Shown here in pieces: positions 1-33,548 of a stretch of 33,548 bases of DNA. Position 1 is the stretch's first letter, and each line of letters starts with the position of its first letter. The DNA is from a virus. The position numbers and the translations under genes were made by a program. The stretch spans positions 1-33,548 of the IMG/VR virus record IMGVR_UViG_3300042908_001243; one strand, written 5' to 3'. The notes under the pieces are model-generated. The model did not search any database. It was not told where the DNA came from and saw nothing but the letters and a program-made list of their open reading frames with translations.

Positions 1-2
1 CT

Positions 3-437
3 GAATTAGACCCTTTTAGCTGTGAACTTGCCAACCGAACGGTAAAAGCTCAAAAGATATTCACAATTCAAGATGATGGATTTAAACAGAACTGGAGGGC
101 TAAGACACTCTGGTTAAACCCTCCCTATAGCGCGGGATTTGTTGAGAAGGTTGTTGACAAATTAATTCAAACCCTGAACGAGACGGAAGCGGAAGCATTC
201 TTGTTAACCAATACTGACAACAGTACAGCCTGGTATAAAAAGGCTTTGAATCGGTGCGATCGCTTCTGCCTACCCTCAACCCGACTCACATTCTACAGTC
301 CCAAACGGGCGGCGGAAGGAAAAAAACAAGACCAAAACAGGTTCTCCCAAACTCTGTTTTATTTTGGATTGCAACCTCAAAGATTTGAGGAAATTTTTGA
401 GGGGTGGGGAACTGTTTGTCAAACTTCTAAATGGTAG
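3..437 (+). CDS. Phage-type DNA N6-adenine methyltransferase (Dam family), 5'-truncated by window edge
   Basis: The reading frame is open from base 3, so the gene begins upstream of the window and only the last 144 residues are visible. They carry the N6-adenine methyltransferase catalytic motif in the form LWLNPPYS (about residues 39-46 of the fragment), followed by a FLLTNTDNSTAWYK block and an LTFYSPKR block, the order seen in the phage Dam family (PF05869 type). The enzyme would transfer a methyl group from SAM to adenine, probably to protect the element's DNA or mark it for regulation. Family assignment is confident; the recognition sequence cannot be read from the protein. HIP1 sites contain GATC, so GATC is a possible target, but that is a guess. 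Confidence 0.8.
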   Translation, partial: ELDPFSCELANRTVKAQKIFTIQDDGFKQNWRAKTLWLNPPYSAGFVEKVVDKLIQTLNETEAEAFLLTNTDNSTAWYKKALNRCDRFCLPSTRLTFYSPKRAAEGKKQDQNRFSQTLFYFGLQPQRFEEIFEGWGTVCQTSKW

Positions 438-458
438 TAATTTAATCAAAAATAGATT

Positions 459-755
459 ATGAAAGAAGCGTTGGAATTATTGGAAGATAAGATTACTCAG
501 ATGGTTTTTGAATCCGACCTTGATATTTTTGTTAAGTGGCTCAAAAGCATGACAAAAGATGCAAGTGCTGACAATGAAGTGATAGTTTATCAAACCTTAG
601 ATGGTCGAAGTGGGGGATTTGATTTTAGATGCGACCCTTGTACAAAAGCTGCCATGATTGGATTTGCTTTGTCTGGGATTCTTTGGACTCGGACATTCCC
701 TGGGTTGCTAATAAAAGTTAATGCGGCATGGAAAAAAGCTAAAATAAAAAAGTAA
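459..755 (+). CDS. Hypothetical protein, 98 aa
   Basis: Not recognised. It lies 21 bp after the methyltransferase gene in the same direction and ends just before a strong terminator, so the two are probably one transcript. The N-terminal 45 residues are predicted helical and acidic (MKEALELLEDKITQMV). The middle holds a CDPC pair and a hydrophobic stretch, AAMIGFALSGILW, that could be one short membrane segment. The C-terminus is very lysine-rich (KKAKIKK). There is no clear Shine-Dalgarno sequence. Confidence 0.55.
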   Translation: MKEALELLEDKITQMVFESDLDIFVKWLKSMTKDASADNEVIVYQTLDGRSGGFDFRCDPCTKAAMIGFALSGILWTRTFPGLLIKVNAAWKKAKIKK

Positions 756-772
756 ACATGGATTGACGATCT

Positions 773-807
773 AAAAAGCACCTCTATTAATTTAGAAGTG
801 CTTTTTA
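773..807. terminator. Bidirectional rho-independent terminator
   Basis: AAAAAGCAC and GTGCTTTTT arms enclose a TCTATTAATTTAGA core that also pairs, with A-runs on one side and T-runs on the other. It can stop the plus-strand methyltransferase transcript and the minus-strand RuvC-like gene, which converge here. Confidence 0.85.
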
Positions 808-845
808 TTTGGCAAAGACTAGAAACCCTATACTCCTGCTTTATC

Positions 846-1412
846 CTAGCCTCCTGCTTTGCGCCGCAGATATTCAGCAAGGAGAAGTGCCTCGGCCCGC
901 CCGTTGTATTTCTTGAGCTTTAATTCCATAGCCATCTGGGGGAATAACTGCACCGCAATAATCCTTGATGCGTCCTTGTCTTTCCCTATCAAGCCATAGT
1001 GCTTTTTCCATTCTTGAGGGGTCACCAACTCCATAGGAATATTTAACGCTGCGATCACTCCCAACCAAATGCCAAAATTCATCCCAAAATCAAAGGTTGA
1101 TCTAACTCCCTGTCCTGGCATTGAATGAACGCTCTCTATGGCGATTATTGAGTTTGAGGTAACTACCTGTGCTAACTCCGATGCCATTAATGCAGGGTTT
1201 GACTTCGTTGTGATTTTAGTTTTGGGTTTGGCCTTGGACTTGACTGTTCCCTTGTCCGCAAGTTGATCAATTAGCGTGAGGTTTGGCTTTTTGCTTTTAA
1301 CCTTAGTTTCAGTCTCAATAACTGGACAATCAATGAGTTTGATTCCCGATGGAGAAATGATAGCAACTCCTCCGGTTTTTCCTGGGTCAATTCCGATGAA
1401 AGTATTGATCAT
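846..1412 (-). CDS. RuvC-like Holliday-junction resolvase (phage type)
   Basis: A 188-residue RNase H-fold nuclease. The first acidic strand is FIGIDPGKTGG with Asp9, the second is IIAIESVHSMPGQG with Glu93, and the C-terminal block YNGRAEALLLAEY closes the active site, as in phage and bacterial RuvC-like crossover-junction endonucleases. It would cleave branched DNA during replication, recombination or packaging. Residues 36-70 form a lysine/threonine-rich segment (KVKSKKP to KTKITTK) between the first strands, which is longer and more basic than usual and may contact DNA. It has its own promoter at 1526-1555 and a shared terminator at 773-807. The ribosome-binding site before the ATG at 1412 is weak, but GIDPG sits where an N-terminal strand should be. 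Confidence 0.82.
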   Translation of the reverse strand: MINTFIGIDPGKTGGVAIISPSGIKLIDCPVIETETKVKSKKPNLTLIDQLADKGTVKSKAKPKTKITTKSNPALMASELAQVVTSNSIIAIESVHSMPGQGVRSTFDFGMNFGIWLGVIAALNIPMELVTPQEWKKHYGLIGKDKDASRIIAVQLFPQMAMELKLKKYNGRAEALLLAEYLRRKAGG

Positions 1413-1525
1413 TATTTTAGTTAGTCTAACTGGGTAACGGAAGAATCACGCTTTGAGGTTGACCCAAATAAGGCTACCAAATTCCTAAAAGTGCCTTCTG
1501 GTAACGTTTATAGTACCGTACATAT

Positions 1526-1555
1526 AACATACCCCAGAATACCCCACAAAGTCAA
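1526..1555 (-). promoter_or_regulatory. Promoter for the RuvC-like gene
   Basis: On the minus strand, TTGACT at 1555-1550 and TATGTT at 1531-1526 are separated by 18 bp. GGGG directly precedes the -10 box, as in the promoters at 25244 and 27606. Confidence 0.55.
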
Positions 1556-1581
1556 TCTTCTAGGTTAGCGATCGCACACAC

Positions 1582-1618
1582 AAAAAAACACCCCGTCGAA
1601 ATTAATCAACGAGGTGTT
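1582..1618 (-). terminator. Terminator of the 124-aa gene
   Basis: On the minus strand, AACACCTCGTT pairs with the AACACC/CGT arm (one mismatch) and is followed by a run of T residues (A-run at 1582-1588 on the plus strand). It ends the gene at 1633-2007. Confidence 0.75.
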
Positions 1619-1632
1619 GGGGGTTGAAACAT

Positions 1633-2007
1633 TTAACTATGAAATTCGGTTTTAAAATTTTCATCTAGCAAGTCTCTTAGACGAAAACTTACCGAAGATC
1701 GGATTCCATGAAAATTATTGAACCCAACCCTCTGTCCTATTTTTGACGACGTAATTTCTATAATACCGTCGCATCTTTTACCGGAAAATTGAACCACCGC
1801 TTCATTACCAAGGATTATTTTCTCTAAAGCGACTTTTAAGTCGCTTTTTGAAAGTGGTCGTTTCTCTGTAATTTCATGGAACTTAATCAAGTTCCAACCA
1901 TCCAGTACCAATTTAGATAAGTTGGTACTGAAGACTTTTTGGATATCTTCTATTGATGTCAGTTTACTGACGTAACCAATCGTTTTTTTTTTCTGCTCTG
2001 ACCGCAA
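1633..2007 (-). CDS. Hypothetical protein, 124 aa; start uncertain, possible slippage at an A10 run
   Basis: Not recognised. The open frame begins at a TTG (2007) with no ribosome-binding site. The promoter at 2081-2109 makes a transcript that first meets an ATG at 2053, opening a frame that reads MIKLHFGEISKETDRIAVRAEK and then enters ten consecutive A residues (1983-1992). Skipping one A would join that frame to this one and give about 138 residues. The protein could therefore be made by transcriptional slippage or +1 frameshifting, or the run could be miscounted in the assembly. The visible protein is mixed alpha/beta, basic in its first half, and ends LRDLLDENFKTEFHS. Confidence 0.6.
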   Translation of the reverse strand: MRSEQKKKTIGYVSKLTSIEDIQKVFSTNLSKLVLDGWNLIKFHEITEKRPLSKSDLKVALEKIILGNEAVVQFSGKRCDGIIEITSSKIGQRVGFNNFHGIRSSVSFRLRDLLDENFKTEFHS

Positions 2008-2080
2008 TACGGTCAGTTTCTTTTGATATTTCTCCGAAATGTAATTTTATCATTATCGAACTCTCAACTTGTACTGTACT

Positions 2081-2109
2081 ATTTTAGTATACTAACAACT
2101 CAAAGTCAA
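2081..2109 (-). promoter_or_regulatory. Promoter upstream of the 124-aa gene
   Basis: On the minus strand, TTGACT (2109-2104) is followed after 17 bp by TAAAAT (2086-2081). The predicted start near 2074 places the ATG at 2053 at the front of the message. Confidence 0.6.
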
Positions 2110-2126
2110 CAAAAATAGCTATTATT

Positions 2127-2482
2127 CTAATCCTCTAAATTAGCGATCGCATACCTACTCCGACCTGGCTCATAGAAAGAAACATGAACCGCAGCATTAG
2201 CAAAAGCATCACAGTGATGGAAGTGGTCGGGCATTCCAGAAGGTTCTACCCAACGCCAAACACCGTTAATTAAAACGCGATCGCTTGTTACATAATGCAG
2301 AATTAAATTATTTTTATCACTGGGGTCGTAATGGCAGCGAGAAGGGAAATGTTGTTGCTTGCGGTAAACCCGATAACGAATGCGGTCTAAATAATATGTC
2401 CGGTCAATGCTGTAAATAATTGCTCGTTTAGGACGTTGCTATCAACTAACCAAATATATTCTAACTGTTCCTTGGTTGTCAT
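2127..2482 (-). pseudogene. Frameshifted gene at the end of the envelope/DNA-transfer operon
   Basis: An ATG at 2482 overlaps the TGA of the upstream gene (ATGA) and opens MTTKEQLEYIWLVDSN. That frame hits a stop after about 34 codons. A neighbouring frame stays open from about 2437 down to the TAG at 2127 and reads QRPKRAIIYSIDRTYYLDRIRYRVYR and onward through a segment rich in His, Cys and Asp (MPDHFHHCDAFANAAV). It has no start codon of its own. One base change near 2437 would restore a protein of about 118 residues. No slippery sequence lies at the junction, so a real mutation or an assembly error is more likely than programmed shifting. The family is not recognised. Confidence 0.55.
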
Positions 2483-2745
2483 TTCCATCCCTTCTTAATA
2501 CTATTCTGATTAGCAAAAGCTACATGATCTCTGGTGATCTGCCACTTATAACGGGGTCTTAACTCCTCTCCAATCCTGACACAATCCGAGTCTGTATCAG
2601 TCAGAGGAGTCACACCATTCTGATATTTGAACAAGGTCTTAGTTACCCAATTGACATCGGTTAATAATTGATTCCCGCCGCGTTTCTTGGCTTCCTTAAC
2701 CACTAATTCTGCTATTTGTGGATAGGGTGATTTTGCTTTTGCCAT
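2479..2745 (-). CDS. Hypothetical basic protein, 88 aa
   Basis: Not recognised. It lies 24 bp downstream of the muramidase gene in the same operon and overlaps the next reading frame by the ATGA junction. It is basic at both ends (MAKAKSPYP, KKGWK) and predicted soluble, with helical segments around residues 10-20 and 30-40. There is no membrane segment, unlike most of its operon neighbours. A ribosome-binding site (GGAGA) precedes its ATG. Confidence 0.6.
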   Translation of the reverse strand: MAKAKSPYPQIAELVVKEAKKRGGNQLLTDVNWVTKTLFKYQNGVTPLTDTDSDCVRIGEELRPRYKWQITRDHVAFANQNSIKKGWK

Positions 2746-2769
2746 ATTCTCTCCTAATACAATTCAAAA

Positions 2770-3390
2770 TTACCAACTCGGATTACCGCCATTAACAGCC
2801 TCAATCATGTATTTACTTCTACGATGCCAACCATTAGCAAATACCTTCTGAGATGGGTTCCCAGTGTAAATTGAAGTATAATAATCATCCTGTTTCTGGA
2901 TGTAGTTTTTAGCTTGTTCTGATGGTGTTGAACCGGAAATATCCCACTTTTTGCCACTATTGACATACGAATTCATAATGGCTAGATTTAAAGGTTTTTG
3001 AGCTTTATCAGCACCGGAAGCTACCCAGTAATCAGTATGATAGATTTTGATAGCTTGCGGTAGGGTAATCTGTGTAACCTCTATCCCGTGCCTTTTTGCC
3101 ACAGCATTGGTAATACCGTATTTAGTTTTCCCACCGCCATCGGCAGGGTGATCCGACCAACCTCCTTCTACTTTTAGAATATGTGCGATCGCCCATGCAA
3201 AACCCTCGTCATTTATACCAGCTTGACTAACAGCTTTCTTGATGTCTTCAGGGGCTTGTGCTTTGGAAATATCACCGGAAACATTACCCGATGGATTAAC
3301 ACCCGTTACTGATTGAATGGCGGGAGATTGTAGTAAATTGAAACCCGCAAATCCGACTACTCCTATCATCATTAAGTTATTGAAAATCAT
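2770..3390 (-). CDS. Membrane-anchored GH108-type N-acetylmuramidase (phage-type lysozyme)
   Basis: 206 residues. Residues 1-20 are a hydrophobic anchor or signal (MIFNNLMMIGVVGFAGFNLL), then a Ser/Gly linker, then a catalytic domain with the glycoside hydrolase 108 signature EGGW-x8-GGGKTKYGIT. Glu75 is the expected catalytic acid. A peptidoglycan-binding-like C-terminal half follows (YHTDYWVASGADK, LAIMNSYVNSGKKW). The enzyme would cleave the glycan strands of murein. It overlaps the M23 peptidase gene by 14 bp, so the two wall-degrading enzymes are made together, one for glycan and one for peptide. The N-terminal anchor suits a muramidase held in a transfer apparatus, virion or inner membrane better than a free endolysin. 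Confidence 0.8.
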   Translation of the reverse strand: MIFNNLMMIGVVGFAGFNLLQSPAIQSVTGVNPSGNVSGDISKAQAPEDIKKAVSQAGINDEGFAWAIAHILKVEGGWSDHPADGGGKTKYGITNAVAKRHGIEVTQITLPQAIKIYHTDYWVASGADKAQKPLNLAIMNSYVNSGKKWDISGSTPSEQAKNYIQKQDDYYTSIYTGNPSQKVFANGWHRRSKYMIEAVNGGNPSW

Positions 3391-3988
3391 TTTTCGGCTC
3401 CATTATTGGGATTACTTTTTTAGGGTCAATATATTTCCCGTTGAGTTTTATTCCTAAGTGTAGGTGATTTCCGGTTGATGTTCCCGTAGTACCAACCAAT
3501 GCAATAGGTGTACCGGCTTTGACTGATTGACCCTTTTGAGCTAAAACTTTCGAGGCGTGGCAGTATTTGGACAGGTAGCCACCGGAATGCTCAATCTCAA
3601 CTGCATTACCACATCCCCCCATGTCACCCGCAAAAGACACCTGACCATCGGCAACGGCTAAGATGTTTGCACCCCCTGGCGCTGCAAAATCAATCCCATT
3701 GTGTTGTTTCCAGTCCCTTGTTACGGGATGCTCGCGCATACCAAACCCAGAAGATATTGGGTATGGGGTTGAATGGGGATAGATAAACTTAGGGGGATCT
3801 TTACCTAACGTGACTGTTGAGGTTTGACTAAATTCTGTTGATTGGGGACTAGAAACTTGGGGAGAGGATTGGTTGAATTTAAGAATCCCAAAGCCCAACA
3901 ACAGACAAGTAATGAAAATCCAGAAAAAAGCATCATCCAACTGTTCCTCACAATCCCTTATCCTCTCCTCCAATTTCCGGTTCAACAT
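3377..3988 (-). CDS. Membrane-anchored M23 (LytM-type) zinc metallopeptidase
   Basis: 203 residues. A cytoplasmic charged N-terminus is followed by a membrane helix at about residues 20-37 (AFFWIFITCLLLGFGI), a Ser/Thr/Pro-rich linker to about 75, and an M23 domain to about 195. Zinc and catalytic residues are visible in HNGID (His96, Asp100), in the YCHAS segment (His144) and in NHLHLG (His175, His177). The GTPIALVGTTGTSTG block is typical of the family. It would cut peptide crosslinks in the wall. Its gene overlaps the GH108 muramidase gene and follows three small membrane-protein and ATPase genes, suggesting local opening of the wall by an envelope-spanning machine or by an entering virus. 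Confidence 0.85.
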   Translation of the reverse strand: MLNRKLEERIRDCEEQLDDAFFWIFITCLLLGFGILKFNQSSPQVSSPQSTEFSQTSTVTLGKDPPKFIYPHSTPYPISSGFGMREHPVTRDWKQHNGIDFAAPGGANILAVADGQVSFAGDMGGCGNAVEIEHSGGYLSKYCHASKVLAQKGQSVKAGTPIALVGTTGTSTGNHLHLGIKLNGKYIDPKKVIPIMEPKNDFQ

Positions 3989-3992
3989 TGCC

Positions 3993-4343
3993 TTATTTTC
4001 CCCCCATATCTTGCTTGCCTATTTGTTCTGATTTATCGTTTTGGGGAACGTCAAGGTTGTAGCGCGATCGCAAGCCACCTAATTTAAACTCGCCACTAAA
4101 TAGGTTTTTAGCTGTCTCTTTCTTTTCGGGCTTAGTGGAATCGGAAGATTTTTTATCATCGGTTTTGGGTTCTTCTTTAGGTTTTGCCCAATCTTCTTTA
4201 GGGATAGTTTTAGTTATTTCTGAAGTAGCTTTTACTGATTCAGAAATACCCTTTTTAAACCACCAAGGTATTGACTGATTCCACATAAAATAGATTAGAA
4301 AAGCCCATCCCAGAGATGAGCCTAACAAATAAATTAAGCGCAT
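3993..4343 (-). CDS. Small single-pass membrane protein with charged tail, 116 aa
   Basis: Not recognised by family. Residues 1-20 form a membrane helix (MRLIYLLGSSLGWAFLIYFM), an aromatic stretch NQSIPWWF follows, and the rest is soluble, low complexity and rich in Lys, Glu and Asp (KEDWAKPKEEPKTDDKKSS). Its ATG overlaps the stop of the preceding gene (TAATG at 4343), so the two are translationally coupled. It is likely a component of the membrane complex formed with the ATPase and wall hydrolases. Confidence 0.65.
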   Translation of the reverse strand: MRLIYLLGSSLGWAFLIYFMWNQSIPWWFKKGISESVKATSEITKTIPKEDWAKPKEEPKTDDKKSSDSTKPEKKETAKNLFSGEFKLGGLRSRYNLDVPQNDKSEQIGKQDMGGK

Positions 4344-4579
4344 TATTCAACCTCCTCCAAGTTTTCAATCGGGGTGATTGTTGCTTCAGAATCATCCCCT
4401 TGACCTTGAGGTAATTGGCGGTTATTGGTAGCATTTATAGACCCGCCGAACCAATAGGTTAAAGTCCCTACACTTTTCTCGAATAATGTCTTGATAGCGG
4501 TTTCAACTGTCATCCCTCTGACTCCAAAAAAGACAAGTAAAGTTAGCGCAGAAACGAAAACAATTCTTGAGGGTTTCAT
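4343..4579 (-). CDS. Small membrane protein, 78 aa
   Basis: Residues 5-22 form a membrane helix (RIVFVSALTLLVFFGVRG), followed by a second weaker hydrophobic segment (LTYWFGGSI) and an acidic tail. It starts 13 bp after the ATPase gene ends and is coupled to the next gene by a TAATG overlap. No family recognised. Small size, membrane location and operon position suggest a structural part of the envelope apparatus. Confidence 0.65.
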   Translation of the reverse strand: MKPSRIVFVSALTLLVFFGVRGMTVETAIKTLFEKSVGTLTYWFGGSINATNNRQLPQGQGDDSEATITPIENLEEVE

Positions 4580-4591
4580 AAGTAAAGGCTC

Positions 4592-6028
4592 CTATTTATT
4601 AATTAAGACTTTGGACTGAGAGGACTGAGATAATTGAGACTCCCATGCGGGTTTTAGGTAGTTAATGTAACGCTTGTTAGTAGAACGCGGCTCTATTCCT
4701 AACTCGCTACAAATTTGTTTTAGGGGTGATGGAATCAAACCGTGGGAATATTTAAAAGCCCGAAGTTCAAGGGAAGATTTAAACAGGGCAGTATTAACCT
4801 GCTCCCACCAATCACTATCAGGGTCGGTTGATTTGGCACTGGCAAAGGTAACGTTAAATCCTGATAGGTCAGGAATTGAAACTACTCTTGATTGCCCTTT
4901 GATTGTGCAGATAGCGGGTCTTTTCCCTTCCTTGAGCAACCTTTCAGCTATCTCTATTAACCCCGTTTTCTCCCCGGCTAAATACCGTAACTGCGATTCA
5001 GGGATTGATGGGTAGCAGATTATTAATTGAGCTAAATTTTCCAGTGTTGCCAAAGTAAAACCACCCTCACCGACGGACGCGGATTGACCCACGGGGATTA
5101 ACTTAATCTTGTAGCCTCTACCCTGCTTAATGATCTCAATTAGCTTATCGAGCCGGGAATTGGTTTTGTCTGACTTGTATCGTTCCACGATACTGTCAAA
5201 TTCTTCGCAGATTAGGCAAATCGGAGTCAGGTCAACTTGAATTTCTGATAACTTGGTAAAGCCGTTTCTGGCTCCGTCAACACAAGCCTTAATCCGTTTA
5301 TCTAATTGGGCGTGAACGTGATCAATTAGGCTATCAATCTCGTCATCGGGTTGCTTGATCCATTCGGTGTCCAACCCAAACCAATTATTAAGATAACCGT
5401 CATTATCGGGCTTTCCATAGTTCGGGTCAGCAATAAACAGTTGACCATCGGGGTTATTCTCAAGCCATTGACTGATTATCAATCCCAGGAGTTTAGATTT
5501 TCCCGACCCCGTGCCACCCGTTAGCCTTTGATGTGGCAACGATAGAAATTCAGATACCCAACCCGAATCATCTTTGATTGATTGAAACTTAGACTTGATT
5601 TCCGGTGGGATAGCTTTGATTAAGAGTTGTGAAGATTTGGCATAACCTTTTTCTCCAAAGTCCCCTAGACTATCCAAAGCCTGACCAACTCCCCAAACTG
5701 TCCAACTAACTGATTTAGCCAAGGTATCGGGGACGGTGCGGGGTAGATCCTCAAGTTTGACCATAGACTCATCCCCTAGTATCAACCCCGCTAAAGCACC
5801 AAGGCATCCCACGCCCGCTAAATATAGAAGGATTGAATTGTTAACCGGTTTACGCTCAATTACCAAAACGCTACCCCATTCTCCTTTCTGAGATTGGTGG
5901 GGTGAGATACCTTTTAAATCCTCAATCTGAACAGTCGCAGCGCTGAATAAACCAATGGCTGAAAATCCTAAACTTGCTGCAACGGCAACCCCCCAATTCT
6001 CCTTAGTGAAGTTATTTGGTTTTGGCAT
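4592..6028 (-). CDS. Membrane-anchored FtsK/HerA-superfamily DNA-translocating ATPase
   Basis: 478 residues from the ATG at 6028, chosen because GGAGG lies six bases ahead of it; an in-frame ATG at 6064 lacks such a site. Two membrane helices lie near residues 12-32 (WGVAVAASLGFSAIGLFSAA) and 65-85 (SILLYLAGVGCLGALAGLILG). The ATPase domain carries Walker A GGTGSGKSK at about 171-179 and a Walker B-like ICLICEEFDS, with a QGRGYKIKLIPVGQS block as in FtsK, HerA and coupling proteins. The C-terminal 60 residues look like a helix-turn-helix tail. It would pump DNA across a membrane or into a capsid. Possible roles are packaging motor of a membrane-containing virus, conjugation coupling protein, or partition pump; the sequence does not decide. 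Zot of filamentous phages has a different membrane-segment position. Confidence 0.75.
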   Translation of the reverse strand: MPKPNNFTKENWGVAVAASLGFSAIGLFSAATVQIEDLKGISPHQSQKGEWGSVLVIERKPVNNSILLYLAGVGCLGALAGLILGDESMVKLEDLPRTVPDTLAKSVSWTVWGVGQALDSLGDFGEKGYAKSSQLLIKAIPPEIKSKFQSIKDDSGWVSEFLSLPHQRLTGGTGSGKSKLLGLIISQWLENNPDGQLFIADPNYGKPDNDGYLNNWFGLDTEWIKQPDDEIDSLIDHVHAQLDKRIKACVDGARNGFTKLSEIQVDLTPICLICEEFDSIVERYKSDKTNSRLDKLIEIIKQGRGYKIKLIPVGQSASVGEGGFTLATLENLAQLIICYPSIPESQLRYLAGEKTGLIEIAERLLKEGKRPAICTIKGQSRVVSIPDLSGFNVTFASAKSTDPDSDWWEQVNTALFKSSLELRAFKYSHGLIPSPLKQICSELGIEPRSTNKRYINYLKPAWESQLSQSSQSKVLINK

Positions 6029-6818
6029 CTTTAGCCTCCTTTTCTGCCAATTGTTTAGCCTCAAGTTCTAATTGCTTTTGAAGGGCCTCAGTCCGCTTCT
6101 GCTGCTCGTAGGTTAAAGCTCTAAGTGTCATGGCAACCTCAGAGAACCGACGGACATCACTCGCCAAAACCGAGACATTAACAGAGGTAAACTTTAATTG
6201 AATTTGATCTGCCGATGTAGTTTCCCAATGGCGTTTTAGTGCCAAAAGATTTCCCCAAACCTCAAACAACAAATCAGCCGCTTGCTTCCGTTCTTTAGGT
6301 GAACCGTTAAATTCTCCCTCTAGCGTAGCTTTATCAAGTTTGTTAGCCAGAAAGTTGATTTTCTTAATCAGAAATAACTCAATAGAAATGGGTTTCTTTT
6401 CAATCTCAGAACGAGCTTGCAACAGGAATGTTTCTGCTACCGCTTCACTCAGATTGTTAACTTGAAAACCTACCTCGTTTAATGACTTATCTAATAGCTC
6501 ATTTCGTGCCATTTCTAAGTCAGGGGATGGTTGAAATTCTCCAGAATTATCATTAGCTTCGGTCGAGGTTTCCCCTGTTGGTTCTACCGTCATTTGCTGA
6601 ACTTCGGCAGTTTCAGCTACGGGAACGTTAGGAGCAAACTTCTTGATAATTCCTGATTTATTCCCGACTAAGGTAATAAAGCTACAAATTGCAATAACTG
6701 TTAGTAAAACCGCTACTCGTTTTCGTGTTTTATTAGGCTTTCTAGGTTCCCTCTGAGTGGCTTCTGAATCCCCACTAAAAGCTGGTAAGTCATCACTAGG
6801 CTGTAAACTGTCTAACAT
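6012..6818 (-). CDS. Single-pass membrane protein with helical periplasmic domain, 268 aa
   Basis: An acidic N-terminus is followed by the basic stretch EPRKPNKTRKR, a membrane helix at about residues 33-51 (VAVLLTVIAICSFITLVGNK), a linker, and a long mainly helical domain ending in a coiled coil (EQQKRTEALQKQLELEAKQLAEKEA). The last 17 bases overlap the start of the ATPase gene, so the two proteins are probably made as partners. No enzymatic motif is visible and the family is not recognised. The topology resembles scaffold proteins of secretion or mating channels. Confidence 0.65.
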   Translation of the reverse strand: MLDSLQPSDDLPAFSGDSEATQREPRKPNKTRKRVAVLLTVIAICSFITLVGNKSGIIKKFAPNVPVAETAEVQQMTVEPTGETSTEANDNSGEFQPSPDLEMARNELLDKSLNEVGFQVNNLSEAVAETFLLQARSEIEKKPISIELFLIKKINFLANKLDKATLEGEFNGSPKERKQAADLLFEVWGNLLALKRHWETTSADQIQLKFTSVNVSVLASDVRRFSEVAMTLRALTYEQQKRTEALQKQLELEAKQLAEKEAKDAKTK

Positions 6819-6823
6819 CTATA

Positions 6824-7249
6824 TCAATCTCCCTGTGCATGGTGTGAGGTTTTGATTTTCTGGGCGTTGGTGTTTGGAGTGGTGTTTTCGGGCGAAAGTA
6901 CCTTTCCATAGAGTTCAAGGGCTTCAAAGTATTCAGGACTCCCAGGCTGAAGGCAATTCAGGTGATTCTCGGTTGCCCTTTGGATCAGTTCACCCAACAC
7001 AAGGTTAAAGTCTGGTTTTGGGTCTGATCTGTTGGGGCTTGTTTCCTTGTTTGATTGGGTGTTATTGCGGGTTGTGATAGCCAAGAGTGCAGCAGTTGTG
7101 GAACTAGCTATTAATCCGATAAAACCCCCGTATTGACCCATTCTAACCTCTGATATTTCCGGTTCTAATGTTAGGGATAACAGGACTGAACTAAGACCAC
7201 CAATCACAGTTCCAACCATGATCGCCTTAACGGGTTCTGGGATTTTCAT
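6824..7249 (-). CDS. Two-helix membrane protein, 141 aa
   Basis: Two membrane helices are visible, at about residues 8-27 (KAIMVGTVIGGLSSVLLSLTL) and 40-60 (YGGFIGLIASSTTAALLAITT), followed by a soluble, Asn/Pro-rich tail of about 80 residues. The gene starts inside the end of a 41-aa membrane-peptide gene and ends five bases before the 268-aa membrane-protein gene. Family not recognised. Membrane helical hairpins of this kind occur in holins and in pore subunits; neither role is proven here. Confidence 0.65.
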   Translation of the reverse strand: MKIPEPVKAIMVGTVIGGLSSVLLSLTLEPEISEVRMGQYGGFIGLIASSTTAALLAITTRNNTQSNKETSPNRSDPKPDFNLVLGELIQRATENHLNCLQPGSPEYFEALELYGKVLSPENTTPNTNAQKIKTSHHAQGD

Positions 7250-7352
7250 ATTGATAGTTTTGGGATTGTTCCCTGATTCGACTAAAGACTACTTGATTGC
7301 TAAATATTAAAAACCCAATAAAGAATGCTGTTAAATAATAAATAGTATTCAT
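7227..7352 (-). CDS. Membrane micro-protein, 41 aa
   Basis: Starts at the ATG 7352 behind a strong GGGAGG ribosome-binding site. It encodes one N-terminal membrane helix (IYYLTAFFIGFLIF) and a short charged tail (RIREQSQNYQYENPRTR). Its start overlaps the stop of the 28-aa gene (TAATG) and its end overlaps the next gene by 23 bases. The chain of overlaps and the good ribosome-binding site argue for a real gene. Confidence 0.6.
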   Translation of the reverse strand: MNTIYYLTAFFIGFLIFSNQVVFSRIREQSQNYQYENPRTR

Positions 7353-7438
7353 TAGAAACAACCTCCCATTAAAAAGGGCATGACGTTATGTGAGCAGTAA
7401 ACTCCAAATAGATTAACCAAGTCGATAACGATTCCCAC
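7352..7438 (-). CDS. Micro-protein, 28 aa, GTG start
   Basis: GTG at 7438 sits seven bases after GGAGG and directly after a TAA stop in another frame. It encodes a hydrophobic peptide beginning MGIVIDLVNLFGVYCSHNV and ending LMGGCF, with two Cys residues. It is coupled to the downstream 41-aa gene by TAATG. Its reality rests only on the ribosome-binding site and coupling. Confidence 0.45.
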   Translation of the reverse strand: MGIVIDLVNLFGVYCSHNVMPFLMGGCF

Positions 7439-7555
7439 TTAAAACCCTCCCATTAATAATTCTAATTGTTGACTGATTTCCTTGGGTTGAGGGATTTTTA
7501 GGATAACTTCTATTCTCTCAACCCGTGTTTCTAGTTCGTTTATTCTCCGAAAAAA
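7439..7555 (-). other. Candidate programmed -1 frameshift site and extension frame
   Basis: The slippery heptamer T-TTT-TTC (7555-7549) is in the correct phase for the 168-aa gene. The -1 frame is then open for 36 codons to a TAA at 7439, immediately before the GTG of the 28-aa gene. No ATG, GTG or TTG begins the extension before its final codons. Confidence 0.4.
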
Positions 7556-8046
7556 CTTCTGACAACTAACTGGGATTTTTTGGACTTTCCCACAGCTTCG
7601 TTAAGTTGCTGTTCTAAAGCCTCAATTGAGATTTCTTGATCAAAGTCTAAGAGGTTTTCCAACTCACACCCGGACGCTTGATCAATTGCATTCTTATACT
7701 CAGGAATCCCAACCAATAAAGCCTTAGCAGACTCGATTTCATCGTCTGCAATTTCATTTAAGAAAGCCAATTGTTTTGCTTTTTTAAATAGTTTAGCATC
7801 TTCCCGCCCGGAGTTTTGACCCGCAACAATAACGGCTTTAGTGTTAACGATCGCGTTATCTTTAGCTTTCTTTTGGGTCTTAACAACTGCATCATTGAGT
7901 TGATCTGTTGTACTCCCTTTGGTGATAGCTGATTTAGGCTGTTTCGGTTGCTCCGTCTGGGTTTGGGGTTTCCGTGAGTTCTGATATAACTCGGTAAGTT
8001 CCTGTTCCGTTGTGTTGTCGGTAGCTTGAGATTCTTGATAGGACAT
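7540..8046 (-). CDS. Hypothetical hydrophilic protein, 168 aa, with a candidate -1 frameshift extension
   Basis: Not recognised. The first 60 residues are Gln/Thr-rich and disordered (QNSRKPQTQTEQPKQPKS); the rest is helical and acidic (FLNEIADDEIESAKALL, EALEQQLNEAVGKSKK). A GGAG site lies 11 bases before the ATG at 8046. The first 113 bases overlap the end of the upstream gene in a different frame. The last codons read AGT TTT TTC GGA GAA TAA; the heptamer T-TTT-TTC is a classic -1 slippery site. A -1 shift there adds 36 residues (RRINELETRVERIEVILK to LLMGGF), a coiled-coil-like tail that has no start codon of its own. Confidence 0.6.
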   Translation of the reverse strand: MSYQESQATDNTTEQELTELYQNSRKPQTQTEQPKQPKSAITKGSTTDQLNDAVVKTQKKAKDNAIVNTKAVIVAGQNSGREDAKLFKKAKQLAFLNEIADDEIESAKALLVGIPEYKNAIDQASGCELENLLDFDQEISIEALEQQLNEAVGKSKKSQLVVRSFFGE

Positions 8047-8404
8047 CGACTTTAAACTCCTTAAATAGTTGTGTTGTGTTTAGCATTAACATCTTCTGGA
8101 AAACTTCTATCTCGATAGATAAACCGTTGTTTAAACAGTGGTGATAGAGGCTTTGGAACTGATAGTAGGTATGGTGTGGGTATTTGGAACTAACAAAAAT
8201 ATGCAATAGGTACAAGATGTTTAATTCCGCCCAATCAACAGGTTTTCTTGTTATCCCCAAAACCCCTTTTCTGTCTGCGATTGTCTGGTGGGAAACCTTG
8301 AAAATCAACTGAATCTCTTTTGAGGAAAATGGTTCTAAAGCGTTTTCGTCTCTAAGATCTATTGTTTTCCTAATTCCCCCTTGCCTCGATCTAAAGTCGC
8401 CCAT
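7934..8404 (-). CDS. Hypothetical helical protein, possible DNA-binding, 156 aa
   Basis: First gene of the long leftward operon. Residues 20-50 (LEPFSSKEIQLIFKVSHQTIADRKGVLGI) look like a helix-turn-helix of the excisionase/MerR kind, followed by an aromatic helical domain (LLHIFVSSKYPHHTYYQFQSLYHHCL). It overlaps the next gene by 113 bases, which is unusually long. Both frames look coding, but the C-terminal 38 residues here could be the non-functional partner. No family name is given. Confidence 0.55.
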   Translation of the reverse strand: MGDFRSRQGGIRKTIDLRDENALEPFSSKEIQLIFKVSHQTIADRKGVLGITRKPVDWAELNILYLLHIFVSSKYPHHTYYQFQSLYHHCLNNGLSIEIEVFQKMLMLNTTQLFKEFKVDVLSRISSYRQHNGTGTYRVISELTETPNPDGATETA

Positions 8405-8431
8405 TCATGGCTTCCTATAGTCCTCCGTTCT

Positions 8432-8492
8432 GGGTTTACTCAGGCTTGATTTAACCTGATGTACCAATAGTAAACCCACCTCTAAGGGTGGG
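8432..8492. repeat. Nested inverted repeats before the leftward operon
   Basis: GGGTTTACT (8432-8440) pairs with AGTAAACCC (8469-8477). Inside it, CAGG pairs with CCTG, and directly beside it CCCACC (8475-8480) pairs with GGTGGG (8487-8492). The two outer hairpins share bases and are mutually exclusive, as in attenuators. It lies between the 67-aa gene and the start of the 156-aa gene, so it may end one transcript or regulate the next. Confidence 0.45.
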
Positions 8493-8527
8493 CATAGGGG
8501 AAAATACATCTGGGGTGGAATTTGCCA

Positions 8528-8731
8528 CTACTGATTATTCTTTTCCTGCCATTCCATAACATAAAGCGTGTGTTTGCAAAATCGTTTCAATACATCTCGG
8601 TCAACCCATAAGTCCACAAAGGTATTATCTTGATTAATCGTTGTAATACAGTATTGACCATTAACCTTTTGCCCTAATTTTATTTCCCCTTTTAGGTAAT
8701 GGACTTCTTGAGAGTGTGAATAATTGTCCAT
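8528..8731 (-). CDS. Hypothetical protein, 67 aa
   Basis: Not recognised. A small beta-rich protein (YLKGEIKLGQKVNGQYCITTI) with a short basic C-terminal helix (LKRFCKHTLYVMEWQEK). It is coupled to the small helix-turn-helix gene upstream by overlapping stop and start at 8731, so it may be its partner. Confidence 0.55.
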   Translation of the reverse strand: MDNYSHSQEVHYLKGEIKLGQKVNGQYCITTINQDNTFVDLWVDRDVLKRFCKHTLYVMEWQEKNNQ

Positions 8732-8928
8732 TATATTTTTCCCTCTGATTGTGCTAACAAACCTAAGTGGCGACGAAATTGAACGTATTGGGGTTTAGGG
8801 TCGTAGCCTTTGCGACGGTGATTTTTTACCGTGTCAGGGTCGGCTCCTGTTAACAATGAAATTTGGTTGATGGATTTTCCGGTAAGTAAACGAAATTCAT
8901 CTACAGATAGTTCTTTTTGTGCAAACAT
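8731..8928 (-). CDS. Small helix-turn-helix regulator-like protein, 65 aa
   Basis: Residues 7-45 (LSVDEFRLLTGKSINQISLLTGADPDTVKNHRRKGYDP) fit a helix-turn-helix: INQISLLTGADPDTVKNH gives helix, turn and recognition helix. It is too short for the classic XRE domain, but similar small proteins occur in phage regulatory regions. It diverges from the ribbon-helix-helix gene at 9054 across a strong hairpin (8967-8997) that could be an operator or a leader structure. Targets unknown. Confidence 0.55.
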   Translation of the reverse strand: MFAQKELSVDEFRLLTGKSINQISLLTGADPDTVKNHRRKGYDPKPQYVQFRRHLGLLAQSEGKI

Positions 8929-8966
8929 TGTAATAGCCTCAACTGGGTTAAAGAATGGGTTGGGGT

Positions 8967-8997
8967 GGGGCTGATCGGCTGATATCCGGTCAGCCCC
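8967..8997. promoter_or_regulatory. Strong hairpin in the divergent intergenic region
   Basis: GGGGCTGA-TCGG and CCGG-TCAGCCCC pair for 12 bp around a 7-nt loop. It lies in the predicted 5' UTR of the 65-aa regulator and upstream of the ribbon-helix-helix gene. It could be an operator for either protein, or a terminator of incoming transcription. Confidence 0.5.
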
Positions 8998-9053
8998 TTT
9001 CAGTATTTGTGTTAATGTTATGCTGATTATATGCTAAACGACATAAAAAAACA

Positions 9054-9305
9054 ATGGACAAAAGATATAGAATTACGATTAAGATCCCTGCGTGGCATAA
9101 TAAGCGATTAAGGGAATGGGCAGCACTCAAGGGTGTAGCACCCACAACCTTGGCGGGTAACGTATTACAGGCTCGAATAGAAGCAAACGACCAACAAATT
9201 GTGGCGATGTTAAAGTCTCGGTCTGAGGATGAAGGATTAACTATTGAGGAATTTATTAAAAAGATTGTCAATGATTCAGATGATCAAGAAAAGCCCACTA
9301 GGTAG
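9054..9305 (+). CDS. Ribbon-helix-helix (CopG/Arc-like) DNA-binding protein, 83 aa
   Basis: Residues 3-45 fit the fold: a short basic strand (YRITIKIPAW), then helix A (HNKRLREWAALKG) and helix B (APTTLAGNVLQARIEAN). The tail is acidic (SEDEGLTIEEFIKKIVNDSDDQE). Such proteins act as dimers on palindromes and serve as copy-number controllers, antitoxins or partition factors in mobile elements. No toxin is adjacent. It is the only plus-strand gene in an otherwise leftward block, which suits a local autoregulator. A terminator follows at 9291-9313. Confidence 0.6.
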   Translation: MDKRYRITIKIPAWHNKRLREWAALKGVAPTTLAGNVLQARIEANDQQIVAMLKSRSEDEGLTIEEFIKKIVNDSDDQEKPTR

Positions 9306-9313
9306 AGTGAGCT
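9291..9313 (+). terminator. Terminator of the ribbon-helix-helix gene
   Basis: AAGCCCACT (9291-9299) and AGTGAGCTT (9305-9313) pair with one mismatch and are followed by CTTTGG. The stem overlaps the last codons. Weak T-run. Confidence 0.45.
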
Positions 9314-9331
9314 TCTTTGGAGTTACCGGGA

Positions 9332-9664
9332 CTAAAACAAACTTAATTGACCTTCACTGACTACCGTTTTACTTTTGGGATTGTTCCACGACTCCCCCCT
9401 AGAGTTCACACAATTTCGCCAGTGAGGATAGGTTTTAAATGGCTTGCCTAGCGCGATAAACTTTTCAATTAACCGCAGTTCCTCAAGCCATATCTTGTAG
9501 GGTGAATGTTCCCTGATTCCGAAGGGGTAGCGGTCGTTGCAATACTTCCGGGCATCCTTAGAGTTGGTTTGTTCGCCCAAACAAGCGCATTGTGCTTCAT
9601 ATTCAAGGAGGGAGTTTGATATTCGATTAATCGCATGATCACGCCACGATACTGATTTTTTCAT
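9332..9664 (-). CDS. Hypothetical protein, 110 aa
   Basis: Not recognised. Mixed charged protein with several Trp residues and a conserved-looking core (CACLGEQTNSKDARKYCNDRYPFG) containing three Cys. It ends the leftward operon that begins near 13154 and follows the 57-aa gene by one base (TGAAATG). No membrane segment or known motif. Confidence 0.55.
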   Translation of the reverse strand: MKKSVSWRDHAINRISNSLLEYEAQCACLGEQTNSKDARKYCNDRYPFGIREHSPYKIWLEELRLIEKFIALGKPFKTYPHWRNCVNSRGESWNNPKSKTVVSEGQLSLF

Positions 9665-9665
9665 T

Positions 9666-9839
9666 TCAACTACCTTCTGAACGATAATTCAACCAATACC
9701 AAAAAGCAATGATCTGGTAGTCGTAGCGACTTTTGCGGTAGACAAGATTCCACCATATTTTAAAGTTAACTGTGCAGTCATGGATTCCGTCATAGATTCC
9801 GCCACGGGTTTCGTCGCGCATCCGATCAAATAATTTCAT
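9666..9839 (-). CDS. Hypothetical small aromatic protein, 57 aa
   Basis: ATG at 9839 with GAGGA upstream, ending one base before the ATG of the next gene. The protein begins MKLFDRMRDETRGG and is strikingly rich in Trp and Tyr (FKIWWNLVYRKSRYDYQ, AFWYWLNYR). No family recognised. The ribosome-binding site and tight junction support it as a real gene. Confidence 0.55.
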   Translation of the reverse strand: MKLFDRMRDETRGGIYDGIHDCTVNFKIWWNLVYRKSRYDYQIIAFWYWLNYRSEGS

Positions 9840-9872
9840 TGTTTTAATCCTCTAGGGTCTGAGTAGTGGCAG

Positions 9873-10271
9873 TCATAGGCTTGTAATATTTAATTGAATG
9901 GGAACCTCGTAGCTTGTCAGCAAACCCTTTTTACTCATCTTTGCTAACTCAACCTGAACGTCTGCTATTTCAAATTGAATCTTTTTCTCTGCTCCCAGTG
10001 GAGTTACCCCGTCACAATTCAGGACTTCAATTAAATTCTCTAGGGTGATTTTTATATCCTTCTCAGTCCCATAAAGAAGTCGGATCATATAGAGGATGTA
10101 AGTAAATTTATTGATCCCCCCTGATATCAAGTCACACTGCAAGTTATAGATGTCTAAGTGTAGTTTTCCCTGTTTGTTCATCATTGTTCCCTGATTCTTT
10201 TCAACAGGGGACTTGTCTGCAAACTGAATAACGTTATCAATTGATTCAGACTCGGGTTCAACTTGTAACAT
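9873..10271 (-). CDS. Hypothetical protein, 132 aa
   Basis: Not recognised. An acidic N-terminal tail (MLQVEPESESIDNVIQF) precedes a helical body (GKLHLDIYNLQCDLISGGINKFTYILYMIRLLYGTEKDI). The spacing of the helices could fit a winged-helix or four-helix bundle, but no diagnostic motif is visible. It is part of the leftward accessory operon, nine bases after the 96-aa gene. Confidence 0.5.
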   Translation of the reverse strand: MLQVEPESESIDNVIQFADKSPVEKNQGTMMNKQGKLHLDIYNLQCDLISGGINKFTYILYMIRLLYGTEKDIKITLENLIEVLNCDGVTPLGAEKKIQFEIADVQVELAKMSKKGLLTSYEVPIQLNITSL

Positions 10272-10280
10272 GAGATTCTC

Positions 10281-10571
10281 CTATCTAATAAATGGAATTG
10301 CATTGTCTTTTAAAACCTCAAACCACTGCGCCTCTGTTGGCATCAGGTGTTCGTTATTTTTGAATGGATAAGGGAATATTCTCCTTGCTATTTTTGACGC
10401 TGCGATCGCATCTCTTTTTGTAGCAAACCAACCAGGAAAACGTACCCCAAACGGAATATAAGTTATCCCCCAATAATCATCATCAAGTCGGTTAACTGCC
10501 AACCATTTTCTAGCTGTGGCTTGAGCTTTTCCTAGTCCATAAATTGTCTGTGTTGTAATTGTTTTTCTCAT
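10281..10571 (-). CDS. Hypothetical protein, 96 aa
   Basis: Not recognised. It contains a WLAVNRLDDDYWGITYIPFGVRFPGWFATKRDAIAAS segment that alternates strands and a helix, with ARK and ARRIF basic patches. It overlaps the 61-aa gene upstream by four bases (ATGA) and is presumably co-translated with it. Confidence 0.55.
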   Translation of the reverse strand: MRKTITTQTIYGLGKAQATARKWLAVNRLDDDYWGITYIPFGVRFPGWFATKRDAIAASKIARRIFPYPFKNNEHLMPTEAQWFEVLKDNAIPFIR

Positions 10572-10753
10572 GTTCTCCTTGTCCTTGTAATAACCGATGT
10601 CGGGGTTCCTTTCCAGTTTTCTTCAATAAAAAACTTGTCACTACCTAGAAGGTTTAACCTTTCACATTCCTTTCTAGCTTCGCTGTGTCTTGAACTTGAA
10701 AATACAACTTGACCTAAACTATTCTTGACTACAAAGCCTTTAAATTCGCTCAT
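10568..10753 (-). CDS. Hypothetical protein, 61 aa
   Basis: Not recognised. A small alpha/beta protein (FKGFVVKNSLGQVVFSSSRHSEARKECERLNL) with a basic C-terminus. The pattern of strand, turn and helix is like many tiny phage proteins. An AGGAGGACA ribosome-binding site precedes the ATG at 10753. Confidence 0.55.
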   Translation of the reverse strand: MSEFKGFVVKNSLGQVVFSSSRHSEARKECERLNLLGSDKFFIEENWKGTPTSVITRTRRT

Positions 10754-10773
10754 TGTCCTCCTGTTAATTTGTT

Positions 10774-10808
10774 AAAAAAAGGGGTAGTTCAAGGGTCTTT
10801 CCTACCCC
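10774..10808 (-). terminator. Terminator within the leftward accessory block
   Basis: On the minus strand, GGGGTAG pairs with CTACCCC (10808-10802 with 10787-10781), followed by seven T residues (10780-10774). It separates the genes from 10888 upward from those at 10753 downward, so a new promoter or readthrough is needed for the latter. Confidence 0.75.
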
Positions 10809-10818
10809 GCCACTCGTC

Positions 10819-10863
10819 TTACTTACACAAACACAAACGATTAAATGATTTTTGTCTAAACAT
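10819..10863 (-). CDS. Possible 14-codon leader peptide with extended Shine-Dalgarno
   Basis: The minus strand reads AGAAAGGAGGTGAT, a 14-nt perfect complement of a typical 16S rRNA 3' end (plus-strand 10862-10875). The first ATG (10863) is only two bases after GGAGG and opens MFRQKSFNRLCLCK before a stop and the terminator at 10774-10808. It may be a leader peptide that controls attenuation; the spacing is poor for initiation. Confidence 0.3.
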   Translation of the reverse strand: MFRQKSFNRLCLCK

Positions 10864-10887
10864 CACCTCCTTTCTGTTGATTTGAAG

Positions 10888-11208
10888 TTATGCGATCGCC
10901 AATTCCCCTGAAGACGGATTAACCTCAACAATCTCCCCCAAGGCAAGAATAAAAACCTCTGTTTCCTGTCCTATAGTTTCCTCTCCATCACTCCATTCAG
11001 GTTTGGGGATGCCCTTGGTAATTCCTATTAATTCAATAGTGAATGATGGAACTTTTAAGCCATAGCCGTTTCTAAACTCAATATGGGTGATGGGTTTGTC
11101 AAATCGGACATCATAATAAGGATCGATTTTTCTGTATTCCTCTTTTTTGACCCCCGATGCAATCATGTCAAACCATTTTCTTTTAATGGCTAAAACTAAT
11201 GTGTTCAT
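10888..11208 (-). CDS. ASCH-domain protein, 106 aa
   Basis: The N-terminus NTLVLAIKRKWFDMIASGVKKEEYRKI matches the start of ASCH/YqfB-type domains, in which a hydrophobic strand is followed by a W-F-x-x-I-x-S-G-x-K-x-x-E-x-R helix. The rest (HIEFRNGYGLKVPSFTIELIGITKG) forms the beta barrel. ASCH domains bind RNA or modified nucleosides and are common in phages; the substrate cannot be deduced. The gene overlaps the 82-aa gene by four bases. Confidence 0.7.
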   Translation of the reverse strand: MNTLVLAIKRKWFDMIASGVKKEEYRKIDPYYDVRFDKPITHIEFRNGYGLKVPSFTIELIGITKGIPKPEWSDGEETIGQETEVFILALGEIVEVNPSSGELAIA

Positions 11209-11453
11209 AGCCCTTCTCCTGCTCTCATTAACTCATTAATCCATTTGGTTCGGAGGCGTTTTGCCTCTTTCTCACTCTCGCAGGGCGGCTGGTACTGACT
11301 AGAAAGAATGGTGTTTCCCTTTAATAGAAACCACTTGATACCTGTTAACCACCAATCCCCCTCTCTTGTTCCCCAAAGTTCGACACCTTCTGGCATCGCG
11401 CAGTAATCCTTGTCATAATTTGAAGCTATTATTCGGACTTCTGATGCGTTCAT
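11205..11453 (-). CDS. Hypothetical protein, 82 aa
   Basis: Not recognised. Contains a beta-rich middle (VELWGTREGDWWLTGIKWFLLKGNTILSSQ) and a basic C-terminal helix (EKEAKRLRTKWINELM). It is translationally coupled to the ASCH gene through an ATGA overlap, so the two may act together. Confidence 0.55.
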   Translation of the reverse strand: MNASEVRIIASNYDKDYCAMPEGVELWGTREGDWWLTGIKWFLLKGNTILSSQYQPPCESEKEAKRLRTKWINELMRAGEGL

Positions 11454-11530
11454 AATTTCTGTGTTGTAGAGTTTTGAATTGGGGGAATTTCACCCCCGGA
11501 GTTAATTTAGATTTGGTAGAGTTGAATGAT

Positions 11531-12436
11531 TTAGAACACAATATCGCTATCATGATCAGGTGATCCGGCGAGAGCTAATTGATTTTCTTGGGGTGCGATT
11601 AACGGGCGATCTGGTAGGTTTGTGAAAGTAAAATCTTTAGTGTCAGCATCAAAGCCGACAAAGTAATCCTTCCAATTCTCAAGAGTTGGTTTTTCGTACC
11701 CAACAACTTTACACGCCGGGGATTTGATTTTATCCCCTACCATCTCGCGCTTGACGTTAAAAACGAAGACACATAAAGATTTAAAAGGTTGTTTCTTTGT
11801 GTGTGGCTTCATGTTATTAACGATGCGGTGACAGTTTGTCATGTCTTCAATAAAATTATCCCACTCACCCGCAAAACTACCTTGTGCGCCACCTTTGAGT
11901 TTTAAACTCAAGGGAATTTGATGGATGGGCTTATTGTTTTTGTCTAAAAGGATCACATCAAAAGCCTGAAAGTTTTTAACGTTCGGATCGTCTTTGTAGA
12001 GCGACCGCTTGTAATAGCCGATAAAAACATTTTGTTCTTGTTTCTTTGATTCTTTCTCATCCAAAGCCAAGCAGGGAGTCCGAGGGCATACCAGCATTCG
12101 CATAGACGTAAACAACAAACCTCGATCTGTTTCTCCACTATTGAAAACATAGTCGATTAGTTGATCTTCTTCCCAGCTTAGCCACCCAGCTTTTGCAGCC
12201 TGACTAAGAGGTACAAAATATCCGCATTGAGTAGGATCTTCGCCTCGAAGTGCTTGGATACGAGGGAGTTTGACGTTTGGATCAATGTACTCCTCGGATG
12301 CAAACTCATCTTGGATGACGGACTTAACTTCAACTGGTTTAATTTCGGCAATTTCAGTTTGCATAACTTCGGTTTCAGTGGTTTTTGTTGTGGTTTTCAT
12401 TGGATTTCTGTTAGGTTTATTCGGGCTTAATCGCAC
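11531..12436 (-). CDS. DUF5895-like cyanobacterial mobile-element protein, 301 aa or shorter
   Basis: From about residue 40 the protein reads FASEEYIDPNVKLPRIQALRG, then CGYFVPLSQAAKAGW and LLFTSMRMLVCPRTPCLAL, the pattern of the DUF5895 family found on cyanobacterial plasmids and phages. The function of that family is not known to me; its placement near replication genes suggests a role on DNA. Starts are possible at the GTG 12436 or the ATG 12400 (MKTTTKTTETEV); neither has a good ribosome-binding site. An 8-bp hairpin (12444-12470) lies just upstream and could control translation. Family call is moderately confident. Confidence 0.65.
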   Translation of the reverse strand: MRLSPNKPNRNPMKTTTKTTETEVMQTEIAEIKPVEVKSVIQDEFASEEYIDPNVKLPRIQALRGEDPTQCGYFVPLSQAAKAGWLSWEEDQLIDYVFNSGETDRGLLFTSMRMLVCPRTPCLALDEKESKKQEQNVFIGYYKRSLYKDDPNVKNFQAFDVILLDKNNKPIHQIPLSLKLKGGAQGSFAGEWDNFIEDMTNCHRIVNNMKPHTKKQPFKSLCVFVFNVKREMVGDKIKSPACKVVGYEKPTLENWKDYFVGFDADTKDFTFTNLPDRPLIAPQENQLALAGSPDHDSDIVF

Positions 12437-12443
12437 CGCCCCA

Positions 12444-12470
12444 ACGCTTCACAATCGCACTATGAAGCGT
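12444..12470. promoter_or_regulatory. Inverted repeat ahead of the DUF5895-like gene
   Basis: ACGCTTCA and TGAAGCGT arms around an 11-nt loop lie between the 73-aa gene and the 301-aa gene. Possible terminator-attenuator or protein-binding site. Confidence 0.4.
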
Positions 12471-12483
12471 AAGGGAAAAGCGA

Positions 12484-12705
12484 TTAGTTTGATGGACTGT
12501 TACCTCGACTTTGGAAGATTGAATGAATTAATGAATTAAATTCATCCATTGGAATTGAATTTTCTGAAGCCTGTTTGATGATTGCAGGAATTTCCCGATC
12601 ATCAATCTCAATACATCGGTCGTTATAGGTTTCGTTGAACTCGACAATGAAGTCGCGTTCTTCTATTAATTCGACGAATCTTTCAGCCAACTGCTTAACA
12701 TCCAT
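12484..12705 (-). CDS. Hypothetical acidic protein, 73 aa
   Basis: Not recognised. A small acidic helical protein (VKQLAERFVELIEERDFIVEFNE, IPAIIKQASENSIPMDEF). It meets the preceding gene at 12705, so they share an operon. High acidic content and small size are typical of phage inhibitors or DNA mimics, but nothing specific shows that. Confidence 0.55.
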   Translation of the reverse strand: MDVKQLAERFVELIEERDFIVEFNETYNDRCIEIDDREIPAIIKQASENSIPMDEFNSLIHSIFQSRGNSPSN

Positions 12706-13154
12706 TACGCCACCTCCTCAGCCCAAGATTGTTCAATTAAGCAGTCAACAGCTAACTGAAAACTGCTGTGTCGGGATTGGGAATATTGATACCCTTTTCC
12801 GTGAACTAACATCTCGCTAACCGCATAAAACTGTTTGCGGTATTGGACTACATAGCCCATTTTGCAGCCCCGTTCCCAGATAGCCGTCCCTGTTTCTTTG
12901 GCTAACTTGACAACTTCAACTTTTTCTTCGGGCTGGCTTTTTGCTTGGATCTGTTCCCAGTAGTAGGAAAACTGATCGACTGAGATAGGAACAGCCCCAA
13001 CTCCGACCCGATACCAAATAATCCCTTCAACGACATTACTAATGGCTTTGATGTCTTCTGGTTTGTAGGCTGCTTCGGTTCCATAGGTGAAATTGTCCCA
13101 ACTCAGGACTTGAGCAACGATGTCTAGGTCGTAAATGTTAGATTTGGGTGTCAT
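12705..13154 (-). CDS. Hypothetical protein, 149 aa, first gene of the repressor-controlled leftward operon
   Basis: Not recognised. It has a mixed alpha/beta sequence with several Tyr and Trp residues (YDLDIVAQVLSWDNFTYGTEAAY, VEGIIWYRVGVGAVPISVDQFSYYWEQI). It is the first gene after a near-consensus promoter (13237-13265) whose -10 box and spacer are covered by a palindromic operator, so it should be tightly repressed by the XRE protein encoded next door. Early phage genes of this class often reprogramme the host, but no activity is visible. Confidence 0.6.
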   Translation of the reverse strand: MTPKSNIYDLDIVAQVLSWDNFTYGTEAAYKPEDIKAISNVVEGIIWYRVGVGAVPISVDQFSYYWEQIQAKSQPEEKVEVVKLAKETGTAIWERGCKMGYVVQYRKQFYAVSEMLVHGKGYQYSQSRHSSFQLAVDCLIEQSWAEEVA

Positions 13155-13236
13155 GGTTTTAATTGGGTTTTATCCCGTAAGGCGGTTGGCACTGATATCA
13201 AGTCGGGTGCTGACCGCTTTTGGCTTTGTATCTACA

Positions 13237-13265
13237 ATCTTATAATACCATTATAAGATTGTCAA
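13237..13265 (-). promoter_or_regulatory. Promoter of the leftward operon with overlapping palindromic operator
   Basis: On the minus strand, TTGACA (13265-13260), 17-bp spacer, TAAGAT (13242-13237). A perfect inverted repeat of 13-bp arms (ACAATCTTATAAT at 13234-13246 and its complement at 13250-13262) around three bases covers it. The core TCTTATA-N7-TATAAGA (13238-13258) recurs at the repressor's own promoter. Confidence 0.8.
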
Positions 13266-13272
13266 GCGATTT

Positions 13273-13533
13273 TCAAAAGTTTTTTACAAGTACCGTAGGG
13301 AAGACTGAACTAATGTCACTGCCAAGACTCCACAGCAAAGCATCCAGCTTTTCTCTACTCACAGCCTCAACTTCTCCAAGCTCTAATTTAATGATCGTTG
13401 GCTCCGAGACTGTTCCATTGGTTAATTCAGCCAACTGCCGACGCGATAATTTTGTAGCATCTCTAATCTTTCTTAGTGCTGCGCCAGCCTTCTTATCCCA
13501 GGAAATCATCAAGACCCGACTATAAGGAACCAT
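13273..13533 (-). CDS. XRE-family transcriptional repressor, 86 aa
   Basis: The domain AALRKIRDATKLSRRQLAELTNGTVSEPTIIKLELGEVEAVSREKLDALLWSLG is a Cro/CI-type helix-turn-helix; the recognition helix is around VSEPTIIKLE. The start is set at the ATG 13533 (MVPYSRVLMISWDKK), six bases after GGAG. An upstream in-frame ATG at 13638 would put the promoter and operator (13573-13613) inside the coding region. The protein is thus a lean DNA-binding domain with a short tail, no protease or dimer domain. Two matching operators, one at its own promoter and one at the leftward operon, suggest it represses both. It ends 11 bases from the second operator. Confidence 0.8.
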   Translation of the reverse strand: MVPYSRVLMISWDKKAGAALRKIRDATKLSRRQLAELTNGTVSEPTIIKLELGEVEAVSREKLDALLWSLGSDISSVFPTVLVKNF

Positions 13534-13572
13534 AATTTCTCCATCCGTGTCACCGTTGCTTTTTTTATCTTT

Positions 13573-13613
13573 TCTTATATTGACATTATAAGATTCTTCG
13601 TTTATCATAGCAA
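13573..13613 (-). promoter_or_regulatory. Repressor promoter and autoregulatory operator
   Basis: On the minus strand, TTGCTA (13613-13608), 17-bp spacer, TATAAT (13590-13585). The operator TCTTATA-N7-TATAAGA (13573-13593) overlaps the -10 box. Both arms are identical to those at 13238-13258. Confidence 0.75.
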
Positions 13614-13638
13614 TAGTCAAGGAATTTGGCAAGACCAT

Positions 13639-13955
13639 CTGACCAAATCCCTAGCTCCCTAGAAACAACGAAGCTACCCCCTGATGGACTGCGAGAACAA
13701 AAGGGGTTTCCAGAACCGGATTTAGCTTTGTTGAAATTTTAGGGTTGAAACCAACAATTTATTGAAACGGGAGAAATTGCCTATAGAAACGAAAACGGTC
13801 TGATTGTAGATACCACCAATTTACTTGTCTAAAAGCCGGGGCGAAGTTTCAAGTCTTCCCCTTGGTTTTCTTAAAAAAATTGACTTCAGCCTAACTACAA
13901 AAAGCAAAAAGTCAAGAGTCTTAAACCCATCAAGGGTAAAAAACCCTCGTAACCT
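13639..13955. other. Intergenic region between regulator and replication module; no gene seen
   Basis: Both strands lack a convincing gene over this stretch. A hairpin GGGG-c-GAAG / CTTC-CCC (13838-13861) followed by TTGGTTTTC looks like a weak plus-strand terminator. Repeated TTGAAAC words occur near 13745 and 13766, and ATTGCCTAT, a nonamer shared with the CRISPR repeat, near 13780. The region separates divergent transcription units and may hold the rightward promoter, which I could not place. Confidence 0.4.
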
Positions 13956-14129
13956 ATGAATTTTCAAATATTAGTCGGTGTCGGATTAATTATTGTGCTT
14001 TCTTCTACCTGTTTGCTTGAGTTTATAAATCGTGGAAGTGTGAAAGTCCCCACTCAGGTACTAGCAGAAGAAACAGGTACAAATACCTCTACCGAAGACG
14101 TTAATCGTGGTAGTGGACGCAGAGATTAA
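13956..14129 (+). CDS. Small membrane or secreted protein, 57 aa
   Basis: Begins MNFQILVGVGLIIVLSSTCLL, a membrane helix or lipoprotein-like signal, followed by a polar tail rich in Thr, Gly and Arg (ETGTNTSTEDVNRGSGRRD). It is the first gene before the replication module. It has no clear ribosome-binding site. Role unknown. Confidence 0.45.
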   Translation: MNFQILVGVGLIIVLSSTCLLEFINRGSVKVPTQVLAEETGTNTSTEDVNRGSGRRD

Positions 14130-14158
14130 AGACTAACTAACAAGGAAAAGAAACACTC

Positions 14159-14434
14159 ATGATTGAGATACCTATTCAAATTGACGATATGCCCATATCC
14201 CCTGAAGCGTTTCGGGTATATGTTGCGATTGCTCGCAGTGTGGCTGAATATCAAGAATTTCCATCAATTGATCGCATTGCCGCCCGGTGTTTTAACAAAA
14301 AGTATGCAGCAGGAAAAACCCATGCAAGATTGGCTTTGCGAGAGCTTATTCGACTGGGATTAATTCAATCCGATGAAAGTGGAAGCTACAGAGTGTCACG
14401 CCCTGGTGAGTGGGAAATGGAAGGTGCCGCGTGA
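14159..14434 (+). CDS. Winged-helix replication-module protein, 91 aa
   Basis: The whole protein is one winged helix: SPEAFRVYVAIARSVAEYQEFPSIDRIAARC, AGKTHARLALRELIRLGLIQ, then the wing SGSYRVSRPGEW. It is paralogous to the N-terminal domain of the next protein (SSDAFRIYFHIVRRVGK, IKAIKAVKELITLNLIEV), so the pair looks like a tandem duplication. This fold is used by phage and plasmid initiators to bind iterons. AAGGAAAAG precedes the ATG. The next gene starts at a GTG overlapping this stop (GTGA at 14431), so the two are coupled. It may be an autoregulator or accessory origin-binding factor. Confidence 0.65.
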   Translation: MIEIPIQIDDMPISPEAFRVYVAIARSVAEYQEFPSIDRIAARCFNKKYAAGKTHARLALRELIRLGLIQSDESGSYRVSRPGEWEMEGAA

Positions 14435-15465
14435 CACAGATAAAAGACACTATTTCTGACAGAAGAAAATCCCCTGCTGTTTGGTTGTCGGTTGCTGTTG
14501 ATGATATCCGAATGTCATCCGATGCTTTTCGGATCTACTTCCACATCGTTCGGCGGGTTGGAAAAAATGAAAAAGCATGGCCGTCTTATCGTTCAATGGG
14601 GACTCACTGCTTCCCTGAATTAAAAGAAGATAGCGCACGGATAAAGGCAATTAAGGCGGTCAAAGAATTGATCACACTCAACTTAATCGAAGTCGAGAAA
14701 AACCAGACAGCGACGGGATTTCATTCCAATAATTACTACCTAACAGATGACTCGGAATGGAAGATACCTAGTAGCCCCACGCTACCACCTAGTAGCCCCA
14801 CGCTACCACCCCCTAGTAGCCCCACGCTACCACCTAGTAGCCCCACGCTACCTATAAGTGATCTTCAATATAAGGATTTCAAAGTTATTAAGGATTCTCA
14901 AGAAAAGATCCCCCCTACCCCCCAAGGGGAATCGGAGTGGGGGGGGATTCCAAACGAAACCGTTTTAGTTTCAAACGAAGACCACGGACAAGAGGGTACA
15001 GAGGACTTGACTCCTCACCAAAGCCCAGAACAAGACCCACCTGTTAAAAACCATCTTCCTACTCCTGAGATCAAACATCCCGCCGCCGTCGAGTTCGATT
15101 CTCGTTTTTTGCCAACGGACACAACCGCAGACAACATGAACACCTGGAACGCAATTATCAAAACCGGAGCCATGCGCGGCGAACGTTCCCCCGACCCTGA
15201 ATTTTTGGAATATTACCGGGTGCTGTTAAGCAAATGCACCCATTACAGAGGGAAGGATTGCAACTCTAACCACGCCAAATCTTCCCTAGCTCAGAAGTGG
15301 AAATCCGAACCGCTAAAAATTCTTGCCGATGCCGAAAGTTGGCTCAAAGCAAAAGCCAAGTTTAGCGGTGGCAAATCAACTCAGACCCGAAACATTGACG
15401 AGCTTTCTAAGGATGAACGCCTCGCCATCCTTAGAGCCAAACGCGAACAAAAATTAGGAGCTTAA
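14431..15465 (+). CDS. Lambda O-like replication initiator with iterons inside the gene
   Basis: 344 residues from the GTG at 14431, which overlaps the previous stop and follows GGAAGG. The N-terminal 100 residues are a winged helix (MSSDAFRIYFHIVRR to NLIEVEKNQTATGFHSNNYYLT). A linker with four copies of SSPTLPP follows; its DNA is a four-unit 21-bp tandem repeat (14767-14853). The C-terminal 130 residues (WNAIIKTGAMRGERSPDPEFLEYYRVLLSKC to RNIDELSKDERLAILRAKREQKLGA) are helical and basic and may bind the loader or helicase. The order initiator, loader, DnaB and the position of the repeats match lambdoid replication modules. Initiator function is inferred from fold and context. Confidence 0.7.
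   Translation: MTQIKDTISDRRKSPAVWLSVAVDDIRMSSDAFRIYFHIVRRVGKNEKAWPSYRSMGTHCFPELKEDSARIKAIKAVKELITLNLIEVEKNQTATGFHSNNYYLTDDSEWKIPSSPTLPPSSPTLPPPSSPTLPPSSPTLPISDLQYKDFKVIKDSQEKIPPTPQGESEWGGIPNETVLVSNEDHGQEGTEDLTPHQSPEQDPPVKNHLPTPEIKHPAAVEFDSRFLPTDTTADNMNTWNAIIKTGAMRGERSPDPEFLEYYRVLLSKCTHYRGKDCNSNHAKSSLAQKWKSEPLKILADAESWLKAKAKFSGGKSTQTRNIDELSKDERLAILRAKREQKLGA
14767..14853 (+). repeat. Four 21-bp iterons, candidate replication origin
   Basis: Units begin CCTAGTAGCCCCACGCTACC at 14767, 14788, 14812 and 14833. Units 2 and 3 are separated by three extra C residues, which keeps the reading frame; the last base of unit 4 differs. Each unit contains GTAGC-CCCAC-GCTAC, a small inverted repeat. AT-rich DNA follows at about 14854-14900. 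The 21-bp period is two helical turns. Confidence 0.65.
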
Positions 15466-15467
15466 CC

Positions 15468-16058
15468 ATGACCGAGCTTAACGATGAAATCTTTGATCAG
15501 GGAATTGAAAACCTGAAAGAAAACTTTCCCGACGCGATTTTTACACAACTCAAGTATGAGATTTGGTTTGACAAACTCAGTCAAGAGTTATCGGCAGAAG
15601 AATTTGAGATGGCAATTATGGAGGCGATTTTCAATCTTAGACAATGCCCCACGGGTAAAGAGCTTGTAAACCTCGTTAAAGAGTCCGACCGTGAATTGGT
15701 ATCTAATTGTTGGTCGAGATGCCTAGAATCGCTCGCTAACCGCCTCCCGTTAAATAATTTGGATGATGCTACCCAGTACGCAATTTTCAAACTCGGTGGG
15801 ATATCTCACCTCGGATCGATTGAAAGTACCCAACTGCAATACCTGAGCAACGATTTCAAGATCCACTGGCAAGCCTACCGAAAATCCCCGCGAGAATTTG
15901 AGCGCCCAGTGCAAATCATTCCCCCTGAGCAACGGGAATTCAAACCCGATGGAAAAAAACCGCAGCTTTCAGAGGAACAACGGGTAAAAAATCAGGAATT
16001 TCTAAATAACCTGATCGCCACAAAAATGAGTAAAAACTTAAACGGAGCGAAACAGTAA
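15468..16058 (+). CDS. Helicase-loader-like protein (phage P/G39P-like role), 196 aa
   Basis: It starts two bases after the initiator and ends two bases before dnaB. The N-terminal domain (AIFTQLKYEIWFDKLSQELSAEEFEMAIMEAIFNLRQCPTGKELVNLV) has the pattern of phage helicase-loader N-domains: a helix with W-x-x-x-L, then a helix pair and a P-T-x-x-E/D-L turn. The C-terminus is disordered and basic (PEQREFKPDGKKPQLSEEQRVKNQEFLNNL). It has no AAA+ motif, so it would load the ring mechanically rather than by ATP hydrolysis. Assignment rests on position and weak sequence pattern. Confidence 0.55.
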   Translation: MTELNDEIFDQGIENLKENFPDAIFTQLKYEIWFDKLSQELSAEEFEMAIMEAIFNLRQCPTGKELVNLVKESDRELVSNCWSRCLESLANRLPLNNLDDATQYAIFKLGGISHLGSIESTQLQYLSNDFKIHWQAYRKSPREFERPVQIIPPEQREFKPDGKKPQLSEEQRVKNQEFLNNLIATKMSKNLNGAKQ

Positions 16059-16060
16059 TC

Positions 16061-17359
16061 ATGAAAAATGTCGAGGCAGAACAAGCCGTTTTAGGGGGGA
16101 TTCTATTAGACCCAGAAGCCATTGGTCGAGTTGCAGAAATGTTGCAACCTGAATCATTCTCCCTGCGATCGCATCAAACGATTTACAAAGCAGTATTAAC
16201 CCTGCATTCCCAAGGAAAACCCACGGATTTGATGACCGTTACATTTTGGTTGGCAGATCAGAAATTACTCGAACAAGTGGGAGGACAATTAGGATTAACT
16301 CAACTCGTAGATCGGACGGTTTCAGCAGTCAACATTGATCAATATGCCAAACTAATTCTTGACAAAAAAACCCGTCGCGATCTAGTATCTTCCGCTTATA
16401 AGATTATTGAGTTAGCAGAAGATACCAGTCAAGAATTAGAAACTGTAATTCAAAAATCAGAAGAACAAATTGCCAATATTTCCCAGGGCAAATCCTCAGA
16501 GGATTTAGTTTCAATTGGTGAAACCCTGATTGATACCTTTCAGGAAATTGAAGATCGGAGTGAAAGCAAAATTCCCCCCGGTGTTCCCTGCGGTTTCTAT
16601 GATTTAGATGCAATGACAGGAGGTTTTCAACGTTCAGATTTAATTATTGTGGCTGGTAGGCCGTCAATGGGAAAAACAGCCTTAGCAGTCCAGTTTGGTT
16701 TTAAGATTGCTAAAAAAGGATTACCCGTTGCGGTGTTCAGTTTAGAAATGTCCAAAGGTCAGTTAGTCCAACGACTTTTAGCAGGGGAAGCAAAAATCGA
16801 AAGCACGCGGCTGCGGTCGGGAAATATTCAGCAAGATGAGTGGGAGCCGTTAACAGAGGCGATTAGTAAGTTAGCAGAATTGCCGATTTTTATTGACGAT
16901 ACCTCGAACCCTACTGTCAATGAAATTAAGAAAAAAGCTCAAAAACTGCAAGCCGAAAACGATGGAAAATTGGGCTTAATCCTAATAGATTATCTGCAAT
17001 TAATGGATGGTGGTAGCGAGAATCGGGTGCAGGAATTGTCAAGAATTACACGGGGATTAAAGGGAATGGCAAAGGACTTAAACGTCCCTGTTATTGTCTT
17101 ATCTCAGTTAAATCGAAGTGTTGAGCAACGCACTAATAAACGCCCAATGATGTCCGACTTGAGAGAATCGGGATCAACGGAACAGGACGCGGATTTAATA
17201 ATGATGATTTACCGAGATGATTACTACAATCCCAACAGTTCAGAAGCCGGGGTAGCTGAAATCATTTTAACCAAACATCGCAACGGCCCCACCGGAACGG
17301 TTAAGTTATTATTTGATTCCCAGTTTACTCAGTTTAAAAATATGGCGAGGTCAAGATAG
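16061..17359 (+). CDS. dnaB: Replicative DNA helicase DnaB
   Basis: 432 residues, normal length, no intein. The N-terminal domain (EAEQAVLGGILLDPEAIGRVAEML, residues 5-28) is followed by the linker and the RecA-like domain. Walker A is AGRPSMGKTAL at 198-208, Walker B is LGLILIDYLQLM, and QLNRSVEQR and SDLRESGSTEQDADLIMMIYR are the usual DnaB motifs. It unwinds the element's replication fork 5' to 3' as a hexamer. It is the third gene of the initiator-loader-helicase series with two-base gaps, so it is probably recruited specifically to the iteron origin in the initiator gene. Carrying a full DnaB suggests replication independent of the host helicase. Confidence 0.95.
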   Translation: MKNVEAEQAVLGGILLDPEAIGRVAEMLQPESFSLRSHQTIYKAVLTLHSQGKPTDLMTVTFWLADQKLLEQVGGQLGLTQLVDRTVSAVNIDQYAKLILDKKTRRDLVSSAYKIIELAEDTSQELETVIQKSEEQIANISQGKSSEDLVSIGETLIDTFQEIEDRSESKIPPGVPCGFYDLDAMTGGFQRSDLIIVAGRPSMGKTALAVQFGFKIAKKGLPVAVFSLEMSKGQLVQRLLAGEAKIESTRLRSGNIQQDEWEPLTEAISKLAELPIFIDDTSNPTVNEIKKKAQKLQAENDGKLGLILIDYLQLMDGGSENRVQELSRITRGLKGMAKDLNVPVIVLSQLNRSVEQRTNKRPMMSDLRESGSTEQDADLIMMIYRDDYYNPNSSEAGVAEIILTKHRNGPTGTVKLLFDSQFTQFKNMARSR

Positions 17360-17388
17360 AAACCCACTAATTATCAAGGAGTTTGAGA

Positions 17389-18009
17389 ATGCTAGAAAAT
17401 TACAAGAACACATGGACAGAAGCTGAGATAGAACAACTTCTACTTTTAAAAGACAGCAAAAAAACTCATGCGCAGATTGCTGAAATTTTAGGGAGAACAA
17501 AAGCATCTATTGATATCAAATATTCAAAGGTTAGAAACAACCTAAAGGAATCAAGTTGGATATGGACACACGAGGAAACTGAAACCTTGATAGCACTAGC
17601 AGAAACTTTACCGTTCACCCAATTAGTTATTCGATATAATCAACTAGCCGTTAAAAAAGGCTATCAAGAGCGAACAATATTATCCGTTCAAAATAAGTTA
17701 TTAAATCTCGGACAAAGCCTAAGACCTAACAGTGGTTGGTATGGAGCCACGGCAGTTTTTATAGGACTAGGATTTTCAAGAGAAAGGATTCGTGGATGGA
17801 TAAATAACGGGCTAAAACATCACTCTGAAGGCACAAGACAGTTTTACATTCGGAATGATCATTTAGTGGAATACATCCTCTCGCATCCTGATTGTTTAAA
17901 CGGAATCTCAGACGATGGGGTTCGTTGGTTTATTGCTTTATTAAATGAAGACAGGGAGATGAAAAAACGTGATGGTAGACCAGAATCCGCCCGTTCATTA
18001 ACCGCTTAA
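17389..18009 (+). CDS. SANT/Myb-like DNA-binding protein, 206 aa
   Basis: Starts at the ATG 17389, eight bases after AAGGAG; the TTG two codons earlier is too close. Residues 5-50 (KNTWTEAEIEQLLLLKDSKKTHAQIAEILGRTKASIDIKYSKV) are a Myb/SANT-type three-helix motif with its Trp at W9. Residues 55-100 (WIWTHEETETLIALAETLPFTQLVIRYNQL) look like a second copy, and the C-terminal part (GLGFSRERIRGWINNGL) a third helix-turn-helix region. It likely binds DNA as a regulator of the replication genes or late genes. The family occurs in cyanobacterial mobile elements; function unknown. Confidence 0.65.
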   Translation: MLENYKNTWTEAEIEQLLLLKDSKKTHAQIAEILGRTKASIDIKYSKVRNNLKESSWIWTHEETETLIALAETLPFTQLVIRYNQLAVKKGYQERTILSVQNKLLNLGQSLRPNSGWYGATAVFIGLGFSRERIRGWINNGLKHHSEGTRQFYIRNDHLVEYILSHPDCLNGISDDGVRWFIALLNEDREMKKRDGRPESARSLTA

Positions 18010-18064
18010 TCTTGACCGCGCCCTTGATTGATTAATTCCATTAAACCCAACAAAGGAGATTGAC

Positions 18065-18637
18065 ATGACCGTAACAACCAAGATATTTGAAAGAGTTTTA
18101 AAAGTTGGTGAGTGGGTAGAGATTGACCCACATAAACACCGCCCATCTTATCTAATAAGAGGTACAGCATGGCGAGTTGAAAGTTTCAATGTATTAAAAC
18201 AAACCTGTCAAGTAACTAACTGTAAAGAGGGAAGTTGGCACAGATCAGAAACCCTAGACTTTGAGGAGATTTCCGACTCATCCCCATTCAAAAAAACTGA
18301 TATTGTGCAATTAAAAAAGGATAGCCGTTACATCGGACGGGTGATTATGTGCCGGGGGAATAAAATCAAAATTCAGTGGGCGAAAGGATTGGCAGAATCC
18401 TTAGACTCGGACAAGATAAAACTATTTATTCAGATGGTCAAAGGGGAACAAATCCCCCTCGGAAATTACGCTTTCCAGAAAGGCGATCATGTCAAAACTA
18501 CAGACAAGAATTTTGGCAATGTAATCCTCACTGTAAAAGAATGCTTACCCTCTGGAATGGTGATGTTGAGTTCATCAAACGATCCTAATTTACTACTCCC
18601 CGGGTGTGGCTTAACAGTTGTTGAGGAGGGTTTCTAA
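18065..18637 (+). CDS. Hypothetical beta-rich protein, 190 aa
   Basis: Not recognised. It is strongly beta-structured, with two barrel-like modules: FKKTDIVQLKKDSRYIGRVIMCRGNKIKIQWAKGL and FQKGDHVKTTDKNFGNVILTVKECLPSGMVML. Both resemble KOW/SH3-type folds that bind nucleic acid or protein. It ends on the ATG of the methyltransferase gene (TAATG at 18637), so they are coupled. It may be a partner or DNA-targeting subunit of the methyltransferase. GGAG lies six bases before the ATG. Confidence 0.55.
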   Translation: MTVTTKIFERVLKVGEWVEIDPHKHRPSYLIRGTAWRVESFNVLKQTCQVTNCKEGSWHRSETLDFEEISDSSPFKKTDIVQLKKDSRYIGRVIMCRGNKIKIQWAKGLAESLDSDKIKLFIQMVKGEQIPLGNYAFQKGDHVKTTDKNFGNVILTVKECLPSGMVMLSSSNDPNLLLPGCGLTVVEEGF

Positions 18638-19671
18638 TGCCAACATTCGCAACATTATTCATGGGCGGAGGCGGTGCAGATTTGGGGTTAGAAGCCGCGG
18701 GTTTTGAGTCCATTTGGGGGATCGAACGAGATCCTAAAATTGCAGAAGTAGCACGATTAAATTTCCCCAATACCAAAGTATTCAACTCTTGTGTTGGTGA
18801 AATTCGCACTCATCTCATGGAGCGGGTTGATCTACTTTGGATGAGTCCCCCCTGCCAACAATACAGCAATGCACGGCGGGGTGATATTCCTGACCATAAA
18901 GATAAAGATGCGGGGCTTTATTGCTGTGATTATATTGCCATATTATCCCCTCGATGGGTGGTTCTCGAAAACGTCCCAGGATATGCAAAATCACCAACTT
19001 TTGAGGCGATATTGCGATCGCTAATTGATTGTGGATATCGCTATCATTGGTTAATTTTAGACGCGGCGGATCACGGGGTTCCGCAAAACCGGAAACGGTT
19101 GATTATGTGGGCAGTTAAAAATTCAGAACCCCTCCCTTATTTTCCTGAATCAAAACCTAAAAAGGGATGGTATCAAGCCATTAGTGATTTAATCCCAGAA
19201 ATGCAGGATTGTGAGCTTGCGGACTGGCAGATTAAGCGATTGAATGAATTGGGATATTTGCCAGAAAAAGCCTTGATTGATATTGGTAAACAACTCATTA
19301 GACAGGCTACAGTTCGGGAGTCAAACGATCCAAGTTTTACTATCGTAGGGGGTCACTGTAATTCCCATTCTCCCATCCTATTAATCCCCCGTGCGGGAGC
19401 CTGTATTAAGAACATTTTACCGACTCCACAAAACAAGCCTTGTCCAACAATTCGAGCTATGGCGGGTGTTTCGACCCATTGGGCGGACATCGTACAGGGA
19501 AGTCAAATCAAACGGATTAGTCAAAAAGCGACGGCACGGCTGCAAACTTTTCCCGATGATTACAAATTCCCAGAATCCAAATCTTTAGCCCAACAAATCA
19601 TCGGGAATGCCGTCCCCCCGTTGTTGGCCAAAGAGCTAGGTCTGGCAATCTTAAAATCAATTAACTATTAA
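18637..19671 (+). CDS. DNA (cytosine-5) methyltransferase
   Basis: 344 residues, a compact C5 methyltransferase. Motif I is FMGGGGADLGLEAAGF (residues 8-23), motif II has WGIERDPK, motif IV is MSPPCQQYS with the catalytic Cys73, motif VI is VVLENVPG, motif VIII is QNRKRL, motif IX RESNDPSFTIVGG and motif X QQIIGNAVPP. The target-recognition region between VIII and IX is short, so the recognition site is probably simple. No cognate endonuclease lies nearby, so it is likely a solitary modification enzyme that protects the element from host restriction or sets gene expression. Recognition sequence unknown. Confidence 0.92.
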   Translation: MPTFATLFMGGGGADLGLEAAGFESIWGIERDPKIAEVARLNFPNTKVFNSCVGEIRTHLMERVDLLWMSPPCQQYSNARRGDIPDHKDKDAGLYCCDYIAILSPRWVVLENVPGYAKSPTFEAILRSLIDCGYRYHWLILDAADHGVPQNRKRLIMWAVKNSEPLPYFPESKPKKGWYQAISDLIPEMQDCELADWQIKRLNELGYLPEKALIDIGKQLIRQATVRESNDPSFTIVGGHCNSHSPILLIPRAGACIKNILPTPQNKPCPTIRAMAGVSTHWADIVQGSQIKRISQKATARLQTFPDDYKFPESKSLAQQIIGNAVPPLLAKELGLAILKSINY

Positions 19672-19673
19672 TT

Positions 19674-20090
19674 ATGAAAACAACTAAAAAAGGATTTCAA
19701 CCCGCCCAAAAAATTCATGCCAACGACCTCCACACATTCTCTTGTGAGTGTCTCTGGTATGATGTAGAAACCGACGAGGAACTTCTATCTGAATTATGGA
19801 CAATTAAACTCGATAAAAGGCGATTCAGAACCGATGTCAGACAGACTATTGTTGCAGGACTAATCTACTGTTTTCTCGAAACACCGGAAGCAATAGAGCG
19901 ACATATTAACAGAGTGTTTTTTTGGAATAACAAATCCCGTGCCTTTGAGCCATTAGGGGCGGTGTCCGACGCTCCGATGACCGGATCTAGTCCAGTTGAT
20001 TTTGAAGCCGATCCGGTGGTGGCTTTTGAGAGATTGAAAGCCCTTTGTGTTGAGATTGAGATTATCAAGGTTGACTCTTATACAGGTTGA
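19674..20090 (+). CDS. Hypothetical protein, 138 aa
   Basis: Not recognised. It begins two bases after the methyltransferase stop. N-terminal half alpha/beta with FSCECLWYDVETDEELLSELWTI; C-terminal part acidic. No motif for an enzyme. It is the last gene of the rightward replication operon; terminators follow. Confidence 0.55.
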   Translation: MKTTKKGFQPAQKIHANDLHTFSCECLWYDVETDEELLSELWTIKLDKRRFRTDVRQTIVAGLIYCFLETPEAIERHINRVFFWNNKSRAFEPLGAVSDAPMTGSSPVDFEADPVVAFERLKALCVEIEIIKVDSYTG

Positions 20091-20095
20091 CTCAT

Positions 20096-20123
20096 CCCCC
20101 GGACATTTCGAGTGTCGCGGGGG
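20096..20123 (+). terminator. GC-rich hairpin after the replication operon
   Basis: CCCCC pairs with GGGGG and GACA with TGTC around a short loop. No T-run, so it may act as an RNA-end stabiliser ahead of the true terminator at 20193. Confidence 0.4.
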
Positions 20124-20192
20124 TATTCCTATAAGTTGAACGTCCCTTTAGTGTAGTCTATTTCGGTTTCAAAAATAGATGGAGTCTACTAA

Positions 20193-20216
20193 AAAGGGGC
20201 CGAAGCCCCTTTAAGT
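20193..20216 (+). terminator. Rho-independent terminator before the Cas12-like gene
   Basis: AAAGGGGC-CGAA-GCCCCTTT, an 8-bp perfect stem with a CGAA tetraloop followed by AAGTT. It isolates the CRISPR locus from the replication operon, so the effector needs its own promoter. Confidence 0.75.
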
Positions 20217-20235
20217 TAATTACCTATTTTTAAAT

Positions 20236-20335
20236 TGCTAACCATATCTGGTTAGAGAATATTCCCTCTTCATCGCCTAATCGTTAATCCTTTCGGCTCC
20301 AAGGGCAGCTTTTGGCTTGCCGATCTAAACGTCGG
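20236..20335 (+). other. Structured intergenic DNA upstream of the effector; no gene
   Basis: No coding region. Hairpins CTAACCA-TATC-TGGTTAG (20238-20255) and CCGA-8 nt-TCGG (20320-20335) are visible, with a GGCA/TGCC pair between them. A guide-RNA scaffold, a leader RNA or simple intergenic structure are all possible. Confidence 0.35.
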
Positions 20336-20354
20336 TGATTCCACTATAGTTGTA

Positions 20355-20360
20355 TATAAT
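20355..20360 (+). promoter_or_regulatory. Minus-10 box of the effector promoter
   Basis: TATAAT at 20355-20360 with a poor -35 about 17 bp upstream. Transcription would begin near 20367, giving a short leader made almost entirely of the antisense repeat at 20379-20398. Confidence 0.6.
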
Positions 20361-20378
20361 GGAAATGTCAATACATAC

Positions 20379-20398
20379 GTTTCAATTTTTTAAATAGG
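20379..20398 (-). repeat. Degenerate CRISPR repeat in antisense orientation over the effector's 5' UTR
   Basis: GTTTCAAT, then five T, then AAATAGG. The reverse complement of the CRISPR repeat is GTTTCAAT, five other bases, AAATAGG, with the same spacing. Similarity continues into the coding start (ATGTCTA against ATCGTCTA). It covers the ribosome-binding region and touches the ATG at 20400. Confidence 0.75.
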
Positions 20399-20399
20399 T

Positions 20400-22073
20400 A
20401 TGTCTAATTTTAGCGAAAATGTGCGAACAAAGGAGTTTAAACTCATTCTATCTTCAGAACAAGAGCGAACCCTAGAAGATTGGATGCTAGTTTGTAAGTG
20501 GGTTTGGAATCGCTCATTAGGACTGATAGAGGAATTTAACGAGTGGAACCCTTACGATAAACTGTCAAAGTCTAACGTCCCTGCAACTCCCTTGCAACGA
20601 TACGACCGCAAGCTCAAGCAATGGGTACGAATTGAGATCCCAGATTGGAAGATGGGGATTGAGCGAGTCGAGAAGAAAAGGGGGTTAATCCATCCTGTCG
20701 CCATTGATGAAAATAGTCCTATTATTGACTCACTGGATTCTAAAAAGTCGGTACTATACGGGTTTCTAAAGGTATTTGGACATCAGCACCACAAGGATCG
20801 GATTGTGACTTATTTAGTTAGAGGTGAGGAGCGAAAAGTTAATTTCACCGATTGCCCGGCAAAATTTATTCAAGGTGTAGCGCATGAACTATCAAAGGCT
20901 TGGGAGGGATTTTTAGCGGGTCGCCACAGTCGTCCACGTTTCAAAACAGCTAAAGATAAGGTAATGACTTTAATCCATTACAACGCTAAGGATCTAGGCG
21001 TTAAGGACAGTAAGATCAATATTCCAAAATTGGGTTATATCGAGGTAATTGGATTTGATAAACGGTGGTATGGTTGCGATTTTAACCCGATGAAAATTTG
21101 CAAAAAAGCGTCGGGGTGGTATATACAATTAACTGCGTCCGTCCCTGTCAAACAAGCCAAGAAGACAGGGTTATGTTGTGGAATTGACCCCGGACATCAG
21201 TTTGTTATGGCATTGGATAATGGTCATACTATTGAGGCTGCACAACCTTTAAAGCGATCGCTAAAACGTCTAAGGAAAATGCAGCAACAATTATCTCGCA
21301 AGTATCGAATGAACGAGGGGAAAACTAAGAATTGGGAGAAACTCAATAATAAAATTGCTAAACTTCATGAGAAAATCGCCCGTCACCGCCGATCATTCAA
21401 TCACTGGCATTCTACCAATTTAATCAATTGGTTTGACGTGATTTTTGTTGAGGATTACAAACCCGCCAACGTCTACCGAAAAGCTAAAGCCAAGGCAAAA
21501 TTAGACACAGAAGGAAATCCAGTGGTTGCCGAAAATGGTACAGTTATCTACGATAAAAATAGTCAAAAACGCAAACGAGGAAGTAACAGAACAGGGAGTG
21601 ATGTAGCTATTGGTCAAGCTATTGATTTATTAGAAACCAAAGCAAAGGAACACGGAAAATTAGTGATTCGGGTTGATAATTGGGGAACTACTTTATGTTG
21701 TGCGAAGTGTGGACATCAAGAGAAGAAAAAGCTATCTCAACGCACTCACAAATGCTCTAATTGTGGTTATACCGTTGCTCGTGATGTCAACTCAGGACAG
21801 AACATTAAGTTAAAAGGTTTAGCTCAAATGGCAATCAATCAAGGTGTGGAATTGTCCGATAATTTCTGGTATAAATTCCTGATTAATAAAAATTCGGCAA
21901 CCCCTAGCTGTTCTAAAAAGGCAACCAAGAAAAAAACCAAAAAGTCAGACACCATAACGATTCCAGATGATTTGTTTAAAAACGGGGTTCACGATTTTTT
22001 AGTTGCCGAAACCGCCAAAACTCATGCTATAATAAATCGAATGAGCTTAGGTGATTTCGATAGAAACGCCTGA
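20400..22073 (+). CDS. Compact TnpB-like Cas12 (type V-U-like) CRISPR effector
   Basis: 557 residues. The N-terminus (EFKLILSSEQERTLEDWMLVCKWVWNRSLGL, residues 12-42) is the TnpB/Cas12 wedge start. RuvC-I is CGIDPGHQFVMALDNG with Asp263, RuvC-II is VIFVEDYKPANV with Glu351, RuvC-III is RDVNSGQNI with Asp462, and a zinc ribbon has Cys434, Cys437, Cys452 and Cys455. The triad is complete, so it should cut DNA, unlike Cas12k. Two parts are unusual: a Lys-rich insert at 358-396 and a Lys-rich tail of about 90 residues after RuvC-III. It lies 19 bp before a same-strand CRISPR array with no adaptation genes. It is larger than IS605 TnpB (about 400 aa), and no transposon ends or TnpA are present, so a CRISPR effector is preferred over a transposon nuclease. 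Subtype not assigned. Confidence 0.85.
   Translation: MSNFSENVRTKEFKLILSSEQERTLEDWMLVCKWVWNRSLGLIEEFNEWNPYDKLSKSNVPATPLQRYDRKLKQWVRIEIPDWKMGIERVEKKRGLIHPVAIDENSPIIDSLDSKKSVLYGFLKVFGHQHHKDRIVTYLVRGEERKVNFTDCPAKFIQGVAHELSKAWEGFLAGRHSRPRFKTAKDKVMTLIHYNAKDLGVKDSKINIPKLGYIEVIGFDKRWYGCDFNPMKICKKASGWYIQLTASVPVKQAKKTGLCCGIDPGHQFVMALDNGHTIEAAQPLKRSLKRLRKMQQQLSRKYRMNEGKTKNWEKLNNKIAKLHEKIARHRRSFNHWHSTNLINWFDVIFVEDYKPANVYRKAKAKAKLDTEGNPVVAENGTVIYDKNSQKRKRGSNRTGSDVAIGQAIDLLETKAKEHGKLVIRVDNWGTTLCCAKCGHQEKKKLSQRTHKCSNCGYTVARDVNSGQNIKLKGLAQMAINQGVELSDNFWYKFLINKNSATPSCSKKATKKKTKKSDTITIPDDLFKNGVHDFLVAETAKTHAIINRMSLGDFDRNA
22025..22033 (+). promoter_or_regulatory. Extended -10 promoter for the CRISPR array inside the effector's 3' end
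   Basis: TGCTATAAT is an extended -10 element; TTGCCG about 19 bp upstream is a weak -35. The start would fall near 22040, about 55 bp before repeat 1, so the array can be transcribed apart from the effector. Confidence 0.55.
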
Positions 22074-22092
22074 AACAACTGCGGATTAAGCT

Positions 22093-22650
22093 CTCGCAAT
22101 AGACGATTGCCTATTTTATGGATTGAAACTTGGACTAGCTCTAATAGGATTGGGAATATTTACAGTCTCGCAATAGACGATTGCCTATTTTATGGATTGA
22201 AACGCAGAAAATATGGCATTGTTTCAGGACATCTCTGACCTCGCAATAGACGATTGCCTATTTTATGGATTGAAACATGCTTGATTCTCAGGTTGATTGT
22301 GAATCTATGGACACCCGCAATAGACGATTGCCTATTTTATGGATTGAAACTCAAGTCAGGGTTAACTATTCCTGAGAATAGACAAAATTGGATCCCGCAA
22401 TAGACGATTGCCTATTTTATGGATTGAAACGATTTTGATGCTAATTACCATTCCGACTTAGCAAAACCCGCAATAGACGATTGCCTATTTTATGGATTGA
22501 AACGGAAGAAATTTAATTGCTTATCCCCCCGCGCCTCTAACCCGCAATAGACGATTGCCTATTTTATGGATTGAAACACCATTGATTTAAGTCCTTTAAC
22601 TAGGGTTAGGAGACCCGCAATAGACGATTGCCTATTTTATGGATTGAAAT
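22093..22650 (+). CRISPR. CRISPR array, eight 37-nt repeats, seven spacers
   Basis: Repeats start at 22093, 22167, 22240, 22314, 22394, 22467, 22541 and 22614. The unit begins CYCGCAATAGACGATTGC and ends ATGGATTGAAAC, with GCAAT-AGACG-ATTGC as an internal 5-bp hairpin. Spacers are 37, 36, 37, 43, 36, 37 and 36 nt. The last repeat ends in AAAT instead of AAAC, which marks the trailer end, so the leader is on the effector side. The first three repeats have T at position 2 and the last five have C. No cas1 or cas2 is in the window; adaptation must come from elsewhere. I saw no spacer matching the window. Confidence 0.97.
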
Positions 22651-22708
22651 AACGATTGCATTGTTTCTTGACTAATTTGATACTAGCTGACTATATTATA
22701 ATTTGATC

Positions 22709-22771
22709 GTGGGTGAACGTCTGCTTCATGCAGTGTTGTTAAAAGATTTATTTCTTTTGACACTAGCCCAC
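22709..22771 (+). ncRNA. Candidate three-way-junction RNA downstream of the array
   Basis: GTGGG (22709-22713) pairs with CCCAC (22767-22771) and closes two inner hairpins: CTGC-TTCAT-GCAG, and GTGT with AAAAGA pairing with TCTTTT with ACAC. A promoter (TTGACT at 22668, TATATT at 22692, 18-bp spacer) would start RNA near its 5' end. No anti-repeat to the CRISPR repeat was found in it. Confidence 0.4.
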
Positions 22772-22774
22772 ACC

Positions 22775-22803
22775 TTGCTTTAAAGTGTAGATCATTATAT
22801 AAT
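22775..22803 (+). promoter_or_regulatory. Promoter for the ATPase remnant and thyX
   Basis: TTGCTT (22775-22780), 17-bp spacer, TATAAT (22798-22803). Confidence 0.65.
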
Positions 22804-22831
22804 AATAGAAATACATCAAACAACAAAAATT

Positions 22832-22936
22832 ATGATCAATTCTTTACGATTACTTAATTTTAAATGCTTTAAAGATCAAACTATTCCACTCAAATCCCTG
22901 ACACTGTTGACAGTTAATGATTATCTTATTTCTTGA
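22832..22936 (+). pseudogene. N-terminal stump of an AAA (RecF/SMC-like) ATPase
   Basis: A 34-codon frame begins MINSLRLLNFKCFKDQTIPL and runs to SLTLLT, the typical first strand-helix region of RecF/OLD/AAA_15-type ATPases, where LTLLTG would lead into the Walker A loop. Here it breaks off at VNDYLIS and a stop, exactly before the P-loop. The rest of the gene has been deleted and thyX follows at once. Intact relatives are often defence genes, so this may be a lost defence gene beside the CRISPR locus. The promoter remains and may now serve thyX. Confidence 0.65.
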
Positions 22937-22965
22937 CTGAAGATGCACAAAAGAGTAGGAGACTA

Positions 22966-23685
22966 ATGGACAAATTCAAGGTTGATGTTTTATCGAAAAC
23001 AGCTAATCCCCAGACAATAATGTATCTGGCTCTCCATCAGGATTATAGTGAGGATTATATATATGAAAGCCTTGATAAAACCCCTTCTGAAATTAAGTGT
23101 GGGGAGATAGCCGTTAAACGATTACTAGAGGGAAATAGAGGACACTTTGGAGTGTTAGAGCACTGCTACATCGTTTTTAGTGTGGGATATTTCCCCCATA
23201 GTGTGATGCAACAGGCAACCCGGCATAGAATAGCTAGTTTCGATGTTCAATCTGGGCGCTACTCAGGGCAGAGGATTGTTGATGTAATCAACTTCAAGAG
23301 AAGTTTAGAAGATGTTTTTTACCTCCGTCCGGTGGGGAATTACAGCGATCGCCAAGGCAAAAAATATTATTATTCACCTGAATTAAGAGAAATCCATTTA
23401 CAACACTGTGTAGATGCTTGTGGTTTGTATAAACAAAACATTGAGTCTGGGATGAGTGAAGAACACGCCAGGGGTTTAATCCCGTTCGATTTCAGACAGC
23501 ATTTTGTTATGTCTTGTAACCTACGTTCACTGTTACATTTTCTCGATTTAAGATTTAAAAAAGATGCCCAGTTAGAGATTCAAAAACTCTCTGAAATGAT
23601 GTGGACACATACTCAAGAATGGGTTCCCCAAATTGCGGAATGGTACGAAAAGAACCGATTAGGGAAAGCTCGGCTTGCTCCCTAA
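22966..23685 (+). CDS. thyX: Flavin-dependent thymidylate synthase ThyX
   Basis: 239 residues from the ATG 22966, five bases after AGGAG; an in-frame TTG at 22933 lies in the ATPase remnant. The ThyX signature RHR-x2-S is clear in ATRHRIASFDVQSGRYS (residues 85-100), and the FAD/dUMP residues Ser91, Ser96 and Arg98 are in place. FGVLEHCYIVFSV and FDFRQHFVMSCNLRSLLHFLDLR are the other family blocks. It makes dTMP from dUMP with methylene-tetrahydrofolate and reduced flavin. Phages carry it to raise thymidine supply during replication; tmk (26678-27277) in the same element extends the route. Confidence 0.95.
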   Translation: MDKFKVDVLSKTANPQTIMYLALHQDYSEDYIYESLDKTPSEIKCGEIAVKRLLEGNRGHFGVLEHCYIVFSVGYFPHSVMQQATRHRIASFDVQSGRYSGQRIVDVINFKRSLEDVFYLRPVGNYSDRQGKKYYYSPELREIHLQHCVDACGLYKQNIESGMSEEHARGLIPFDFRQHFVMSCNLRSLLHFLDLRFKKDAQLEIQKLSEMMWTHTQEWVPQIAEWYEKNRLGKARLAP

Positions 23686-23866
23686 TTTTGCTTTCTGGAC
23701 TAAGGAAAGCTGTATCGTCAAACTCTATTATTGATCCAATATCTTATCAATTCCGAGAGGGATAGATTTCTTGAGGATGCGATCGCCTCTATCCTCTCCC
23801 TCTCAACTTCTGAAAGCCTCACCCTGACAACGGTTGGGCGGTTAAAAAGTTTTTTTGATTTAGGGG

Positions 23867-23895
23867 TTGACATATTTTGATTTTGTAGCTACAAT
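23867..23895 (+). promoter_or_regulatory. Strong promoter for the 170-aa gene
   Basis: TTGACA (23867-23872), 17-bp spacer, TACAAT (23890-23895). The 180 bases before it hold no gene. Confidence 0.7.
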
Positions 23896-23947
23896 ATTTA
23901 GTATAGAACACAAAGCAGGGACGCCGCCGTCAAATCGGGCGTAAAAT

Positions 23948-24460
23948 ATGAAAAACTCCACAAACGCCGACCAACTTTCTAAAAGAATTTCTCAACTGAA
24001 CAGTTTAATAGTCAAATTCCCCCGCGTCCGGTCTTTAGTTCGGAAGTGGGCTTTTGAATTGACTCAACTTGAGGGGCGTTTAGAAGCCCTGAAATCGGTA
24101 GCGGTTGTGGAGTCTCCACGACAACTAACAATTTGGAACGCACCCGTTATGGAAAAAATAGAACAATTCCCTCGCCCTGACCAATCGGATTTAGATTGGC
24201 TTTTTCAAGATCCCCCATCAGGGACGGAAAAGCAACAAAGCTGGGCGGGGTCAATTCGGATTGACTTCATACAGGGAGTTGTAGAAGCTCATTGCAGTCT
24301 TAGAGGTGAAGTTGCCATGGGATGTCGGATTGACTGGCTTAAGTCCCATGAAGAAATGTCTAACTTGTTAAAAGCAGCCTCCAATGCCGATGCTAAATTC
24401 TGGATTGAAACCAGAAAAGAGGGCTATATTTTTATCTCAAATAAATTATTAAAAAGTTAA
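23948..24460 (+). CDS. Hypothetical protein, 170 aa
   Basis: Not recognised. A basic helical first third (LSKRISQLNSLIVKFPRVRSLVRKWAFELTQLEGRLEALK) that could form a coiled coil is followed by a beta-rich part (IRIDFIQGVVEAHCSLRGEVAMGCRIDWL, KFWIETRKEGYIFISN). First gene of a promoter-led plus-strand group. No catalytic motif seen. Confidence 0.6.
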   Translation: MKNSTNADQLSKRISQLNSLIVKFPRVRSLVRKWAFELTQLEGRLEALKSVAVVESPRQLTIWNAPVMEKIEQFPRPDQSDLDWLFQDPPSGTEKQQSWAGSIRIDFIQGVVEAHCSLRGEVAMGCRIDWLKSHEEMSNLLKAASNADAKFWIETRKEGYIFISNKLLKS

Positions 24461-24533
24461 TTTATGGGCTGGGCGCGATGCCTTAAATCCGCGCAAAAGT
24501 TAACGATATAAGGACAAAACAAAGGAGGATTAT

Positions 24534-24851
24534 ATGTTGCTACACGCTCGCTACTGGAAATATGACGGGGCGTCTCCCCAGATTCCCAATACATTGAAAT
24601 ACGACCCTCATGGCTTTGGTCTAAGTGTTATTCAATCCCTGGATATCCTAATAAACCAATCCCCAATCCCTCTGTACCGATTAAGCTGTGTATCTTTGGA
24701 GGGTGCGATCGCCAAACATCACAAAGGTGATTCCTTTGGGCATCAAGTCCACTGCGCGGCTACGTCTGAACAGTGGGAAGCGGCTAAGGATTATTGGGAA
24801 TCAACAATTGGGATCTCAAGTTCCCAAACTCCCAAAAGTCCTACTATATAA
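24534..24851 (+). CDS. Hypothetical protein, 105 aa
   Basis: Not recognised. GGAGGATT precedes the ATG at 24534. A mixed sequence (FGLSVIQSLDILINQSPIPLYRLSCVSLEGAIAKHHKG) with a possible small domain and Trp-rich C-terminus (WEAAKDYWEST). It ends 19 bases before the tRNA-Pro fragment, so the end of the gene may lie at a junction of the element. Confidence 0.5.
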   Translation: MLLHARYWKYDGASPQIPNTLKYDPHGFGLSVIQSLDILINQSPIPLYRLSCVSLEGAIAKHHKGDSFGHQVHCAATSEQWEAAKDYWESTIGISSSQTPKSPTI

Positions 24852-24870
24852 GGATTAAACAATACCGATA

Positions 24871-24917
24871 CTACATTGGGGTGGTAGGGGGCGCAGGTTC
24901 AAATCCTGTCGCTCCGA
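24871..24917 (+). other. 3' half of tRNA-Pro(GGG), candidate attachment site
   Basis: Anticodon arm CTACA-TTGGGGT-GGTAG with anticodon GGG (24878-24880), five-base variable loop, T arm GCAGG-TTCAAAT-CCTGT, acceptor strand CGCTCCG and discriminator A, all with correct spacing. The first 26 bases of the tRNA (CGGAGCG acceptor strand and D arm) are absent upstream. The T-arm and acceptor resemble cyanobacterial tRNA-Pro. Integrating elements often carry the 3' part of their target tRNA. Confidence 0.7.
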
Positions 24918-24924
24918 TAGAGGT

Positions 24925-24957
24925 AAAAGCCGGATTCTGTAAGGGATTCGGCTTTTT
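24925..24957 (+). terminator. Terminator after the tRNA fragment
   Basis: AAAAGCCG and CGGCTTTT arms with further partial pairing, followed by T residues. Its position is typical of a tRNA gene terminator, so it was probably captured together with the tRNA 3' half. Confidence 0.75.
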
Positions 24958-25049
24958 TAGATCCACGATCCACCGCCCGTCGTTGCCAGATTTATTTCCA
25001 GATGGTGAATAATCTGTTATAACTGGTGAATAGTTACATAGGATTTTTT

Positions 25050-25238
25050 ATGAGGCCCCACGAACATAGGCAAGAAATCAAAGCCAGACTCAAGCCAGAA
25101 GACAGGGAGAAGTTGAAAACCCTCGTCATCGGTATGGGTTATCGGTATTGGAGACGGGAATCAGCAGAACCCGCATGGACTGAATTTTTGGAGGCGATCA
25201 CAACCGGCGACATAATTCTTTACAAAAAAGTTGAGTGA
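25050..25238 (+). CDS. Hypothetical basic protein, 62 aa
   Basis: Start chosen at the ATG 25050, behind TAGGA. A charged, helical protein (HEHRQEIKARLKPEDREKLKTLVIGMG) with WRRESAEPAWTEFLEAI. It could be a small DNA-binding or antitoxin-like protein, but no family is recognised. Isolated between the tRNA fragment and a promoter. Confidence 0.5.
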   Translation: MRPHEHRQEIKARLKPEDREKLKTLVIGMGYRYWRRESAEPAWTEFLEAITTGDIILYKKVE

Positions 25239-25243
25239 GGGGG

Positions 25244-25272
25244 TTGACATTTTAAAATAACTGGGGTACAGT
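25244..25272 (+). promoter_or_regulatory. Promoter of the 25308 gene group
   Basis: TTGACA (25244-25249), 17-bp spacer starting TTTTAA and ending GGGG, TACAGT (25267-25272). Confidence 0.7.
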
Positions 25273-25307
25273 TATAAATGTAGAAGGTTGAAATCAGGGA
25301 GACACCG

Positions 25308-25679
25308 ATGACTACTCAAGCCGAACCAACCAAACTTAAATGGCACAAACCATTGCCCAAACACCCTGGTATTTGGGAAGCGCAGTATAAGAAAGCGTAT
25401 GCTGACAATAGCTATGACAACGTTACTGCCACGGTTTCGATTTTCAAAGACGACGACGGCTGGTGGTATGACTCATCAGAGGAATGGAATACCTGGGAAG
25501 TTGATCGGGTTCTAGGCTACAAAACCCTCAAGGAATGTAAGCAAAAAGCATTAGAAGCCGTTGAGATAGATATTTGGGCTTCTGAAGCTGCGGAGGCGGA
25601 AGCCGATCCGGACTACGTCCAACTTAAGAATGAAGCGATCGCCATGAAGAAGGAAGAAAGTGATAGTTGGGCGGCATAA
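25308..25679 (+). CDS. Hypothetical protein, 123 aa
   Basis: Not recognised. The N-terminal 75 residues look like a small beta domain (PGIWEAQYKKAYADNSYDNVTATVSIFKDDDGWWYDSSEEWNTWEV), the rest is an acidic helix (CKQKALEAVEIDIWASEAAEAEADPDY). Strong promoter and a GGGAGAC ribosome-binding site suggest high expression. Confidence 0.55.
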   Translation: MTTQAEPTKLKWHKPLPKHPGIWEAQYKKAYADNSYDNVTATVSIFKDDDGWWYDSSEEWNTWEVDRVLGYKTLKECKQKALEAVEIDIWASEAAEAEADPDYVQLKNEAIAMKKEESDSWAA

Positions 25680-25684
25680 AAGTT

Positions 25685-25714
25685 AACCGAGTAAGGTTAC
25701 AGCCCTACCCGGTT
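25685..25714 (+). other. Intergenic hairpin
   Basis: AACCG pairs with CGGTT and GTA with TAC around a looser core. No T-run follows, so it is more likely an mRNA processing or stability element than a terminator. Confidence 0.4.
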
Positions 25715-25748
25715 ATAGTCAATCATTTAATTCAATTAGGAGAATATC

Positions 25749-26216
25749 ATGGCAACACCTCAAGAAGTTAAACTAGCTCTTGAATTAGCACTACACCTGG
25801 CATCTGCCGTTAATATGTTTGAGCCAGAAGCTAAGGAATTATTAGAAATTACTGAGAAAATCAGACAAGCATTAAGCCCCAATCCCAAACCGGAGGATCA
25901 CCCCGTTGATGCCCTACTCAAAAAAGGAAAAGTTGAATTACCGGATGGGCGGTATAAACAGCTAATTCAAATCTATGAAGAGCTTTCTGTTCTTAAGATT
26001 AAGTTCTTAAGCGCAAAGCAAAATCCTTACATCATCTGGTTTCCCCTTGAGTGGAATGGCGACAAATCTGCCGCGCTGTATCTGTCATCTTCTGAATGGT
26101 CAGTAGCACCTATTAAATACCGAGATGATAACGACCTAACGGGCGAATGGGAAGGGTTTGATTTAACGGAGTTCATGGCTATGAACTGCCCTAAGTTTGA
26201 CCAAGACGAATATTAA
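25749..26216 (+). CDS. Hypothetical protein, 155 aa
   Basis: Not recognised. The N-terminal half is helical (VKLALELALHLASAVNMFEPEAKELLEITEKIRQAL), the C-terminal half alpha/beta with acidic patches (DNDLTGEWEGFDLTEFMAMNCPKFDQDEY). AGGAG precedes the ATG. Same direction as neighbours, probably one transcript. Confidence 0.55.
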   Translation: MATPQEVKLALELALHLASAVNMFEPEAKELLEITEKIRQALSPNPKPEDHPVDALLKKGKVELPDGRYKQLIQIYEELSVLKIKFLSAKQNPYIIWFPLEWNGDKSAALYLSSSEWSVAPIKYRDDNDLTGEWEGFDLTEFMAMNCPKFDQDEY

Positions 26217-26270
26217 ATACACGGGAGGGTAAAACCTCCCTCTAGCAAACCAAATACAGGAGGTAAAACA

Positions 26271-26477
26271 ATGGAACAACCAACTAAATTAGTAGACCGC
26301 GCAAAAAGTAAATTCCGTCGCGGGATGGGATTACATTCAGAAGGGCTTGATCGCCCAGATGAATATAGCCCAGAACAAATTGGATGGGATGCGGCAGAAG
26401 AAATTCTAATAACGAAAACCGAGTTTTTAGTAAAAGCTGTTATGGCTTTTGGAAATGACAAAGGAGCAAATCAATGA
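26271..26477 (+). CDS. Hypothetical protein, 68 aa
   Basis: Not recognised. It starts behind AGGAGG and contains basic (RAKSKFRRGMG) and acidic (DEYSPEQIGWDAAEEIL) halves. Its stop overlaps the ATG of the 52-aa gene (ATGA at 26474), so the two are coupled. Confidence 0.55.
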   Translation: MEQPTKLVDRAKSKFRRGMGLHSEGLDRPDEYSPEQIGWDAAEEILITKTEFLVKAVMAFGNDKGANQ

Positions 26478-26632
26478 TCTACAGAATCACCCGCATCAAA
26501 ACCGCAGCCAGAAAAGAAGACCGTCAAGGCTATTACCTAGAAGCCTTGAATGAATTACAAGCCTTGACAAAATTTTACAATCAGTTCCCTGAGTTTGTAG
26601 GGGAAGAATTGGAGTTAGAGGAGTGGAGTTAA
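26474..26632 (+). CDS. Hypothetical protein, 52 aa
   Basis: Begins MIYRITRIKTAARKEDRQGYY, basic and probably strand-forming, then acidic at the end (EELELEEWS). It overlaps the upstream gene by four bases and is followed by a terminator. Too short for family recognition; coupling supports it as a gene. Confidence 0.5.
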   Translation: MIYRITRIKTAARKEDRQGYYLEALNELQALTKFYNQFPEFVGEELELEEWS

Positions 26633-26647
26633 CAATAGTTTAAATAT

Positions 26648-26675
26648 AAAGCAGGGTATTTTGCAACCCTGCTTT
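26648..26675. terminator. Bidirectional terminator between the plus-strand group and tmk
   Basis: AAAGCAGGGT and ACCCTGCTTT, perfect 10-bp stem, 8-nt loop, A/T-rich flanks on both sides. It serves the 52-aa gene and the converging tmk gene. Confidence 0.9.
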
Positions 26676-26677
26676 AT

Positions 26678-27277
26678 TTATACCTTAACTAAACTCTCAA
26701 TTTCCAAGGCCTGCAACACCCGATTTACCACCTTATTGAACACCAACTCAGATGACTGATTGGAATTAATAAGGTGGTATTTGTATCTTTTGGCAATGTC
26801 CAAATATCCCCACCTCACCCTCTCCAAAAACAAGATATTTCTTTCAATTGCATCAAGGGGTCTATCTTCTAATCTTGCCACCGCCGCCCGAATTTGTAGA
26901 TCGAAAATAATCACCATATCGGGTGTTAGTCCCCCCGTAACGGCTTCATTAGCTTTGATAAGGATATTAGGGTCAATCCCGTGGCCGTAACCTTGATAGG
27001 CGAGTGTGGAGGGGGTGAAGCGATCGCATAAAACAATATCAAATTCTCCCATCTTTTCCCGAATCACATCGCAGTGCCGTCGCCGATCCTCAAGAATCAA
27101 ATCTAGCTGTTCCTGGGGACTCATGGAGACGGTTTTAATCTTATTCCTACACTCATCCCCATAAGGTTCTCTCGTACTCCACACAGCCAAGCTAGTTGTT
27201 GCTTCTAAGTATTCTTTCAATCTGGACATCTGAGTGGTTTTCCCACTGCGGTCAATGCCTTCAAATACAATTATCAT
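26678..27277 (-). CDS. tmk: Thymidylate kinase
   Basis: 199 residues. The P-loop IVFEGIDRSGKTTQ is at residues 3-16, the TREP block follows, DRF at FDIVLCDRFTPSTLAYQGYG contacts dTMP, and a LID-like region with ERLED/RPLD segments follows. It phosphorylates dTMP to dTDP, the step after ThyX. The ATG 27277 overlaps the nblA stop (ATGA); an in-frame ATG five codons upstream (27292) would overlap nblA by 19 bases. The first start is favoured by the overlap pattern of this element. Confidence 0.9.
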   Translation of the reverse strand: MIIVFEGIDRSGKTTQMSRLKEYLEATTSLAVWSTREPYGDECRNKIKTVSMSPQEQLDLILEDRRRHCDVIREKMGEFDIVLCDRFTPSTLAYQGYGHGIDPNILIKANEAVTGGLTPDMVIIFDLQIRAAVARLEDRPLDAIERNILFLERVRWGYLDIAKRYKYHLINSNQSSELVFNKVVNRVLQALEIESLVKV

Positions 27278-27438
27278 CTTCCTTTCATCCAATTCTTAAT
27301 TAAATCATCCTTAATCATACTCTGTATGACTAATTCGATAATGTGTTCCTTGGCTTGTTCCAAGGTTAGGCTGTCAACATTTTGCCTGATTACTGCGAGT
27401 TTGAATTGTTGCTCCATTGTTAGCTGTGTTGGTTCCAT
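27274..27438 (-). CDS. nblA: Phycobilisome degradation adaptor NblA
   Basis: 54 residues with the NblA pattern: LTMEQQFKLAVIRQNVDSLT, then LEQAKEHIIELVIQ and MIKDDLIKNWMK. NblA dimers dock on phycobilisomes and bring them to the Clp protease, releasing amino acids. Cyanophages of bloom-forming cyanobacteria are known to carry it, presumably to feed phage protein synthesis and reduce light harvesting. It is co-transcribed with tmk, so photosynthetic-antenna breakdown and nucleotide supply are linked in one operon. The gene is strong evidence for a phycobilisome-containing host. There is only a weak ribosome-binding site before the ATG at 27438. Confidence 0.87.
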   Translation of the reverse strand: MEPTQLTMEQQFKLAVIRQNVDSLTLEQAKEHIIELVIQSMIKDDLIKNWMKGR

Positions 27439-27510
27439 TGTTTTACTCTTTTGATTAGTTGATTATGGACTATATTACTTCTGGACATTGCAATACTATA
27501 GAAAATTGAT

Positions 27511-27571
27511 TCTATATATATTATATCAAAAAAACAATCGTTTTGTATCAGGGGGATACAAAATCTAAAAT
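27511..27571. repeat. Copy 1 of a 60-bp repeat with palindromic core
   Basis: The core 27541-27563 has arms TTTTGTATC and GATACAAAA with centre AGGGG. Copy 2 lies at 30425-30485. The flanks agree closely in the same orientation, but the centre is reversed (CCCCT) in copy 2. It lies about 43 bp upstream of the -35 box of the PcfJ-like gene. Confidence 0.8.
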
Positions 27572-27605
27572 CGCAACACCTTAAAAAAATATTTTCAGAA
27601 ACCGC

Positions 27606-27634
27606 TTGACATTTTAAGAAGTGGGGGGTATATT
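27606..27634 (+). promoter_or_regulatory. Promoter of the PcfJ-like gene
   Basis: TTGACA (27606-27611), 17-bp spacer beginning TTTTAA and ending GGGGGG, TATATT (27629-27634). Confidence 0.7.
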
Positions 27635-27710
27635 GAGAAATAAGGCAAGGGCAGAGCCGACCGCAAATCAAACTCTACCCTTGAGTGAACATCACTAAGA
27701 GGATCTTATC

Positions 27711-29675
27711 ATGTCATTAAATAACAAACGCATTCCATTGGCCGTCCGAGTCCGTAACGCTTCTACTCTACAAGAGGCAATGTTTGAGGAAGGCGTTGAT
27801 CTAGTCGCGGGTCAACTAGAAATCATCTTCAATACCAACACCCGCGAATTAACGTGGGAAGAAATCGAATACATACAATCACTATTTACTGTTGCTAATA
27901 AAGAGTGGAACAGTATTAATTTCGACACAAAAAGTTTTGAACAATTGATTGAGGGTAAGTCACGCGGTGCGCGGTATCTTGCTTATCAGGTGGTAGAAGC
28001 CGAAAAACAAGATAAGCAATTTGACATGACCCAAGCCCGAAAAGATTGGGCTGCAACAAAGGAGTTGCGCTATTGGGCGAAGTCCCATACTGAAGACTTG
28101 ACGCTATGTGGTTTGGGATATGAAAAATACCTGACTGAAGACGGTATTTGGAAACCTGTAAGCCGATTATATGATCGTTGGAACAACTATAACGAGAAAA
28201 ACGCCGAAAAGCGATTCAGTGTAGATACCGGAATGCTGCTAAGTCTGGGTATTCGGTACGCATGGCAAGCCGAACGATTCCTGAACCTCTATAAAGAAGT
28301 GATGAACGCCAAGCGGTCATGGCGTAGCTGCTATCAAGTCAACCAAGAAAAAGTTCTACAAATTGCCACAACGCCAAACTACAACCGACTGCCATTGTGG
28401 GTCAAAAAGGCAATGGTTAACGCTGATGCTTTTGAGGTTCATTCCGACCGGATCGGGAATATCTGGCGGCTTCGTGACTGTGCCCGTGCCTGGAAATGGT
28501 GTGGCAATCTTCCCAAGGGGATTGCCGAACGGGTTGGACGGATGCCAGTTAAAAGCCGTTTCTTGGCTAAATTGGCATGGGATGAAATCGTGGGGGATGA
28601 CCGCGCAGGTTGGTCATTTTTTCACGGCCATGAGTGGCAACATTGGAATCGTCAGAATTTGACAAGTGAGTTTTGGTTGAAATTCCGCGAGTTTGAACAG
28701 ATGAACTTCGGTCAATTATTGCCCTACATTATGGGTGATGAAAACGGAGAATGGAGTCGGAGTGGGTATTCCCGCAAGTATTATTACATCAAAAAGCATT
28801 ACCGGACTCTATTGGAAGTTGCCCTAAATCTTCCCCATGAGTCACTTCCCTGGACTAAATTAAATCTGTCTAAAAACTCAGATCAATTATTACTGGGCTT
28901 AGTTGATTTCCTTTCTCCTCAGAAAGCCTGTGAACACCTGTTTGGTACAACAGGAAAAGCGACGGTCAAAGCATTTCAAAATAGCTCACCCACACCCCGT
29001 AAATGGGCGATGGTGCTGGTTAATGGCAACGCCGACCTGTTGCAAAAATACCTGAATCTTCAGGAAGATTTAGTTATCGGGTTTCAGGAGGATGCAATCC
29101 CCTTCTTGAAATCGCTATCTTCTGAAGTGGCATTACGGATGCTACAAACCACGACTTTTAAAGTCCGTGGTGAAGTAAATAACGTTGATTCCAATTTAGT
29201 CCGTGATGCGGGCTATCTTTGGAAACAGCTTAATGAAGACGGAACAGGCGCACCGGAATTGGGACGGGTGCGGTGTTGGTTGACTGTTCACGAAACACTA
29301 GCTAAAGAATATGTCCGCCGTCAACCGGACTATGAGTTAAAAGTTAACCCCGATTTTAAACGGGTTCAAGGACTCTGTGCTGTTGATGGTAGTTGGGAAC
29401 TGGAAATCCCAACCTGTAACGCTCAATTAAAACTATGGGGTGAGCAACTATCCCACTGTGTCGGTGGCTATGGTCAAGCGGTCAATAGCGGTCGTTCCAT
29501 TATTCTTGCTGTTCGGGAGCAAGGGCGAGTGACACACACAGTCGAGATGATTCCGTCTAACGGTTCTTACAAATGCCAGCAGTTCTACGGATATCGGAAT
29601 AACTCCGCGCCCGATAGTCTAATTGATTCGGTTATTGGGGCTTTAAATCAAGCCAATTTAGCTAATCCATTTTAA
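27711..29675 (+). CDS. PcfJ-like protein, 654 aa
   Basis: The longest gene in the window. The C-terminal part (CNAQLKLWGEQLSHCVGGYGQAVNSGRSIILAVREQGRVTHTVEMIP then CQQFYGYRNNSAPD) has the PcfJ signature L-x-HCVGGY and an N-terminal helical body full of Trp. PcfJ-like proteins were named from conjugative plasmids and are common in phages and mobile elements; their activity is unknown, although a conserved His-Cys suggests an enzyme or binding pocket. Family call is confident for the C-terminus, function is not. It has its own promoter, with the palindromic repeat upstream, and is followed by two hairpins. Confidence 0.75.
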   Translation: MSLNNKRIPLAVRVRNASTLQEAMFEEGVDLVAGQLEIIFNTNTRELTWEEIEYIQSLFTVANKEWNSINFDTKSFEQLIEGKSRGARYLAYQVVEAEKQDKQFDMTQARKDWAATKELRYWAKSHTEDLTLCGLGYEKYLTEDGIWKPVSRLYDRWNNYNEKNAEKRFSVDTGMLLSLGIRYAWQAERFLNLYKEVMNAKRSWRSCYQVNQEKVLQIATTPNYNRLPLWVKKAMVNADAFEVHSDRIGNIWRLRDCARAWKWCGNLPKGIAERVGRMPVKSRFLAKLAWDEIVGDDRAGWSFFHGHEWQHWNRQNLTSEFWLKFREFEQMNFGQLLPYIMGDENGEWSRSGYSRKYYYIKKHYRTLLEVALNLPHESLPWTKLNLSKNSDQLLLGLVDFLSPQKACEHLFGTTGKATVKAFQNSSPTPRKWAMVLVNGNADLLQKYLNLQEDLVIGFQEDAIPFLKSLSSEVALRMLQTTTFKVRGEVNNVDSNLVRDAGYLWKQLNEDGTGAPELGRVRCWLTVHETLAKEYVRRQPDYELKVNPDFKRVQGLCAVDGSWELEIPTCNAQLKLWGEQLSHCVGGYGQAVNSGRSIILAVREQGRVTHTVEMIPSNGSYKCQQFYGYRNNSAPDSLIDSVIGALNQANLANPF

Positions 29676-29686
29676 AAATAGTCGAA

Positions 29687-29728
29687 ACGGGGTTAACCGC
29701 CCCGTATGCAAGGATTAGCCCCCTTGCA
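29687..29728 (+). other. Two adjacent hairpins after the PcfJ-like gene
   Basis: ACGGGG/CCCCGT (29687-29705) and TGCAAGG/CCTTGCA (29707-29728). No T-run. They may protect the 3' end of the long message or punctuate expression of the tiny membrane gene that follows. Confidence 0.5.
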
Positions 29729-29759
29729 CTGATGATGACAGGCTAAAAAGGATAAAAAC

Positions 29760-29855
29760 ATGGAATCTCAACAAATCATTTCAATCGTTCTCGAATCCCT
29801 CCTTGGTATCGGATGCGGCATTCTTGCAGCCTATTTACTCCGCAAATTCAATTAA
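29760..29855 (+). CDS. Membrane micro-protein, 31 aa
   Basis: Almost entirely one membrane helix (IISIVLESLLGIGCGILAAYLL) with RKFN at the end, behind AAAGGA. The next gene begins 11 bases later. Tiny helices of this kind are common in phages as holin-like or inhibitory peptides; nothing specific can be said. Confidence 0.5.
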   Translation: MESQQIISIVLESLLGIGCGILAAYLLRKFN

Positions 29856-29866
29856 CAAAGGAAACC

Positions 29867-30220
29867 ATGAATATTGACAATTATTCAGCAATTCTTGAAA
29901 AGGCTTTTGAATTAGGAAAAGTCAATCACCCCGACGCACCCAATCAACATCATGCAGCTTTCGCCAACTCGGTCGCCTGTTTTGTGACAGGAGCGAGTGG
30001 TGGCTATGGGGGGCCGTCAGTCCGTGAACATACATCCGAAAGAATGGGAAGCCGCGAGAAACGCATGGGGAAATGGACTTTTGAAGATGCAGTCAAGTTT
30101 TGTGATAGCCCGTGCTATGGGGAGTTAACGGATTATCACAAGGAAGTCTTCAAAGTTGAACATTGCTTTGATGACTCAGAGGAGGATCTGGAAATTCTCC
30201 AAGGTCGATTTCCTGATTAA
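29867..30220 (+). CDS. Hypothetical protein, 117 aa
   Basis: Not recognised. Start chosen at the ATG 29867, eight bases after AAAGG; an upstream in-frame ATG at 29813 lies inside the membrane-peptide gene. The sequence holds HAAFANSVACFVTGASGGYGGPSVREHTSERMGSREKRMGKW and an acidic C-terminus. No motif for an enzyme is clear. Confidence 0.55.
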   Translation: MNIDNYSAILEKAFELGKVNHPDAPNQHHAAFANSVACFVTGASGGYGGPSVREHTSERMGSREKRMGKWTFEDAVKFCDSPCYGELTDYHKEVFKVEHCFDDSEEDLEILQGRFPD

Positions 30221-30335
30221 GAAATGCCAGGTGTGTAATATCCCACTTTCCACTCAAAACCGTTCGGGATATTGCAAAAAACATCGAGAGCATAGTCCTA
30301 GTCGCAAGGCTAGAAAAAATCACAAATACAGATAG
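30171..30335 (+). CDS. Small zinc-finger protein, 54 aa
   Basis: Residues 18-40 (KCQVCNIPLSTQNRSGYCKKHRE) give C-x2-C-x12-C-x3-H, a zinc knuckle like those joined to HNH and homing endonucleases in phages, followed by a very basic tail (HSPSRKARKNHKYR). It overlaps the preceding gene by 50 bases if it starts at the ATG 30171, which is long; a later non-ATG start is possible. Likely binds DNA or RNA; no nuclease residues present. Confidence 0.5.
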   Translation: MTQRRIWKFSKVDFLIKKCQVCNIPLSTQNRSGYCKKHREHSPSRKARKNHKYR

Positions 30336-30339
30336 AGAG

Positions 30340-30373
30340 AAGCCCTCCATTTTTAACTCGTGGAGGGCTTTTT
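30340..30373 (+). terminator. Terminator
   Basis: AAGCCCTCCA and TGGAGGGCTT, 10-bp stem, followed by TTTT. Confidence 0.85.
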
Positions 30374-30393
30374 AGTTTAATTTAGACCGAGAA

Positions 30394-30424
30394 TTATTTG
30401 GTAATCGTTAACGTCGTAGTCTCT
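30394..30424 (-). pseudogene. 3' remnant of a second Rha-type antirepressor gene
   Basis: 22 bases (30403-30424) are identical to the 3' end of the Rha-type gene (31748-31769). In the same minus-strand frame they encode ETTTLTITK and a stop, against ETTTLTIIR there. The rest of the gene is gone; copy 2 of the palindromic repeat begins directly at the break. Confidence 0.6.
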
Positions 30425-30485
30425 TCTCTATATATTATATCAAAAAACCAGTCGTTTTGTATCCCCCTGATACAAAATCTAAAAT
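30425..30485. repeat. Copy 2 of the 60-bp repeat with inverted palindrome centre
   Basis: Arms TTTTGTATC and GATACAAAA (30455-30477) with centre CCCCT, the reverse complement of copy 1's AGGGG. Flanks match 27511-27571 in the same orientation. It lies about 24 bp upstream of the next -35 box. Confidence 0.8.
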
Positions 30486-30500
30486 AGTTTGCTTTACCTG

Positions 30501-30529
30501 TTGACACCTGTTGATATTTTGTGTAGTAT
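30501..30529 (+). promoter_or_regulatory. Promoter of the 83-aa gene group
   Basis: TTGACA (30501-30506), 17-bp spacer, TAGTAT (30524-30529). Confidence 0.65.
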
Positions 30530-30562
30530 TAGAAATGTAGACAGGAGACAGGAGCAAACGCC

Positions 30563-30814
30563 ATGACAACCACCAAAGCAAAAACGACCAAAACAAAAGC
30601 AGTTAAAACTTATTACTGCGATCGCAACTTAGCTTTTTACAAAACATCACCCTGGACAGAAGCTCGGTTAACAAATTTCTTTAATTGGGTTGATGACGGT
30701 GGCGATCTAAAACGAGCTATTGATGGATTAAAGACATGGAAAGGGTCGCAATCCTACCGCCTCACCACGTCAGACAACATGGCGATTGATTACGTCCTGA
30801 AATGCTACAGCTAA
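30563..30814 (+). CDS. Hypothetical basic protein, 83 aa
   Basis: Not recognised. A Lys/Thr-rich start (MTTTKAKTTKTKAVKTYYCD) is followed by a helical domain (WTEARLTNFFNWVDDGGDLKRAIDGLKTW). The basic tail suggests nucleic-acid binding. GGAGC lies nine bases before the ATG, behind a strong promoter. Confidence 0.55.
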   Translation: MTTTKAKTTKTKAVKTYYCDRNLAFYKTSPWTEARLTNFFNWVDDGGDLKRAIDGLKTWKGSQSYRLTTSDNMAIDYVLKCYS

Positions 30815-30981
30815 AAATGACCCATTATTTCGGCTACGAAGTCGAGATAAAAGATAAATCAGGGAAGTACGCCTGGTTTATCTACCAAGACGGGGTAATC
30901 ATCTTTTCAAGTGGCTACGATTACCCCACAGAAGCCACAGCCTATGACTGCGCTTGTTCTCGAATTGACACATTGTTTTAG
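30802..30981 (+). CDS. Hypothetical protein, 59 aa
   Basis: Starts at the ATG 30802 inside the previous gene, or at the ATG 30817 just after it. The body is beta-rich (THYFGYEVEIKDKSGKYAWFIYQDGVIIFSSG) and ends in a Cys-containing helix (YDCACSRIDTLF). Not recognised. Overlapping position and the next gene's AGGAG site support a real gene. Confidence 0.5.
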   Translation: MLQLKMTHYFGYEVEIKDKSGKYAWFIYQDGVIIFSSGYDYPTEATAYDCACSRIDTLF

Positions 30982-30990
30982 GAGAGTTAA

Positions 30991-31185
30991 ATGGAAGTAT
31001 TAGCACAGCATTATCTAAATTACAGAGAGCAAAGAGACGATGCTTTCGTTGATAGAAATGACAAGATTTGGAATGAATCCAATAATGCTATGGAGCGAAT
31101 TCTATCTCGCGTCCCAAATGAAAAAATGGTTGAGTTTAAGTCAATCGTTTCAAGGCTATCAAGTCAAGACCAAAATGAAGAATAA
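30991..31185 (+). CDS. Hypothetical protein, 64 aa
   Basis: Not recognised. AGGAG lies seven bases before the ATG. A charged, helical protein (HYLNYREQRDDAFVDRNDKIWNESNNAMERILSRV) likely to form a coiled coil; no DNA-binding motif seen. Confidence 0.55.
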   Translation: MEVLAQHYLNYREQRDDAFVDRNDKIWNESNNAMERILSRVPNEKMVEFKSIVSRLSSQDQNEE

Positions 31186-31212
31186 ACACACTTTACCAGA
31201 GAAAATACAGCC

Positions 31213-31593
31213 ATGAAAATCATCAACGCCACTCCCCATCAAATCATTATCTGTTCAGGTGAAGGGGTTAACCAAGACCCTAAAACCAAGCAATTCACAG
31301 CTTCGGCTGTTGAGATCCTCCACACCCTGCCACCATCGGGAATCATCCCCCGCGTGGCGATGGGGAATACCGAAGCCGAACCCATTTTAGGTATTCCAGT
31401 CCAAAGCGTTCAATATGGCGAGATTGAGGGACTCCCCCCTGCGTCTCCCGATGTTTATTATGTAGTGTCGGGACTGGTAGCAGCAGCCGCCGTTAAAGTG
31501 AACCGGGCTGATTGCCTGGCTCCGGGTGCGCTAGTCAGAAATGCCAATAACCCATCAGAGGTGTTAGGCTGTCTTTTTTTGCAAAAGCCCTGA
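31213..31593 (+). CDS. Conserved phage-type hypothetical protein, 126 aa, with candidate -1 extension
   Basis: The start KIINATPHQIIIC, the PPSGIIPRVAMG middle and the DVYYVVSGLVAAAAVKVNRADCLAPGALVRN end are blocks I associate with a small phage/cyanobacterial family of unknown function. The last codons are CTT TTT TTG CAA AAG CCC TGA, and T-TTT-TTG (31575-31581) is a possible -1 slippery site. The -1 frame then runs 39 codons and encodes a zinc ribbon (see 31581-31700). Confidence 0.6.
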   Translation: MKIINATPHQIIICSGEGVNQDPKTKQFTASAVEILHTLPPSGIIPRVAMGNTEAEPILGIPVQSVQYGEIEGLPPASPDVYYVVSGLVAAAAVKVNRADCLAPGALVRNANNPSEVLGCLFLQKP

Positions 31594-31700
31594 TTGGCGA
31601 CGGTTGCCCCCGGTGTGGTAGTCATAGGCTGGTTAGATATGGTTACACCGAACACGGTCGCCGCCGAATGAAATGCAAGGATTGTAATAAATTATTTTAA
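31581..31700 (+). other. Zinc-ribbon coding frame with no start codon, reachable by -1 frameshift
   Basis: The frame encodes GCPRCGSHRLVRYGYTEH then GRRRMKCKDCNKLF, a C-x2-C / C-x2-C ribbon like that at the start of IS1-type transposases. Upstream, the frame is open only from about 31548, and that stretch has no ATG, GTG or TTG. A -1 shift at T-TTT-TTG would fuse it to the 126-aa protein. It may also be a relic. Confidence 0.45.
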
Positions 31701-31704
31701 AATC

Positions 31705-31735
31705 AACCCTCTAAATATTTAGAGGGTTCTTTTTT
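31705..31735. terminator. Bidirectional terminator
   Basis: AACCCTCTAAAT and ATTTAGAGGGTT form a 12-bp perfect palindrome followed by TC and a T-run. It separates the plus-strand group from the converging Rha-type gene. Confidence 0.9.
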
Positions 31736-31738
31736 TGA

Positions 31739-32428
31739 TTATCTGATAATCGTTAACGTCGTAGTCTCTGGCAACTTCACCCACGGATAAACGATCCGCC
31801 AAACATCGTGACTATAAATATTTTTCGTCATGTACCGGGCGTCGGGAACTTGTTTAATCTCTATCCCCATCTTAATACTCATCGCTTTGAGAGGTCGCCA
31901 ACTGAAGTTAGACTCATGAACTTTATTGAACTTGGCAACCCTGATGATTGACGAATAATCAAAAAGTTCATCCAAAGCCTCGGACAGTTGATTGTTTTCT
32001 TCCTCAAGCAGTGCTTTCTCGGCCTCTAACTTTTCTACCTCTAACGCCAATCGTCCAGCCTCTAGCAAAGCCTGAGCATAGGTTTGTGGTAACGCAAGCG
32101 GGGTCTGAACGTGGTTATTCTTAGCAAGGGAGAAAGCCTCAACTAACCGTTCTTTGCAATCCAAAACCTGATCACTGTTTCGGGAAAACGTCATCAAAAG
32201 TGTTGCTTGTGCTTCATTCAAGAAACAGTAAGAGACTTCGTAAGCCCCACCCTGCGGGCGTCTCACCACGTCCGTTTTAAACGCGACTGGTGTTTTTCGT
32301 TCTAATCGGTCTAAATACTTTGTGATTGTTTGCAGTAAGTTCTTATGTTGAATCCCCAGTTCATCAGCAATCAATCGGGAATCGACAACTAAGGTGTCAT
32401 TCTGTGTGGTAATGTCAAGAATAGCCAT
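31739..32428 (-). CDS. Rha-family phage regulatory protein (antirepressor-like)
   Basis: 229 residues. The N-terminal half is a Rha domain: LVVDSRLIADELGIQHKNLLQTITKYLDRLE, VAFKTDVVRRPQGGAYEVSYCFLNEAQATLLMTFSRNSDQVLDCKERLVEAFS. The Q-G-G/C-x-x-L-x-x-x-Q/A-x-x-L-L-x pattern is diagnostic. A coiled coil follows (EAGRLALEVEKLEAEKALLEEENNQLSEAL) and the C-terminal domain (NFSWRPLKAMSIKMGIEIKQVPDARYMTKNIYSHDVW) is of the kind seen in phage antirepressors. It would act against a repressor, possibly the XRE protein at 13273. It has its own promoter at 32503-32532. Confidence 0.82.
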   Translation of the reverse strand: MAILDITTQNDTLVVDSRLIADELGIQHKNLLQTITKYLDRLERKTPVAFKTDVVRRPQGGAYEVSYCFLNEAQATLLMTFSRNSDQVLDCKERLVEAFSLAKNNHVQTPLALPQTYAQALLEAGRLALEVEKLEAEKALLEEENNQLSEALDELFDYSSIIRVAKFNKVHESNFSWRPLKAMSIKMGIEIKQVPDARYMTKNIYSHDVWRIVYPWVKLPETTTLTIIR

Positions 32429-32502
32429 TGTTTACTCCGTATAAGTAAGTTGTGGTTAGACCCGTTCAAAAGCCAAAAACTTTTGGCGGGTTGCCTATTT
32501 AT

Positions 32503-32532
32503 ATTATAATACAAACCCAACATCTTCACCAA
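32503..32532 (-). promoter_or_regulatory. Promoter of the Rha-type gene
   Basis: On the minus strand, TTGGTG (32532-32527), 18-bp spacer, TATAAT (32508-32503). Near 32467-32490 the 5' UTR contains GCCAAAAG and CTTTTGGC, a short hairpin. Confidence 0.55.
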
Positions 32533-32599
32533 TAAAAATAACCCAACAATTAATAAATCATCGGGTGTGTTGTCCAATTTTAATCAGTGTGCATTATTA

Positions 32600-32989
32600 T
32601 TATAGCACCCTATTCAAAGGTTTTCTTTCTGGAAATAAATCTTTAATTGACCTGACAGCATCAATATAAGACTTACCGAGGTATGTTCCATTCTCTCCAA
32701 AACTAACAGGGATATCAGAAACCGCCCACCACCCAGACCGACTTCTGAACTCAATATACCAATAACCATAGTTGGTATTTTCTCCCGTTGTTTGGGATAT
32801 TAAATTATTTAATTGTTCTGTTTTTGTTTGCATTCGCAACATCATTTCCTCTCTAATTTTTCCTTGAAGTTCCCAGATATCTTTTTTTATAATGTCGTTC
32901 ATCTGATTAGCCAATCTCATCTTGTACCCTGAATCCGTAGCATTCTCGTACTCGGTTATTAAATTTTTTAATGCTTCCGTATCCATCAT
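32600..32989 (-). CDS. Hypothetical protein, 129 aa
   Basis: Not recognised. A helical N-terminal 80 residues (ALKNLITEYENATDSGYKMRLANQMNDIIKKDIWELQGKIREEMMLRM) likely forms a coiled coil; the C-terminus is beta-rich (YGYWYIEFRSRSGWWAVSDIPVSFGENGTYLG). It overlaps the upstream 79-aa gene by four bases. Confidence 0.55.
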   Translation of the reverse strand: MMDTEALKNLITEYENATDSGYKMRLANQMNDIIKKDIWELQGKIREEMMLRMQTKTEQLNNLISQTTGENTNYGYWYIEFRSRSGWWAVSDIPVSFGENGTYLGKSYIDAVRSIKDLFPERKPLNRVL

Positions 32990-33225
32990 CCCACCTCAAA
33001 AGTAACAACATTCCACTTCAATTCTACCTGTAATTCTACCTGTAATTTTACCTGTTCTGATATCCATTTGTCCATACATGAATTAATAAAAACAGGATAA
33101 TCATTACGAGATTGTAGCCATTGTTTAGGATACTTAACTTTCAATTCCTTAATCGTGAAAGTTTCCTCGGATACGGTAACTTCACGATCCAATGCAATCA
33201 GTTTAATTTTAGTTGAATTATTCAT
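32986..33225 (-). CDS. Hypothetical protein with LQVE repeats, 79 aa
   Basis: Not recognised. The C-terminal part contains three repeats of about LQVE (VKLQVELQVELKW) from a 12-bp tandem repeat at 33021-33056. The start (STKIKLIALDREVTVSEETFTIKELKVKYPKQWL) is a small alpha/beta fold. It is coupled to the downstream gene by an ATGA overlap. Confidence 0.5.
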   Translation of the reverse strand: MNNSTKIKLIALDREVTVSEETFTIKELKVKYPKQWLQSRNDYPVFINSCMDKWISEQVKLQVELQVELKWNVVTFEVG

Positions 33226-33264
33226 GATAAAAAGGGACTGGGTTGTGTTGGTGTTGCATTAAAT

Positions 33265-33296
33265 ACAATCTAATGCCCTCCCGGGCAAGAGATTGT
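33265..33296. terminator. Hairpin between two minus-strand genes
   Basis: ACAATCT/AGATTGT outer arms with TGCCC/GGGCA inside. No T-run on the minus strand, so its strength as a terminator is doubtful. It could be a processing or regulatory stem. Confidence 0.45.
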
Positions 33297-33297
33297 C

Positions 33298-33548
33298 TCA
33301 GGTTTGATTGCCGTCGTTAGTGTTTGAATTACTTGCATTGGTAGATACCCCTTTTAACTTCTTTATTATTGCAATAGCTTTTTGATGTTCCGTTGCTAGA
33401 TGCTGATATTTTTCTTGAATGTTTACTAATTGTTCAGAAAAATTAGAGTTAGTTTTCTCCTGTAGCGCGGCTATCTTTTCCCTGAGTTCGTTGTTTTCAA
33501 CCTCAAGCCTGTTTAAATCATTCTCCCTATAATTAGCCTCCCTCTGAA
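33298..33548 (-). CDS. Coiled-coil protein, 5' end outside the window
   Basis: The frame is open from the right edge and stops at TGA 33300-33298; about 83 residues are visible. They form a heptad coiled coil (ENDLNRLEVENNELREKIAALQEK, EQLVNIQEKYQHLATEHQKAI) and end in a Ser/Asn-rich tail. The complete protein and its function cannot be judged from here. Confidence 0.6.
   Translation of the reverse strand, partial: QREANYRENDLNRLEVENNELREKIAALQEKTNSNFSEQLVNIQEKYQHLATEHQKAIAIIKKLKGVSTNASNSNTNDGNQT

Follow-up and report, generated by a model that had tools for sequence, protein, structure and literature searches.

The window, the whole 33,548-nt stretch of IMG/VR virus record IMGVR_UViG_3300042908_001243 that we analysed, carries a replication module in which an array of iterons lies within the initiator gene itself. 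The features of the module are:

14159..14434 (+): stand-alone winged-helix gene, 91 aa, directly upstream of the initiator (Pfam HTH_36, E 6e-7)
14431..15465 (+): O/DnaD-like initiator of replication, 344 aa (E 2e-7 to PHROG 270, replication initiation protein)
14767..14852 (+): array of four identical CCTAGTAGCCCCACGCTACC iterons, spacing 21/24/21
14853..14909 (+): AT-rich stretch (72% AT over 14853-14912) containing short imperfect repeats, presumably the DNA unwinding element
14901..15465 (+): constant C-terminal half of the initiator, common to all relatives (78-96% protein identity)
14910..14929 (+): C-tract element CCCCCCTACCCCCCAAGGGG, within about 10 bp of which the DNA similarity of other module types begins
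15468..16058 (+): small protein, 196 aa, placed as a helicase loader by position
16061..17359 (+): DnaB-type replicative helicase (TIGR00665, E 1e-184, above cut-off)

The initiator ORF was listed with 351 codons from GTG 14410, but GTG 14431 is the likely start codon because of a GGAAGG sequence resembling a ribosome-binding site and because of comparison with relatives. An AlphaFold model of the full-length protein, in which the N-domain was the only usable part, places a winged helix at residues 30-110 (numbered on the listed ORF), for which the N-terminal winged helix of DnaD was the top fold match (Foldseek probability 1.00, E 0.012). Sequence searches of the PDB returned spurious matches only, the whole protein had no match in the phage collection, the N-domain alone had none in viral_contigs, and scans of genome_contigs gave none.

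The four iterons, identical over 20 nt, start at 14767, 14788, 14812 and 14833 (TRF score of the array 172). The repeat-chain score of the gene is 72, against a maximum of 32 in 60 dinucleotide shuffles and of 49 in 60 synonymous-codon shuffles. Each unit holds the dyad GTAGC-CCCAC-GCTAC (shuffle P = 0.01) and scores z = -5.4 as a DNA hairpin. The array occupies the linker between the N-terminal winged helix and the conserved C-terminal part, which starts at 14911, and directly 3' of it lies the AT maximum of the gene (50-mer, 14849-14898, 74% AT vs a gene mean of 52%); the AT-rich stretch itself contains two copies of a 14-16 bp unit. Comparison at the sequence level establishes this anatomy, and bears out the original prediction of four 21-bp-type repeats with an inverted repeat, followed by AT-rich DNA and lying between the DNA-binding and C-terminal domains. 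Cumulative GC skew, which had been proposed as a check, has its minimum near the array (16224, 1.4 kb away), though it is confounded by gene direction, which switches near 13.6 kb. An exact 19-nt search for the window's iteron in viral_contigs found no match, and an Rfam search found nothing.

The two genes after the initiator had been predicted to encode a loader-like protein and DnaB. Given its TIGR00665 match, identification of the second as DnaB can be taken as certain; for the first, which has a weak DUF6475 match and a PHROG of unknown function, the loader role is a guess from position.

Elsewhere in the window, GCGATCGC (HIP1) occurs 17 times vs 0.23 expected, an excess that points to a cyanobacterial host. 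A 557-aa TnpB/Cas12-like protein is encoded at 20400-22070 (+), with a type V C2c8 model as its best NCBIfam match (302 bits, below the cut-off of 350), and after it, at 22238-22669, come six CRISPR-like repeats (CCCGCAATAGACGATTGCCTATTTTATGGATTGAAAC), each about 37 nt long and at a spacing of 73-80; together these are possibly a virus-borne compact type V CRISPR system. Genes at 2770-3988 (-) and 4592-6064 (-), with matches to a glycosyl hydrolase 108 endolysin, an M23 peptidase and, weakly, a HerA/FtsK-like ATPase, are consistent with phage lysis and perhaps packaging functions. A C5 cytosine methyltransferase (18637-19671, +), a PcfJ-like protein (27711-29675, +), a phage Rha regulator (31739-32428, -) and three tandem copies of the 12-bp unit AATTCTACCTGT (33020-33055) are also present.

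Block exchange among relatives and conservation of iteron DNA

Relatives in IMG/VR keep the C-terminal half of the initiator at 78-96% identity, and their loader and DnaB DNA is 82-97% identical to that of the window. The N-terminal domains of their initiators are of four types without evident similarity to each other:

Type A: window (PHROG 270)
Type B: L005 and others (DnaD-like PHROG 6493)
Type C: L008, L014, L017, L042 (no family)
Type D: L013 (PHROG 4707)

The linker of each type carries its own repeat array. Because DNA similarity to the window begins only at 14903 (L005), 14901 (L008) or 14868 (L013), the alignments show that the N-domain and the iterons, together with at least most of the AT-rich stretch, have been exchanged as one block, as predicted for a self-contained module of initiator plus target. 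This parallels lambda, P22 and L, which have different iterons inside their initiator genes (PMC8022706). Origin conflict, which accompanies replication-module exchange in the case of ICP1 Odn and the PLE origins (PMC8263062), is by analogy a possible reason for module exchange in the window's relatives as well.

The iterons of the window are all in frame and so, taken alone, would also fit selection on the peptide they encode. Spacing is likewise in frame (21 and 24) in type B and in Deinococcus QL22. Nostoc plasmids whose N-domains are related have units 21/23/22/23/22 bp apart, and type C relatives 24/23/23; one DNA unit is thus read in two or three frames (IGNPNL, SGIPIY, SGESQF). Two successive units nevertheless add up to 45 bp both in the window and type B (21+24) and in Nostoc (22+23). 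The dyad arms vary by lineage but in most lineages are still self-complementary, many of them with a C- or G-rich centre; an automatic dyad test did not reach significance for one Nostoc unit or for types B and D. Since spacings of 22-24 bp break the frame, and since different N-domains carry different repeats, these data point to selection acting on the iteron DNA, as originally predicted, rather than on the peptide SSPTLPP. Had the flexible Pro/Ser linker been what was selected, with the repeats arising incidentally from recent in-frame duplication and replication starting elsewhere, one could understand why the units of the window are identical and in frame, as fresh duplications would be, and why Deinococcus QL22 encodes a similar STPTVLP linker; but the linker peptides of other relatives are unrelated (SQSLDLN, IGNPNL, GSAGGTP) while their DNA repeats break the frame, the repeat score exceeds every synonymous shuffle, and the AT maximum follows the array as in known origins. 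We regard selection on the linker as extremely improbable.

Stand-alone genes resembling initiator N-domains also lie upstream of the initiators of relatives (L005:4198-4563, L014:843-1211, L013:5013-5294, L017:4995-5273). Those of L013 and L017 belong to the HTH_36 family of the window's stand-alone gene, with a dN/dS of about 0.3 between the two. Some match the family of another relative's initiator N-domain: that of L014 is B-like (49% identical to the type B domain) and that of L005 D-like (36% identical to type D). Measurable pairs have a dN/dS of 0.2-0.3, indicating purifying selection, and therefore look like working genes and not mere remains; their products may serve as regulators or may target foreign iterons. 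In L042 a short scar at 1179-1237, similar to the beginning of a type D N-domain (MKRDRKEY...), sits between a B-like stand-alone gene and a type C initiator, a putative trace of successive module replacement.

The presence of such a gene just upstream, under purifying selection, and the occurrence of tandem dyads in operators too, would suit an array that serves as an operator for the initiator or for the stand-alone protein, with replication starting elsewhere. In all relatives, however, the array is mid-gene and not at a promoter, AT-rich DNA always follows it, it is exchanged along with the N-domain of the initiator itself rather than with the stand-alone gene, and the layout matches the lambda and P22 origins. 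We consider the operator reading highly improbable.

Likeness to known origins and a candidate mechanism

Known phages share this layout. In lambda (NC_001416, 38686-39585) four dyad iterons about 20-24 bp apart lie in the middle of gene O and are followed by AT-rich DNA, with the N-domain upstream of the array and the partner gene downstream, as in the window; lambda differs in recruiting the host DnaB through P, whereas the window has its own helicase, and in having, instead of a C-tract, an unrelated 12-nt inverted repeat after its AT-rich stretch. P22 (gene 18 - gene 12), HK97 (O - P) and phage L likewise carry iterons and AT-rich DNA inside the initiator gene. These phages further resemble the window in a C-tract variant directly after the AT-rich stretch and in their own DnaB-like helicase downstream, but differ in N-domain and iteron sequence, in having no gene between initiator and helicase, and in C-tracts with C5 runs, not the C6 of the window. 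SPP1 has the gene order 38-39-40 with oriL inside gene 38 (PMC6316719); its likeness to the window rests on gene layout, the loader of the window being putative, and unlike the window it has a second origin, oriR, elsewhere. The lambda-like layout with its own helicase noted in the original prediction is therefore present, but already known from P22 18-12, HK97 O-P and SPP1 38-39-40.

Plasmids offer a further comparison. HTH_36 initiators of Nostoc and Deinococcus plasmids (NZ_AP023443, NZ_CP091915, NZ_CP097156 and others) have N-domains 28-40% identical to that of the window and, like it, repeats within the gene followed by AT-rich DNA (with a 15-bp direct repeat in some); in several Nostoc plasmids DnaB is the next gene after the initiator. 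They differ from the window in an unrelated C-terminal half, in the frame-breaking iteron spacing of Nostoc, and in the C-tract, of which we saw none at the places examined; the C-tract is thus not needed by every member.

We conclude that the region is very probably the origin from which a cyanobacterial phage or phage-like element replicates, located inside its initiator gene. Tandem dyad iterons follow the DNA-binding domain and adjoin an AT-rich region, the initiator is O/DnaD-like, and the iterons change together with the N-domain, as in lambda-type intragenic iteron origins; the phage-encoded DnaB-type helicase downstream is a trait of SPP1-type modules. Comparison with relatives, lambda and P22 supports the original reading of iterons and AT-rich DNA in an O-like gene as an origin. 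An intragenic iteron origin is itself of a known kind, here in a cyanobacterial phage family. The record, a linear 33.5-kb contig, may be incomplete, so a further origin could lie beyond it.

We propose that the N-terminal winged helix binds the four dyad iterons in the linker DNA, and that the bound initiator would strain the DNA such that the AT-rich stretch at 14853-14909 melts, as in lambda (PMC3985674, PMC7466680). The C-terminal half, the small protein and the element's own DnaB would then assemble on the opened strand, the first two presumably placing DnaB by analogy with lambda and SPP1 (PMC6316719). In such a scheme the N-domain, iterons and AT-rich stretch would form a specificity block that is swapped against a constant half starting at about the C-tract.

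The C-tract element

The original prediction was right about iterons followed by AT-rich DNA, but missed an element 3' of the AT-rich stretch that is the most unusual feature of the region. Directly after that stretch, 14910-14929 matches the consensus C5-6 (T)TA C5-6 (T)AA(A) G4-8. The exact sequence CCCCCCTACCCCCCAAGGGG occurs in 108 IMG/VR stretches (viral_contigs), vs 1 for a composition-matched control; BLAST with the C6 form gave no match for either the motif or its control, probably owing to low-complexity filtering. Almost all copies lie within replication-initiator genes, after AT-rich repeats, with a few in ORFs that could not be assigned. Together with the window they form 69 protein clusters (50% identity), or 21 groups by any detectable similarity. 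Family scans of these ORFs gave DUF1376, HTH_36, Phage_rep_O, Lin1244 and DnaD_N, and their PHROG names are replication initiation protein or primosomal protein, O-like or DnaD-like. AT content is 0.69 in the last 20 nt upstream of the C-tract vs 0.43 gene-wide, and upstream repeat chains were found for 26 of 64 representatives, frame-breaking in 21, vs 1 of 239 downstream windows. DnaB-like genes are frequent downstream (about 22 of 60 scanned ORFs), and DnaC-like ones occur at times. We found no description of the C-tract or its variants in the open literature searched, which does not extend to most subscription journals or to the original report of the P22 sequence.

Translation of the C-tract yields TPLPPKG or PPTPQG, with 35, 21 and 1 representatives in the three frames when only unambiguous cases are counted, since choosing the longest ORF misassigns some GC-rich loci. 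Four copies were first assigned to phase 0, which retains one unambiguous representative; among those copies, a second long frame rivals the assigned one in L062 and L108, and the ORF of L141 is short. The two common peptides are Pro-rich with Gly at the end, and the P22 form differs from the exact motif at synonymous sites only, as would be expected if the element were kept as a Pro-rich hinge of initiators. The peptide differs by frame, however, and a search for TPLPPKG without C-rich codons (synonymous at six sites, Leu = YTA) gave no recognisable initiator: the matches, of which the ten longest were checked, were short ORFs, out of frame or of no initiator family, whereas matches with C-rich codons were mostly initiators. 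The use of several frames and the absence of codons lacking C-runs from recognisable initiators show conservation of the C-tract at the DNA level, and we judge a hinge peptide to be a very doubtful explanation.

The C-tract lies at the module boundary in the window's relatives and is common to otherwise unrelated phages, so that it might be a recombination linker at which initiator halves are swapped, and not part of the origin. Comparison of P22 with HK97 argues otherwise. In P22 gene 18 the variant CCCCCTTACCCCCTAAAGGGGG closes the annotated rep_origin, and HK97 O carries CCCCCTTACCCCCTAACGGGGG; the DNA most alike between the two initiator genes is the AT-rich stretch and C-tract (95% over 60 nt), whereas their iterons differ. 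The conserved block thus includes the AT-rich stretch, with divergence on both sides, and the boundary is not at the C-tract. The place directly after AT-rich repeats is, moreover, kept in many families, and the C-runs and G-run stay together in variants. We regard the linker explanation as unlikely. The P22 annotation suggests that its annotators counted the C-tract stretch as origin by likeness to lambda.

The G-run can pair with either C-run, but the hairpin energy is not above that of shuffles. Covariation between Y2 and R (Fisher P 2e-6, from clusters that are not fully independent) is only suggestive, and may alternatively reflect a change of loop length. We propose that the C-tract belongs to the origin at the DNA level and would border the melted region; our best guess at its role is helicase loading or strand structure, but because its predicted stability is no better than that of shuffles, a protein site is equally possible. 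On balance, we lean towards the view that DUF1376, HTH_36, Phage_rep_O and DnaD-like initiator genes of tailed phages have in common a third, constant origin element, the C-tract, after variable iterons and AT-rich stretch, which would function at the DNA level, perhaps as a structured site or one bound by protein where helicase or primosome is placed, and would be general enough for phage origins to be located directly from sequence.

We suggest that the near-invariance of this 20-bp element, which dozens of unrelated initiators carry at one and the same position and of which P22 and HK97 have variants, gives the locus its wider meaning. If the C-tract is part of the origin, it would provide a simple sequence signature for phage origins and reveal an unstudied step of phage replication that is testable in model phages. 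The cyanobacterial phage family, in turn, offers ready-made swap experiments in its natural exchange of N-domain and iterons.
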